Source: Candidatus Peribacteria bacterium
Lineage (GTDB): Bacteria > Patescibacteriota > Gracilibacteria > UBA1369 > LOWO2-01-FULL-3
Length of the DNA stretch: 64,000 nt
Direction of reading: 5' to 3'
Assembly (NCBI GenBank): GCA_943357285.1
Contig: CALRGJ010000007.1
Coordinates: 1 to 64,000, forward strand
Positions within the stretch are counted from its first letter, which is position 1; every line of letters starts with the position of its first letter. The position numbers and the translations under genes are program-made. Positions 1 through 64,000 of this stretch are shown one piece after another. Under the pieces are notes generated by a model. It saw only the letters and a list, made by a program, of their open reading frames with translations. It was not told the DNA's origin and did no database searches.

Positions 1-477
1 GATATTCTTCCTACAAATACTACAAACCACAATTACACAAAATCCGGTAATTACACTGTCACGGTAAAAGCAGTTTCAGATTCAGGTAACGGAAGCACTA
101 TAACTACCGCTTCAACTTCTTTGCCATTTTCAATGCCAAGTGTTTCTCCTGTGAAAATAACGCAATGCTATTATGACAGTTATTCTAATTCATCCGGATC
201 TATCACTTGGACAACAACCACCAACTCTAGCTATTCTTATCAATTGAATTATACGACGGATAGTAATGTGAAAAAAACAATAACTGTTTATCCAACGACT
301 GATACTACTCATAAAGTTAGCGACAATGATTATGCACCATTTGCAAAAATGACCGATACTCATGATGCAGATATTTATAACCTCAATTACGGCGGAGATG
401 TTAAAAGTGTTTCCCTTACACCCACAGACTCAAACGGAAAGGTTTTAGATGAATCTGATGCCTGCTTACTCCAATAA
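1..477 (+). CDS. 3' end of a secreted/surface beta-rich protein (partial, open to the window edge)
   Basis: Frame 1 is open from nt 1 (DILPTNTTNHNYTKSGNYTVTVKAVSDSGNGS...), TAA at 475-477; PKD/Ig-like 'GNYTVTVKAVSDSG' text. Confidence 0.6.
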   Translation, partial: DILPTNTTNHNYTKSGNYTVTVKAVSDSGNGSTITTASTSLPFSMPSVSPVKITQCYYDSYSNSSGSITWTTTTNSSYSYQLNYTTDSNVKKTITVYPTTDTTHKVSDNDYAPFAKMTDTHDADIYNLNYGGDVKSVSLTPTDSNGKVLDESDACLLQ

Positions 478-478
478 A

Positions 479-2782
479 TTATTTATAGATAATCTCGGTT
501 TCTCCCTTTGCAAATACCCACATCATACTTGGCGTAGCCCAATAGATGGTGGTTTGAGCGCCTTTTGCCTTCCAGTCGGGGAAATAGGAGTAGTTTATCA
601 ATGTACCTCCCTGAGTATCAAATTTAACGGTCATATCTTCGACTACATTTGCCACAACCTTTTCTCTTACAATTTGGTCACGATTAAATGCCAGCAATGA
701 CCTCAACAAAATATCACTTCCAATATTCACCCCAAAATCTTTAATGAATTCCACGTCGCTGCTTTGGCCATTTTGTTTAAATTCCGCAGCCAATTCAGCA
801 TCAGGAGTTGCATTGAGCAGTATCAGCTTTTTCCCACTATTAAGCCATTCCTGATAGTGATTTTTGGACACTAAGCTGCCACTTGGCATACTGACTATGT
901 AGCCACTCATTTGCTCAATTTCTTCTTTAGGAATCATTGCCAGTTTTTTCTTTGTATGAATTACCGGCATTTCAAAAAGTGCTGGTTGCTTAAACCATTC
1001 CTTGCTGAAATCCAAAAATTCCATCCCACCATTATCAATAAACAGAAGTGGTTTATAATTAGTGGTCTCAATGAAAGGCCTAAAATCCTTCAACTCCAAG
1101 ACGCTGAAATTACCCTTATCCACCAGTTTGGCAATTAGCTTTTCATCTACAGTATCGAGAATTGTATCAGCTCCATCTTTTGTCTGTAAAATATACTGAA
1201 CATTATATAAACCTAAGCGCTTAATCATAGAATTCATATCCTGCTCACTAAAGCCTGAATCCTCAAGCAACGAAGTATTTCCCCAGTTTAATGAGCTACC
1301 AACTTTTGCTATCGTTGGCAAAACAAATTGAGTGGAAAGAGCCGACTCCGCCAGTAGACCAGGAATGACCGAAATTTTATAATTTAGAGGTAAAAATGTA
1401 GCGAAGAAATGTGGCGACCCCAACGTGAATTGCAAGCTTGGTAGGCTAGGCACCACTACACGGTTTTTGATCTGTAAACCACCTAGGTAGTCCATGACCT
1501 TCTGAGCATCGGCATTTTCCGAATATTCAGAGAAATTATATTTGTGAGTATAGTTTCTAGGATTGTCAGAAAGGTTGAATTTATCAATGTAACTTATCAT
1601 CAAGGAAATGATTACAACTCCGACCAAAAGACCCTTGAAGGAATCTTCAGCGATAGGTTTCAGCTTTCCCAATTTTTTGACAATAAAAATCATTCCGGCA
1701 GTAGCAAGGAAAATATTCAGAGCAAAAATATGAGCCGTATAACGATAATAATGAACCGGTAAGTCAAAATAAGAGACTAAATACTGACGCGGCAAAACAA
1801 CCAGAGTAAGGATAAAAGCCACTGCCCAAAAGTCATTTTTGCTCTTAATTGTAACGTAAATGCCGATCAGACTTGATATAAGAAGTAGAGCTGTTGGAAT
1901 TGAGGCAAGAGCCAAACTCATTGAGTGGTCGCCATAATAAGAAGGGAAATCAAACAGTACAAAAAGTGGATCGTTGGTTGCCCCCAATAGTCCCAATTTT
2001 TGACCTGAGCTAAAAGATAAATCACTTAAAAAAGGTATTAGCCAAAATGAGCTTAAAACAAGAGCCAGCACCCCCATTAGGAAAGCTGATTTCCAGATTT
2101 TTTTCCAATTCAAAAAAGTAAAAATAGCCAGCAACAAAAGAGTGAAAAGGAGAGTCATTGCATGGGTAATAATCAACATTGTCAAAAGCAATGTTCCCCA
2201 GATTATATTTGCTGTCCTTGGATTCCTTTTTTGTTTCTCAATAATCCCCAAAAAGAAAATCATCAAGCATATTGCAAAAAAACTTGTAAATAGGCCGACT
2301 GAAACTATCGAATCAATACCAACTCCCATATATGCCTTATCTTGAACAGCACATAAAAAGAAGGTTCCAAATATCATAGCAACGTAGCCTCCAATTTTAT
2401 CAAACCAAACTCTGGCCGTATACCATATGGAAGCCAAAAACAAGAAAGGTAATGCAAACAGAAACAGATTAAATGATAGAGCCAGCCCAATCTTGCCAGC
2501 AGTCAAAAAGTGAGGAATAGACATTAAGATATAAGGGAAAGGTCCATAGAGCTTAAACACCGGGAATCCACCAAACCACAAACTATCATATCCACCAATC
2601 TGTCCCATCTTTAAATAGTCCACCATCTTAGTGAAAAGATAGAAGTGAGGAGTAGTGTCCCATCCTGGGATTACTCTATTTGTAAGCAATGGACTTAGCA
2701 GCCAACCCAATAAAAATATACTAAATCCCCAGATCAAGAGATCAAATTTATTATCTTTGAGCCAAGCAGTTAACTTTTTCAT
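479..2782 (-). CDS. Large polytopic membrane protein (YfhO / 6-pyruvoyl-tetrahydropterin-synthase-related membrane protein type)
   Basis: 767 aa, about 12 hydrophobic helices followed by a soluble C-terminal domain. Confidence 0.6.
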   Translation of the reverse strand: MKKLTAWLKDNKFDLLIWGFSIFLLGWLLSPLLTNRVIPGWDTTPHFYLFTKMVDYLKMGQIGGYDSLWFGGFPVFKLYGPFPYILMSIPHFLTAGKIGLALSFNLFLFALPFLFLASIWYTARVWFDKIGGYVAMIFGTFFLCAVQDKAYMGVGIDSIVSVGLFTSFFAICLMIFFLGIIEKQKRNPRTANIIWGTLLLTMLIITHAMTLLFTLLLLAIFTFLNWKKIWKSAFLMGVLALVLSSFWLIPFLSDLSFSSGQKLGLLGATNDPLFVLFDFPSYYGDHSMSLALASIPTALLLISSLIGIYVTIKSKNDFWAVAFILTLVVLPRQYLVSYFDLPVHYYRYTAHIFALNIFLATAGMIFIVKKLGKLKPIAEDSFKGLLVGVVIISLMISYIDKFNLSDNPRNYTHKYNFSEYSENADAQKVMDYLGGLQIKNRVVVPSLPSLQFTLGSPHFFATFLPLNYKISVIPGLLAESALSTQFVLPTIAKVGSSLNWGNTSLLEDSGFSEQDMNSMIKRLGLYNVQYILQTKDGADTILDTVDEKLIAKLVDKGNFSVLELKDFRPFIETTNYKPLLFIDNGGMEFLDFSKEWFKQPALFEMPVIHTKKKLAMIPKEEIEQMSGYIVSMPSGSLVSKNHYQEWLNSGKKLILLNATPDAELAAEFKQNGQSSDVEFIKDFGVNIGSDILLRSLLAFNRDQIVREKVVANVVEDMTVKFDTQGGTLINYSYFPDWKAKGAQTTIYWATPSMMWVFAKGETEIIYK

Positions 2783-2882
2783 AGGTGAGTGTGTCCAATT
2801 CTATCCTCAAATCATTTCTAAATCCACCTTTATACAATTGATTTTTGAAGCCAAAAATGGTATAATTATTAGATTTAAAAAT

Positions 2883-3713
2883 ATGAAAAAAACACAAACA
2901 AAATTAGTGGCCTTTATATTCACCTTGATTGCCTTGGGAGTTTTGAGCTCAAGTACCTTTGTATATGCTGAGCCTCCTAGTATAAACATCGTTATTCCTG
3001 GTGATAACCCTACTCCTCCATGTACAGAGGGAGCACTTTCCAGTAATAACACTTTACTCTGTCAAAACGGAGTCAATGTACTGTGTAATTCAAGCAAAGA
3101 AGGTACCAAGAGTATTGATGGTACTTTACAGTGTAAAACCAATAAGTGGCAGGCAGTATCTGTAAATTCTGATGACAAAAATCCATCCACACCCACCTCT
3201 CTAATAAGCAAAGTGAGCGTAGTCCCAGCATCTTTCAATCCATCTATAGACAGTACTAAAATTAGCTACACTACTAGTCTTAAGTCGATTATTGAAGTTA
3301 AAATCACAGATAGCTTAGGAAAAACTGTAAGTACGCTAACGGACAACCAGACGCTTTCTGCCGGTTCCTATTATGTTATCTGGTACGGAACAGTAAATAA
3401 CACTCAAGGAGGGACAGTGCTTCACTCAGGTACTTACAAATACAAGATTACAGCAAAGAATATTAAGACAAATAAAATTGAAGATACTAAAGAAGGTAAT
3501 ATTAATTTAATCTTCGCGGCTCAACAATCTCCTGTTATTGATCCAGAAACAACCAATCCGGGTCCAACTGCAGAAGAACTTGCCGCTCAAGCGAAGGCAA
3601 CTCTCGCACTCCAAAACGCTAAGAAAGGTAAGACTGCGAAAGTAGGTCCGGGAATTCTTATCTATAGTATATTTCCAATAATCGGATACATAGCTTCACG
3701 CAGAAGAAAATAG
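2883..3713 (+). CDS. Secreted/anchored protein with FlgD-like Ig domain
   Basis: Start moved to internal ATG giving signal peptide MKKTQTKLVAFIFTLIALGVLSSSTFVYA; 'SAGSYYVIWYGTVNNTQGGTVLHSGTYKYKI' FlgD-Ig-like; C-terminal hydrophobic segment plus RRRK. Confidence 0.65.
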   Translation: MKKTQTKLVAFIFTLIALGVLSSSTFVYAEPPSINIVIPGDNPTPPCTEGALSSNNTLLCQNGVNVLCNSSKEGTKSIDGTLQCKTNKWQAVSVNSDDKNPSTPTSLISKVSVVPASFNPSIDSTKISYTTSLKSIIEVKITDSLGKTVSTLTDNQTLSAGSYYVIWYGTVNNTQGGTVLHSGTYKYKITAKNIKTNKIEDTKEGNINLIFAAQQSPVIDPETTNPGPTAEELAAQAKATLALQNAKKGKTAKVGPGILIYSIFPIIGYIASRRRK

Positions 3714-3811
3714 TCATAATATAGAGGACGACTTCAGTCTTTGACAATTTCCAGACCGGGGACTACACTCCAGACATAAGGGCTTTCCTTCGTTGTTTAA
3801 CAATCAAGATC

Positions 3812-4036
3812 ATGACTATGTTCGTCACTTTGATGATTTTGATATTAATAGGCTCTACGTCACTTTGCTTAATCGTAGTAGGGCGGGTTTTTGCGTACAA
3901 TAGAAAGTATAAACTTCCCGAATCCAAATACACCAAACTCTTTGGCGTCATATCAAAGGACCACGTTGTAATTGTTTACATGTTTTTTGTACTTTTAAAT
4001 CTTACGATTGGCGTTTGGTACATCTTTAAAATTTGA
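3812..4036 (+). CDS. Small membrane protein (74 aa)
   Basis: Two hydrophobic segments; directly upstream of and close to the next gene. Confidence 0.45.
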   Translation: MTMFVTLMILILIGSTSLCLIVVGRVFAYNRKYKLPESKYTKLFGVISKDHVVIVYMFFVLLNLTIGVWYIFKI

Positions 4037-4039
4037 TTT

Positions 4040-4645
4040 ATGGATGATAACAAGGATCTATACTTTAAAGGACAACAAGGAAATGAATTATTCATTTGTT
4101 TTTTTAGACATCACTGGATTTCTCTTCTGAAAGAATTTGTTTATTTTGGCATCTTCGTGGGGATAATAGTTTTAATTCTTTTGAAAACAGGTGAAATTCA
4201 AAAAATTATTCACGATAGCCGTGAACTGCGATTTCTATTCATTACAGGTTTTTTAGTTGGAACCGTTTATATTCATCGATTTTTCATGAAGCTTTTCAAT
4301 CATTATTTATCAGTCTCAATTATCACAGATCGTAGACTAATTGATCACCACAAAACACTTTTTTTTACAGACACTATGGATGCAGTGGATATGGCCCAAA
4401 TTCAGAATATTGAAAGAATAGGAGAGGGGCTCCTACCAAACCTTCTCAAATATGGAGACATAAAAATATATTTAAGTTCATCAGCAGCTTTTAGAACTTT
4501 CGATTGTGTACCCAACGACAAGTTCCATTTCAGATGCATCACCAGACAAAAGGAAGCTTTGCAACAACAATTACAAGAGCGCCAACACCTAGGTATTAAC
4601 ACGCACGATCAAGTTATAGAACAACTCCACAAAGCAAATCCCTGA
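4040..4645 (+). CDS. Membrane protein with bacterial PH-like domain
   Basis: 201 aa; N-terminal TM pair then 'HYLSVSIITDRRLIDHHKTLFFTDTMDAVDMAQIQNIERIGEGLLPNLLKYGDIKIYL', typical bPH layout. Confidence 0.6.
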   Translation: MDDNKDLYFKGQQGNELFICFFRHHWISLLKEFVYFGIFVGIIVLILLKTGEIQKIIHDSRELRFLFITGFLVGTVYIHRFFMKLFNHYLSVSIITDRRLIDHHKTLFFTDTMDAVDMAQIQNIERIGEGLLPNLLKYGDIKIYLSSSAAFRTFDCVPNDKFHFRCITRQKEALQQQLQERQHLGINTHDQVIEQLHKANP

Positions 4646-4791
4646 GCGCAAAGCGCGAAGGCGCAGCAAGTGAAGCAAGTGGCTTCGCCACTGCTGAACG
4701 AAGCGAGCTTATAAAAAGAGCAAAATTTTAGTATTGCTTTTTGGATAAATCCCGCTATTGTGTTTTGAGAATTTTTTAACCAATTCACAAC

Positions 4792-5007
4792 ATGGACAAG
4801 AATCTATTCGTAGCGTTAACAATCACACTTGGAGGAGCAATGCCTGCTTTCGCAATTGGATGGTTAGCATCTAAAGCAATGGAAGCTATGGGAAGAAACC
4901 CAGAAGCAGCTAAGTCAATTCAGAGTGCTATGATCCTTGCAACAGCTTTCTGTGAAGCTATCGCTATCTACGGACTAGTAGTTGCTTTGATTATCAAGTT
5001 TGTATAG
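4792..5007 (+). CDS. atpE: F-type ATP synthase subunit c
   Basis: 71 aa, two TMs, 'SKAMEAMGRNPEAA' loop and carboxylate in 'AFCEAIAIYGLV'. Confidence 0.95.
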   Translation: MDKNLFVALTITLGGAMPAFAIGWLASKAMEAMGRNPEAAKSIQSAMILATAFCEAIAIYGLVVALIIKFV

Positions 5008-5036
5008 TAAGGAAAACCTAAAATTAATAATTACTC

Positions 5037-5537
5037 ATGGAAATCATATCCACATTAGGTATTGATCCTAAGTTAATCCTTGCTCAGGTAGTAAATTTTC
5101 TTATACTTTTCTTTGTTTTAAAGAAACTAGTTTACAAGCCTGTCGTGGCTCTTCTTGAAAAAAGAAGAACTATGGTAGAGCAAAGTGTTCACAATTCTAA
5201 AAAAATTGAGGAACGTCTTGCTGCACTTGAAGACGAAAGAAAGAAAATTCTTTCAGAAGCTTCTTCTAACGCTATGGCCGCTATGGAACAGGCGAAGAAG
5301 GATGCCTCAGAGGAACATCATAAAGCTATGGTTACGGCTAAGAAAGAAATTTCTGCTTTGGCAGAACGCTACCGTGGTCAGCTGAAAGATGAAAAAGATC
5401 AAATGTTTGAAGACCTTAAGGCTGATGTTGCAAATCTTATCGTAACTAGCTGCGAAAAAATTCTTCGCAAGGAGTTTGGTAAAGATGATCAAAGACGTCT
5501 TGAGACAGCTATTAAAAATGAAATCAATTCTAAATGA
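5037..5537 (+). CDS. atpF: F-type ATP synthase subunit b
   Basis: N-terminal TM, long charged helix, position in operon; TGA stop overlaps the atpH ATG. Confidence 0.93.
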   Translation: MEIISTLGIDPKLILAQVVNFLILFFVLKKLVYKPVVALLEKRRTMVEQSVHNSKKIEERLAALEDERKKILSEASSNAMAAMEQAKKDASEEHHKAMVTAKKEISALAERYRGQLKDEKDQMFEDLKADVANLIVTSCEKILRKEFGKDDQRRLETAIKNEINSK

Positions 5538-5938
5538 AAGTTTCTTTAAGAAAATATGCCAAAGCGCTTTGTGAATCCTTAGATAAAGAAAAGGACGCTA
5601 AAGTTGTAAATCAAAAGATCCAAAATCTTCTTAATATTTTGACTAAGCGCAAGCAAGGCAAAATGATTAGACAACTTCCTGCCGCTTTCAAAAACTTATG
5701 GTTCAAAATGCATGACCAGATGGATGTAAAAGTTGTTCTGGCTGAAGCTCCTACTAAGGAAGAAGTAAAAAATATTGAAAAGTTGCTCAGCGCTGCTTTC
5801 GATAAAGATGTCATTATCACTACTAGTGTCGATCCAGACGTTATTGGTGGTATGAAATTGGAATTCGACGATTCCATTATTGATAATACTGTATCAGCCA
5901 ACCTTGAAAAACTTAAACAACACCTAACAGAGCGCTAA
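5534..5938 (+). CDS. atpH: F-type ATP synthase subunit delta
   Basis: 134 aa, C-terminal 'DVIITTSVDPDVIGGMKLEFDDSIIDNTVSANLEKLKQHL' OSCP/delta signature. Confidence 0.93.
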   Translation: MKVSLRKYAKALCESLDKEKDAKVVNQKIQNLLNILTKRKQGKMIRQLPAAFKNLWFKMHDQMDVKVVLAEAPTKEEVKNIEKLLSAAFDKDVIITTSVDPDVIGGMKLEFDDSIIDNTVSANLEKLKQHLTER

Positions 5939-6008
5939 ACGCTCAAGCGAGCCTAAGGGTGAGCCGAAATGAGCGAAGCGAAATCCCAAACTAATTAACT
6001 CCCAACAA

Positions 6009-7514
6009 ATGGAAACCAAAGATCAAATTTTAGACTCACTCAAACAACAGATTGAGAATTTCAAAACATCAGCCAAAGTAGAAAAAGTTGGCCACGTTAT
6101 TGAGGTGGGTGATGGTATTGCCCGTATTTCCGGTCTTTCCACTGTAGCATCTCAAGAGATGGTGGAGTTTAAGAATGGTGAAATTGGTGTAGCTTTAAAC
6201 CTTGAAGAAGACACTGTTGGTGCCATTATTCTTGGTAGCGATAAGGCTATTAAGGAAGGTGATGAGGTTCGTACTACAGGAAAAATCCTTTCATTGCCAG
6301 TTGGTGAGGCATTGATAGGACGTGTAGTTGATCCACTTGGTCGTCCTCAAGACGGTAAAGGTGCTATCAAGGCGAGCAAAATGTATCCAATCGAGAAAAT
6401 TGCTCCTCGTGTAATTAAAAGAAAATCAGTAAGTCAGCCAGTACAAACTGGTATTAAAGCTATCGACTCCATGATTCCAGTTGGACGTGGTCAACGTGAG
6501 CTTATTATCGGAGATCGTCAGACTGGTAAAACTGCTATCGCTATCGATACTATCATCAACCAGAAAGGTCAGGATATGATTTGTATCTACGTAGCTATCG
6601 GTCAGAAAGAATCAAAAATTGCTAAAATTGCTAATACATTAGAAGAACATGGAGCGATGGATTATACAATCATCGTTCGTACTTCTGCTTGTGACCCAGC
6701 ATCTTTGAGTTATTTGGCTCCATTCGCAGGTTGCGCTATGGGTGAATACTTCTTGGATCAAGGAAAAGATGTACTCGTTATTTACGATGATCTTTCCAAA
6801 CATGCTTGGGCATATCGTGAAATTTCTTTGCTTTTGAGACGTCCACCTGGACGTGAAGCTTATCCTGGAGATGTATTCTATCTCCACTCCCGTTTATTGG
6901 AACGCGCTTGTCGTTTGGATGAAAAATATGGTGGTGGTTCATTAACTGCTTTGCCTATCATCGAAACACAGTCAGGCGACGTATCTGCTTACATTCCTAC
7001 GAATGTAATCTCAATCACTGATGGACAGATTTACCTTGAAACAGATTTATTCTACAAAGGTATTCGTCCAGCTCTAAACGTGGGTCTTTCCGTTTCACGT
7101 GTAGGTTCTGCTGCTCAAATTAAAGCGATGAAGAAAGTAGCTGGTAAGCTCAAACTTGAGCTCGCTCAGTATCGTGAGTTGGCTGTATTTGCCCAATTCG
7201 GATCTGATCTTGATGAGGCTACAAAGAGACAATTAAACAAAGGTGATCGTCTATCAGAAATGTTGAAACAGAGACAATATTCACCAGTTCCAGTAGAAAA
7301 ACAGGTAGTAATTCTTTATGCAGGTATTAATGAATATCTCGATAAAGTACCTGTAGACCAAGTACATACTTACGAACAAAAATTATACACATACATCGAG
7401 GCTAAACATCCTGAAATTTTCAAGGATATTAGAGAAAAGAAAGAAATGACTGCTGATACGGAAGCTAAGTTGAAACACGTTCTTACAACTTTCAACGCTG
7501 AAATTAAGTTTTAA
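6009..7514 (+). CDS. atpA: F-type ATP synthase subunit alpha
   Basis: 501 aa; GDRQTGKTA Walker A; full-length alpha. Confidence 0.98.
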
Positions 7515-7536
7515 TAGCCCTTAGGCTCCACAACAC

Positions 7537-8451
7537 ATGGCAAATTCCGTCAAAGACATTAAGCGCAAAATTAAATCTATTCGTTCCACTCGTCAGATCA
7601 CTAAGGCGATGGAATTAGTAGCTACTTCAAAAATGAAGAAAGCTGTAGAAGGTGCGGTAAATCTTCGCTCATATGGCTATCTCGCAATGAATATTTTGCT
7701 AAAACTTTCAAAAAAACATCAACATCTTCATGCTTATCTTCAGCCACGCGAAGTGAAGAATGTTCTAGTGGTTTTGTTTACAACTGATAAAGGACTTTGT
7801 GGTGGTTTGAACACAAATCTTTTCAAAAAACTTACTCAAACTGTTAGCAAGGTTCAGCAAGAAAACCCTACTGCTAAGTTGCACTTTGTGGCTTCCGGTA
7901 GAAAGGGTGCTGAGTTTATGCATCGCTCTGGCAAAGAAGTTAAGATGGCTTTCCCAGCATATTCAAATCATCCGAAATTTTCAGATATTTTCCCTATGAG
8001 TAAAGTAGCTCTAAAAGGTTTTGAAAAAGGTGATTACGATAAGGTTATCGTGATTTACCCTGACTTTGTTTCTACATTAACTCAAAAACCTGTTACTAAA
8101 ACTTTACTCCCATTCTCTCCTGATGTTTTCTCTGAAATGATGCAGGAATTGGGATCTAAATTTACAAAGATTGCTGCACCATCTGAAAAGGACGCAGATT
8201 ACAAACTCGAACCATCCCCTGAATATATCGTTACTAATATCGTTCCTCAATTAGTTGAGGTTCAGTTATTCCAAGCTGTTTTGGAAAGCACTGCTTCTGA
8301 GCATTCTGCTCGTATGGTAGCCATGCAAAATGCTACTAAAGCTGCGAATGATCTATTGGGTGATCTCGTTCTCACTTATAACCAAGCTCGTCAGGCTAGT
8401 ATTACTGCGGAAATCGCAGAAATCGCGGCAAGTACGGCTGTTCTTTCTTAA
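7537..8451 (+). CDS. atpG: F-type ATP synthase subunit gamma
   Basis: 'MANSVKDIKRKIKSIRSTRQITKAMELVATSKM' and C-terminal 'ATKAANDLLGDLVLTYNQARQASITAEIAEI'. Confidence 0.97.
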   Translation: MANSVKDIKRKIKSIRSTRQITKAMELVATSKMKKAVEGAVNLRSYGYLAMNILLKLSKKHQHLHAYLQPREVKNVLVVLFTTDKGLCGGLNTNLFKKLTQTVSKVQQENPTAKLHFVASGRKGAEFMHRSGKEVKMAFPAYSNHPKFSDIFPMSKVALKGFEKGDYDKVIVIYPDFVSTLTQKPVTKTLLPFSPDVFSEMMQELGSKFTKIAAPSEKDADYKLEPSPEYIVTNIVPQLVEVQLFQAVLESTASEHSARMVAMQNATKAANDLLGDLVLTYNQARQASITAEIAEIAASTAVLS

Positions 8452-8463
8452 TAATTTATTTAA

Positions 8464-9840
<1,377 letters not shown>

Positions 9841-9853
9841 TCAAGAAAATCCA

Positions 9854-10300
9854 ATGGCAGCTAAACAAATCCAATTCAAAATAGTCACTCCAGAAAAGAT
9901 ACTTTACGATGCTATGGTTGAAGGTGTTTCTTTCCCCACAGTTGAAGGAGAAATCACCGTTTTACCTCATCATATTCCTATCCTTTCCGCAGTAAAACCT
10001 GGAGAGTTGAAGATTAAGATAAATGGTAAAGAAGAATTTTTCCACGTAACTTCAGGAGTTTTGGAAGTAGATGGAGAATCAATTACATTGCTTACGGATG
10101 CGGCTGAACGTGCCAATGAAGTTAACGAAAAACGTGCTCAAGAAGCTGTGGAGCGCGCTCAAGCAATTATGTCTGAGAAACGTCATGATGAAGAAGGTTA
10201 CATTGAGGCTGTTGCCGAGATGGAACGCGCATTATCTCGTATCAGAATTGCAAAGAAACATCGTCACGGAGGATCAAGGGCTTCACTTAACGATGAATAA
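9854..10300 (+). CDS. atpC: F-type ATP synthase subunit epsilon
   Basis: 'FKIVTPEKILYDAMVEGVSFPTVEGEITVLPHHIPILSAVKPGEL'. Confidence 0.95.
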   Translation: MAAKQIQFKIVTPEKILYDAMVEGVSFPTVEGEITVLPHHIPILSAVKPGELKIKINGKEEFFHVTSGVLEVDGESITLLTDAAERANEVNEKRAQEAVERAQAIMSEKRHDEEGYIEAVAEMERALSRIRIAKKHRHGGSRASLNDE

Positions 10301-10554
10301 TGAAAAAAACTGAACCTAAATCTGATAAACAATGGTCACCATACAGTCTCGCACTCAACATAGGTTACATGATAGTCACACCAATTCTGGTATTTGGAAT
10401 TGGAGGAGTGCTCTTGGACAGGTATTTAAGCGTTTTTCCAATCTTCACGTTCATAGGGTTCTTTCTCGCAATGACCTCAGGACTAGTGATCGTCTACAAG
10501 AAAAGTAAAGACATGATAGAAGGCATTAATTCCCAAACTACACCTAAAAAATAA
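10300..10554 (+). CDS. AtpI/AtpZ-like small membrane protein
   Basis: 84 aa, two TMs, between atpC and atpB; start overlaps atpC stop (TAATG). Confidence 0.75.
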   Translation: MKKTEPKSDKQWSPYSLALNIGYMIVTPILVFGIGGVLLDRYLSVFPIFTFIGFFLAMTSGLVIVYKKSKDMIEGINSQTTPKK

Positions 10555-10556
10555 TT

Positions 10557-11318
10557 ATGGCAGCAACATTTGTCCCACCTACACTAGGCTCAGAAACACT
10601 TTTCCATATTGGTAGTTTTGAAGTAAGAAATACTATTATCACAGCTGTGATGACTTTGCTTTTATTAACTATAGTTGGACTTGTTTTGAGACGTAAGAAG
10701 TACGCTCTGGTTCCTGGAGGTTTTCAAAATTTCGTTGAGGCCATTATTGAAGGACTTTTTGACTTCTTCGATAGCGTAGTTGGTGATCGCAAAAAAACTG
10801 AAAGATTTTTCCCAATCGTTGCTACAATTTTCTTCTTTGTAATTATCTCCAACTGGATGGGTCTACTTCCAGGTTTTGGTAGTATTGGTTTTTGGGCCGA
10901 ACATAACGGACATACTGTTCTAGTTCCATTTTTGCGTTCCACCTTTGCCGACGTTAATATGACTTTTGCACTCGCTCTCGTATCTGTTACATCATGTCAG
11001 ATCATGGGATTCTCCATGCTCGGATTGAAAGGATACGGCGGTAAGTTTTTTGTAAATCCATTCAGAGATCCTATCGGTTGTTTCGTTGGTATCCTCGAGT
11101 TATTCTCAGAATTTTCCAAAATGATCTCATTCTCCTTCCGTCTTTTCGGAAACGTATTCGCAGGAGAAGTTCTATTGCTCGTAATAAGCTTCTTGGTACC
11201 GGTAATAGCTCCATTACCATTCTACGGACTAGAGCTCTTCGTAGGCTTCATTCAGGCCCTCGTGTTCTCTTTCCTTACATTGGTATTCTTGAACATCGCG
11301 ACTACTTCTCACCACTAG
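10557..11318 (+). CDS. atpB: F-type ATP synthase subunit a
   Basis: 253 aa, polytopic; '[16 protein letters not shown]' and '[21 protein letters not shown]'. Confidence 0.96.
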
Positions 11319-11334
11319 GAGGTTTTACAACTAA

Positions 11335-11362
11335 AAAGAGGAGCCTTTAGGACTCCTCATTT
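11335..11362. terminator. Likely intrinsic terminator between convergent atpB and the 134-aa gene
   Basis: GAGGAGCC-TTTA-GGACTCCTC hairpin with flanking A/T tracts. Confidence 0.65.
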
Positions 11363-11381
11363 ATATTTGTGATTAATCTTT

Positions 11382-11786
11382 TTACTGAGCCTTTCTAATC
11401 TCTTTTCCATTCAAGAAAAGTCTCATTTCCGGTAATGCCTGAAGCTTAGTAAGAGTTTCCTCTTCTCTTAGATCCATTTCAAATGGTTTCAAAGGAAGCT
11501 CAGCTAGTAGACCGAATAGTTTCTCTCTAGCCAAAGCCAAATCTTCCGTAGTCTTTAGCTGCATCTCTCTTAGTTTAGCGTAGAATTCAGTTTTTCTTAG
11601 CTCTCCTAATTCTTGTTCTTCAAAATCCTTCACCTGAGCTTTTAACTCTTTCAAAGCCTTCTTTAATTCCAAATAATGCTCTTCTTCAATTTTTTCCTCT
11701 TCTTTAATATCCTTCTTTACACTCTTTAGCTCCTCCTCAAATTTGCGAAGCTCCTTAATGGCCAATTGGATCTTATCGTGAATCAT
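11382..11786 (-). CDS. Coiled-coil hypothetical protein (134 aa)
   Basis: Highly charged helical sequence, complete ORF. Confidence 0.6.
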   Translation of the reverse strand: MIHDKIQLAIKELRKFEEELKSVKKDIKEEEKIEEEHYLELKKALKELKAQVKDFEEQELGELRKTEFYAKLREMQLKTTEDLALAREKLFGLLAELPLKPFEMDLREEETLTKLQALPEMRLFLNGKEIRKAQ

Positions 11787-11905
11787 ATGTTTATATTAAA
11801 AAATCCCGCAAATTCTAACATGAAATTTTCTCGGAATATAGTCCTATGTGGCCACTTAAGTAACAAAGCCGTTACATTTTTAATTTATGTGCTATACTAT
11901 CCATC

Positions 11906-13366
11906 ATGAATCACGGAAATGTAATAATCAGCTTTGACGAGGTATCGTTTTACTACGATCACAACAAGCCAATCCTCAATGAGAGTAGCTTCACTGTGCG
12001 TGAAAACGCTAAGATTACCATCATGGGACAGAACGGTGCAGGTAAGAGCACTATCTTCAAATTGATACTTGGAGAACTAAAGCCAACAGAAGGTAGAGTA
12101 AATATTCTTAATAAGGCTTCCATCGCCATTGGTCTTCAGGTAATGCCTAAAAAGTATTTTGACCTAACGGTTACTGAATATTTTGAAACTGCCTTTGATG
12201 AGAAAAAATATGATATAGAAAAAAGAGTTAAAGATGTATTGGAAGTGGTAAATCTTACAACTGCGTTTGATAAGAAAATTAAAGATTTTTCAGGAGGTCA
12301 ATTAGCTAGATTGCTTTTGGCATATGCCCTTATTCAGGAACCGGATATTCTTCTACTTGATGAGCCGACTAATAATCTGGATGTTGATGGAATTAACCAT
12401 CTTACTGGATTTCTCATGGGTTATGAAAAGACTGTAATTGTAATTTCTCATGATGCTGGATTTTTGAATTCATTTACGGACGGAGTTTTGAATCTAGATG
12501 TTTACACTAAAAAAGTAGAACAATATGTAGGGGATTACTTCGATGTAATTGAACAAATTGCTCAGCAGATTGAACGTGAACAAAGAAAGAATGCTCAGCT
12601 CGAAAGAAATATTCAAGATCGTAAAGATAAGGTGAATTTCTTCTCCAATAAAGGAGGTAAAATGCGTCGTCTCGCTAGTAAACTTCGTGATGAAGTAGCT
12701 GAAGATGAAGAGAATATGGTGGACGTAAGACGTGATGATAAGACTATTAGACCTTTTGTTATTCCAGCTCAACCATGGTCAGAAGTAGTCGCTAGAATTT
12801 CATCTGTTGGCATCATTCATGATCACAAACGAACAGCTAAAAAAGTTCAAATTAAATTTTTCAATAGTACAAGATTGCAAATTGTCGGACCTAATGGTAT
12901 AGGCAAAAGTACTCTTTTAAGAGAGCTAGCACTTGGCGAAAACGAGGGAACTTCTATTACTCCAGGCGTGAGAGTAGGTTACTACCAACAAGATTTTGCC
13001 GGTCTAGATTTTGATGAGACTGTATATGACTCACTTCTCAAGATTAGTGATGATCCATCACATGAAAGAATTTACGCTACTGCCGCGCACTTTCTCCTTA
13101 CTGGGGAAATGATTAGAAATAAAATTGGCTCTTTATCCGAAGGACAAAAGGGTCTTCTTTGCTACGCTCGTTTTGTACTTCAGAAGCCGGGAATTTTAAT
13201 TCTCGACGAGCCGACAAATCATATTAATTTCCGTCATATTCCTATCATCGCTCAAGCGATCCAAGATTACGATGGAGCAATCATTCTTGTTTCTCATATG
13301 CCGGAATTCGTTGAACAAATTACTTTCAATGAAACTCTGGATCTCGCCGGATTTTTGAAGAAATAG
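11906..13366 (+). CDS. ABC-F family ATPase
   Basis: Two ABC domains (GQNGAGKST, GPNGIGKST; SGGQ and SEGQ signatures; LLLDEPTNNLD), no TM. Confidence 0.93.
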   Translation: MNHGNVIISFDEVSFYYDHNKPILNESSFTVRENAKITIMGQNGAGKSTIFKLILGELKPTEGRVNILNKASIAIGLQVMPKKYFDLTVTEYFETAFDEKKYDIEKRVKDVLEVVNLTTAFDKKIKDFSGGQLARLLLAYALIQEPDILLLDEPTNNLDVDGINHLTGFLMGYEKTVIVISHDAGFLNSFTDGVLNLDVYTKKVEQYVGDYFDVIEQIAQQIEREQRKNAQLERNIQDRKDKVNFFSNKGGKMRRLASKLRDEVAEDEENMVDVRRDDKTIRPFVIPAQPWSEVVARISSVGIIHDHKRTAKKVQIKFFNSTRLQIVGPNGIGKSTLLRELALGENEGTSITPGVRVGYYQQDFAGLDFDETVYDSLLKISDDPSHERIYATAAHFLLTGEMIRNKIGSLSEGQKGLLCYARFVLQKPGILILDEPTNHINFRHIPIIAQAIQDYDGAIILVSHMPEFVEQITFNETLDLAGFLKK

Positions 13367-13367
13367 A

Positions 13368-13673
13368 TTAGGCTTTCCACTGCGAAACTTTGAGGTCTAC
13401 TTTCTCTCCATTAAAAACTACACCTTCTTTTGATAGAAGTTTTCTTTTTACATCCACTCCACCAAAAGCATATCCCGTGAGAGCACCATCTGCTGCCACT
13501 ACGCGATGACAGGGAATAAGATTGATATCAGTGTTATTTCTCATACACATTCCCACGGCTCTGGCTGCACGAGGACTTCCAGCTAGTTTTGCTAATTGAC
13601 CATAGGTCGCAACTTTTCCTGCAGGAATTTTGCTGGCAATCTCGTAAACTTTCTGACTAAAAGATGTCTTCAT
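13368..13673 (-). CDS. Methylated-DNA-[protein]-cysteine S-methyltransferase (single-domain)
   Basis: 'PAGKVATYGQLAKLAG' and active-site 'IPCHRVV' (Cys retained, so not an ATL). Confidence 0.9.
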   Translation of the reverse strand: MKTSFSQKVYEIASKIPAGKVATYGQLAKLAGSPRAARAVGMCMRNNTDINLIPCHRVVAADGALTGYAFGGVDVKRKLLSKEGVVFNGEKVDLKVSQWKA

Positions 13674-13768
13674 ATTTATACGTTATCTCATCTTAATATA
13701 TCTCATAAGTAAGCCAATAAATCCATGTGAGATTAGCAGATTAATCACTTTGGTGATAAACTGAACTT

Positions 13769-14611
13769 ATGAAAAAATATTCAAAAAATTTCGCTATCGC
13801 TTTCGCTAGTGCTCTAATTTTTGTTGGCTGTAACTCTCCTCAACCAACACCTACACCTGATCCCATCCCGCCAGATGAAAAAGTTGTTCAAGCGGATGCT
13901 AAGGTAACAACACTGGAGGAATCACTCAAGAAATTATTTGCCCAAAATCACGGCAAAACTGTTGAGGATATCACCATTATTATTACGGAAAATGACGAGA
14001 CTCATGTAAGAGGAACTATTTCTATAGCACCAGGAGGTTCAGAAAATTCAGGACTCTTCTTGGCTCTCAAAACAAAAGAAGTTTGGAAAATCGTTTACGA
14101 AGGAAATGCAGCTGTTTCTTGTAAAGAGATGGAAAAATTTGGCTTCACGGAGTCTCAATTAAATGGAATTTGCGATCCTCAGCCGTTAACTCAACCATCA
14201 AAGGAAACATCTGTCAGCACCATGATCGTAAAAGTTTATTTTAACAATCCGGAAATCGATCCGAATTGGGATTTTGAATGTAGCAACGTTTTAGCAGTAG
14301 AAAGAACAATTCCTAAAACTGAGTCAGTAGCTGCAGCAGCGCTGACAGAATTGCTTAAAGGTCCAACTGATGCAGAAAAAGCTAAAGGATACGTGAGCAA
14401 TATTAACGCTGACGTAAAAGTTCAAGGGATTACTATTAAGGATTCTGTAGCAAAAGTTGATTTCAACGATCAGCTACAATATCAGGTGGGAGGTTCATGT
14501 AAAACTTCTGCCATCATCGCACAGATTACGCAGACTCTAAAACAGTTTTCATCAGTTAAAGAAGTTGTGATTTCAATTAACGGACAGACAGAAGATATTT
14601 TACAACCGTAA
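13769..14611 (+). CDS. Lipoprotein with GerMN-like domain
   Basis: Lipobox-like 'ALIFVGC'; 'AAALTELLKGPTDAEKAKGYVSNI' and 'AKVDFNDQL' typical of GerMN. Confidence 0.75.
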   Translation: MKKYSKNFAIAFASALIFVGCNSPQPTPTPDPIPPDEKVVQADAKVTTLEESLKKLFAQNHGKTVEDITIIITENDETHVRGTISIAPGGSENSGLFLALKTKEVWKIVYEGNAAVSCKEMEKFGFTESQLNGICDPQPLTQPSKETSVSTMIVKVYFNNPEIDPNWDFECSNVLAVERTIPKTESVAAAALTELLKGPTDAEKAKGYVSNINADVKVQGITIKDSVAKVDFNDQLQYQVGGSCKTSAIIAQITQTLKQFSSVKEVVISINGQTEDILQP

Positions 14612-14647
14612 GAAGACAAAAACTTCCCAATCTTGTATTATGCCCAC

Positions 14648-15472
14648 ATGAGTATATTCACAAGAAAATCAAAACGGAAAATTGTTTTGGCGACAGCCAC
14701 TTTAATAGTAGCTATTTGTGCTATGGGAGTTTATCGCTTCATGAAGAGTCCTGCTTATCTAAAAGAATCTGTTCCGGCAGCTGTTAACATTCAGACTATC
14801 GCTAAAGTACCAGAGAAAGCTAAGGCTCCTGAGATCCCTGAGCCCACTATTAGCACTCCTGTGCTTCGCAATGTACCGAAAGCTAGTATCAAGCCACTGC
14901 CAAAAGAACTAAATCTTGCTATGACTTTTTATTCTCAAGCACCTTTTGTTGATTGGAGTGAGCCATGGCAGAATGCCTGTGAAGAGGCGAGTATTCTGCT
15001 TGTTGCAAATACTTATTACAAACATGGTTGGACTAAGGAAAATTTTCGTGATCAGATTTTGGAGCTGGTAGATTGGGAAAACGAAACATTTGGCTTTTAC
15101 AAAAGCACCACCACTCAGCAGATGACTAAAATCTTAGAAGATTTCCTTCAACTCAAAACTGTGATTCACCAAAATCCGACATTTTCCGACGTTCAAACCA
15201 TTTTAGATAAAGGTCATCTTATAATAATTCCACTTGCGGGCAGAGAATTGAAAAATCCTTTTTTTACAAATGGCGGGCCTGATTACCATGTGCTGGTAAT
15301 TAAAGGTTACAAAGAGGGTGAAAAAGTTATTACCTCAGACGTCGGCACTCAGCACGGAGAGAATTATGTTTACACTTGGAAGACGATTTCAAGTGCCAAC
15401 CACGACTACGCTACACCCATTAATAATGGCGATAAGTTAATGATTGAAGTTCTACCCCCATCAGAAAAATGA
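14648..15472 (+). CDS. C39-like (Peptidase_C39_2) secreted protein
   Basis: N-terminal TM; 'APFVDWSEPWQNACEEASILLV' Cys box, 'GGPDYHVLVIKGY' His box. Confidence 0.75.
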   Translation: MSIFTRKSKRKIVLATATLIVAICAMGVYRFMKSPAYLKESVPAAVNIQTIAKVPEKAKAPEIPEPTISTPVLRNVPKASIKPLPKELNLAMTFYSQAPFVDWSEPWQNACEEASILLVANTYYKHGWTKENFRDQILELVDWENETFGFYKSTTTQQMTKILEDFLQLKTVIHQNPTFSDVQTILDKGHLIIIPLAGRELKNPFFTNGGPDYHVLVIKGYKEGEKVITSDVGTQHGENYVYTWKTISSANHDYATPINNGDKLMIEVLPPSEK

Positions 15473-16767
15473 CCCTCCCAAACTACAGCCTCAGCCTCCT
15501 TGGTAAAAAAATAGCATTTTCTGCATTTGTTCAGTTAATTGGAAAGATATTGCAGATTGTGCTTGCGGGAGTCAGTATTAAACTTATTTCCAATTTTCTT
15601 ACTCAAGAAGGTTATGGAGTTTATGCTTCAATTACCGAGTACGCTTTGTTTTTTGCCACAGTTGCAAATCTCGGAATTTTTGGGAATGTGATCCGCTTAA
15701 TGTCTGATAAACCGGACGATTCAAAAATATTTGTTCATGCTCTTTTTGTTCGTGCAATTACCGGAGTATTTTTCTTCGCCTTAGCAATTCTCATTTGTTT
15801 TTTGAATGGAAGTAGCAATATTTTTATAATTGGTACGGCACTTTTTTGCAGTGCTCTCCTCTTCGATTTTCTGACTTCTGTTTGCGATGGAATGCTTCAA
15901 GCAAACTACCTCATGGGACGTGCTACCGCAGCTCTTTTACTTGGAAGAATAGTGCAGGTAGCCGTGATTTTTTGGATTGTCAAAAATATAAATTCCATGG
16001 AACATTTCTGGATTCTAGGTTCCACTCTTATTGGTAGTTTATTCACTTTTTTTATGAGCCTTATACTGGTTGCTCAGAAAATAAAAATAAATTGGCAACT
16101 TGAGTGGGGGACGATGGTTATTTTTTTTAAGAGAAGTCTTCCGTTTGGAATAATTTCCCTAATAAATACTCTCTATTTTAGATTTATTCCCGACTATCTT
16201 GCTAACAATTTACTTACCGATGCACACTTTGCCAGCTTTAATATTTCCTTTAGGATAAGCCAAGTACTAAGCCTAGCCTCCACTTTTATAATGTTCTCAG
16301 CTTTACCGGGACTTACTGAATATATTGATGGAAAGCATTACGAGAAAGCAAAAAAACTTTTCTTCTCATTACAAAAAATATTTTTAATTGCAGGTCTGCT
16401 TTTAGTGCTTTTTGGAACACTTTTTGGTCCCTATGTCATCGCTTTCCTCACTCATTCAAAATATAATATTCCCGAGCTAAGCTTCATACTTCCCATGATG
16501 CTGATTCTCGCTGCCATATCTTATGGCTACGACCTGGTAATGCTCAGTCTATTCGCCGCAAGAAAAGATGTGTGGTTCATGTGGCGTGAATTTATTGGTC
16601 TCGGTATTGGCCTCATCTTTTTCATAGCTTCCTATTTTACACCGGATATGACAGAAAAAATGATCCTGATTTTACTTGGAGCAATTGCAGGAGAGCTCAC
16701 TATGGTAATTCTTGGCACATTTAAAATGCGAAAACTTTTCCGCGGTCATCCTACTACTACATCTTAA
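15469..16767 (+). CDS. Polysaccharide flippase (MOP superfamily, Wzx-like)
   Basis: 432 aa, about 12 TMs, 'QEGYGVYASITEYALFFATVANLGIFGNVIR'. Confidence 0.85.
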   Translation: MTLPNYSLSLLGKKIAFSAFVQLIGKILQIVLAGVSIKLISNFLTQEGYGVYASITEYALFFATVANLGIFGNVIRLMSDKPDDSKIFVHALFVRAITGVFFFALAILICFLNGSSNIFIIGTALFCSALLFDFLTSVCDGMLQANYLMGRATAALLLGRIVQVAVIFWIVKNINSMEHFWILGSTLIGSLFTFFMSLILVAQKIKINWQLEWGTMVIFFKRSLPFGIISLINTLYFRFIPDYLANNLLTDAHFASFNISFRISQVLSLASTFIMFSALPGLTEYIDGKHYEKAKKLFFSLQKIFLIAGLLLVLFGTLFGPYVIAFLTHSKYNIPELSFILPMMLILAAISYGYDLVMLSLFAARKDVWFMWREFIGLGIGLIFFIASYFTPDMTEKMILILLGAIAGELTMVILGTFKMRKLFRGHPTTTS

Positions 16768-17458
16768 CATGAGTGGGTTTTCTATTCACAGCAGGAGTCG
16801 AAACACTTAGCCTCCTTTGAGTATCCGCATCAAATACCGTGAGTGCTCGGCGTTGGGATTCAAGTCTTTGATACATCACCTCAAGAGGAAGCCCTTTTTT
16901 GTTTAAATCCCTATCAAGTCTTTGTTGTTCTACCAGGTCCATTTGGCCAGTCAAAAGAATTTCATAAACACGATCCGCGGTGGCGCCAACCATTGATTCA
17001 ATAAATAAAGAAGAGGTAAATCCCTCAACTATTAACAGTCCATTATTATCTCCCGGAACAACTAATCTTGATTTTTTCGAGTGTTCCCCGGTGGCTCCAT
17101 CATATTCCATAAAATCAAAAGAACTGACAGTTCCTTGTTTGTGCCTCAAGACTGCTTCTCTTGCTATATCTCCTGGATGATAATCGGTAATTTCCAAATC
17201 TCTTCTTTCCGATCTTGGCAAAACATCCATGTCCATAGTAGCCAGAGCAACTCCAATTCCACGCTTGGCTATTTCCGCCATTATTCTTTCTACAAAATAC
17301 GTTTTCCCGATTCCAGGAACTCCCTCTATGCTTAAGAAATGATACTTACCTTGAAGCAGCTCATTCACTACGCCTTCTACTACTGCTCTTCTTTTAATAA
17401 TTAACTCTGGAGAGTCATGTCCTTGAACATCAATATCTAGAATCAATTCAGAATGCAT
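16757..17458 (-). CDS. P-loop NTPase (uridine-kinase-like)
   Basis: GVPGIGKTYF Walker A; 'NGLLIVEGFTSSLF'. Confidence 0.6.
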   Translation of the reverse strand: MHSELILDIDVQGHDSPELIIKRRAVVEGVVNELLQGKYHFLSIEGVPGIGKTYFVERIMAEIAKRGIGVALATMDMDVLPRSERRDLEITDYHPGDIAREAVLRHKQGTVSSFDFMEYDGATGEHSKKSRLVVPGDNNGLLIVEGFTSSLFIESMVGATADRVYEILLTGQMDLVEQQRLDRDLNKKGLPLEVMYQRLESQRRALTVFDADTQRRLSVSTPAVNRKPTHVKM

Positions 17459-17594
17459 GAACTAGTTATACGAAAAATCACCCATAGGTCAATGCTAGAA
17501 ATCTTGCATTTACACCTGTATTTATTCCTAATACGAAAAAATCTCACCAGAAGCTCAAGTAGAAGCGAAGCGAGATTATAAAAGCTTGAGTAAT

Positions 17595-18125
17595 ATGGAG
17601 CTAATCGCGTACACTTATCTCACACTAAACTCTCAAGCTATGGACCTAGTCTTAATATTCAACTCAATTAGAGATATTCCATTCAGAATACCTTTGTCCT
17701 TAGAAGATAAATCAATTGATTGCCTCACCAAGCACAAGATGCTTTTTGATGCACTGACGAATGAAGGCCATAAGGCTAGATTCCGAATTTGTTCTTTTCT
17801 TTGGAGTGATCAGAAAATTCCAAAAGAAATTCTATCAATACCTCACGATGACAAGTGCGAACATTTATATTTAGAAATTTTACTCAATGATGAGTGGATC
17901 ACCCTCGACGCAACTTGGGATCAGAAGCTTAAAAACATCATGCCTACTAGCGAATGGGACGACAAGACAAACACCAAGCTAGCAGTCACACCCATAGAAA
18001 TTTATCCTCCAGACGAGGGCAGGGAAGTCGTGCACAGCGCTAGCGAAGAAGCGTTTCTAGAAGATATTAGAAAGAGCGGAAAGTTCTACGAAGCGTTGAA
18101 TAATTGGCTGGAAGAGAACAGATAG
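17595..18125 (+). CDS. Transglutaminase-like domain protein
   Basis: Cys/His/Asp spacing: 'DCLTKHKMLFDALTNEGHKARF...CEHLYLEILLNDEWITLDATWD'. Confidence 0.65.
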   Translation: MELIAYTYLTLNSQAMDLVLIFNSIRDIPFRIPLSLEDKSIDCLTKHKMLFDALTNEGHKARFRICSFLWSDQKIPKEILSIPHDDKCEHLYLEILLNDEWITLDATWDQKLKNIMPTSEWDDKTNTKLAVTPIEIYPPDEGREVVHSASEEAFLEDIRKSGKFYEALNNWLEENR

Positions 18126-18147
18126 CCACCACAATTTTAAAATAATT

Positions 18148-18222
18148 TGGCTGGGGTGGAGGGGTTCGAACCCCCGAATGGAAGCTTCAAAGGCTCCTGC
18201 CTTACCACTTGGCTACACCCCA
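18148..18222 (-). tRNA. tRNA-Gln (anticodon TTG)
   Basis: RC: TGGGGTG TA GCC..GGC A GGAGC CTTTGAA GCTTC ... CACCCCA G CCA; cloverleaf with encoded CCA. Confidence 0.95.
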
Positions 18223-18321
18223 GAGAAGACTGGATAAATTTAGCAATCTAGAAGTTTTAAGTCAATTTGTAATTTATATCGTAAATAGGTTAGAATAAGT
18301 CGTTGATAAATAACAACTCCT

Positions 18322-18900
18322 ATGGACCCAATTAATCCTCAGCCAAATTCAGCTCCAACACCTGCGCCAGTTTCTCAAACTCCAGCGCCAGTTGCGACTA
18401 CTCCAGCACCAACACCAGTCACTCAAGCAGCCGCTGCGCCAACCCCAAAAACCTGCAAGTGTCCTACAGTAAATGCCGCAGATTGGGACAAGAAAAAACA
18501 AATTATTAATAAAGTTTTCTTTAAAGCTTTTTCCCCTCGCATCTTTTATTATCCATTCTCCTTCGTGATTGACGTACTTCGCGCGCAGAAAGCTGCGATC
18601 GCGAAAGGCTACAAGCCGGTGGAGAATGGAATGGTGCTCGATGATGGAGCAATGTTCCTCGGGAATGCGATGATAGAAGTTACTGGAGCAAATACTAATG
18701 ATCCAGCCGTTCTCTCTCTAGAAGGAAAAGAAGTTTACACTAAAGTTTCTCGCCGTCCTTGGAATCAAATCAAATTGGATATTGATGAGCTCACCAAAGA
18801 GCTTGGCAAAAAACCTGCCCAGTTTTTTATTTGGTACACATCTTGTCCTGGTTGCACTGAAAATAAAGAAGTGAAATCAGTGCTTATCGCTTTGCCATAA
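18322..18900 (+). CDS. Hypothetical protein with Pro/Ala-rich N-terminus
   Basis: 192 aa, N-terminal TPAPV repeats, C-terminal conserved-looking domain. Confidence 0.6.
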   Translation: MDPINPQPNSAPTPAPVSQTPAPVATTPAPTPVTQAAAAPTPKTCKCPTVNAADWDKKKQIINKVFFKAFSPRIFYYPFSFVIDVLRAQKAAIAKGYKPVENGMVLDDGAMFLGNAMIEVTGANTNDPAVLSLEGKEVYTKVSRRPWNQIKLDIDELTKELGKKPAQFFIWYTSCPGCTENKEVKSVLIALP

Positions 18901-18912
18901 TCTACTAGGCCA

Positions 18913-18988
18913 TGGTGGAGCTGACGGGATTTGAACCCGCACCTTCTAGGTGTCGAGCATAGACGCTCTACCATTAAGCTACAGCCCC
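18913..18988 (-). tRNA. tRNA with atypical anticodon arm (isotype unresolved; CGA or GAC reading)
   Basis: RC: GGGGCTG TA GCTT AATGGTA GAGC ... GCGGG TTCAAAT CCCGT CAGCTCC A CCA; acceptor, D and T arms fold; anticodon arm is irregular. Confidence 0.85.
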
Positions 18989-19015
18989 ATGACTCCACCA
19001 GGCTATTTAAGCATA

Positions 19016-19044
19016 CAAAAAGATCCTCTTTTGACAAAGGATCT
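19016..19044 (-). terminator. Intrinsic terminator on - strand upstream of the atypical tRNA
   Basis: RC AGATCCT-TTGTCAAAAG-AGGATCT-TTTTTG. Confidence 0.7.
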
Positions 19045-19089
19045 AATGCGACACCTAGAAGGGCTGTAACTTACAGCGTCCATACTTTC
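19016..19089 (-). ncRNA. Candidate small RNA containing tRNA-complementary segments
   Basis: Promoter-like TTGATT-N18-TATAAT (19120-19125 / 19096-19101, extended TGT) plus terminator at 19016-19044; no ORF. Confidence 0.5.
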
Positions 19090-19095
19090 GTCTAT

Positions 19096-19125
19096 ATTAT
19101 AACAAAAGAAGCGATTTGAAATCAA
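19096..19125 (-). promoter_or_regulatory. Sigma70-type promoter of the candidate small RNA
   Basis: RC TTGATT-N18-TATAAT with TGn extension. Confidence 0.55.
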
Positions 19126-19139
19126 TACTTATCATCACA

Positions 19140-19168
19140 AAAAAGTGTTGAACAGGTCCGTTCAACAC
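19140..19168 (-). terminator. Intrinsic terminator of nth
   Basis: RC GTGTTGAAC-GGACCT-GTTCAACAC followed by T-run. Confidence 0.85.
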
Positions 19169-19177
19169 CACTCACTT

Positions 19178-19834
19178 TCATATCCTCGCACTCGGACAAA
19201 TCTTCTCCAGCGGACAAATTTCGCACCTTGGTCTTCTTGCGATACAAATCGCTCGACCATGATCTATCATGAGAAAAGAAAAAATTCCCCAGTCCTTTTG
19301 AGGAAGCAATTTTACCAAAATCTGCTCGATCTTTACCGCACTCTTCGCATCACTCATTTTCTTCGGAACTAATCCGAGTAGTCCGCAAATTCTAGCGACG
19401 TGAGTATCCACTACAATGCCTTCATTGCGCCCAAATCCAGAACTCAACACTACATTAGCAGTCTTTCTCGCCACGCCCGGCAGACTCAATAATTCTTCCA
19501 TATTCCCAGGAACTTCCCCTCCAAAATCTTTCACGATTTTCTGCGCCGCCCCTTTTATATTCTTTGCTTTATTTTTATAAAATCCCGTCGAATAAATCAG
19601 CTTCTCTAATTCGTGCACATCGCATTCTGCAAAATCTTCTACTTCAGGAAAGCGCTTAAACAAAGCCGGTGTGACTTTATTCACTCTCACGTCCGTACAC
19701 TGTGCCGAAAGAATCACCGCAACAACCAATTGAAAAAGATTGCCATAATCCAGCGCGATCTTTGAATCCGGATATTTCTTTTTCAAAATCCTGATAATTT
19801 CCGCCGCATGCGTTTTCAAATTCTTCATGTCCAC
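19178..19834 (-). CDS. nth: Endonuclease III
   Basis: HhH 'LLSLPGVARKTANVVLSSGFG', 'VDTHVARICGLLGL', C-terminal Fe-S cysteines 'CIARRPRCEICPLEKIC'. Confidence 0.95.
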   Translation of the reverse strand: MDMKNLKTHAAEIIRILKKKYPDSKIALDYGNLFQLVVAVILSAQCTDVRVNKVTPALFKRFPEVEDFAECDVHELEKLIYSTGFYKNKAKNIKGAAQKIVKDFGGEVPGNMEELLSLPGVARKTANVVLSSGFGRNEGIVVDTHVARICGLLGLVPKKMSDAKSAVKIEQILVKLLPQKDWGIFSFLMIDHGRAICIARRPRCEICPLEKICPSARI

Positions 19835-19843
19835 ATTCTAGCA

Positions 19844-21322
19844 TTATCTCAGCACTTCGCTAGAAGCAGTATCAGCCTTAATCTCCTGCATGATCTGTTT
19901 GCTCCACAAATCCTGATACTCCTGAGGCAAAGTACCAATGTGCTCTTTATCCAAAATAGTCAAAGGCAGATAGATTAATGGATCCACATGTTTTCCGTTA
20001 AACAGAACTTCGAAATGTAAGTGAGGTCCGGTAGTCATATATCCGGCACCTGGAGTACCTGGCATACCACCACTTAAACCAATTATTGTTCCCTGATTTA
20101 CTTTTTGTCCTGAAGTTACAAGAATATTACTCATATGCCCGTAAACTGTCATGAAACCACCAGCATGTGACAAGATGATATAACTATAGCCATAACCATT
20201 GTCACGCGCCACGTACACCACAGCATCTGCCGCAGCACGCACTGGAGTACTTTGATACTGAGGAAGATCCACAGCATTATGTTGAACTCCGAATATACCG
20301 ACATATCTAGAGTCATGGAAATAAGCACTGATACCACGATTTGGATCTACCGGCCAAGCAAATTGTCCGCCTTTTACGTTCATATTGCTCATTTGGAACG
20401 CATATAGAGCCTGAGTCCTATAATCTAAAATCGATTTGTATTTAGAAATATCAAAATTATCTCCTTCCAACGCAATCTTATCTTGCAAGAAGGTGAGAGC
20501 ATTTCCCAAACTCTTGATGTCTTGAACCATCTCATCTTGTTGCTGAATAGTCTGTTCAAGTAATTTCTTGAACACATCTTCCTGCCCCATAGTAATCTTC
20601 AATAAGTCCTCTTTTGACTGTTTTTGGAGATCTAGATCTTTCTTTTGGCTAGCCAAATCGGCTTGTAAGCTGGCAAGTTTTATTCTCTTTTTTTCCAGAT
20701 AGTCTTTCGTGGTTTCCATGGTTCTACCGAGTTCATCTAGTTTTTCAACCATCTGTTTCCCGGCTGCATCTAGAACATTAAAGTAATCCAATTGGCGCAT
20801 ATTTTCGCCCACGGAACCATCCGTTAACAGAAGCTTAAAGGCATCGACAGATCCATCCTCGCCATGAGAAAGCATCTTGTTTTCCTCCTGATATATTGTT
20901 TTTACATAATCTTTCAGCTGCGCCGCTTGATAATTCATTGCAACTTCATTTATCTCAATCTGTTCATAGAGTAGGGAAATCTCATTCTCTTTTTCAATCA
21001 CATTCTTGGTCACGCTCAAAAGCTGCTTTGCCATAGAATCGACCCTTTCATCAATATTCTTTAATTGTTGCTGAAGAGTGACTTTCTCTTCTGTAACAAG
21101 GTCCAGACGCATCTTCGTATCTGAAACATTATTCAGAAGCTGTTTGTAATCAGTTTTATTAAGCTCAATTTGCTGCTTTACCTTATCGAGGAACTGAGCG
21201 TTTTTATCGATCTGAGGCATGGCACCTGGAGCGGCTTCATCAGCATAACCCATGGCAGTATTGGCCACCAAGAGGCTTAAAACGACTAGAATTCTGATGT
21301 ATTTTTTGTTTTTAGTATTCAT
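19844..21322 (-). CDS. EnvC-like M23 family peptidase with coiled coil
   Basis: Signal peptide, long coiled coil, '[50 protein letters not shown]' and 'GPHLHFEV'. Confidence 0.88.
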
Positions 21323-21490
21323 ATTTGGGTTCGACGATATCTAATTATTATAGCACGAAACAGATCTGAAAACAACAGGGGAGAGCTGGGCCCTTCGCTC
21401 CAGACCCAGCTCCATCTGGATCCAATCTCAAAAAAGACTTGCATTTATAGACACATTCTCCTAAAATCACCTAGCAATAACTCAAACAAC

Positions 21491-21772
21491 ATGTCACATA
21501 AGAAAGCAGCCGGTTCCACGCAAAACGGCCGAGACTCGCAAGCGAAACGCCTTGGCGTAAAGGTTTATGGAGATCAAGCAGTAAGAGCTGGTGGTATCAT
21601 TATTCGTCAGAGAGGTACTAAATATTTCCCTGGAAAGAATGCTGGTATGGGTAAAGACCACACAATCTTCTCTTTGATTGATGGAAAGGTTCACTTTACA
21701 CAGAAAGCGATGAAGAAGTTCGACGGACGTGTATTCAAGGATAAAGTTGTGAATATTCTCCCAGTAGCTTAG
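21491..21772 (+). CDS. rpmA: 50S ribosomal protein L27
   Basis: '[61 protein letters not shown]'. Confidence 0.97.
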
Positions 21773-21793
21773 TCTAAACAACAATTTGAAAAA

Positions 21794-21817
21794 GTCCCCC
21801 GCTTGGGGGCTTTTTTT
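21794..21817 (+). terminator. rpmA intrinsic terminator
   Basis: CCCCC-GCTT-GGGGG followed by TTTTTTT. Confidence 0.9.
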
Positions 21818-21845
21818 GTGCCTTTTCTAGTGCTATAATATACCT

Positions 21846-22580
21846 ATGTCATTAGAGCAATTTATTAGTCCGGATCAGGGAGAGGGAATGTCCGAAGCGG
21901 CGTTTGAAGCCCTGAGAGAAAGAATGGCAGCTGCGGCTGCTCAGATTGCTGCTATTAAAAAAGAGGAAGGTAAACAAAAGAAACAGGAAGATGAGTTACT
22001 CAAAATTCTTTTGAAATTCGTGAAGACCAGCAGTAAGACAGATTTAGTTCTGCTTATTAGTCGTGTTTTAGAGCAAAACATTCCCGCAAATTTTATCTTA
22101 TCAATAATTGTACTGAGCAATCCTGAAATTCATGCCGAAGTGGGGCATTTCAAAGTGCTTGATCACGCTGGATCTGCAGCTGGTACCGATGATGCCACTC
22201 CACAGAAAAACGCTCTCGTGTTTTTCAATTCCAACGACGACACTCTTCCTCTAAAAGTAAAAATTGCTCTCGATAATTGGATGAAAAATTTGCTTCTCCA
22301 AGCTGAAGAAAATCCCCAGAAATTAATTAAGACCGCTTACGAAATTGAAATGAGAGAGTTGCCAAAAGAATGGGATTTTGAAGATCCAAAGTACGAGCGA
22401 ATAGAGCGTGTGCAGCCAATTCTGGTTCAAATTATTACTTCTGTTATGCGCGAATTTCTCGAACAGAATAATATTACCGAGCCATTTGAAAAACTTTACG
22501 ACTTTGCAAAGTTTATTATCACTGGAATTTTGAACAAGACACGCGAAAACTTAGACGACAGAAAATTGCTTAATTCTTAA
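21846..22580 (+). CDS. Hypothetical protein (244 aa)
   Basis: Complete ORF, helical, no recognised motif. Confidence 0.6.
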   Translation: MSLEQFISPDQGEGMSEAAFEALRERMAAAAAQIAAIKKEEGKQKKQEDELLKILLKFVKTSSKTDLVLLISRVLEQNIPANFILSIIVLSNPEIHAEVGHFKVLDHAGSAAGTDDATPQKNALVFFNSNDDTLPLKVKIALDNWMKNLLLQAEENPQKLIKTAYEIEMRELPKEWDFEDPKYERIERVQPILVQIITSVMREFLEQNNITEPFEKLYDFAKFIITGILNKTRENLDDRKLLNS

Positions 22581-22796
22581 TTATTCTGTTAGTCCTTTTC
22601 TTTTCAACTCTTCAATCAGATCTTCTGCTGGCATATCAATGAGTTTCGATTCACAGATGTAATTTGCCACGCGTTTAAACTGAGGTGAATCCATATCGTC
22701 TATTCCTACCTGGTATATCATACTGACGAGTTTAGAAGTATCTTCAGAACTAAGCCCGTACTTCACGCTGAGGTCTATGAGGTGTTTATTTTCCAT
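22581..22796 (-). CDS. Hypothetical protein (71 aa)
   Basis: Complete small ORF convergent with the 244-aa gene. Confidence 0.5.
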   Translation of the reverse strand: MENKHLIDLSVKYGLSSEDTSKLVSMIYQVGIDDMDSPQFKRVANYICESKLIDMPAEDLIEELKRKGLTE

Positions 22797-22834
22797 GGCA
22801 AAAATTTATCACAAATGTATTATTGGTGCAATTT

Positions 22835-23572
22835 ATGGAAATTTTTTTATTAAGCATTTTCGGATTTGGATTGGGTCTTGTTAACGCGATCTCTGGTGGG
22901 GGAGGCATCTTCGCGCTACCTGTGTTTCTTGCTCTAGGTTTATCTCCGGCTAACGCTCTCGCACTTAATCTTATTTCAGATGTTGGTGTGCTTTTGGGGG
23001 TTATGAATAATTATTTTAGAAGTAAGGAAATTGATTGGAAGTTTGCTGCCAAAATTTTAGTTTTTTCTTTTGTTGGTTCAATTGTTGGAGCGAAGTTGAT
23101 TACTTCTTTGCCACCGGAAATAGTGAAGAACATTATTTTTGTTGGAATTTTTATTGGAATGTTTTTCATGCTAAAGCCGGTAAAGCATAGAGATGAACAT
23201 GAAAAGCTATCTCCCTGGAAAATGACCCTAGGATATTTTTGCCTCTTCCTCGGGGGAATGTGGGATGGCTCCATTGCTATCGCTGGTACCACTTTTGCAC
23301 TACTTATAATCGCTCACATGTTCGGAAAGAGCTTTATACAGGGAAGGATAGCTTACGCCGCCGCTAGCACTCCTGGCACCTTTGTAGCTGCTGCGATTCT
23401 TTATTCAGAATCTACTATTAGCTGGGAATGGCCTTTGATTATTTTAATTTCAAATTTTATTGGTGCTTGGGTCGGTTCCCACATGGCCATTAAACACGGA
23501 GATAAAATCATCAAGAGATTCATGGTGGCAATCTCGATTTTGATTGTATTGAAACTAATCTTCTTTCCATAG
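22835..23572 (+). CDS. TSUP (TauE/SafE) family permease
   Basis: 'FGLGLVNAISGGGGIFALPVFLALGLSPANALALNLIS' and internal repeat. Confidence 0.88.
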   Translation: MEIFLLSIFGFGLGLVNAISGGGGIFALPVFLALGLSPANALALNLISDVGVLLGVMNNYFRSKEIDWKFAAKILVFSFVGSIVGAKLITSLPPEIVKNIIFVGIFIGMFFMLKPVKHRDEHEKLSPWKMTLGYFCLFLGGMWDGSIAIAGTTFALLIIAHMFGKSFIQGRIAYAAASTPGTFVAAAILYSESTISWEWPLIILISNFIGAWVGSHMAIKHGDKIIKRFMVAISILIVLKLIFFP

Positions 23573-23585
23573 AAAGAAGATTTTC

Positions 23586-23663
23586 TGGGGTGAGCTATGG
23601 GATTCGAACCCACGACCCTCTGGACCACAACCAGATGCTCTAACCAACTGAGCTAAGCCCACC
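23586..23663 (-). tRNA. tRNA-His (anticodon GTG)
   Basis: RC G GTGGGCT TA GCTC..GAGC A TCTGG TTGTGGT CCAGA ... AGCTCAC C CCA, G-1 present. Confidence 0.95.
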
Positions 23664-23724
23664 ACGTTTGACGATCACTAAAATCGCTTCAGCATCTTAA
23701 CAGGTATACTAAAAAATTCAAGAA

Positions 23725-23997
23725 ATAAAAAAGCCCTCCCCACTTGGAGGAGAGCCCTTGTATAGACTTAGGAATACGAACGCCCTAGAAAAGCCTTTGT
23801 AACCTAATCCTTCAAGATTATTCGAAACGGCAAGCCGCTATCGATATACTCATTGCCCTGCATTATTAGCCCGTGGCCCAGCTTTTTTGATCAGCATCAC
23901 TTAATATACTTAATCCCGACTATTCGTGCAAGTTATTTTGATTAACCACTTTAGTTTCCTGTTGCGAAGTTCCTGAATAGTTACAGAAGGAAGCTAA
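23725..23997 (-). ncRNA. Candidate structured ncRNA of about 260 nt
   Basis: No ORF; consensus promoter TTGACA-N16-TATAAT on - strand (24004-24031); GC-rich hairpin plus T6 terminator at 23727-23757; 5' GGCTTAG can pair with 3' CTAAGTC. Confidence 0.7.
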
Positions 23998-24003
23998 GCC
24001 CTA

Positions 24004-24031
24004 ATTATAACACAATGATGGATAATGTCAA
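24004..24031 (-). promoter_or_regulatory. Perfect-consensus sigma70 promoter (TTGACA-N16-TATAAT, TGT extension)
   Basis: + strand ATTATA at 24004-24009 and TGTCAA at 24026-24031. Confidence 0.85.
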
Positions 24032-24285
24032 ATGGAAGGGGATTTATCTCCTTTAGCTTTAGCTAATCCGTCCACCATCATCTTGTATTTGAGCTCAGCC
24101 CGCTCTTGTTTTTTATTCAGCTTTTCCATTTTTTCGTGCTCTGTACTTAGAGTTTTGTATAAAGTATCAAGCTCCACTTCGCTCATCCCAGGTAAAAGAA
24201 TCTGAATCATACTCTTTTGATGATCAGTGAGAGAGGAAGATGGAATAAATCTCAATATAGCTTGTTGTAAGTCCTCCTTATTCAT
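24028..24285 (-). CDS. Hypothetical protein (85 aa)
   Basis: Complete ORF, helical; immediately downstream of the 346-aa gene on the same strand. Confidence 0.55.
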   Translation of the reverse strand: MNKEDLQQAILRFIPSSSLTDHQKSMIQILLPGMSEVELDTLYKTLSTEHEKMEKLNKKQERAELKYKMMVDGLAKAKGDKSPSI

Positions 24286-24294
24286 GAGATAAAT

Positions 24295-25284
24295 TTACGC
24301 AGCCTTCTTTCCTGTGAGGATTTCAATCAAAAATTTCATATCTCTGTCGTCGATGTTGAATACCAGGTCGGTAAAAGTTTGATTATCTACATGATCAGGT
24401 TTTTCGACTATCAACTTATTTGCAATTTTCATTACATTCTTAATTTTTGATTCTTCAGTATTTGGGAATATAGATTTTTTAATAATCGCAGCAATCTCCG
24501 CCTCATTTTCTATTGGTTGAGACTTGAGACCTTTTAACTTCAGCGCATCTCCCATAGAAAGCTTGAAGCTATCGAGAAGTTTCATTCCATCACCTTTTTC
24601 GGATATACCAAGGGCATCTCCCACTGCTTGAATACCTTCACCGGCCATATCAATTTTAACTTTAAATATTTTTAGAACCGGTGTGCTCAAAAGTTTTTTC
24701 AAAGGATAGGCTGATGAGTCGGAAATTTTATCCAATTTATCGAGAGCTTCTTTGAATTTCACAGGATCATTATATTTTGCTTTTAGTTTTGATATTGTGA
24801 GTAGAGTAGTAGAGCCCAGAGCTTTTACTTCATCAAGAGTGGAGTCTTCTACAGATTCACCCTTAACAGCTTTTTCCAATTTTCCTCTGCCGGAAATAAA
24901 TGCATCTCTCATTTCGATAGGCAACTCATTTCCTGCTGTCACTCCCATAGCTAGAGCTTCATCAAAAAATTCTTTATCTGCCGCCGGAGTTTTTTCATCC
25001 AATTTTGCAGCGGCTCTGGCGTCGGCCATTTTTGCATCTATGCTTTTAGCAGCATCAGCCTTAGCAGCCTCAGAAGTTTCCTTTTTTTCTCCTTCTATAC
25101 TATGGATTTCATTCCAAAATGTTTTCGCAAAAATACTGATTTTTTCAAACCATCCCTTGTCACCAGATTTTTTTACTTCATCCAACGCCTTAGAAAAAGC
25201 ACCAGGTATTTTTTCAATTTTCAATTTACCTTCTTCCTTTGGTTTTTCTTGCGACGCTGTTTGTTTTTGCTCTTCTCCAGCCAT
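24295..25284 (-). CDS. Hypothetical helical protein of the giant-protein cluster
   Basis: Internal start MAGEEQKQ preferred; Lys/Glu/Ala-rich. Confidence 0.7.
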   Translation of the reverse strand: MAGEEQKQTASQEKPKEEGKLKIEKIPGAFSKALDEVKKSGDKGWFEKISIFAKTFWNEIHSIEGEKKETSEAAKADAAKSIDAKMADARAAAKLDEKTPAADKEFFDEALAMGVTAGNELPIEMRDAFISGRGKLEKAVKGESVEDSTLDEVKALGSTTLLTISKLKAKYNDPVKFKEALDKLDKISDSSAYPLKKLLSTPVLKIFKVKIDMAGEGIQAVGDALGISEKGDGMKLLDSFKLSMGDALKLKGLKSQPIENEAEIAAIIKKSIFPNTEESKIKNVMKIANKLIVEKPDHVDNQTFTDLVFNIDDRDMKFLIEILTGKKAA

Positions 25285-25421
25285 ATTTTTGTTTTTTATA
25301 TCTATAATTATACCATTTTTCAGTCTTTTTTGCAAAAGCTAGCTTTCCTTAAAATGTCAGCCAGTAGTATTGACAAAACTGTAAAATGAGGGCAAGATGA
25401 AGAACTCATAATAAACACAAT

Positions 25422-26981
25422 ATGAATATCAGGAATTTAGGGCTTGCATTAGCGACAGTTGGTGCTTTGGGTAGCTCTCCAGATGGATCCAAATTAGATG
25501 GGCAAAGAGGCAATAATATTGATAATGATATTCCAACAGCTACAGCCCCGGAAATCACAAAATCTAAGGATATTATTGGTGATAAAATTAAGACTGCAGC
25601 TGCTGAAGAAACAAATCAGACTGAATCAGATGATTCTCTTCAAACTACAGAGGCCCTCATTGCTAAAATTCAACTGGATTGTCCAGATCACGCTAGCATG
25701 TTGGCCCAAAATGAACCTGAGTTATATGCCTTACTTCAGGCCGAACATCCCCAGATCTTACAGGCCAGTATTTTAACACCTATTCTTGAAACTGCTGGTG
25801 CTTTCTTGAAGCTACTTTATGGAGTACTTGGATCTGAAGGTACTATTGTCGTGGCAATCTTGATGTACATATTTGGAATTGGACCAGTTTTGAAGAAGGG
25901 TTTGCAGTTTGGTAAATGGAGCCTTGATAAGGCAGGAAATAAAAAGAAACCCGAAGAATTAGGAGAAATAATTCCAAAGAAGGAGTTGCCAGCTATGAAT
26001 TCAGTACTTGGAGAATTGGTTGCTGATCCAGCAGTAGCATTAGCCGCACTTTCGCCGATCAATAAAGGAAATCTAGATAATCACTATACTTATATAGTTT
26101 CCCAGTTTGATAATCTAAGATTTGAGGATAAAGCTGAAGGTTTAGAAATTTTCAAATTGGCAATAAAGGAACGCTATTTGGATTTAAGACTAACTGAATT
26201 ACAAGATGTGCTTAGTGGTCCAGGAGTAGCCGCTTTAGCCCCTGCCGACGTTGCTTCAATAGAAGCAGAATTAGCCGACCTTATCACTAAGGAAGGGCAC
26301 ATAGCCCAAGAAGTGGCAGCCAATGAACTTAAAATTTCTTCTGTGCGTAATGGCAAAGAAGAATCTTTAACAAGAGGCCTTCAATCAAGAGTAAGAGACG
26401 CAATGAGAAACGCAGGTAGAACAACAACATCAATAAATGAATCCAACAGGGGAGTTGAATCTATCATTATGATCCCTCGTTTGCATAAGATGGAGAGCAA
26501 TATTAGAGAAATTCGTATTTTGGAAGCCAAGCTCAAAATTTGGAAGGCACGCTACGAAGCAGATTTACGTCTCGCTGGTCCTGGGACTGCACCAATCATG
26601 ATAGTAGCATCAGCAGTAGAACAGCAACAATATAAGCAAGCTACGACTTTCATTTCAATTTATGAAAATTTACAATTAGCTTTGCGCGATAAATTAGATG
26701 AAAGAGCTTTACACGAAAAAGCTATTCAACAAATTGATAGAGTGCTACCTACAAGCCCAGGACGTCGTACATTTATGAAGCTTGCACTTACTGGTGGAGC
26801 TATATATGGAGCAACATGGGTAGCCAGAGGATTAGGAGCGGCCAAGGATGCTATTTTACCTCCTAAGGAAAATACTCCCAATAAAAATGGCCCATCGGAA
26901 TCTGATATACTTGAATTAAAAGACAAAGAGGATTCATTCAATAAGTCTCAAAAAGCAATTGAGGATCTTGATGATAACTAG
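25422..26981 (+). CDS. Hypothetical membrane protein with C-terminal Tat-motif-like helix
   Basis: 519 aa; TM 'TIVVAILMYIFGIGPVL'; 'GRRTFMKLALTGGAIYGATWVA' near C-terminus. Confidence 0.75.
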   Translation: MNIRNLGLALATVGALGSSPDGSKLDGQRGNNIDNDIPTATAPEITKSKDIIGDKIKTAAAEETNQTESDDSLQTTEALIAKIQLDCPDHASMLAQNEPELYALLQAEHPQILQASILTPILETAGAFLKLLYGVLGSEGTIVVAILMYIFGIGPVLKKGLQFGKWSLDKAGNKKKPEELGEIIPKKELPAMNSVLGELVADPAVALAALSPINKGNLDNHYTYIVSQFDNLRFEDKAEGLEIFKLAIKERYLDLRLTELQDVLSGPGVAALAPADVASIEAELADLITKEGHIAQEVAANELKISSVRNGKEESLTRGLQSRVRDAMRNAGRTTTSINESNRGVESIIMIPRLHKMESNIREIRILEAKLKIWKARYEADLRLAGPGTAPIMIVASAVEQQQYKQATTFISIYENLQLALRDKLDERALHEKAIQQIDRVLPTSPGRRTFMKLALTGGAIYGATWVARGLGAAKDAILPPKENTPNKNGPSESDILELKDKEDSFNKSQKAIEDLDDN

Positions 26982-26983
26982 TA

Positions 26984-29900
26984 TTACAACTTATTAAGTA
27001 AGTCCCTTTTGCTATTACCGGTAGGTTTAACAACCTTAGGTTTAGAATTATTTTCTTTTGTAGCCTCTTCGTTCTCAGCCTTAGGAGGTGTCTCTCCATC
27101 AATATAGTCTGAATCCTTCATTTCTTTCTCCACCTCAGGAGTAGGAGCTGGCTCATCATCCATAATACTTTCAATTGCCCTCATGGATTCATCTTCAGAG
27201 TCTTTATCATCCTTTTCTTTTTGTTTTTCAGACTCAGAAGGTGGCTTAGGAGGTTTTGGTACTTCTGGATTAATAATTTTCCATCCAAAATACATACTTG
27301 CAGCCAAAGTAGCAGCAATTGCACCTAGCACCAATTTCCTAGCTGTAGGATTTGAAGGTAATGCCTTAGAAAGTGACAATTTTATTTTATTTTTTACTCC
27401 TTTCACGTCCCCAGCTTCTCTGTCATGACTTTGTTTTAATCCCTCAAATAATTTAACTGTAGTTTCTGCATCTTCAAAAGCCTTCACTTCAATCAGTGGC
27501 GAATCAGGTGCCAAAGGAGTTTCAGTAAGTTTTTTTGCTTTATTATAAGCTGGTTCTAATGCCTTAAGCCTTTGACTCATTACTCTTACACTTTCTATGT
27601 CGGCCATTATCTCAGGGTATCTATGTAACAAATTAACTATGTCTCCTATTGCAGCTTTTACAGGCTTAATTTCTTTTGCATTGAAACCTTTTGCTCTCAT
27701 TTCTACATCAATATAGCTCTGTGCCAAATTAGACATATCAACTCTACCAGCCTCGCTCACATAGGCAATTGATTCAGGAATTGCAGCAATTTCCGGCTTC
27801 AGGTCGTTTCTTATTTGTGATAACGCACTCAATTCATGCTCGTATTTAGTTTTAAGTTTTGGATCTAAAGTTTGTATCTCCAATACGTCTGTTAATTCTT
27901 TAATTCTCAAGTTGGCGTATTCCCATTTTACTAAATTAGAAAGAATATTTTGCGCCTCTGTTTCAGTATTAAATCTGAGACGAGTACTGAAAAGATCTCT
28001 CAATTTTTCATGAAGCTGTGACAAACTTTTTTGGTTCTCAGCATTCTTGCTTTTCAAGGCATTACGAGTTGCTAAATCAATTGACGTATCAGCACAAACA
28101 TCCTCTAAACCTGGGTACCCATCAGCTAGTATATTTCCTTTGCCAAGCAACCCAGGAAGCTTATCTTTATCAACCTGTACACCAGGCTTATGATCTAATT
28201 CTTTTGGTTTCTCACCCTTTCCAGTCTTTCCAGACTCGCTATTAGGATCTTTTGGTAAACCTAATTTTTCAGTTAAACCATATTTATCAGAAAGTTCCCA
28301 TGCTTTTTTTGAACGCCAAATCATCAAAAGAGGAAGAAGCCAACTTATTCCCATATTGTGAGGGTAGGGAATTACGTTTCCAGCAATAGAATCCAATATA
28401 TCTCCGGCCCAGCCTGGTATTGGAGTATGACCTAGTGCAGCTGCATACCAAAGAGCTAAAACAATTCCAGGAGCATTACTGCTTGGTCTTTTCATTACAT
28501 TAAATAATCCCGAAATCATTCCTAAAATAGCTATAATAGGAAATCCAGCTTGCATCACTTTTCCAGGTACTACCTGAGCCATTATAGCATCATGATCACT
28601 TGCTTTCACGAGACCAATTTCACTAAATTCACTAAACATTTTTTCAGCTTCTACTCTCGCTGCCGACATAAACCCTTCCTGATCAACTACAACGTAAGGT
28701 GTTTTATTGTTAGTATCTGCATTAGCAAAAATTCTTACATATGGTTTTACCGCATCAGGTAAACTGTCGAAACTATTTTTGATATTATTCACAACATCTT
28801 TTGGCGCATTAGCTTTTTCAAGATCTCTGATAATTGCTGATTGGTCAGCATTAGCATCCTTTGTGAAAATATTTTTAGCTTTTTCGGCACTCCATTCTTT
28901 TGCTTGAGCTCCCTCAGTTACCACAAAGCGAGAACCATCTTTAAGTTCTGGCATAGTATTGAATTCTTTAGCACTAATAGTACTCACAATACCTGGTCTT
29001 TCAACTGGCTTATCCAAAAATTTAGGTTCACCATTTAGCGCTGAAGCTAAAGCTAAAGCCTGTAGTGGGCCCATAAGAGCATCTTGCCATCGACTTACTC
29101 TCATTCTTTGCAAAACAGTTGGATTATTAGTTGTATCTATTTTTGGTTTGAAACTATCAGGCACATCTTTAATTCCCATAGTGCCAACAGTATCCATGAA
29201 ATATCTTGTCTGAAGTCTTGTCATTTTTGGAGCACATGCTTCCAAAAACTCTACACGTTCAATGTCCGTCAACTTAGAAGCCACTACCAAAACCTGATTG
29301 GCAGATAAAAGTAATCGCTTGGAAGACCTGATTAACCCAACACCCTCTTTGAAATTCATTTCTTTAGACATTCCCAAAAGTACATCTCTCAGACCATCTG
29401 AGCCTAAGAAATTACCTTGTTTATCAACATAGTGATTATAGAAATGTTGTCTCAACCATCTAGGCATTAAGCGCGCAATTTTTGATGGAACGAGGAAATC
29501 CCCCAACTTACGTGGAGCGCTTAGTTCTAGCTCAATTCTCGCAATTTCAGCACGTATTTCAGTCAATTTAGCTTCAACCTTAGCTCTCATAGCAGGGGAA
29601 TCTTTCAATCCCTCGATATGTTTCACTAGCTCTACTTCATTAGTTTTTAGTGCAGGAAGAGTCTCCTCAATAGTATCTGCATTTATCTTCTTGTGCACCC
29701 ATTTACCACCTATTTTAACTACAGTGAATGCACCTCTAAAGGCAGCAGCCATAGTAATCATTTCCATCCAAGTATTAGCACTTGTTAAATCCATTTCTGT
29801 CTCCAAATCCTTTGGAACAATCATGTTTTTTGCAATGCTACCCAATATCATTGAAAGTACATCAAACTTCAAATCTTGCAATAAAAATTCGCACACTTTC

Positions 29901-32900
29901 TTCAATGGTGAATTAGGTTGACCAGGAAGTTTCTGAATTATTTTTGCATAACGCTCACGCATCTGACTCACATCACCAATTCCTTGTTTTACTAACACAG
30001 AGACTTCATCAGGCAATTTTTGATAGGTTTTTCTTCCCATCAATTTTACACCTCTATTCATAATAATTTCTAATGCCTTTACTGCCTCTTCTGGGCTCTT
30101 AGCCGCTGCCGCTGCAATAGTTTTTTCCACCGCTTCGGCCATTTCAGGATTAGTTACAGCAAGCTTCATTAAGCCCCTGCCAACTGTCCCTTGTTTCATA
30201 AAACCATTAACCCAACTCACGCCATGAGCAATTCCGAAGAAAGCCATTTCTCCACCTAGCAATTGAGCGAATTTTTTGTATTCACCCTTTTCCAATAAAT
30301 TGTTTAAAGTTTTTTCTCCTCTCAAACCGGCAACAACATCATGAAAAACAAAGGCTTCAGCACCAAGCTTAGTAAAGGATATTCCTCTTTCTAAACCCCT
30401 GGCAATTACAGCAAATCTATCTAAATTTAAAATCAATTTTCCGTATCTAAGGATTCTTGCAACAGCAGCACCTGCTAGCATACCGGTGAGCATAGCTAAT
30501 CCATTTATTGCCAACTCCTTAGCAATTGTTTTAAATGCTGAAAGTGATTCATCGCTCCAATTCCAAGAGTCATTGTTTGGATCAATGGAATCCATAAAAT
30601 CTGCTTTAATAAATTGATCAGCTTTATCAGCATGACCAAAAAACTCAAAATAATTGGACGAAAGAGCTGTATGATCTAAAAACGTTTTATACAGAATTTC
30701 AGTTTGCTGCTCAATCATCGCATCGTAAAATTGAGAATAAGTTGACCCAACAAGTTTGTCCAAATCCACATCTTTAATATCAGGACTGTTTTGCTTAATG
30801 GAATTTCTAATTCCATAAATTAACTTATCCGCATTGTTGCCACTGCCTAGATAATTTCTTACATCACGAGAGGCTCTTTGATGTGCTTTCTCATGCCCAG
30901 ATCTTGTAAGTGACTCGTTTCTGTTTCTCAAATTATCTCTGGATTTAGCCATGTGAGGCTGCAACAACTTTGCCATCAAAATTCTAGAAGAGATGTAATC
31001 CTTAAAATATTCTCTCTCAAGTTTCACGACAATAACTCCGGCATATTTTATTGTCTCCATGCTTAGATTGTCTCCTCCTTGTAGAACTTGCATCAACGAA
31101 TCATAACATCCCTTGAATTTATTTCCGTCTCTTGCGATTTGTGATGAAAACAATCTTAAGTCTTGTACGCTTCCATTTTTATCTACGTAACGCTCAAATT
31201 CAGAATATCCAACATTTTTAATCACAGGGAAATCTTTTTTTGACCAGCTTGGAGTAAGTAGATTTTTTAATCCAACCAAGAAGTTTTTAAATGCAGTTTT
31301 AGAATTGAGATTCTCATCTAATTTAAATGGAGTCACACCATCGTAGCTATCATGTTTATAGTAATTCAACATATCAGATTGAACGGCATTCAAATCATTA
31401 ATTATTGGATCAGCATAAGATTTATCTTCATCATCAAGATTCTCAGTATGCAATATAGTTGTAGCCAAACTTCTAATAACTTCAATTCTATTTAATTGTC
31501 TATTCATCGCCTCTGGTATTTCGAAAGATTCATTAGCTTCATCCTTAGATTCAGCAACATCTATCATCGGAGAATACTGATACTCATTTGCCTCTTCTCT
31601 ATAAAAAGTATCATCATCCTTTAACCTAAAAGGAGACGAAGAGTTAGTAGAAACCGGTGGAATTCCAAGAGCTACAGCTCTATCTAAATAGAGTTTTCTC
31701 GCCCTCTCCAAGGTGATTTTATATTTTCCAACTGCCTCTTTTGGTAAATATGAACAAAATCTCAAGACATTGTATGTATGTTTCAATTCACTGAAATCTG
31801 TTGCCCAATCTTTTTCTTTCAAAGCAGCAGACTCATCTATTTTTTTCTCAGACGTAGCAAGAACTAGAGTATTTTGAAGTGCAACGGCAAAAGCCTCATA
31901 GTAATTAATGGATTTTTTTATACTATCTTTAATTGTCGGATTTAAAGATGTAATTTGATCAAATCCGTACAGAGACTTTAACTCCTTTCTCAAAACATCC
32001 ATCTTAGCGTTTAGTTGATCATCCAATCCACTCTGATCGTTACCATTTAGGCTTTCTATGATACCTACCTTTAGATTTTGAATATCAGATTCTGCCGTAA
32101 ATAGGTTTCCGGCAGTGCTAACCAACTCTTTTGAGGGATTAGTTCCAAGTTTAAAATCAGGAAGATGAGAATTGGTATCAGCAGACATTTCTTTTGCAAT
32201 CTTATCCGCTTCACCAGTTACATTTGAGCCATCAATGATGTCTTCCGAAGCTTCATCCCCAAGTTTTGATCTTTCAATTATTTGAGAAACATCGCTTGGC
32301 CTTAATTCAGGAAAATTATCATAAACATCATTATGAGCATCATGAACAATTTTTGCTGCGGGTAGAGCAACATCCTGATTTATATTTGTTGTAAGAGATT
32401 TATAAAAAGACCATGCTAGGGCCATATAGATACCTTGTGGGGCGTAATACAGTGGATCATCTTTATCAACTGAGCCAGATGTATTTAAATTACCTGCCAT
32501 AAGAATTTCTTTAACAAGGCTACTATTTTCAGGATTAGTTCCAAGTTTTTTTAGAACATCTTCAAACTCAGACCTGGATTTTAATGAAGCTCCTTGAGAC
32601 TGTAGTTCAGCTAAAATAGTTCCTAATCGGTTTTTAGAACCCTCAGGTAAATTTGAAACAAGATTATTGCTTGTCTCTATTTCATAATGATCTTTATTAT
32701 AATTTAACCATCTCTGGAATTCCTTATCATTAATTTCACTACCACTAATTAATGAATATTTCTGAGAACTCACTGCTCTTAAAAAATACTGCGCATATTC
32801 CTCGGATTTATTTACATCCTGAAAAGCATAAAAATCTGCAACGATAGTTATATCATTTGCAAACGCCCTAACGGCTGATTCATCCCATTTGATCGAACCA

Positions 32901-33280
32901 TCAGCCAAAACACGTGTTGCAAAATCAACAGGATCAGCCAAAAGATTTAATCGTTGAACAATTGAAGCATGGTAGCTATCAATTGAAGAAATTGTTTTTA
33001 AATCAAAAGTATCACGCATTTTCTGAAACAATTTCATGAAGAAATTTCCTCCATCATATGAGGCAATTATACCATTCTGACTCTTGCTCAAATCCTCATA
33101 AATTTTTAAAGTTTCCTTGAAAATCTGTTGCAACTTTAAAGGATCTTTTTTTGATTTATCATCAAGTGCAACAATTTTTGCATTTAATTTCTCATAAGCC
33201 TTTTTTCCGTTATCAATCGCATCAATTTTTTCTGAATGAGATTCAGGTGGTCTATTTTTATAAATCAATCTATTTTCCAT
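26984..33280 (-). CDS. Giant uncharacterised membrane-associated protein (2098 aa)
   Basis: Uninterrupted 6.3-kb ORF; several hydrophobic segments in the central and C-terminal parts. Confidence 0.88.
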   Translation of the reverse strand: MENRLIYKNRPPESHSEKIDAIDNGKKAYEKLNAKIVALDDKSKKDPLKLQQIFKETLKIYEDLSKSQNGIIASYDGGNFFMKLFQKMRDTFDLKTISSIDSYHASIVQRLNLLADPVDFATRVLADGSIKWDESAVRAFANDITIVADFYAFQDVNKSEEYAQYFLRAVSSQKYSLISGSEINDKEFQRWLNYNKDHYEIETSNNLVSNLPEGSKNRLGTILAELQSQGASLKSRSEFEDVLKKLGTNPENSSLVKEILMAGNLNTSGSVDKDDPLYYAPQGIYMALAWSFYKSLTTNINQDVALPAAKIVHDAHNDVYDNFPELRPSDVSQIIERSKLGDEASEDIIDGSNVTGEADKIAKEMSADTNSHLPDFKLGTNPSKELVSTAGNLFTAESDIQNLKVGIIESLNGNDQSGLDDQLNAKMDVLRKELKSLYGFDQITSLNPTIKDSIKKSINYYEAFAVALQNTLVLATSEKKIDESAALKEKDWATDFSELKHTYNVLRFCSYLPKEAVGKYKITLERARKLYLDRAVALGIPPVSTNSSSPFRLKDDDTFYREEANEYQYSPMIDVAESKDEANESFEIPEAMNRQLNRIEVIRSLATTILHTENLDDEDKSYADPIINDLNAVQSDMLNYYKHDSYDGVTPFKLDENLNSKTAFKNFLVGLKNLLTPSWSKKDFPVIKNVGYSEFERYVDKNGSVQDLRLFSSQIARDGNKFKGCYDSLMQVLQGGDNLSMETIKYAGVIVVKLEREYFKDYISSRILMAKLLQPHMAKSRDNLRNRNESLTRSGHEKAHQRASRDVRNYLGSGNNADKLIYGIRNSIKQNSPDIKDVDLDKLVGSTYSQFYDAMIEQQTEILYKTFLDHTALSSNYFEFFGHADKADQFIKADFMDSIDPNNDSWNWSDESLSAFKTIAKELAINGLAMLTGMLAGAAVARILRYGKLILNLDRFAVIARGLERGISFTKLGAEAFVFHDVVAGLRGEKTLNNLLEKGEYKKFAQLLGGEMAFFGIAHGVSWVNGFMKQGTVGRGLMKLAVTNPEMAEAVEKTIAAAAAKSPEEAVKALEIIMNRGVKLMGRKTYQKLPDEVSVLVKQGIGDVSQMRERYAKIIQKLPGQPNSPLKKVCEFLLQDLKFDVLSMILGSIAKNMIVPKDLETEMDLTSANTWMEMITMAAAFRGAFTVVKIGGKWVHKKINADTIEETLPALKTNEVELVKHIEGLKDSPAMRAKVEAKLTEIRAEIARIELELSAPRKLGDFLVPSKIARLMPRWLRQHFYNHYVDKQGNFLGSDGLRDVLLGMSKEMNFKEGVGLIRSSKRLLLSANQVLVVASKLTDIERVEFLEACAPKMTRLQTRYFMDTVGTMGIKDVPDSFKPKIDTTNNPTVLQRMRVSRWQDALMGPLQALALASALNGEPKFLDKPVERPGIVSTISAKEFNTMPELKDGSRFVVTEGAQAKEWSAEKAKNIFTKDANADQSAIIRDLEKANAPKDVVNNIKNSFDSLPDAVKPYVRIFANADTNNKTPYVVVDQEGFMSAARVEAEKMFSEFSEIGLVKASDHDAIMAQVVPGKVMQAGFPIIAILGMISGLFNVMKRPSSNAPGIVLALWYAAALGHTPIPGWAGDILDSIAGNVIPYPHNMGISWLLPLLMIWRSKKAWELSDKYGLTEKLGLPKDPNSESGKTGKGEKPKELDHKPGVQVDKDKLPGLLGKGNILADGYPGLEDVCADTSIDLATRNALKSKNAENQKSLSQLHEKLRDLFSTRLRFNTETEAQNILSNLVKWEYANLRIKELTDVLEIQTLDPKLKTKYEHELSALSQIRNDLKPEIAAIPESIAYVSEAGRVDMSNLAQSYIDVEMRAKGFNAKEIKPVKAAIGDIVNLLHRYPEIMADIESVRVMSQRLKALEPAYNKAKKLTETPLAPDSPLIEVKAFEDAETTVKLFEGLKQSHDREAGDVKGVKNKIKLSLSKALPSNPTARKLVLGAIAATLAASMYFGWKIINPEVPKPPKPPSESEKQKEKDDKDSEDESMRAIESIMDDEPAPTPEVEKEMKDSDYIDGETPPKAENEEATKENNSKPKVVKPTGNSKRDLLNKL

Positions 33281-33283
33281 AAA

Positions 33284-34369
33284 TTATAGTGAGTCAATTA
33301 AAGCTTTTCTACTCTTGGTTGAATTTTGCTGCACTCTTGTCTTATCAACAAAATCAAAACCAACTAAATCTCTTGGTGCTCCTAATGCCTTGAAATTTTT
33401 AGTACTAATCCCATTTTTTATTTCTTTAGCCTTAGTATCAATCTGATTCTTCAGTCCGATTCCTTTCAACTGAAGCGCTGGGGACAAACCATTGAATAAT
33501 TTTTGAGAATGATAATCTAATTTTTCCATTTCTTTCTCATATTTTTTGATCAAGATAGCGTATTTCTTTTCTCCATTATCCTTCATCCAATTATATAAAT
33601 CTCTTATACTTAATTTAACTTTTAATCCTGTATTAGGAAGAAAACGATCGCAGGGGATGCCGGAGGCTCTTGGATATTCTGTTGGCTGAATCTGTGGTTT
33701 ATCCCAATCAACGATATACGAAAGATATGCCTTCATTTGATCCCTAGCTTCTCGAAATTTAGCCAAATCAGAAACTAATTTTGCTCTACGTGGATCATTT
33801 GACAAAAGCGTGTTTCCCTTCAATGCAGCTTCTGTTCTAGATACATCTCTGTCTAGCTGAATAAACCTGTCTCCCAATTGTCTATTTCTATTATATATTT
33901 CTTTTCTCATTGATTCTACTCTTTGAAATTCGTTCAAGAATGGTTGATTGAAAGCAGTTAACTCCTTTATCTTAATTTCAAGAAAAGCCATTCTTCTATA
34001 TCCCTCAACTGCTGTATTCAATTTTGCATCACCAGTATCATTAGCTTTTGGAATGTAATTTGGACTACTTGAATTAGATAATTCAGAATATTCTTCTAGC
34101 TTTTCTGGAGAGCCAGGGTTTTCTACCCATTCAGTTATTTTTCTTACCCCGCTTTCACCCATTGAGAATCCCTTTTCTACTAAGTGTACAGCTTTACCGA
34201 CAATATCTGTGGAAAGAGTAACAAGCTTTGTAGCAGCATCCAATAATTCAACACCTGCTGCCTTTAATTTATCTCCTAAATCCTCAGGTCCATCAAAAAT
34301 AAACCTATTCTCTTTAATAGAGAAATCAGACTTGTGTAAACATTGTAAAACTGATTTTTTGTTTCGCAT
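33284..34369 (-). CDS. Uncharacterised helical protein (361 aa)
   Basis: Same strand, 3-nt gap to the giant gene; shares a helical module with its neighbours. Confidence 0.75.
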   Translation of the reverse strand: MRNKKSVLQCLHKSDFSIKENRFIFDGPEDLGDKLKAAGVELLDAATKLVTLSTDIVGKAVHLVEKGFSMGESGVRKITEWVENPGSPEKLEEYSELSNSSSPNYIPKANDTGDAKLNTAVEGYRRMAFLEIKIKELTAFNQPFLNEFQRVESMRKEIYNRNRQLGDRFIQLDRDVSRTEAALKGNTLLSNDPRRAKLVSDLAKFREARDQMKAYLSYIVDWDKPQIQPTEYPRASGIPCDRFLPNTGLKVKLSIRDLYNWMKDNGEKKYAILIKKYEKEMEKLDYHSQKLFNGLSPALQLKGIGLKNQIDTKAKEIKNGISTKNFKALGAPRDLVGFDFVDKTRVQQNSTKSRKALIDSL

Positions 34370-34381
34370 TTTTTATAATTA

Positions 34382-37300
34382 TTAACCAAATAACCACAAC
34401 TTAAAGTCGTCCCATTTTTCACTTACCCAACCAGGAACCGTAGTTCTCTCAAAGTAAGTATCAAAATTATTTTTATCAGTTATTGATTGCTCAAGTATTC
34501 TATAGATTCTGGCATTTATTAATTCCTCCTGGTAACCTCTAGTGACAGTTCTTGTTCCAGAAAGTTTATTCTCAATGTCTTGAATTTCGACAGCAAGACT
34601 TGTTGGAAGGAAAGTCGTGCCACTTTCATCTGGAAGACCAAATTCGGAATGAATTAAATCAGTATTGGTATCGTCACCCTTCGCATTATAGTGCAATTGA
34701 TATTGCAGCCTAAGCTGACTGAATGCACCGTCTTTCAAATTACCTTTGAATTTCGATTCTAGCTGATCAAGAGCATCCCTCATTCTGTTTTGGAAAGCTT
34801 CTTCTAATTTGGTTAATTTTTTTATTGGATCATTCTTCTCGACACCATCGGCTGTTAATAATTTTTTAAACAAAGCTCTCTGTGGAGATCCAGCAGGTAA
34901 ACTTAAAGGACAGCTATGTCTAGGCAATATAATTTTATCTTCAGGAACGTTATCATTGGATGGATCAGTGTCGGCTAATCTATTCAAATATTCATCAAAC
35001 TCCACAAAGTCTTTTTTGCTTGTAAGAACCTCTCTTGTATCCACAAATTGTTCAGCTGACGGCTTAGGAATCCAATCTTTGAAATTTGTAATAGCCCAGA
35101 AAGATCCAGGAGCAGGAATTGTCTCAACATTCAATAAATCTTGATTACGTTTCAAATTAATCTGACCAACAACATAATCAACATATTGAGAATGATTTTT
35201 ATACTTTTCTGCTTTTTCATATTCCTTGAAAGTAGTATTAACAAAGTCTTCAGTTATTGTAGTACTACCTGAAGCCGCAATGATTTCCGCACTAGTAGGA
35301 TTCTTTTTGCCAGAATCTACCAAAGTCTTTTTTGCTCTAGTCAAAATATCTACATTTGCCTTTTCCGTTGAGGATAAGCTCAAATTCAAATTTGCTCCAT
35401 CCATACTTGGATCATCTACAGCCGATGTATAGTAAGAAAATACTTTTACTAAGTCCGCAGCTTTTACAGCATTTCCTTTTCTCAAATCATCCATGCCATA
35501 ATGAGCATATGTTTGGTCAACAAATTGTCTGTACCATGACTTATAATCATTGCTCTGAATTCCAATTTCACTGATTTTACCGAACACTCCTGATTTAAAA
35601 TCATCACCCGTATAATGATCTCCATCTGCACGTTTCTGAGTGATCTGAGCACTGAATATATCTCTCTGTTGTTCTAGATCTTTTAGAGCCGGAGTATAAA
35701 TAGTATTAATTTTATCTGCTACTTCTCCCAAATTAGTTGTAGATTCAATAGATCCAACCAACTTTGAAATAACCAAAGCTTTCTGAGTTTCAATTAATCC
35801 TAATGTGTAATTTTTAGGAATAGAACCAGTAAATCCTTTCAATCCCAATCCACGAGTAGGATCTGCTAATGTAGCCTTCGTGAACCACTCAGGAATATTT
35901 TGGAATAAATTGAAGAAATATGACTCTGGTGCATTTTCTATTAATTTTTTCCATGAATCAGTAACATTAACCATCTCCTGATTATCTTTCATGACATCAC
36001 CCAATTCCTCTGCAAATCCACTTCCACCTTTTAACAGTGATTGTTCTTGAGAAGAAGGCTCAAAGCTAAATTGCTTAGAGTCCTTGTCATATTTTATAAC
36101 CGCTTCAATACCTTTTTTACCAATTTTTACTTTAAATAATCCGTCTTCTGGAGTTCCTTCGTCAATTTTTAATTTTCCAGCAGTAGCAAAATATCCAAGG
36201 GCCTTAAATTCTCTTTGCTCAATTAATCTTCCCAATACATTTCTCTCAACATATTTCTCAGCAGAAGTTTCTCCATCCAAAATCAACATCTGACCTAATT
36301 CATCAGGCTTCACAATCGTCGATGCATTTTCCTTTTCAGTAACACCCAAATCCGCTGCACCTTTAAACTTAGTAGTTGCCTTCCATTCACCTGATTCATA
36401 GGTCAAGCCACCGATATTTTTATTTTTCTCCTGCAATTTCTTCAATAATTCTCCCATCCTATCCTCAACTTTCTTCACTGCTTCCTCAGCACCTCTCTTT
36501 CCACCCTCAAGTGGAATAAATTTAAATTTAGTACCAGGTGTAGCATTGTATCCAAGCTTGTCATTGTAATCGCTCTGTAAATAAATTCTGTAACCTTCCT
36601 TCACGGCAACAACCACGATAGGGAAGCCTTTCAAATGTCCGGCAATATGGCCACTTCCAGGTTTCAACTCAGTAGTGTTATCTAAGGTAAATCCATTGTT
36701 TTCCAAAACTTTATCAGTTCCAGCCAACATTTTATCTTTAATTTCTTGTGGTTTTTTGCCTGACAAGAATCCGGAACCAACACTTTCTGGAGCGTACTGT
36801 CTAGCAGCCTCCAAAAGTTTCCAAACTCTCAAGTCACTTCTTCCTGGATCTGTCAGCATCATCTCGTAAGTAAGTCCTGTATATTTTGGATGATCCTTAA
36901 ACAAAGTCTTTTCATAAACCACAGGCAACGCCAACGCCAATTTATACAACTGGTGTCCAACGCGCGCGTATTCTCTTTCAACAGCATCTCCAGGCTTATT
37001 AATATCCTGATCTTTTTTAAAAGGCCAAGCATTTTTTAGATCCGGGAATAAATCCGGAAATTCTCTAGGATGAATAAATTTATCAACTCCACTTGTCTTT
37101 GAGCTCTTTAAAAAGCTATCAAGATCAGTAAGTTTTTGTTCAGACATTTTAAGTACAATTCCGTAATCCAAATCAGCAGTTTCCTTAGCAACGGCACTCT
37201 GACTCAAAATATTTTGCATAGACTCCATTGGAGTTCCTTTTACTTCAGAATTCATATCTTTAAATCCAGCCATCTTTAATACATCGTAACCGGCATTTTT

Positions 37301-38380
37301 CAAAAGTTTATCAGCCCCATAAATTGCGGCACCCCACATTGCCCAAGTCTTAATATCAAATCCGCCACCACCGCCATGAGCACCGTGAGCATCACCATGT
37401 CCACCGCCACCAAAAAGTTTGGCACCAACAGTTTTCCATAATGCATATGCACCAACGGCATAAATACCAAGTGTTGAATAATCTCTATCTCTTGCGGCTT
37501 TTTGTAAAACTGAAATATTACTCTTAACAAAATCCACAGCTGTAGTTCCAATAGGATCCACTCCTTGTTTTGATTGAGTTTCGCGAGTATTTCTCGCGCC
37601 TGTATCTTGAACCATCGCTCTTGCTCTTACCTGAGTCAATGACTCGAAAGCTTTTAAATATGCTTCACCACCCAAGAAGTTTCCTTTAGCAGCTAAGCCA
37701 GAAATGTCTGCTTTGCTTTTGTCAGAAAGAGAATCTTTAAATGCTACAATATATTCACCATTATTTTCTGCAAAATATGGATTACTTTTATCGGCAGCTC
37801 CATAAAGAACGGCAAACATTGTACCATAATATTCAGCATCCTTCGGGTAATTCATAATACCTAGATTCACAAAATCTTTTTTGATTTTATCCAATCCTTC
37901 AGTAGTAGAGTGATCCCATGTTTGAGCATTGATTTTTGAAGTATCAATTCTCAACCAATCAAGTTTATTAGTCTGCTCAGTTGCATCCTTTTCCAAGAAT
38001 TCTTTAACCGGCAATTTTACTTCGATTGATTCTTTAAATTTTTTCTTAGCTTCCTCATCTTTTGCTTTCTGTTTACGTTGTTCTTCAGTATCAACTTCTA
38101 TACCACGTCTAGGAAGTCTTTCAGCTTTTCTCAATTGTTCACGTCTTCTTTCGCTTACATTTTTCACGCTGCCCATTTTTGTTTCTACTTTTGCTTTCCC
38201 AATCTTTTCTCCAACTTCTATTTTCTCTGCATCGTCTGGTTTTCCATCTTTATCGTCTTCGTCAGTATCATCTGTTCTTGTCTCATCCTCAGCGCCTCTT
38301 GGCGCAGTCTTATAAACAAATCTCGCTTCATGAAAGAGCGAATTTAAAACCCTAAATGTGTGCAATATTTTCTTTTCCAT
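34382..38380 (-). CDS. Giant uncharacterised protein (1332 aa) with Gly/His-rich linker between two hydrophobic segments
   Basis: Uninterrupted 4-kb ORF; 'LFGGGGHGDAHGAHGGGGGFDIKTWAMWGAAIYG'. Confidence 0.87.
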   Translation of the reverse strand: MEKKILHTFRVLNSLFHEARFVYKTAPRGAEDETRTDDTDEDDKDGKPDDAEKIEVGEKIGKAKVETKMGSVKNVSERRREQLRKAERLPRRGIEVDTEEQRKQKAKDEEAKKKFKESIEVKLPVKEFLEKDATEQTNKLDWLRIDTSKINAQTWDHSTTEGLDKIKKDFVNLGIMNYPKDAEYYGTMFAVLYGAADKSNPYFAENNGEYIVAFKDSLSDKSKADISGLAAKGNFLGGEAYLKAFESLTQVRARAMVQDTGARNTRETQSKQGVDPIGTTAVDFVKSNISVLQKAARDRDYSTLGIYAVGAYALWKTVGAKLFGGGGHGDAHGAHGGGGGFDIKTWAMWGAAIYGADKLLKNAGYDVLKMAGFKDMNSEVKGTPMESMQNILSQSAVAKETADLDYGIVLKMSEQKLTDLDSFLKSSKTSGVDKFIHPREFPDLFPDLKNAWPFKKDQDINKPGDAVEREYARVGHQLYKLALALPVVYEKTLFKDHPKYTGLTYEMMLTDPGRSDLRVWKLLEAARQYAPESVGSGFLSGKKPQEIKDKMLAGTDKVLENNGFTLDNTTELKPGSGHIAGHLKGFPIVVVAVKEGYRIYLQSDYNDKLGYNATPGTKFKFIPLEGGKRGAEEAVKKVEDRMGELLKKLQEKNKNIGGLTYESGEWKATTKFKGAADLGVTEKENASTIVKPDELGQMLILDGETSAEKYVERNVLGRLIEQREFKALGYFATAGKLKIDEGTPEDGLFKVKIGKKGIEAVIKYDKDSKQFSFEPSSQEQSLLKGGSGFAEELGDVMKDNQEMVNVTDSWKKLIENAPESYFFNLFQNIPEWFTKATLADPTRGLGLKGFTGSIPKNYTLGLIETQKALVISKLVGSIESTTNLGEVADKINTIYTPALKDLEQQRDIFSAQITQKRADGDHYTGDDFKSGVFGKISEIGIQSNDYKSWYRQFVDQTYAHYGMDDLRKGNAVKAADLVKVFSYYTSAVDDPSMDGANLNLSLSSTEKANVDILTRAKKTLVDSGKKNPTSAEIIAASGSTTITEDFVNTTFKEYEKAEKYKNHSQYVDYVVGQINLKRNQDLLNVETIPAPGSFWAITNFKDWIPKPSAEQFVDTREVLTSKKDFVEFDEYLNRLADTDPSNDNVPEDKIILPRHSCPLSLPAGSPQRALFKKLLTADGVEKNDPIKKLTKLEEAFQNRMRDALDQLESKFKGNLKDGAFSQLRLQYQLHYNAKGDDTNTDLIHSEFGLPDESGTTFLPTSLAVEIQDIENKLSGTRTVTRGYQEELINARIYRILEQSITDKNNFDTYFERTTVPGWVSEKWDDFKLWLFG

Positions 38381-38409
38381 TTGTACAATTTTTATTTTTG
38401 TATCAAGTC

Positions 38410-38450
38410 ATTATACCAAAAAACGCCCCCTTTTACAATCCTGGGGGGTC
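38410..38450 (-). promoter_or_regulatory. Overlapping terminator/promoter between the 124-aa and 1332-aa genes
   Basis: RC CCCCCC-AGGATTGTAAAA-GGGGG-CG-TTTTTT then TATAAT; TTGTAA-N17-TATAAT. Confidence 0.6.
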
Positions 38451-38486
38451 ATATACTTACACACATTCAGTTGACAGAAATTCAGT

Positions 38487-38861
38487 CTATGATGCTTGAA
38501 TTTCGTTGAATTTCTTAATAAAATTTTGGAAAAACACCGTCATTCCGGCATAAATTTTTTCCATCAAATTTGGATACATCATCGCAAATTCAATCAAAGT
38601 ATCTTCATGCTTCATCCATGGCATTGTTACAGCCGTCTGATTTATGAATTCACGCAAACGCTTCGCCATTTCGTCATCAAGATTATTCCAAATACTGAAA
38701 ATTAGGTGATCTTTAGTTTGACGCTTCAGCATGCCCATTACTAGGGCTTTATACACCTCATCGCGAGGGTCAATATTCAGCTGCGCAACAACAGCTTCGT
38801 ACAAACTATCAGCATCCTGAAATATTTTTGCAGCGTCTTGTTGTGATTGATTATTATTCAT
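38487..38861 (-). CDS. Hypothetical protein (124 aa)
   Basis: Complete ORF in the same-strand series. Confidence 0.65.
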   Translation of the reverse strand: MNNNQSQQDAAKIFQDADSLYEAVVAQLNIDPRDEVYKALVMGMLKRQTKDHLIFSIWNNLDDEMAKRLREFINQTAVTMPWMKHEDTLIEFAMMYPNLMEKIYAGMTVFFQNFIKKFNEIQAS

Positions 38862-38875
38862 TTGAATTTTTAGTA

Positions 38876-41800
38876 TTATGCAGCTTTCTTGTGATCATCA
38901 TGTTTAGCATGATCATCTACTTTCGCGGCATGCGCATCTGGCTTAGCATGGTCGTCCTTTTTCTCACCATGCGCATCATGTGCACCATGAGCAGCATCAT
39001 GAGGCTTAGCATGATCATCTTTCTTTTCTTCATGACCTACTTTTACTTCAGCTCCATGTGGAGCATCGATCTTAATTCCAAGTGCCGTAGCGACCATATC
39101 AATTTGCTTCTTGTATTTAGCCAAATCAACAAATGGAGAATCCGGAACTTCAATCGCTTCTAAATCAGATTTAGGTTCATGAATTTTCATTAACTCTGCA
39201 CGTTCATCAGCTTTTTTCTTATTTCTATCTGCGTACCTAGTATCTGCATATTTTACTTTGCCCCATTCGCCACTCACAGTACCTGTCACCGTTTCTGCTG
39301 TACCTTTCGCTACGCCGCTAGCTTTTTCTTTCGCATAGCCCATGATTCTTGCAGTGTCATTTTTCACTGAATCTCTAAGCCCTGGCAATGGAGTCCATTT
39401 ATTAGCTCTGAATAAGTTAATGAAACCAACTAATGGTTTCGCAGCTAAAAGTAGGGGATACTTTGCCGCTCTCACAGGTAGTAGGGCAGTTTGGAAACCA
39501 AGAGCCGTTCCGAGCTTAGTCGCGCCCCAGACGCCTTTACCAGCGATCTTGAGCGGTGCGAATACACCAGCCGCAAGAGCCTTTTTGCCTACGAATGAAC
39601 CGGCATCATGTAATTTATCTTTTAACCATTGAGCATATGGCGAATTCCAATATTTGGCACCAGCACTGTCTGCAGAAAATTCTACGTCTACTTCGGCTTC
39701 TTTTGCCTCTTTAATTAAAGATTCCAATTTATGATCATATATTTCAGAACTAAATTTTCCAGATCTAAATTGATCATTCAGATCTTCATATTTCATGTCT
39801 AAAACCTTCTTTTTGTTTTCTTTCGCTTTCCCTCCTTTAGTTTCCACTATTGAAAAATGCGCTTTCATTATTGGCTTAATTTTTTCCATCTGAGCCTTGA
39901 ATGCATCATCTACGACTTTGCTGATTCCAGCTTTATCCATGTGCGCATCCACTCCCATTTGTTTAGCCAAAAGTGTTTTTAATTTTTTCTCGAGCTTCAC
40001 AGATTGAATAGACTTAACGTCTCCATCAAAATCTTGGAACGCCACTAATACAAAGAAAGCATTTTTATAGTTTAATTTACCGAATGTGAAAAGTTTTTCT
40101 ATACTTTCCCAATCCTTCAAGTCATCAGGCTTGATGCCTTTTAACGGCTGAACAACTTTATCTCCTTCTTTATATTTAAAGTTTAGGAGTCTCTTTCTTA
40201 CATTTGCAAATTTCGCCGTTTCCATCGCCTCAGCAGTTCCACGTTGCGCCAACTCCGCATATCCTTCATCCGTCTGCAAAGTCGCCACATCCTCCGCAAG
40301 AATCATCGTCACAAGCTTATTGTGATCCATAGGGGACATGTCTGGGAATTGCTCACCAACTAGAGCTCCAATAATACGTTTAGCAGCATCAGCATCAGTG
40401 AAGTTTTTTTCTTTCTCTGACTTGGCTGTTTCTTTGTCCAATTCTTTCTTTGCATCTTTTGTCGCTTTTGATTTTTCAGCAGAAGCAGCATCGAAGTCCG
40501 CTAGCAAGCTTTGGACCCTATCACTATCTCCAAACAGGCCATGAAATTCTCCATATAAATTGATCAGGTCTTGAGGATCAAAATTGCCATTATCCAAATT
40601 GATTTTCTGTAACTTTGAAGAAATTGAAGCTGCAATACCATGATGACCGCCATGTTCTGCATTAGCATGATGAGCACCACCAATATGCTTACCAATATCA
40701 ATATCCAAATGCTCAGCCTTTACAGACTTTATAACTAATTTTGTTAATTCATCTTTAAATTCCTTTGCTTTTGAAGCAATTAAAGTTAAACGTTTATGTT
40801 CGTCTTTTAGTGCACCAAGGTCTTCAGCTTTTTTTTCATTCTCGTTCTCCATTATTTCCCTTTCTTTCTCGCGAACAAAATCATCCTTTTTAAGCTTACC
40901 CATTTCATTCAACGCCCTTTCTATCGAATCGCTAGATCTAATGGATGTTTTTTTAAGAGAAATTTGTTCATCTAAATAGGCAATTCTAGCATTTAATCCC
41001 AAACCTGATTTTTCCTTTTGCTTTAGTAATGAGGCCTTCTCTTCTTTTAATTTTTCCAGTTTCTTTGGATCAGATTCCTTCCCAATTTCCTTCTCCTTTG
41101 CATCAAGGCTATTTTGAAGTGATTTCGCCCCCTTATCCTTCTCTGCCTTCCAGTCTCCAATTGCCACCGCCAACTGGCTTCCACCCTCCACTACATTGGT
41201 GAAACTATCATGACTCGAAAAATATTTATAAACATCCTGTAGTTCGTGTTCTTTATGCTCAGCTTCATGATGCAATCTTTCTAAACGCTTCATTTCAGCT
41301 CCACTTTTCTTTTTAGGGAACGCAGCGTTGATAATCCAACTTTCAAAAGTAACCATTTTTGCTGCTTCAAGCTCATTTTTTGCTTTTACCTCTTCTTCTT
41401 TTACCTTTTCAAGATTTGATTTTGGCTGCTGTAGTATTTTTTCAAACTCTTTGACGAAAACATCAAATCCAGCAGTGATAAATTCAAGCAATTCTCTATC
41501 GTTTTTTGAACCCTTAAATTTAGCCAAAAAATCTTTGCATAGTTTTTTTGACTTGGCTTTATTTTCATCATTGCTCGCATCTATTTCGCTAAAACTATCG
41601 TTAAGGTGAGACACCTTCTCCTCAATCTCACTGGCTAGCTGCATTCTATCTGTTGATATGCCACCAACCTCTTCAACTGTTGCCTCCAATTTTGTTAAAA
41701 AATCTCCAAGTTTATCACTGTAAAATTCTTCAAGAGCATCAGCATCTCCATGCAAGTTTCTATAAGATTCCAAATGCACCTTACACAAATTTCTTACGTT

Positions 41801-42634
41801 TGAATCAAAACTTTCATCTTTAGCAATTAAAGCAATTTTTCTTTCTACGTATGCAAGCGTAGCTCTATAATCTTGTTTCTCAGACTTTAAATAATGGTCA
41901 CGCGCATCTAGAAAAAGATTATTCAGCTTTTCTTGTTTTGATACATCATTCTTTAATTGACTCAAGCCACTTGCTTCAAGGAATTTTAAACCTAACGGCT
42001 TTAAAGTTTTAAAATCTTCGGCAGCTTTGCTATAGCTAGAAAGAACTGCACTTTCTGATGCAACTTTACCCCTAGCTTTGGCATATTCGTCCTCAGCAGC
42101 GAGAATTTTTGCCTTAATTTTAGGCTTAATTCCTATTGTATCTGATTCAGAAGCTGCTTTAAGTCTACTAAATGCAGATTTCAATTCTGACCTGCCTTTT
42201 AATTTATCCTTATCCTCAATAGGGAATTTCAAAATACCTTTCAAAAGGTCAGCACTAGACTTACCAATAGTATCCAAAGCATCATCATTACCCTCAAGCA
42301 TAAATCTTCCATATACCATTCTGAATGCTTCACGGAAGGCTTTAGCACGGGCAATTTTCTCCTTATCTTCAGCAGTCTTCTCGGTGTCATCCTTCATTTT
42401 TGTTAAAGCTGCAGTCTTTGCATTATCAAAAGTTTTTTTGAAGGAAGTACCGAGAGCCTCGCTCAAAGCTTTATCGCCTTTTATTTTTTCAACCACGTCG
42501 TTGGAGATCATTCCAATCTTTTCCGCAGACGCCAAAACTTCCTCAATATTTTTGGGTTCATTTGGAATTTCCAATGCACTTAATTGAGCATCTTCGAACT
42601 GTTGTCTTTTTTTGTCCAAACCTCCGTCAGCCAT
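38876..42634 (-). CDS. Giant coiled-coil protein (1252 aa) with His/Asp-rich C-terminal tail
   Basis: Uninterrupted 3.8-kb ORF; tail '...KKDDHAKPHDAAHGAHDAHGEKKDDHAKPDAHAAKVDDHAKHDDHKKAA'. Confidence 0.87.
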   Translation of the reverse strand: MADGGLDKKRQQFEDAQLSALEIPNEPKNIEEVLASAEKIGMISNDVVEKIKGDKALSEALGTSFKKTFDNAKTAALTKMKDDTEKTAEDKEKIARAKAFREAFRMVYGRFMLEGNDDALDTIGKSSADLLKGILKFPIEDKDKLKGRSELKSAFSRLKAASESDTIGIKPKIKAKILAAEDEYAKARGKVASESAVLSSYSKAAEDFKTLKPLGLKFLEASGLSQLKNDVSKQEKLNNLFLDARDHYLKSEKQDYRATLAYVERKIALIAKDESFDSNVRNLCKVHLESYRNLHGDADALEEFYSDKLGDFLTKLEATVEEVGGISTDRMQLASEIEEKVSHLNDSFSEIDASNDENKAKSKKLCKDFLAKFKGSKNDRELLEFITAGFDVFVKEFEKILQQPKSNLEKVKEEEVKAKNELEAAKMVTFESWIINAAFPKKKSGAEMKRLERLHHEAEHKEHELQDVYKYFSSHDSFTNVVEGGSQLAVAIGDWKAEKDKGAKSLQNSLDAKEKEIGKESDPKKLEKLKEEKASLLKQKEKSGLGLNARIAYLDEQISLKKTSIRSSDSIERALNEMGKLKKDDFVREKEREIMENENEKKAEDLGALKDEHKRLTLIASKAKEFKDELTKLVIKSVKAEHLDIDIGKHIGGAHHANAEHGGHHGIAASISSKLQKINLDNGNFDPQDLINLYGEFHGLFGDSDRVQSLLADFDAASAEKSKATKDAKKELDKETAKSEKEKNFTDADAAKRIIGALVGEQFPDMSPMDHNKLVTMILAEDVATLQTDEGYAELAQRGTAEAMETAKFANVRKRLLNFKYKEGDKVVQPLKGIKPDDLKDWESIEKLFTFGKLNYKNAFFVLVAFQDFDGDVKSIQSVKLEKKLKTLLAKQMGVDAHMDKAGISKVVDDAFKAQMEKIKPIMKAHFSIVETKGGKAKENKKKVLDMKYEDLNDQFRSGKFSSEIYDHKLESLIKEAKEAEVDVEFSADSAGAKYWNSPYAQWLKDKLHDAGSFVGKKALAAGVFAPLKIAGKGVWGATKLGTALGFQTALLPVRAAKYPLLLAAKPLVGFINLFRANKWTPLPGLRDSVKNDTARIMGYAKEKASGVAKGTAETVTGTVSGEWGKVKYADTRYADRNKKKADERAELMKIHEPKSDLEAIEVPDSPFVDLAKYKKQIDMVATALGIKIDAPHGAEVKVGHEEKKDDHAKPHDAAHGAHDAHGEKKDDHAKPDAHAAKVDDHAKHDDHKKAA

Positions 42635-42805
42635 AAATATATTATTTTATCTGGATATTCTATCACAAATGTGGCTTAAAAACAATTGCCAAAAGGGTTT
42701 CTGGCCTGTAAAATCCTCGCAGTTCGAGTATTCAAATATACTCCAAAAGGGAAAATAAGCAAGACTCAAATCATCAATAAACAGCTACACATAACCACAA
42801 CCCCC

Positions 42806-44083
42806 ATGGACTACAAGATCAAGAAATTGCCAAAATCTTTGGTAGAAATCACTGTTACTATCACTGCTGAGGAAATGCCGAAATATGTGAAGAAGGCGAC
42901 AGAAGAAATTGCTAAGGACATTGAGATCAAAGGTTTCCGTAAAGGTCACGTACCTCCACACATTCTCGACCAGCACATTGATAAAAAATTCATCACAGCT
43001 CACGCTGAAGAATTAGCTGTTCGCGAAACATATTCTGAAGTTGCTACAAAAGAAGGTCTTTACGTTGTGACTCGCCCTGAAGTGAAAATCGAAAAAGAAG
43101 AACCACTTACTTACGTAGCTACTGTAGCTGTAATGCCAGAAGTTGAAATCAAAGATCACAAATCTATTAAAGTTAAAAAAGAGAAAATAGAAGTAAGCCC
43201 AAAAGAAGTAGAAGAGGTGATTGACGATCTCAAAAAGCACAACACTATTTTCCGCGATGCTGAAAAAGAAATTAAAAAAGGAGACAGAGCAGAAATCGAT
43301 TTCGAAGGTTTCGACGAAGAAGGTAAATCTGTAGAAAATACTAAGAGCACAAATCATCCACTTATCGTAGGTGAGGGGACTCTTATTCCAGGTTTTGAAG
43401 AAAATCTTATCGGTCTAAAGAAAGAAGACAAAAAAGAATTCGACATTGTTTTCCCTGAAGACTATCACAAAAAAGATTTCCAGAAGAAAAAGATGAAATT
43501 CAAGATCGAAGTGAAGAGAGTGGAAGAGCCAATCGCTCCAGAATTGGACGAAGCTCTTATCGAAAAAGCTACAGGCAAAAAGCACTCAGTAGATGAATTC
43601 AAAAAAGAACTCGAATTAAACATTCGCAATAAAAAAGAAGACGAAGCAAAAGTAAAACAAGAAAACGAATACATCGAAAAAGTTATCAAAGCTATGGAAG
43701 CAGAAATTCCAGAAGCTATGATCACGGAAGAAGCTCACTTCATGATGGACGAAATTAAAGAGGAAGTTCAATCTAAAGGAATTGAATTCCACAAATTTCT
43801 AGAACAGGCTAAAACTTCTGAAGAAGATATTCTCAAGAAATACACTCCTGAAGCTGAGAAACGTGTAAAAATCCGTCTCGCTCTTCAATTCCTTCTCAAG
43901 GCAGAAGAAATCAAAGTAAGCGACGAAGACCTACAAGCTGAATTAGACAAAATCAAAGCAATGTATCCGGAAGCTGAACACAAAAAAATTGAAGGAGACT
44001 TTGCAAGCGGTAGATTATCTACTCAAATCGCAAACAGAATGGCTATCAGAAAGCTATTCGACAAAGTGTTGAAAGAAGAATAA
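42806..44083 (+). CDS. tig: Trigger factor
   Basis: Internal start MDYKIKKLPKSLVEITVTI; 'GFRKGHVPPHI', FKBP-like 'KKGDRAEIDFEGFDEEGK...FEENLIGLKKEDKKEFDIVFPEDY'. Confidence 0.95.
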   Translation: MDYKIKKLPKSLVEITVTITAEEMPKYVKKATEEIAKDIEIKGFRKGHVPPHILDQHIDKKFITAHAEELAVRETYSEVATKEGLYVVTRPEVKIEKEEPLTYVATVAVMPEVEIKDHKSIKVKKEKIEVSPKEVEEVIDDLKKHNTIFRDAEKEIKKGDRAEIDFEGFDEEGKSVENTKSTNHPLIVGEGTLIPGFEENLIGLKKEDKKEFDIVFPEDYHKKDFQKKKMKFKIEVKRVEEPIAPELDEALIEKATGKKHSVDEFKKELELNIRNKKEDEAKVKQENEYIEKVIKAMEAEIPEAMITEEAHFMMDEIKEEVQSKGIEFHKFLEQAKTSEEDILKKYTPEAEKRVKIRLALQFLLKAEEIKVSDEDLQAELDKIKAMYPEAEHKKIEGDFASGRLSTQIANRMAIRKLFDKVLKEE

Positions 44084-44091
44084 TTAAGAGA

Positions 44092-44325
44092 TCAAAATCC
44101 ATCATCAGTTCTACTGCCAATGAACGCCAAAAGCGACATCGCATAGAAGAATCCGGTAATCGCTCCTAGAAGGGCGATTATTAGGATTATGAAGAATGGT
44201 TTCAAACCATCAGCATTTGTGAAAAGAAGAAGAAAGTCACGGGTAGTCGCCGGAATATTTTCAAAAGCCAAAATCAAAATTGCGAAAATCGCCAAGACAG
44301 AAATTGATAAATAAAATTTTTTCAT
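44092..44325 (-). CDS. Small two-TM membrane protein, paralogue of the next gene (LapA-like layout)
   Basis: 'ILILAFENIPATTRDFLLLFTNADGLKPFFIILIIALLGAITGFF'. Confidence 0.65.
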   Translation of the reverse strand: MKKFYLSISVLAIFAILILAFENIPATTRDFLLLFTNADGLKPFFIILIIALLGAITGFFYAMSLLAFIGSRTDDGF

Positions 44326-44350
44326 AGGGATGATTTAAACATTCTAAGGT

Positions 44351-44587
44351 TTACATTGTGTCCTCAGGTATTTCTTTTTTGCCTGGGGTTGTAACGTACA
44401 TTGTAGCGAAAAAACCAGCTATAAAGCCAATAAGTGCGATGCCAATTACCACGAAGAAAATATTGGTTCCATCCATGGAAGCAAAGAAAAATGCTGATTT
44501 TGATAGTGTAGAGTTAATATTCTCAAACGCAATAATGAGAATTACAATGGTCAAAAAGAATGATGCTCCAAAATAAAAACCTTTCAT
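44351..44587 (-). CDS. Small two-TM membrane protein, paralogue of the previous gene
   Basis: 'ILIIAFENINSTLSKSAFFFASMDGTNIFFVVIGIALIGFIAGFF'. Confidence 0.65.
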   Translation of the reverse strand: MKGFYFGASFFLTIVILIIAFENINSTLSKSAFFFASMDGTNIFFVVIGIALIGFIAGFFATMYVTTPGKKEIPEDTM

Positions 44588-44688
44588 GAAATGATGGTAA
44601 ACACTACTGATGACATCATAGAATGTTCCTCAATATTTATCAAGAATTATTTCACTGAACAACAATTTGTAACAAAAACTTGCCAAGC

Positions 44689-44705
44689 GTATACAATTTG
44701 TATAC
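44689..44705. promoter_or_regulatory. Palindromic operator candidate GTATACAA-T-TTGTATAC
   Basis: Perfect 8-bp arms directly upstream of a winged-helix regulator gene. Confidence 0.65.
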
Positions 44706-44736
44706 ATTACCTCTGGGCACGAACTAAAACTAGGGC

Positions 44737-45315
44737 ATGTTAAAAAGACTTTTTACGTCCAATACGCGTATCAAGCTGATGACAGTTTTCTTAATGAATC
44801 CTGCAGAGGAATATTTTATTAGGGAATTGACTCGTAAACTTGATGAACAAATTAATTCAATTCGTCGTGAGTTGGATAATCTGAAACGTGTGGGACTACT
44901 CAAAACCCGTACAAAAAACCGAAAAAAGTATTACTACGTTAATACTGGTTTCATTATATATGAAGAATTAAAGAGCATTATCATCAAGGCAGTCTCTTCT
45001 AATGAGAACCTTATAAAGGATATACAGAAGATGGGTGAAGTCATTGTTTTAGCCTTATCTGGCCAATTCGTTGATAGACCTACTACTAGTGTAGATATGC
45101 TTATTGTGGGCAATGTAGACAGAGAGAGACTCACTCAATATATCAATAATGAGCTTAGAACTAAGAGACCAATCAAGTTTACAGTGATGAATGAAGAGGA
45201 CTATCGCTACAGACAGAGCTGCAAGGATAAGTTTGTATCTGATCTGATGAATGACGAAGATAATCAGATCGCAATCAACAAAATGACACTTGCAGATGTG
45301 GATGTGCGTTTGTAA
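44737..45315 (+). CDS. Winged-helix transcriptional regulator
   Basis: 'SNTRIKLMTVFLMNPAEEYFIRELTRKLDEQINSIRRELDNLKRVGLLKTRTKNRKKYYYVN' wHTH. Confidence 0.8.
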   Translation: MLKRLFTSNTRIKLMTVFLMNPAEEYFIRELTRKLDEQINSIRRELDNLKRVGLLKTRTKNRKKYYYVNTGFIIYEELKSIIIKAVSSNENLIKDIQKMGEVIVLALSGQFVDRPTTSVDMLIVGNVDRERLTQYINNELRTKRPIKFTVMNEEDYRYRQSCKDKFVSDLMNDEDNQIAINKMTLADVDVRL

Positions 45316-45456
45316 CCTAAAAGAAGCCTAAAAATCACTTGCCAAATAACCTGAGCTTATATATATTGCTCGAGCTAGCAGACACAAGCGAAGTGCAGTG
45401 TCAGATAAGCAAAAAGTTTTGACTAAGGTCAAAACACCATATCCCAAATACATCAT

Positions 45457-45903
45457 ATGACATTATTACAAGACGTACAAAGATTAGCAATGAAGAAGAA
45501 GGTTCCAGATTTGAAACCTGGTTACACTGTTGCAGTTCACCAGAAGATTAAAGAAGGTGAAAAGGAACGTGTTCAGATTTTTGAAGGACTAATTATCGCT
45601 ATTGGTAGCGGACATGGTGCTGATAAGACTTTTACAGTTCGTAAAGTAGTTGAAGGTATTGGTGTTGAAAGAATTTTTCCTCTTTATTCTCCAAGAATCG
45701 AAAAGATTCAGGTGAAAAAAGAAGGTAAAGTACGTCGCGCTAGACTTTATTATATGGCTAAGAGATTCGGTAAGTCTGCTAGACTTAAAGAGACTTTTGT
45801 TAGCGAAAACGAAATGGAGAAAGAAGTAGCTGCCCTAGCTGAAAAAGTTGCAAAAGAAGAAGCTAAAAAAGCTGCCGAAGAAGGTACAACAGTAGAAGCA
45901 TAG
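45457..45903 (+). CDS. rplS: 50S ribosomal protein L19
   Basis: 'PGYTVAVHQKIKEGEKERVQIFEGLIIAIGSG..FTVRKVVEGIGVERIFPLYSPRIEKIQV'. Confidence 0.96.
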   Translation: MTLLQDVQRLAMKKKVPDLKPGYTVAVHQKIKEGEKERVQIFEGLIIAIGSGHGADKTFTVRKVVEGIGVERIFPLYSPRIEKIQVKKEGKVRRARLYYMAKRFGKSARLKETFVSENEMEKEVAALAEKVAKEEAKKAAEEGTTVEA

Positions 45904-45938
45904 TAAGAGTGGCCAATAGGCCGATAAATTCAAATTAT

Positions 45939-45966
45939 AAAGACGATCGAAAGGTCGTCTTTTTTG
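45939..45966 (+). terminator. rplS intrinsic terminator
   Basis: AGACGA-TCGAAAGG-TCGTCT followed by a T-run. Confidence 0.85.
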
Positions 45967-45997
45967 TGCTAATATCGCCACGTCATTACCTCATCTC

Positions 45998-46630
45998 ATG
46001 GCCAGCTCCAAACCTCACAAATTTTTCCCCTTAGAATCTCGGCTCAAAAAGCAGGGTTTTAATCTGATTGCTGGTATGGACGAAGTGGGTCGTGGACCCC
46101 TAGCCGGACCAGTCGTTTCCGCAGCAGTAATTCTCAAGGATAAAGCTAAACTTCCGGGACTAAATGACAGCAAAAAACTTTCAGCTAAACAGCGCAACAC
46201 TCTCTTCAATCTAATTCTAGATAACTGCCTCGACTATTCAATCGCCGCTGTCTCTCATGAGTTGGTGGATGAGTGCAACGTCCTTCACGCCACACGCTTG
46301 GCCAACGACCTCTGCATCTCAGAATTAAGCCATAAACCGGACATTGCCGTGATAGACGGTCATGACAGCCAAATCCTCGACATTCCTTTTATCACGGTGG
46401 TAAAAGGCGATTTCCATATTCGTTCTATCGCTGCAGCATCCATTCTCGCCAAGGTGGTGAGAGATGCCATTATGTATCGCTACGCTGAGGAATTTCCAGA
46501 GTATGGTTTCGAGAAACATGTGGGCTATGGTACACGACTGCATCGATCCTGCTTAGCAAAACACGGAATTTGTGCTATTCATAGAAAGTCATTTCAATTA
46601 TTGAAACATGAAGATAGTAATATGTGGTAA
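45998..46630 (+). CDS. rnhB: Ribonuclease HII
   Basis: 'AGMDEVGRGPLAGPVVSAAVIL', 'AIDGHD'-type and 'AAASILAKVVRD' motifs. Confidence 0.95.
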   Translation: MASSKPHKFFPLESRLKKQGFNLIAGMDEVGRGPLAGPVVSAAVILKDKAKLPGLNDSKKLSAKQRNTLFNLILDNCLDYSIAAVSHELVDECNVLHATRLANDLCISELSHKPDIAVIDGHDSQILDIPFITVVKGDFHIRSIAAASILAKVVRDAIMYRYAEEFPEYGFEKHVGYGTRLHRSCLAKHGICAIHRKSFQLLKHEDSNMW

Positions 46631-47726
46631 TTATGGCGCCGAGAATTTGGGTGATGAACTCATTCTAGAAGGGATGCTCGAAACTCTAAGAGCTGTATCT
46701 CCCGATGCAGAAATTACCGTCATGAGCGGAAATCCAAAGGAGACAAAATGGCTCTATAAGGCAAGATATGGCATGGAGGCAGTTGCTAAGTTTCCATCAG
46801 GAATTAGAAGCTTTTTGAAATCTATTTTTCCAAATTCGCCTACAAAGGAAGCGGTAGATAATTGCGATTATTTTATTCTTGGTGGTGGTGGACTTTTCAA
46901 TAATTTAAATTGGCACGCCAGTATTATTTGGGCTATGCAAGCCCGCCAGGCTCTCAGGAAAAATAAACCTATTATCATTTACGGACAAAGCATTGGACCA
47001 CTTAGCAGTATGGGAGAATTTTTCGTCAGAAGGATTTTTTCCAAGGCTAGTTTTATTGGAGTAAGAGATGAGGATTCAGCAGCCCTATTAAAAAATCTGG
47101 GAATTACAAAGGAAATTACCGTAACTCCGGACCTAGCTTTCCGCGTACCTGTGCCAGCTCCCAAGCCTGCCCCTGTACTCACTACTCCCACTGTAATTAT
47201 CTCTCTTCGCCAGCTCAGCAACATAAAAGATAAATCCATCGAGGAATTTTCAAAGTTCTGTAATTGGCTTATTGAAGAGCGAAAGTGCGTTTTGAAATTT
47301 ATGGAATTTCAACAGGGAAGTGAAGGCGACAGAAATTTACACCAAAAAGTAATTTCTCAAATTAATCAAAGAGACAAAGTAATTAATATAAATCCAGCGA
47401 TAGATCCCGAGGCACTTTTCAATCATTTTCAAAAAGCGAGTTTTGTTTTTGCTATGAGAATGCACGCCACTATCTGCGCCATGAAAACTTGTAAACCATT
47501 CTTAGCCATCAGTTATTCCAAGAAAATCGATTCACTGATAAAGGATTCTGACCTGGGAGAATACATCATTAGCCACAATGATATCAGCTTCGATAAACTC
47601 AAAGCACACTTTATTTCTTTAGATGGAAAAAAGGATAATGTAAAAGAAAAACTCCAAGTTCTAAATAGTGAGAATTTGGAAAAACTAAAATCAGCCGAGC
47701 TTAAATTGAAAAATCTTTTGAAGTAA
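46608..47726 (+). CDS. csaB: Polysaccharide pyruvyl transferase (CsaB-like)
   Basis: 'NYGAENLGDELILEGML', 'LGGGGLFNNLNWHASIIWAMQARQALRKNKPIIIYGQSIGPL'. Confidence 0.85.
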   Translation: MKIVICGNYGAENLGDELILEGMLETLRAVSPDAEITVMSGNPKETKWLYKARYGMEAVAKFPSGIRSFLKSIFPNSPTKEAVDNCDYFILGGGGLFNNLNWHASIIWAMQARQALRKNKPIIIYGQSIGPLSSMGEFFVRRIFSKASFIGVRDEDSAALLKNLGITKEITVTPDLAFRVPVPAPKPAPVLTTPTVIISLRQLSNIKDKSIEEFSKFCNWLIEERKCVLKFMEFQQGSEGDRNLHQKVISQINQRDKVININPAIDPEALFNHFQKASFVFAMRMHATICAMKTCKPFLAISYSKKIDSLIKDSDLGEYIISHNDISFDKLKAHFISLDGKKDNVKEKLQVLNSENLEKLKSAELKLKNLLK

Positions 47727-48615
47727 TTTTGTGCTTCTGCGTACCTCTTTCTGCTATCACTAAGGCAGCCATTTTATTGGCTTTTTTACATGACATTTCT
47801 ATATTCATGCCATTCACATATCCACTCAAAAATCCTGCGCGGAAAGCATCTCCACAACCGGTCGTATCCACCACCTTCACTCCGGCAACAGCAGGGACGT
47901 TTATTACATCTCCATTCTCGAAAATATCACAGCCTTTTTCTCCAGTAGTTTTAATTAGGAAGCCGCATAAGGAAGCCAATTTATCCTCGCTAAGATCCAG
48001 CTTTTTCATCAACATTTCTACCTCGTAATCATTTGCAATCATGCCCACAGACTTCTCAATTAATTCCAAAATTTCTTCTTTGCTCAATGCCGGAATTGCC
48101 TGGCCGGGATCAAAAATAAACTTAATTCCAACACTATTAAAATATCTGCCAAAGTGCATCATTCTTTTAGGAGGTTCCGGCGCAATAATTGCGCAATCAA
48201 TAGTACTAGGATCTACTCCCTTTAATTCCAGCCCATCTTCCAAATTATCCATCGCTCCAGGAGAAAAAATAGAAATTTGATTCTGTTTATTATCACTCAA
48301 AATGTAGGCCGAAGCAGTTAGTTTCCCACCATCCACAGCAATCTGACTCGCAGAAATTCCATTCACATCCATCCATTTTTTATATCTTTCAAAATCCATT
48401 CCCGCCACGCCAAGAATGACAGGTTCACATTCCAAAAGCTTCAAGCTATAGGCAATATTTCCTGCGCATCCGCCAAATTCATAGTCATGAGTTTTTGCCA
48501 AAAAAGACACGCTCAAATTCTTAAGCTGATCGGCAATAAGCGAATCGGAAAATTCACCATCAAAGGTCATCAGGTGGTCGTAGGCAATGGATCCCGTTAC
48601 CAGAATTTTTTTCAT
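47701..48615 (-). CDS. PfkB-family carbohydrate/nucleoside kinase
   Basis: 'GGCAGNIAYSLKLLE' and C-terminal 'VDTTGCGDAFRAGFLSGY'. Confidence 0.9.
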   Translation of the reverse strand: MKKILVTGSIAYDHLMTFDGEFSDSLIADQLKNLSVSFLAKTHDYEFGGCAGNIAYSLKLLECEPVILGVAGMDFERYKKWMDVNGISASQIAVDGGKLTASAYILSDNKQNQISIFSPGAMDNLEDGLELKGVDPSTIDCAIIAPEPPKRMMHFGRYFNSVGIKFIFDPGQAIPALSKEEILELIEKSVGMIANDYEVEMLMKKLDLSEDKLASLCGFLIKTTGEKGCDIFENGDVINVPAVAGVKVVDTTGCGDAFRAGFLSGYVNGMNIEMSCKKANKMAALVIAERGTQKHKITSKDFSI

Positions 48616-49445
48616 TTTTGCTTAGTGAAAACATCTACTTCTTCACGATCTAGTAGATTCTTGTGTGGACGATCGGTAGATTCAGTAACCTTATCAGCAG
48701 GAATAGCGAGAGCCTCATCTATATGCGCCAAACGGCTCTTCTGAATGAGTTTGCCGCTCTCCATTAAACTATCAAATGATTCGCCACAATCGCCCCAGAA
48801 GCCCTTCAAAACTTCATGCTTTAGGGTTCCTTGTTCTAGATAGAAGTTATTTACGTCAGTAATTTCCAATTCATTACGACCAGATGGTTTTAGACCCTTA
48901 ATCACATCAAAAACTTGAGGGTCATACATATAACACCCAACCACCGCTAGATCAGATTGAGGATCTTTAGGTTTCTCCACGATCTTTGTTATTTTTCCAT
49001 CTTCAAGCTCGGCCACACCATATGATTTTGGATTTGCTACAGGCTTCAATAAAACCTTCGCTCCACGAGGTAAAGCCCTGAAGTCTTTTACCGCTTCAAC
49101 AAGATTGTCTTCAAATATATTATCTCCAAGAATAACAACTATTTTTTCATTATTAGAAAAGTCTTCAGCTAAGCTCAAAGCCTGAGCAATTCCACCGGCT
49201 TTTTCTTGTACTTCATAAGAGATCTTTAAACCAAACTGAGCACCTGAACCAAGTAGTTCCAAGAAGCTTCCAGCGTGGCCAATACCAGATACAATCATGA
49301 TATTTGTGATACCAGCTTCCTTCATCGCAAAAAGCGGATAATAAATCATCGGCTTATTGTAAACCGGAAGCAAATGCTTATTTGTGACTTTTGTCAGAGG
49401 AAACAGTCTGCTACCCGTACCTCCAGCTAGTATTATTCCTTTCAT
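48612..49445 (-). CDS. rfbA: Glucose-1-phosphate thymidylyltransferase
   Basis: 'MKGIILAGGTGSRLFPLTKVTNKHLLPVYNKPMIYYPL'. Confidence 0.92.
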   Translation of the reverse strand: MKGIILAGGTGSRLFPLTKVTNKHLLPVYNKPMIYYPLFAMKEAGITNIMIVSGIGHAGSFLELLGSGAQFGLKISYEVQEKAGGIAQALSLAEDFSNNEKIVVILGDNIFEDNLVEAVKDFRALPRGAKVLLKPVANPKSYGVAELEDGKITKIVEKPKDPQSDLAVVGCYMYDPQVFDVIKGLKPSGRNELEITDVNNFYLEQGTLKHEVLKGFWGDCGESFDSLMESGKLIQKSRLAHIDEALAIPADKVTESTDRPHKNLLDREEVDVFTKQK

Positions 49446-49910
49446 AGGCCAGATTAAACACTAAATTTGGAGAAAAAGCAAGTTTTAAAAGAAGAGGCAT
49501 GAATAAGGTGAAATTTAGACATGGAGGCATTGACAAAATATGGCATATATGTTACATTGCCATGCTTGATTTGCGTGACGGTCTCAGCCGCAGCACAAAC
49601 CAAGACCTAGTAGGGTTGCTAGGATGGTACTTAAAGGTCAGTAATCGCTGACTCGGATGGTGTCATCTTCCCCGACCGGTCATGGTTGCGGAAGGAGACA
49701 AGTTCCAAGTCAACGATATTTGACAACTGGTACTCAACAATTCAAAGGGTAATCCGAAAGTCGGAGCTACCTCAAGAAATTCAAGTTTTTCTACAGGAGA
49801 ATATTAAGGAACCTAGGGTGGTAAAGAAACCACCCAGTTCATTTTCGTTCTCAAAATTAACACCCCACACATAGAGCTGGCCAAGGTTGGCACAGGCTCA
49901 AAAGGATAGT

Positions 49911-51989
49911 ATGTCGCTAGAACTGAATCGGGCGCTCGAAAGGGCGCGGACCGCAGAGCAGGAGAGCGCAAGTCTCCAGCTCCGCATCGACAACAACCTT
50001 CAGCCAGAGATCGATCGCCTCCGCAAAGAGCGTGATCAAGAGGAGCAGGAGAAGGGCAAGGCGAAAGCCGAAGCCCGGACCCAGAGCTCCGCTCGGCAGG
50101 ATGCTGAGTCCAAAGCCGACGCCCGTGCGCGTCGCATCGCTGAACTCGAAACCGAGGTGGAAGAACTTCAGGAGCGGATCGCCGCCCTGGACCCCACCGA
50201 GATCGAGAAGCGTCGGCAGCAGGCCGAGCAGCAGCGACTCGCGCACGAGCAGCAGGTTCGAGAGGACGAAGAAGAGAGAAAACAGGCCGAAGAGAGCGTC
50301 AAGAGTCGCGAGACGTTCTGGATGCAGCTCAAGGTCGCTTCGATCGTCTCCATCCTGACCATCATCGGTTTCGTCATTCTCTATCTTGCCAAGGTGGAAA
50401 TGACGTGGCTGGTGCGTGGCCTGGGTGGCGGCATCGTCGTAGTGCTCGCGTTCTTCGCGCCGCAGATTCTTCGATTGGCCCAGCAGGTGGCACCGCACGC
50501 AGCGGCCCACTCGTTCGGAGTCAGTCTCGGATTCGCGGCGACGATCTCGGCCCTCGTGGTATCCCTCGGTCTTCCGTCGGGTCTGGCCCCTTGGGCTCAG
50601 GTTCTGATGTGGATCGGTGCATTCCTCGGCTACACCCTGCTGTTTCAGGGTGCGTTTCTATCGGTTCGACAGCTCCTCACGGAACAGCGTGCGGGGACCG
50701 ATACCACCAACGTTCGTAGCAAGGTGGCCCTCGGTTACATCACCTCCTTCCTCCTTGGGTTGATCGGCGCCGGTTTCTACGAGTACTCCGACTCGGCGTC
50801 ATCATCAGCCCCCCGCTACCTCGTTCAGGTCCTCATCGGCATGCTCCTCTCAGGGGTTATGTTCCTGATTTCGATGATCGCCAACTGGGCAGCCCAGCAC
50901 ATCGCGGCTCATTCGACCGGCCTCTTCGCTCGCGAGAGCAAAAAGCTGTCCAAGATCGATAAGTGGCTACGGGCCTGTAAGTCCGTTGCCGCCATCGTCT
51001 CGGTTTTCGTCGGATGGATCGTGGGGTCCGGGTACGCCTACGCCAACGGGCACACTTCGGTGAGCTCGCGGGCAATGGCCATCGGCATCGGGTTCGGCGT
51101 CACTGTCGTCTTCTACTTGATCGAAGGCAAAATCCTCGAAGCGTGTTTCCATCGACGGTACCACGGGGCGGTTCTCGCCATCCTGGTGCTGTTCGGATCA
51201 CTCTTCGCGGCCGCTACGGCGTACCTGAGCTTCGGCAAGGTGTACTTCGTGGCGAGTGAAGGGCCTCGGTTCGCCGAAGCCCAGAGCGCCCTCGTGAAAG
51301 CGGAAAACGACTACCTCGCGGCGAGCGAGGCGACCTGTCGCATGTTCGCGGAACGGCAGGACGACGTCGTCAACAACCCCTACAGCGAAAGCATCAAGGG
51401 AATGCAGATGGCTACCGAGATCGCAGGTCGGGCAACTGATCGTAGCGAACTCGTCGAGTCGGCTCGGCTCTTCCAGGAGTCGGGTTCCAAGGCTTCGAAC
51501 TGCTTGAACAAGGCGGCTCGGGCTAAGAACCTGCTCTCGTCGGTGGTGGTCTTTTCGGAGCCCACCCCGTCGGACCTCAGCTCGCAGTACTGGTTCGGGA
51601 CTGACATTCCCGGCACCAGCGTCCACTCCGGTTCAGCGCGGCAGGCCATCGTGGCCGTGTGCGTGATCGACTTTCTGATCGTCATTCTCTCTATCTTCGG
51701 GTGGTTCTTCGGAGCTCCTCGTCGTGATGAAGAAAACGTGAAAGAGTCGGCCGCCCATGGCCGCATCGTTTCGATTCGTTCGAGCGATGGGGTCTGCTTC
51801 GTAGCAACCGGACTCGAGAGCGGTGTACAGTTTGATGATGTCCTCAACGTCAGAAATGACGAAGGAAAGATGGTGGGATCGCTCACAGTCTTGGACATCG
51901 ACAGTTTTGGCGAGGGCCTCTGCCTCGCCCGTCCCGCTTCCGAGAAGATGATCGTCACGGTCGGCATGACTGTGGCACTCGCGAACTGA
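49911..51989 (+). CDS. Uncharacterised polytopic membrane protein on a GC-rich island (coiled-coil N-terminus, FlgT-C-like C-terminus)
   Basis: About 700 aa; charged coiled coil, about 9 TMs, C-terminal 'GRIVSIRSSDGVCFVATGLESGVQFDDVLNVRNDEGKMVGSLTVLDID'. TTG at 49887 is an alternative start. Confidence 0.8.
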   Translation: MSLELNRALERARTAEQESASLQLRIDNNLQPEIDRLRKERDQEEQEKGKAKAEARTQSSARQDAESKADARARRIAELETEVEELQERIAALDPTEIEKRRQQAEQQRLAHEQQVREDEEERKQAEESVKSRETFWMQLKVASIVSILTIIGFVILYLAKVEMTWLVRGLGGGIVVVLAFFAPQILRLAQQVAPHAAAHSFGVSLGFAATISALVVSLGLPSGLAPWAQVLMWIGAFLGYTLLFQGAFLSVRQLLTEQRAGTDTTNVRSKVALGYITSFLLGLIGAGFYEYSDSASSSAPRYLVQVLIGMLLSGVMFLISMIANWAAQHIAAHSTGLFARESKKLSKIDKWLRACKSVAAIVSVFVGWIVGSGYAYANGHTSVSSRAMAIGIGFGVTVVFYLIEGKILEACFHRRYHGAVLAILVLFGSLFAAATAYLSFGKVYFVASEGPRFAEAQSALVKAENDYLAASEATCRMFAERQDDVVNNPYSESIKGMQMATEIAGRATDRSELVESARLFQESGSKASNCLNKAARAKNLLSSVVVFSEPTPSDLSSQYWFGTDIPGTSVHSGSARQAIVAVCVIDFLIVILSIFGWFFGAPRRDEENVKESAAHGRIVSIRSSDGVCFVATGLESGVQFDDVLNVRNDEGKMVGSLTVLDIDSFGEGLCLARPASEKMIVTVGMTVALAN

Positions 51990-51995
51990 GAGTAG

Positions 51996-52026
51996 GCGAG
52001 GGCACGTTTCGCCGGCGTGCCCTCGC
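51996..52026 (+). terminator. GC-rich hairpin after the island gene
   Basis: Perfect GCGAGGGCACG-TTTCGCCGG-CGTGCCCTCGC, pyrimidine tail. Confidence 0.65.
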
Positions 52027-52100
52027 TTCCCTCTTCTCCTCCTCCCTCTCCTCCAATCCCAAAAAGGAGGAGGCAACTTGAACCCATGAGTACCAGTTGT

Positions 52101-52145
52101 CTTCTCCCCCAAGTTTTATAAATTTTACAAGACTTAGGGGAGAAG
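52101..52145. repeat. Inverted repeat at the right edge of the GC-rich island
   Basis: Arms CTTCTCCCCCAAGT / ACTTAGGGGAGAAG, 13 of 14 complementary, AT-rich 17-nt spacer. Confidence 0.75.
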
Positions 52146-52166
52146 CACCAACATAGCTTTTCAAAG

Positions 52167-52195
52167 AAAAAGGCTCACTAACCCAGAGCCTTTTT
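52167..52195. terminator. Bidirectional terminator
   Basis: AAAAAGGCTC-ACTAACCCA-GAGCCTTTTT. Confidence 0.8.
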
Positions 52196-52226
52196 CACAA
52201 ATCTAAATTTAAATAATCACCGTGAT

Positions 52227-53762
52227 CTATTTTCCAAGAGTCTCCTCGTAGGCTTGTGATAAAGAAGCCTTTAAAAACAGATCAGGGTTAACACTCTTTT
52301 TATCATTTTTATCTCCAACTAGAACCTGGCCACCTTCTGTTTCACCACTATAACCCAAATCTTTAGAAACTTTTATTTCGAAAGTATAATTAGCTGGTGC
52401 AGAAATAGAATGATCCTTTGAACTTTCAATCTGATAATTTCTTACTGTAACCTTATAAGTATTATCTTCATAAGCTGCATTAGTTATAGGATCGATACCA
52501 GTAAGTGGTGTCAATTCTATGGTAGGACTAGGGTTATTTGCACCAGGATTTTTAAGTACCACGTTAGCAAGATCAGACACCATAGCTTTCAACTTATCAG
52601 CAATAGCTGCATCTAGATCTGTTTTAATTTTCATTGCATTTACGTTTTTACCCTCCACCGCCGGTCTTCCATCTGGTAAATTTACCATCTTAAAACTGTA
52701 AACGCCTGGAGATTCAAATGTTACATTTAAGCGTTTTTCACCATATTGCGCATAAACTGTTTCACCAAATTTAGTTGGAATTCTATTAACAACAATATTT
52801 AATGAGCGAAGTTCACCCTCCATAGCAGCAAAATTTTCTTTAGGTTTTTCAATAGGTTTAGCAGGTTCAACAGGTTTAGCAGGTTCAGCAGGCTTAGCTG
52901 GTTCAGCCTTTGGTTTTACTGGTTCAACAGGTTTAGGTTTAGTCTCCTCTTTCTTCTTAGGTTCTTCTACTTTCTTTACCTTAACTTCAACAACTTTACC
53001 AAATCTATCTTTTTTTCTATTACCACTCTTTTTTGCAATTTTTAGCTTAATTTTATAAATCACTGGAACCTCAACATCATTTCCATCAACGTCCTTGCCG
53101 ATAGCGATAGTAGGATCCTCTGTAAGGTCAATATTTCCAACAGCTCTATTGAAAGACAAAAGAAGATTGTAAGCTCCTTCTGGTCCATAAATTTCCTCTT
53201 CAGTGAATTTATTTTCTTCAATCATTTTAGCCCAGGCTGCATCTGTAAATTCAGTCATCCCCGCAATGGCAGTCATAATGGCAGTCATTCTTTCCTTTTT
53301 TTCTCCATCTTCCATTGTAGAGAAGCCATCAGCATCAATACGATCAGAGAAAGCAACGAAATTCTGAGCTGTAGCGGCTGCGTCTTCATACCAACTTACC
53401 TTATGTTCCTTACCTTCTTTATCATTGTATTTATATGCAACCACACTTTCACGCTTAATCTTTTTATTGAAAACCGTTCTATCAACACCACCAGTCATGA
53501 AGTAGACAGCCTCTTTAGCTTTTATTTCCGGCTTTTTATCTGCAAGATATTGACCAAGCTCAAAATTTTGAGCCCACACAGATCGTGGTGCTTCAAATGG
53601 ACTCTTCTCTTTGTCCTTCAAAACAACCAAGTCCTTAGAAGGATCAGCTTTTTGTCTTTCGCTAGTATATTTATCAAGGGTCTTTTTAAAATCCTCGTAA
53701 ATACCATCAAGCAACCCTGCGGGGTCTTTTTCAACTTCAGGAGCATTTTTTGTTTCTGCCAT
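52227..53762 (-). CDS. Uncharacterised protein with Pro/Glu/Ala/Lys repeat linker (511 aa)
   Basis: 'PKPVEPVKPKAEPAKPAEPAKPVEPAKPIEKPK' linker; complete ORF with promoter-like TTGATA-N17-TATTAT upstream. Confidence 0.75.
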   Translation of the reverse strand: MAETKNAPEVEKDPAGLLDGIYEDFKKTLDKYTSERQKADPSKDLVVLKDKEKSPFEAPRSVWAQNFELGQYLADKKPEIKAKEAVYFMTGGVDRTVFNKKIKRESVVAYKYNDKEGKEHKVSWYEDAAATAQNFVAFSDRIDADGFSTMEDGEKKERMTAIMTAIAGMTEFTDAAWAKMIEENKFTEEEIYGPEGAYNLLLSFNRAVGNIDLTEDPTIAIGKDVDGNDVEVPVIYKIKLKIAKKSGNRKKDRFGKVVEVKVKKVEEPKKKEETKPKPVEPVKPKAEPAKPAEPAKPVEPAKPIEKPKENFAAMEGELRSLNIVVNRIPTKFGETVYAQYGEKRLNVTFESPGVYSFKMVNLPDGRPAVEGKNVNAMKIKTDLDAAIADKLKAMVSDLANVVLKNPGANNPSPTIELTPLTGIDPITNAAYEDNTYKVTVRNYQIESSKDHSISAPANYTFEIKVSKDLGYSGETEGGQVLVGDKNDKKSVNPDLFLKASLSQAYEETLGK

Positions 53763-53956
53763 AAATTTTTTGTTATTTGGTTTTTATTTGTATATATAAT
53801 ACCACATTTGGGCAATTTTATCAAATCGAAAGAGTCAGGAATTTAAGAAAATTTTAGGTTTGGAGAATATAAATTTGGCAGAAATAGATTTTTTGTCTAG
53901 GCGCATGAATAGAAAAAATATTTTTAAAATAATAATATAACAATCCAAACAAACTT

Positions 53957-54334
53957 ATGGCTAAGAAAAAAATACAACTAGAAGCAAAAGTGGATCAGAT
54001 TCTAAATAAGATTGATACCATGGATAAGAAATTTGACACCATGGATCAGAAATTCGATGCTATAGATCAAAGATTCGATTCCATGGACAAGAGAATCGAT
54101 CACGTCCTAGTTTATGTACAGGAGGAATTTGATACGGTACATCAAAGGTTTGATAGTATGCTCAGCAAAAAAGAGTTTTACGAGTGGACATACAGATACG
54201 ACGACCTTCTGCAAGAAATGCGTGACGCACGCCAAAATCGTCTACTATTTGAAAAACAATTTGTGGATCTCGATGACACGGTAGCCCAGCACGAAAATAG
54301 AATTAAGAAACTCGAGCACAAATCTAAAGCTTAA
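53957..54334 (+). CDS. Coiled-coil protein with heptad repeats
   Basis: 'DTMDKKFDTMDQKFDAIDQRFDSMDKRID'. Confidence 0.7.
   Translation: MAKKKIQLEAKVDQILNKIDTMDKKFDTMDQKFDAIDQRFDSMDKRIDHVLVYVQEEFDTVHQRFDSMLSKKEFYEWTYRYDDLLQEMRDARQNRLLFEKQFVDLDDTVAQHENRIKKLEHKSKA
54014..54100 (+). repeat. About four 21-bp tandem units inside the coiled-coil ORF
   Basis: accatggataagaaatttgac / accatggatcagaaattcgat / gctatagatcaaagattcgat / tccatggacaagagaatcgat. Confidence 0.8.
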
Positions 54335-55203
54335 TTATTCAAATACGTCTCAACCGCCTCGATCCACGACCTCATGGCAGGCATTTTTGAGTTCAAAAGA
54401 ATTGAAAAATTAGGTCGCTTCGCCGGTCTAGGAAATTCAGCAGTTGTTACCGGTAAAACTTTCACTTCCATCTTTTTTATCTCAAAAATCTTCTTCGCAA
54501 AGTCATACCAACTGCACACGCCAGAATTAGTCAGATGATAAATTCCAAAAGGCAAAGGTTTGCCGTCCTCCAAAGGTTCTACAATCTGGCCAATTACCGC
54601 ATTCACTAAATCATGAGTATAAGTAGGGGAACCAATTTGATCATTTACCACCTTCATCTCTGTTCCATTTTGTATGGCCGCTGCACCGTACTTCAACATA
54701 GTATCAACGAAATTCTTTCCATTTTTTCCAAATAGCCAAGAAGTGCGCACTATATAATATTTTCCCATACTCTCATTAATCAATTTTTCTCCGGCCAATT
54801 TTGATTCACCATAGACATTTATCGGAGCGACAGCATCACCCTCCACATATCCAGCAGACTTCATTCCATCAAAAACATAATCCGTGCTGAAATGAATCAG
54901 CGCCGCATCAATTTCCTTACAAAATTTTGCAACATTTCCCACCGCTTCCGCATTAAGCCTAAAAGCTGCATCTCTGTTCTTTTCCGCATCATCTACTGCA
55001 GTATAAGCCGTGCAATTTATTACCAAATCCGGCTTTATTTCCAAAAACTTCTCTCTCAATTTCACCGCATCAGTGATATCCAAATCCGCATGCCCATAGG
55101 CATGCAAATTCAAACCCACCATCCCCACAAAAAAATCCATGAAGCATGAGCCAAGCATGCCAGACTTACCCAGAAGCATAATTTTAATACGTGGATTTTC
55201 CAT
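54331..55203 (-). CDS. rfbD: dTDP-4-dehydrorhamnose reductase
   Basis: 'MLLGKSGMLGSCF', 'INCTAYTAVDDAEKNRDAAFRLNAEAVGNVAKFC', 'HFSTDYVFDG'. Confidence 0.9.
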   Translation of the reverse strand: MENPRIKIMLLGKSGMLGSCFMDFFVGMVGLNLHAYGHADLDITDAVKLREKFLEIKPDLVINCTAYTAVDDAEKNRDAAFRLNAEAVGNVAKFCKEIDAALIHFSTDYVFDGMKSAGYVEGDAVAPINVYGESKLAGEKLINESMGKYYIVRTSWLFGKNGKNFVDTMLKYGAAAIQNGTEMKVVNDQIGSPTYTHDLVNAVIGQIVEPLEDGKPLPFGIYHLTNSGVCSWYDFAKKIFEIKKMEVKVLPVTTAEFPRPAKRPNFSILLNSKMPAMRSWIEAVETYLNN

Positions 55204-55211
55204 CGAAAGGA

Positions 55212-56915
55212 TTAGGCAGCTAAAAACTTCGCGATTTCTTTTTTCAAATCTTTTAACTCCACAATTTTCGCATCCTTTTCGCTTCTTGCTTTCCATTCCA
55301 CGCTCTCTTTCTCAAGCGTACGTGAACTGATTACAATTCTCAAAGGAATACCAATTAAATCAGCATCGTTTAATTTCACGCCGGCGCTATCATCTCTATC
55401 GTCATAAAGAACTTCCACACCTTCTTCCAATAATTCTTCGTAGAGTGCATCAGCTCTCTTTACAACGCTTTCATCCTTGCCGAGCACAACTAACTCAACC
55501 GTGAAAGGTGCGACCGCCTTAGGCCAAATAATACCCTTATCATCATGAGAAGATTCTACGATTCCGGCAATAAGACGAGTGATACCAATTCCATAACAAC
55601 CCATTACTAGTGGTTTGCTCTTACCGTCATTATCTACGTAGTTTGCTTTCATCCATTCAGAATAACAAGTTCCAAGTTTAAATACATGACCCATCTCAAT
55701 AGAATTCTTCACTGCGAGTTTTCCTTTGCCACAAGCGGCACAAGTGTCGCCCTCATTTGCTTCACGAATGTCCGCAAACTCAGGAGTAGGGAAGTCTCTA
55801 TCGAAATTTACATTCACATTATGGCTATGCAATTCATTCGCACCAGCCTCAAAATTTATACGATCTTTACAGCTCAAATCCGCCACCACTCTCACGTTTG
55901 CAGGCAAATTCACCGGACCTACATAACCTACCTCAGTACCTGTAACTTTCTTCACCATATCAGGTGAAACTAAATTCAAATTTTTGCAGCCTAGATAATT
56001 GCGAAGTTTTGTCTCGCTCACATGGTAATCACCACGCATCATCACCGCCACCACATCTTTATCAGCTTGGAAAAGTAGAGTCATAGTAGTGCTATGAACT
56101 GGCACGCCAAGATGCGCCGCCAAAGCCTCCACTCCAATAATTCCTTCACCGGCCACTTTAGCCATCGGCTTCATTTCCTTATCTTGTTCTTGTGCTTCAA
56201 ATTTAGATTCAGCTTTCTCAATGTTTGCTTTGTAATCACAACTATCACAAATCATAATTTTATCTTCACCCACGTCAGAAATTACCCCAAACTCTTGAGA
56301 ATCAGACCCACCCATAGTTCCGCTATCAGCTTTTACAACCACCACATCAATTCCAATACGGTCAAAAATTGCATGGTAGGCAGCCACCATTTTATCGAAA
56401 CTAATATCAAGACCTGCTTTATCTCTATCGAAACTATAAGCATCTTGCATTAAGAATTCACGAGTACGAAGAAGTCCACCAGTCGCTCTAATCTCATCAC
56501 GATATTTCCATTGATTTTGATTCAAAGTCACCGGCAAATCTTTGTAAGTACGAATGTATTTACGAGCAAGGTCAGTCACAGTTTCCTCATGTGTAGGCGC
56601 AAGAACGCAATCTGTTCCACGAGCAGAAGTAAACTTTAGCAGCACATCCACTTTGTCATAACGACCAGTCTCTTTCCAAAGAGAAGCCGGATGAACAAGC
56701 GGCATCAATAAATGTTGAACTCCTTTCTTTGCGAGCTCTTCTTTAATAATTTTATCAATTTTTGTAAGCACATTGAAACCAAGCGGCAAAAATTCATAAA
56801 GACCTGCAGCCAACTGATGAACAAAGCCACCACGCTGAAGATATTTGTGACTTACGGCCACAGCTTCCTTTGGAGTTTCTTTCTGAGTCTTACCGAAAAA
56901 TTTTGAGTAACGCAT
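55212..56915 (-). CDS. proS: Prolyl-tRNA synthetase
   Basis: 567 aa; class II motifs 'LRTREFLMQDAYSFD', 'YGIGITRLIAGIVE'. Confidence 0.95.
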   Translation of the reverse strand: MRYSKFFGKTQKETPKEAVAVSHKYLQRGGFVHQLAAGLYEFLPLGFNVLTKIDKIIKEELAKKGVQHLLMPLVHPASLWKETGRYDKVDVLLKFTSARGTDCVLAPTHEETVTDLARKYIRTYKDLPVTLNQNQWKYRDEIRATGGLLRTREFLMQDAYSFDRDKAGLDISFDKMVAAYHAIFDRIGIDVVVVKADSGTMGGSDSQEFGVISDVGEDKIMICDSCDYKANIEKAESKFEAQEQDKEMKPMAKVAGEGIIGVEALAAHLGVPVHSTTMTLLFQADKDVVAVMMRGDYHVSETKLRNYLGCKNLNLVSPDMVKKVTGTEVGYVGPVNLPANVRVVADLSCKDRINFEAGANELHSHNVNVNFDRDFPTPEFADIREANEGDTCAACGKGKLAVKNSIEMGHVFKLGTCYSEWMKANYVDNDGKSKPLVMGCYGIGITRLIAGIVESSHDDKGIIWPKAVAPFTVELVVLGKDESVVKRADALYEELLEEGVEVLYDDRDDSAGVKLNDADLIGIPLRIVISSRTLEKESVEWKARSEKDAKIVELKDLKKEIAKFLAA

Positions 56916-56916
56916 A

Positions 56917-57948
56917 TTATCTGCTTGTTGTTAATGGGGTCTTGCTGACCACTTTATGTTTTCTCTCTTCTATTTTTGACATTAGTTTTTCCGCCCATTC
57001 TTTATGAGCTTGGTACCAGTCAAAAGTTTTTTGAATACCTTCTGTAAAATTCACAGATGGTTTCCAACCTAATTCATTTTGTATTTTAGTTGAATCAATT
57101 GCATAGCGTCTATCATGAGCACGTCTGTCATCCACATAAGTGATAAGGCTCTCATCCTTGCCCAAAAACTCTAGTAAGAATTTAGTGATTTGCAGATTAG
57201 TTCTCTCATTATTTCCACCAATATTATAAGCATCTCCAATTTTTCCTTTTTCAAGAATCATATCAATCGCACGGCAGTGATCAATCACATACAACCAATC
57301 GCGAACATTTTTTCCATCACCATATACTGGCACCGGTTTATTCTCAGAAATTAGACGGAAGAAATAGGGAACTAGCTTTTCTGGGAATTGATAAGGTCCA
57401 TAATTATTACTGCAACGACTAATAGTCACCGGCATTTCATAAGTTTCAAAATAACTGCGAACCAAGAGATCAGCAGATGCTTTCGAAGCAGCATAAGGAC
57501 AGTTTGGAGAGATAGGTGTGTGTTCGGTAAATAAATCCGTCGTATCAGTACCGAGATCACCATAAACCTCATCTGTCGAAACTTGATGATATCTCTTCAC
57601 GCCATTGAGACGCGCCGCCTCCAATAAATTATGAGTACCAACAATATTAGTCTGCACGAAAATCGAAGGACCAGTAATGCTTCTATCTACATGAGTCTCA
57701 GCGGCAAAATTCACCACAGTATCAAATTTCTCTTTCGCAAAAAGGTCTTCCACAAAAGCTTTATCGGCAATGTCTCCTTGGACGAAATGAAAACGCGCCT
57801 CTTTCAAAAGCTCAGAAATATTATCGAGATTTCCTGCGTAAGTCAGTTTATCTAAAACATAAATCTCATCCTGGGAATGATTTTCAAAACGATAATGGGC
57901 GTAATTGCTGCCGATAAATCCGGCGCCGCCTGTAATTAATATTTTCAT
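56917..57948 (-). CDS. rfbB: dTDP-glucose 4,6-dehydratase
   Basis: 'ILITGGAGFIGSNYAHY', 'VSTDEVYGDL', 'YAASKASADLLVRSY', 'RCSNNYGPYQFPEKLVP'. Confidence 0.95.
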   Translation of the reverse strand: MKILITGGAGFIGSNYAHYRFENHSQDEIYVLDKLTYAGNLDNISELLKEARFHFVQGDIADKAFVEDLFAKEKFDTVVNFAAETHVDRSITGPSIFVQTNIVGTHNLLEAARLNGVKRYHQVSTDEVYGDLGTDTTDLFTEHTPISPNCPYAASKASADLLVRSYFETYEMPVTISRCSNNYGPYQFPEKLVPYFFRLISENKPVPVYGDGKNVRDWLYVIDHCRAIDMILEKGKIGDAYNIGGNNERTNLQITKFLLEFLGKDESLITYVDDRRAHDRRYAIDSTKIQNELGWKPSVNFTEGIQKTFDWYQAHKEWAEKLMSKIEERKHKVVSKTPLTTSR

Positions 57949-58349
57949 TTTGCTTCTTTAATAAATTGATCTAAATCATAAATATAATCTGTCGGAACAT
58001 AGTTTACTGAAGAAATTGCCATCAGTACAGCATCAGGAGAAAAATCATAAAAATCACGGAAACACATGCCGTTCATTAGAATCGCATCGTCAGGTCCGGA
58101 CAAAGAAAACTCATTCCATTTCTCACCATCGTGAAGACGAGCTTTGATTGTACCTTTCTGACAAATGTACATTTTTTTCTCATGACGTACGGCATGCCCA
58201 CCGCGCGGCTTCGTCACATCAGTAAGATAATAAACGCGCTCCACTTTCCAATCCACATAGTCTTTAATCTCAATCGCCGTCAAAACGCCGCGCTCATCCG
58301 TAAAGCTCTTTAACTTTATTTGCTGAACTTTTGCGCTAGCGTCACTCAT
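57945..58349 (-). CDS. WxcM/FdtA-like cupin (dTDP-4-keto sugar isomerase type)
   Basis: 'ERVYYLTDVTKPRGGHAVRHEKKMYICQKGTIKARLHDGEKWNEF'. Confidence 0.8.
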   Translation of the reverse strand: MSDASAKVQQIKLKSFTDERGVLTAIEIKDYVDWKVERVYYLTDVTKPRGGHAVRHEKKMYICQKGTIKARLHDGEKWNEFSLSGPDDAILMNGMCFRDFYDFSPDAVLMAISSVNYVPTDYIYDLDQFIKEAK

Positions 58350-58360
58350 TCAAAATTAAT

Positions 58361-60535
58361 TTAAAGTTTTCTTTCACGTTTCTCCTCTCTGTAAGCCTCG
58401 AAAATATCTCCTTCACGCACATCTAGATCGCCGGTAAATCTAATACCGCACTCATTTCCTTCTTTTACTTCATGGATTTGTTCATCCACTTTACGTAGAG
58501 AATCAATCACACCCTTGCCCACGATATTATCCTCATCAGCGGCAGTAACACCTCTGATAATTCTGATTCTTGCTTTCACTACCAATTTTCCAGAGAGCAC
58601 ACGTGCTCCAAGAATTACTTCTTTTTTCTTTGTTAAGAAAATCTGTTTAATCTGCGCTCTTCCTAGAGTTACAGACACCACCTCAGGCTCAAGCAATCCA
58701 GTCAAAATCTTGCTAATATTCTCAAGCAAGTCATAAATAATTGTATATTTTTTCACTTCCACTCTTTCTCTTTCAGCAGTTCTAATTACATTCGCAGAAT
58801 CATAATCAGTATGGAAAGCCACGATCATACCTTTGCTCGCTGCCGCCATCATCACATCAGAATCAGAAATCAAACCAACTCCGCTGTGGATAATCTTCAC
58901 CGCAACTTCGTCATTCTTAATCTTCGCGATAGATTGTTTAATAGCTTCAAGAGATCCCTTAGTATCAGCCTTGATAATAATTTTGAGAACTTTTTCTGCC
59001 TTCACTTGAGAAATCAACTGATTAGAAGCAGACATTTGCTCTTCCGTCTGAGTCTTATTCAACAATTTAATTTGTTCAGCTCTAGCACGTCCCACTCTTT
59101 CATCTTTTACTACCTGTAAAATATCTCCACTCTTTGGTGTCTCACTAAGACCGGCAATGCGTACAGGAGTAGATGGACCAGCAACTGTAATATGTTTACC
59201 TGTATGGTCACGCATCAATTTGATACGACCATAAGTACTTCCCACAATCACGTTATCAGATAATTTAAGAGTACCCGTATTTATGAGCACCGTAGCAATA
59301 GGACCCAAATTATGATCAAGATTAGATTCAATTACTGTACCAATAGCCTCACGATCTGGATTCGCTTTCAAATTCAACATTTCTGCCGTCAAAAGAATCA
59401 TATCTAGTAATGTATCAATACCTGTCTTCGCCACAGCAGAAACTGGCACTACCACAGTAGTTCCACCCCATTCCTCAGGCTGAAGTCCATGTTCACTCAA
59501 TTCTCCTTTTACACGTTCCGGATTAGCATCAGGCTTATCCATTTTATTCAAAGCAACGATAATTGGCACACCAGCATCCTTAGCATGATTCAAAGCCTCA
59601 ATAGTTTGAGGTTTCATACCTTCATCAGCCGCTACCACCAAGATCGCAATATCTGTAACTTTAGCACCACGAGCTCTCATCGCTGTAAACGCTTCATGAC
59701 CAGGAGTATCCAAGAAAGTAATCAATTTTCCTTTCTTAATAACCTGATAAGCACCAATGTGCTGAGTAATACCACCGGATTCACCGGCAACTACATTTGT
59801 CTCACGAATTGAATCAAGCAATTTCGTCTTACCATGATCTACGTGTCCCATTACACAAACAACCGGAGGACGTTCTTTCAAAGTCGCAGAATCATCTTCT
59901 TTTACTAAGTTTGAAATATCTCCACTCATTAACTCTTGAGCATCAGCAATTTCTCTGATTCTCTTGAGCTTTACGCCCATATCGTCAGCAATAATTTGAG
60001 CCGTATCAAAATCAATTAACTGATTAATGTTCGCCAAAATTCCATTTTTCATCAATTCTCCAATAATCTTCGCTACCTTAATACCAGTTTTCTCCGCAAA
60101 CTCTTTTACGGAAATAGTTTCTGGAATTCCAATAGGACCACTAGGAGCAACAACCGGAGTATAAGTTCTATGTTCAGGCTTTTTATCTTTTCCAGTATCT
60201 TTACCGGCAGTTTTTTTACGCTGACTTTTTACAATTTCTCTTTCACGTTCTTCAGAAATCATTTCATCATAAATTCCAGCAATATCATCAGGACCTTTTT
60301 CTGCATCAATCAATGGTTCATCCACAATTTCTTCTTTTGCTACAGGCTTTGCAGCCACTTTTACTTCTTTCACTTCTGGTTTAGCTTTCAATTCATCTTC
60401 CACCAAAGTCGCGATATCATCTTCAATCACGCGCGCTCTCGGAGCTACTTCTACTCCAAGCTTCGCGAGCTTCTCTTTTAGTTCTTTTGTACTAATTCCT
60501 AACTTTTCAGCCAAATCGGCAATTTTTGTGGACAT
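58361..60535 (-). CDS. infB: Translation initiation factor IF-2
   Basis: 'VCVMGHVDHGKTKLLDSIRETNVVAGESGGITQHIGAYQV', 'LDTPGHEAFTAMRARGAKVTD'. Confidence 0.97.
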   Translation of the reverse strand: MSTKIADLAEKLGISTKELKEKLAKLGVEVAPRARVIEDDIATLVEDELKAKPEVKEVKVAAKPVAKEEIVDEPLIDAEKGPDDIAGIYDEMISEEREREIVKSQRKKTAGKDTGKDKKPEHRTYTPVVAPSGPIGIPETISVKEFAEKTGIKVAKIIGELMKNGILANINQLIDFDTAQIIADDMGVKLKRIREIADAQELMSGDISNLVKEDDSATLKERPPVVCVMGHVDHGKTKLLDSIRETNVVAGESGGITQHIGAYQVIKKGKLITFLDTPGHEAFTAMRARGAKVTDIAILVVAADEGMKPQTIEALNHAKDAGVPIIVALNKMDKPDANPERVKGELSEHGLQPEEWGGTTVVVPVSAVAKTGIDTLLDMILLTAEMLNLKANPDREAIGTVIESNLDHNLGPIATVLINTGTLKLSDNVIVGSTYGRIKLMRDHTGKHITVAGPSTPVRIAGLSETPKSGDILQVVKDERVGRARAEQIKLLNKTQTEEQMSASNQLISQVKAEKVLKIIIKADTKGSLEAIKQSIAKIKNDEVAVKIIHSGVGLISDSDVMMAAASKGMIVAFHTDYDSANVIRTAERERVEVKKYTIIYDLLENISKILTGLLEPEVVSVTLGRAQIKQIFLTKKKEVILGARVLSGKLVVKARIRIIRGVTAADEDNIVGKGVIDSLRKVDEQIHEVKEGNECGIRFTGDLDVREGDIFEAYREEKRERKL

Positions 60536-60644
60536 TGATGAATATAAGTAAACACAATAAAAAACGTTTGAAGTCTACGCAAAAACAGTTTCAAAGTAAA
60601 GGAGAGTTAGTGTATTTTCATTAATACATAATCCCTACAATTCC

Positions 60645-61751
60645 ATGGAAAATTTAATTATCGTCATAGGTATAGGCATTCTCGCTGCCCTTATCTATAT
60701 GATCTACAAACAGCAAGGTGGGAAAATCGCCCCAGACGAGCAAGAGAATAAGATGCTTTTTGAGTATATTGAGTCACTTCGCAAGGAAATTCGCGAAGGA
60801 CAACACATCAATCGCCGTGAGACCGATGATAAACTCGATAAAATCCACGAAAGATTAGCCAAAGGACTAGAACATTCCTCCACGACTTCCCAGAAACAAT
60901 ACGAGCAAAGCGTGAAATTAATCACTGACGTTACCGAAAGACTTACAAAATTGGACGAGACCAATAAACAAGTACTAAGTTTTTCCGAACAAATGCAAAA
61001 TCTCGAAGACATTCTCAAGAATCCTAAGCAAAGAGGTATTCTTGGGGAATATTATCTCGAAACTCTTTTGAAGAATGTTCTCCCAACCGGATCTTTCCAG
61101 ATGCAATATCCATTTAAGGATGGAACTATCGTTGATGCTGTGGTTTTTGTGAAAGAGAAGGTGATCCCAATTGATTCCAAATTTTCTCTCGAAAATTATA
61201 ATCGCTTAGTGGCCGAAAAAGATCCTGTCGAACACGCTAAATTAGAAAAACTTTTCAAAGCCGATCTCAAAAATCGTATCGATGAGACTGCAAAGTACGT
61301 GAAGCCGTCAGAGGGGACTATGGATTTCGCTTTTATGTTTATTCCACATGAAGCAATTTATTATGATTTATTAGTATCCCAGGTCGGTGCGCTCAAGGTA
61401 AATACTCGCGACCTTATCGAATATGCGTTCAAAGAAAGACACGTGATTATTGTGTCTCCTACTTCTTTCTTGGCTTATTTGCAGACAGTGCTCCAAGGCC
61501 TCAAGGCTCTCCAAATCGAAGAATCTGCTAAGGAAATTCGCAAGAATGTAGAACAGCTCGGCAAACACGTCTTGAGCTACGAAGAATATTTGCAAAAACT
61601 CGGCGGCCATCTCGGCACGACAGTAAATATGTACAACTCTGCTTACAAAGAATTCCGCAAAATTGACAAAGACATTTTCCGCATCACTGATGGCGACGTC
61701 GGCGGCAAGGCCGAGGCATTACTTATAGACAAACCATCCCTCGAAGGATAA
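60645..61751 (+). CDS. rmuC: DNA recombination protein RmuC
   Basis: N-terminal TM, coiled coil, 'KQRGILGEYYLETLLKNVLP', 'IPIDSKFSLENYNRL'. Confidence 0.93.
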   Translation: MENLIIVIGIGILAALIYMIYKQQGGKIAPDEQENKMLFEYIESLRKEIREGQHINRRETDDKLDKIHERLAKGLEHSSTTSQKQYEQSVKLITDVTERLTKLDETNKQVLSFSEQMQNLEDILKNPKQRGILGEYYLETLLKNVLPTGSFQMQYPFKDGTIVDAVVFVKEKVIPIDSKFSLENYNRLVAEKDPVEHAKLEKLFKADLKNRIDETAKYVKPSEGTMDFAFMFIPHEAIYYDLLVSQVGALKVNTRDLIEYAFKERHVIIVSPTSFLAYLQTVLQGLKALQIEESAKEIRKNVEQLGKHVLSYEEYLQKLGGHLGTTVNMYNSAYKEFRKIDKDIFRITDGDVGGKAEALLIDKPSLEG

Positions 61752-61854
61752 CCGGGCGCTTGCGCTCTAATATCAAAAAAAGAAAAACAAATTTTCTTGC
61801 ATCAAATCATCCTGGTGGAATAGTATATAAAAGTTAAATTTTTAATTCAATCCC

Positions 61855-62352
61855 ATGGAAGTCCGCACAAAAGCTTTAGTTACTGTTTTATTAGTTGGCG
61901 CACTTGTTGGCGTTTACAGCTTACAAGCTTCAAATCCAAATCTTTTCAAAGGTGAATTAATTAAGAGGGACGCCGCTCCTGCAGTTACTGATTCTACAGC
62001 TGTGCAGACACCTGATTTGACAGCAGACCTAGTAATAGTCGCTCCTGCTGAAAAAGGCGGAGACATCAGCGCAAAGGTAACAATTTCAAACAAAGGTCCA
62101 GGCAATATCGACGGCAAGAAACCATTCAAATACAGCGTCTACATCAACAAAACTGAAGTTTTCTCAAACACAGATTCATACAGCACAATGACAGCAGGTG
62201 ATTCATTCAGCTTCACTTACCCAATCTCAAAAGCTGTATACCAATACGCAGACTCCGGCACTGCAAAAGTCGTAGTAGACACAGACAATGCCATCGCCGA
62301 AGGTGACGAGAACAACAACTCAAAAGAGGTGAGCTATAATTTAGCTAAATAA
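61855..62352 (+). CDS. Secreted CARDB-domain-like protein
   Basis: N-terminal hydrophobic segment; 'DLVIVAPAEKGGDISAKVTISNKGPGNI', 'KVVVDTDNAIAEGDENNNS'. Confidence 0.75.
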   Translation: MEVRTKALVTVLLVGALVGVYSLQASNPNLFKGELIKRDAAPAVTDSTAVQTPDLTADLVIVAPAEKGGDISAKVTISNKGPGNIDGKKPFKYSVYINKTEVFSNTDSYSTMTAGDSFSFTYPISKAVYQYADSGTAKVVVDTDNAIAEGDENNNSKEVSYNLAK

Positions 62353-62376
62353 GTTGGAATAGTAGAGTCTAAATTT

Positions 62377-62406
62377 TTGACATTTTTATTAAACCTTTGA
62401 TACAAT
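62377..62406 (+). promoter_or_regulatory. Sigma70-type promoter of the small structured RNA
   Basis: TTGACA-N18-TACAAT. Confidence 0.75.
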
Positions 62407-62410
62407 AAGT

Positions 62411-62499
62411 GCGGCGTTTGGAGGGTTCGCCCTCTCACGGCTTCTAAGCTGTAGCCAAGCGCCAACTAAGAATCTGCTTCAATAGAAGCGGATTTTTTT
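62411..62499 (+). ncRNA. Candidate small structured RNA (three-way junction plus terminator)
   Basis: P1 GGCGTTTGG/CCAAGCGCC, hairpin AGGG-TTCG-CCCT, hairpin ACGGCT-TCTA-AGCTGT; terminator AATCTGCTTC-AATA-GAAGCGGATTTTTTT; promoter upstream; no ORF. Confidence 0.75.
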
Positions 62500-62975
62500 C
62501 AATCCTCTTCTGGCAATCCATCATGCAGCAATCTACTCATAGTCTTTTTATTCATGCCCCAAAACGGAATAATGCTCCAGAAAAACTTATGCCCATTATC
62601 TATTTGCTTAACAATTACTCTGACGCGATTTCTTTTAACTACTGCAATAAATTCATAGTATTTTACTGGCTTCATCACTGTTTCAGTTCGACCATGCATT
62701 CGTATTCTCTCAAATTTATTAGTTTCAAGTATTCCTTGCAAAGTATGAGAACACCTTAAAATTTCCGGCACAAGACTGAGTAGTTTAAATCTCATGTATT
62801 GATCCTGTTCAGAGCGAGCCTTTTCACGTCTTTTAAACTTAAGATGTTCTAATCCATGTGAACCAAAGGATATTTTTTCCTTAAAATAAGGACAATGGAC
62901 TTCCAGTAAAGATTTGTATAGCGCTTCGCCCTTTTCTTTTATTTCTCTGAATTGCTCATCACTAAATTTTAGCAT
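62499..62975 (-). CDS. Uncharacterised small protein (158 aa), weakly reminiscent of PBECR/RelE-like barrels
   Basis: Complete ORF; 'GLEHLKFKRREKARSEQDQYMRFKLLSLVPEILRCSHTLQG'...'KYYEFIAVVKRNRVRVIVKQIDNGHKFFWSIIPFW'. Confidence 0.6.
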   Translation of the reverse strand: MLKFSDEQFREIKEKGEALYKSLLEVHCPYFKEKISFGSHGLEHLKFKRREKARSEQDQYMRFKLLSLVPEILRCSHTLQGILETNKFERIRMHGRTETVMKPVKYYEFIAVVKRNRVRVIVKQIDNGHKFFWSIIPFWGMNKKTMSRLLHDGLPEED

Positions 62976-63072
62976 TTTAGTCGAATAATAATATTTCTGA
63001 ACCTGTAAGGAATCCTTACAAGTTCATGCTTATTATAGGTGAGCATACACTCACCGTCAACAAATTAGATAA

Positions 63073-63190
63073 CAAAAAATAGTCCGACTAGCGGACTACT
63101 CCCGACCACGTTCCTAGGCTGGTTGTCCCAGTCACGCCACCATCCGGTGACAGTTCAGAATACAGGTCTTTGTACTTAATAGTCTATATA
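63073..63190 (-). ncRNA. Candidate terminator-bounded ncRNA or attenuated leader
   Basis: No ORF; GC-rich hairpin-forming stretch ending in TAGTCCG-CTAGT-CGGACTA-TTTTTT on - strand. Confidence 0.5.
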
Positions 63191-63240
63191 TTGAATTATC
63201 GAAAAGCAACCATTTTCTTGGCGCTCAGTAAATGGTCATA

Positions 63241-64000
63241 TCAAAACAACCTCCCTTGCGCCCCTTTCCCATTCACCGCCGCCACATACGCGCAATAATC
63301 ACAGGCCTCACCAGCACCCGGAATCTCCTCACCCCGCAAGCACTCATATATCTCGCCAATCTTTCCCTCCACCCACGAGTCATCTCCCTTATACGGAATC
63401 AGCTTCACCGTAAAATCCAACCTTCCATCAAATCCCGCCTTATCCGTCACACCATTGCAATACACAAAATATCCCACCTCCGACACCGCAAATCCATTCT
63501 TACGAAAGAGCCACTGATACACCTCCATCTGTCGCTTGTAACCATCCTGCCACTCGGCATCAAGACTCACTTCACCATCCTTAGAAGTCGCTTTGTAATC
63601 CACAATTATGAGCTCGCCTCCCGTAGCCACCCACACATCATCCACGCCACCGGTCACTAGGAGATTTGTTTCCGGCACTTGATAGGTGATACCTCTGCGC
63701 ATGGAATCGCGCCACTCATCCATTTGCGCATGTTTGAACGGCACGGCATTTACACCCGCCGCTTTCATTAGGGGATGAGCCTCACCTTTGGCCCTATAGC
63801 TATCAAACTCTTTTTTGAGCAACGTATCCACAGCCGAATTCAACGAAAACGGAAAACTCGGCGGCTGCCCCACACCCAATCTGCGATCTAGATAAAAACA
63901 TCTCGAACACTTGATGAACAAATCAATCTTCGACCGACTCAGGCGAAAAGGCGAGGTAGCCGTCGGATTATAAAGATTCCGTGTGCGTTGTGGTTTGTAG
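63241..64000 (-). CDS. PD-(D/E)XK nuclease family protein (5' end beyond the window)
   Basis: Frame open to the edge (...PFRLSRSKIDLFIKCSRCFYLDRRLGV); 'TGGVDDVWVATGGELIIVDYKATS...YKRQMEVYQWL'; C-terminal 'CDYCAYV'. Confidence 0.8.
   Translation of the reverse strand, partial: YKPQRTRNLYNPTATSPFRLSRSKIDLFIKCSRCFYLDRRLGVGQPPSFPFSLNSAVDTLLKKEFDSYRAKGEAHPLMKAAGVNAVPFKHAQMDEWRDSMRRGITYQVPETNLLVTGGVDDVWVATGGELIIVDYKATSKDGEVSLDAEWQDGYKRQMEVYQWLFRKNGFAVSEVGYFVYCNGVTDKAGFDGRLDFTVKLIPYKGDDSWVEGKIGEIYECLRGEEIPGAGEACDYCAYVAAVNGKGAQGRLF

Follow-up and report, generated by a model that had tools for sequence, protein, structure and literature searches.

What is encoded at 62377-62499, where a compact RNA gene with its own promoter and terminator had been annotated from the sequence and assigned to no recognised class? 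The gene lies in the window, by which we mean the whole 64,000-nt stretch of Candidatus Peribacteria DNA analysed here. Patescibacteria make up a vast and mostly uncultured part of the bacteria, and their conflict systems are poorly known.

A structured RNA gene without an Rfam family

The first-pass annotation had described a TTGACA-N18-TACAAT promoter, a 9-bp stem (P1) with one G-U pair enclosing two hairpins, and an intrinsic terminator. Promoter, P1, both hairpins and terminator are all found where it had placed them (Table 1). RNAfold, applied to the RNA strand, returns the same structure, a three-way junction followed by the terminator, at -42.1 kcal/mol (z = -5.7, equalled by 0 of 200 shuffles). 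The window RNA scores 80.1 bits with the R2 covariance model, by construction, as its sequence is part of that model. Nearly the whole 1.2-Mb assembly was scanned for units of promoter, three-way junction and convergent gene; the unit in the window was the only clean case, and no further convincing one was found.

Table 1. Coordinates of the RNA gene, its partner gene and neighbouring features in the window
Feature	Position	Strand	Basis
Sigma70-type promoter of the three-way-junction RNA (-35 TTGACA 62377-62382, 18-bp spacer, -10 TACAAT 62401-62406)	62377-62406	+	sequence
Three-way-junction RNA core, 51 nt	62413-62463	+	fold z, covariation, R2 covariance model
P1, GGCGTTTGG / CCAAGCGCC, one G-U	62413-62421 / 62455-62463	+	sequence
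Hairpin 1, AGGG-UUCG-CCCU	62422-62433	+	sequence
Hairpin 2, ACGGCU-UCUA-AGCUGU	62437-62452	+	sequence
Intrinsic terminator (stem-loop about 62471-62492, then seven T 62493-62499)	62471-62499	+	sequence, fold
LPD3-like protein gene, 158 aa, predicted BECR-type endoRNase toxin (His44, Arg54, Ser134)	62499-62975	-	Pfam, Foldseek, AlphaFold2, conservation
DUF3800-IX RNA terminator and remnant of the lost DUF3800 gene (its last bases, + strand AGATAAC)	63067-63099	-	window compared with L005
DUF3800-IX RNA (RF02968), orphan	63100-63168	-	50.4 bits, sister locus L005/L072
PD-(D/E)XK nuclease gene	63241-63999	-	

The suggestions that the RNA is not a tRNA cloverleaf and belongs to no recognised class are borne out: ARAGORN reports no tRNA, RF00005 is not matched, and no family of Rfam 15 reaches its gathering score or gives a credible weak match. 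A tRNA or tmRNA is excluded, as the criteria of ARAGORN and RF00005 are not met. A riboswitch or leader of a downstream gene was rejected because the RNA has a terminator and is followed by a gene that is convergent with it. The definition of an integron attC site, a folded single-stranded DNA site that is no transcription unit and adjoins unrelated cassette genes, is not fulfilled, given the conserved promoter, the selection of the fold on the RNA strand and the partner specificity. The model of the DUF3800-IX RNA (RF02968, gathering score 36.8 bits) has no match at 62413-62463, nor any there at E<=10, and matches the window only at 63100-63168.

The segment 62427-62441 (TCGCCCTCTCACGGC) has exactly the sequence of the tRNA-Glu(CUC) anticodon arm in related genomes and is highly conserved among the RNA's close homologues, which may reflect chance, tRNA mimicry or target mimicry.

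The convergent partner gene

The reading of this stretch as a structured RNA with its own promoter and terminator stands, but it was incomplete. A gene for a 158-residue protein, missed at first, is convergent with the RNA gene, and the RNA does not stand by itself. The RNA U-tract ends in a T that is the first plus-strand base of the stop codon of the gene, an overlap that recurs in many homologous loci.

The protein matches the Pfam LPD3 profile (PF18798) weakly, with 15.7 bits (E 0.018), which is under the 27-bit cut-off. In a Foldseek search against viral models, LPD3 accounts for three of the five best matches (prob 0.98, 0.91 and 0.82; E 0.014-0.12). The fold matches suggest that the protein is kin to LPD3, despite the Pfam score. 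LPD3 itself has no assigned function (PMC5512222). The AlphaFold2 model (pLDDT 85.5) consists of helices followed by a four-stranded meander; a helix carries His44, and the fourth strand carries Ser134. His44 and a serine or threonine at position 134 are present in all 47 homologues compared, and Arg54 in 45. BECR endoribonucleases consist of an N-terminal helix and a sheet of 4-5 strands, with the histidine in the helix and the Ser/Thr in strand 4 (PMC5512222), and the succession of elements in the model fits this description. RNase activity of the 158-residue protein is a reasonable inference because the placement of His44 and Ser134 is that of the BECR arrangement (PMC5512222). Based on the model, we predict a metal-independent BECR-type endoribonuclease, its activity being inferred and no solved structure being alike: no PDB relative was identified by sequence, and a fold search gave no significant match.

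The protein has no match to DUF3800, and none to the ToxN/AbiQ/CptN/TenpN families in Pfam, NCBIfam, PADLOC or the PDB. No carriers of homologues were found in the phage records and viral contigs searched, which means only that close relatives are missing from those collections.

Linkage of the RNA and the protein across the phylum

The RNA is linked to the protein throughout the phylum. In related genomes, BLAST identified three sequences closely related to the RNA; two of them adjoin a homologue of the 158-residue gene. Homologues of the protein within the order (30-80% identity) have a small RNA on the opposite strand at their 3' ends, of the same shape and different sequence; at locus L039, the RNA beside the homologue was detected by covariance model. 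The protein HMM finds members in 35 of 356 genomes of the class and in 24 of 287 genomes drawn from the phylum. A single folding rule, requiring a convergent three-way junction close to the stop codon, was applied to these genes, with strong homologues defined by an HMM score of at least 90 bits. The junction is present for 34/34 strong homologues and 13/15 weaker ones (47/49 overall). Thus, no strong homologue without the RNA was found among the 34, and the two homologues without a detectable junction are weak and distant. The same rule is met by 53 of 310 other genes of these loci, several of which simply flank the same RNA on its other side. In genome records, a close version of the RNA lies beside all 29 close protein homologues, which come from Peregrini-, Peri-, Nomura-, Adler-, Kaiser-, Taylor-, Magasanik- and Sungbacteria, and from unnamed bins. 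This linkage to one protein family makes it scarcely credible that the RNA is a free-standing, trans-acting regulatory sRNA that merely adjoins the gene, even though such an sRNA would have its own promoter and terminator and would fit the loci where the RNA stands alone (see below).

High protein identity between lineages and patchy presence suggest, in the absence of a species tree, that the RNA-protein pair moves horizontally.

In the genomes of L057, L058, L060 and L061, TGA seems to encode an amino acid, probably Gly. The homologues there also have junction-like RNAs at their 3' ends, some of which fold only weakly.

Covariation, strand and co-evolution

Compensatory changes in P1, named in the first-pass annotation as a check on the fold, were found among the homologous RNAs. 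In a MAFFT alignment of 13 divergent RNAs, 94% of the cells are paired and 11 of 18 pairs have changed on both sides (0/500 shuffles); with the partner slid by one column, pairing is 42-44%. Among 29 distinct close RNAs, 14 have C-G and 15 have U-A at P1 pair 3-55. Within a species, 98% of positions in the outer seven P1 pairs are paired, compared to 47% when strands of different species are combined. In hairpin 2, G-U is the commonest pair at one position (22 of 29 close RNAs). Read from the other strand, this pair would become an A-C mismatch, and the fold is therefore selected on the RNA strand.

The promoter and the layout are conserved along with the fold and the strand. Most homologous RNAs have a promoter of the form TTGA-N16/18-TAnnnT, whose -10 element ends 4-8 nt (about 5) before P1, and promoter scores of the homologous RNAs have a mean of 11.0, compared to 9.1 in shuffles. 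RNA and protein also co-evolve, with a correlation between their distances of Mantel r 0.56 (0/5000, 35 pairs), although this correlation by itself cannot separate co-inheritance from physical interaction.

These regularities bear on whether the element could be a recombination site or the end of a mobile cassette, an attC-like folded single-stranded DNA that resembles an RNA gene by chance. A patchy, horizontally moving module would be compatible with such a site, as would the DinD gene that lies beside a near-identical RNA in G016 (L003). The fixed promoter distance, the terminators, the G-U pairs on one strand only and the tracking of the protein by RNA type are not, and render this explanation very improbable. 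All that the DinD locus retains of the old gene is its final codons: the DinD gene and the LPD3-like genes have in common just ~9 bp directly ahead of the stop codon. It looks like a gene replacement, and DinD was rejected as an alternative partner of the RNA.

RNAs without the protein gene

The RNA is also found without the gene. Covariance-model searches identified intact RNAs without an intact partner gene at L003, L085, L091, L093, L094, L185 and L187. Only the last codons of the partner gene remain at L094 and L085, and the gene is broken at L093. At L185 (1501-1640), two different junction RNAs stand in tandem with one promoter, one terminator and no protein gene, an arrangement like a small antidote array, and no homologue of the protein was detected anywhere in that genome. 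No protein homologue was detected in the draft genomes G016, G059, G386 and G535. At some of the RNA-only loci the gene may simply have been lost recently, without the RNA being a selected survivor, and genes can go undetected in draft assemblies. One R1 match (L092), on a GC-rich contig, was judged false.

Since RNAs occur without the gene and no strong homologue was found without the RNA, the pattern is that expected of an antidote and a poison. We consider it rather probable that the pair is a toxin-antitoxin-like module, with a trans-acting RNA antidote directed against the predicted RNase; transcription, RNase activity, toxicity, binding and neutralisation are inferred. The RNA and the convergent gene would constitute one mobile accessory module. 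The gene would provide the small LPD3-like protein, a putative metal-independent BECR-type endoribonuclease. The RNA would be made from its own strong promoter, end at the stop codon of the gene, fold into the three-way junction, and bind and neutralise its cognate protein in trans, as the RNA antitoxins of type III toxin-antitoxin systems do. The pair thus yields a concrete prediction, an RNase and its RNA antidote, which can be tested with two small genes.

The main rival is a ribonucleoprotein effector, in which the RNA, as cofactor or scaffold, would activate or guide the protein for defence instead of inhibiting it. Tight linkage and co-evolution would suit any obligate RNA-protein partner, and DUF3800 proteins, which occur in the same layout, have an RNase H-like fold and are linked to ncRNAs and Cas12 (PMC10910872). 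However, a cofactor RNA is expected to decay with its protein, and the one-sided pattern therefore speaks against a cofactor. RNAs alone, even a tandem of two types, in genomes without a detected protein homologue are not easily explained by such an effector, and the RNA has no guide-like variable segment. We regard this alternative as unlikely, but not negligible.

Type I-like antisense control, in which the convergent RNA would pair with the 3' end of the mRNA and repress the gene in cis, draws on the convergent layout and the overlap of stop codon and terminator. Yet the RNA ends at the stop codon, so that pairing would need a long mRNA 3' UTR, and what is conserved are stable tetraloops and stems that are closed, not open kissing loops. 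Furthermore, there is nothing to pair with in cis at the RNA-only loci. This mode of control is improbable in our assessment.

Comparison with known systems

The window RNA falls outside the type III families as defined, DUF3800-IX and every other Rfam family. Type III antitoxins are tandem-repeat pseudoknot RNAs located upstream of the toxin and co-transcribed with it (PMC5086642). The logic proposed for the window pair, an RNA antitoxin against a small endoRNase, is that of ToxIN, CptIN and TenpIN. In contrast to those systems, the window RNA is a single, non-repeated three-way junction with its own promoter, on the opposite strand and convergent with the gene. AbiF and its ncRNA behave like a type III system, the RNA neutralising the protein by direct binding (PMC12373285). 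As in the window pair, the abiF RNA (RF03085; RCd22 in C. difficile) is a structured ncRNA linked to an RNase-like accessory protein, but it lies in the 5' UTR, upstream of the gene and on its strand, and contains two repeated motifs. AbiF, unlike the window protein, is Abi_2/Cas13-related. LPD3 of phage and plasmid polyvalent proteins is connected to the window protein by the weak profile match and the best fold matches, whereas the window protein is solo and chromosomal, with a dedicated RNA. The pair is best described as a protein-plus-structured-RNA module of a new variety, apparently undescribed and phylum-wide.

The neighbouring DUF3800-IX RNA

The window also contains an orphan DUF3800-IX RNA about 640 bp from the three-way-junction RNA. 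The CS line of RF02968 has the same three-way-junction topology as the window RNA, and six of eight RF02968 loci are convergent with and abut a DUF3800 gene, the other two being orphans. G002, the sister genome, has retained the DUF3800 gene at the same locus; the window lacks the gene and preserves the RNA together with the final bases of the gene. Judged from this sequence comparison, the DUF3800-IX RNA of the window represents a clean gene loss with the RNA kept. G002, in turn, is without the LPD3-like gene, and at the equivalent place (L005:1444-1545) it has a junction RNA that has diverged strongly and whose terminator is conserved. Each sister genome therefore has one of the two proteins and, without its protein, the RNA of the other kind. 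L005 also contains a second orphan DUF3800-IX RNA at 1566-1628.

DUF3800-IX and other DUF3800 RNAs of Rfam resemble the window RNA in that P1 encloses two hairpins and the RNA is convergent with the accessory gene and abuts its stop codon. Like the window type, the DUF3800-IX RNA persists as an orphan after gene loss. They differ in sequence, in the absence of a covariance-model match and in the partner, which is LPD3-like rather than DUF3800. The LPD3-like/RNA and DUF3800/RNA pairs may be variants of one kind of system. Because an unrelated protein is accompanied by an RNA of the same topology in the same layout, and one window holds both kinds, the comparison offers a testable idea for the DUF3800 RNAs in Rfam, for which we know of no assigned mechanism. 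More tentatively, LPD3-like and DUF3800 proteins could be interchangeable effectors of one kind of Patescibacteria conflict system, consisting of a nuclease-like protein and a convergent, promoter-bearing three-way-junction RNA that neutralises the protein in trans and, once the protein has been lost, is retained as immunity, even collected into tandem arrays. We hold this broader proposal to be possible, with the odds somewhat against it. If true, it would account for the DUF3800 RNAs and represent a toxin-antitoxin architecture of a new type.

At L131, L141 and L146, DUF3800 genes that lack an Rfam match also have convergent three-way junctions, which are probably unlisted DUF3800-type RNA families. 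A pattern-based DUF3800 class, in which 7 of 19 have a three-way junction, is too crude to give a rate. A divergent DUF3800-family gene is located just outside the window (G000:C7:64310-64873), and together with the PD-(D/E)XK nuclease gene it forms a small cluster of accessory nuclease-like genes.
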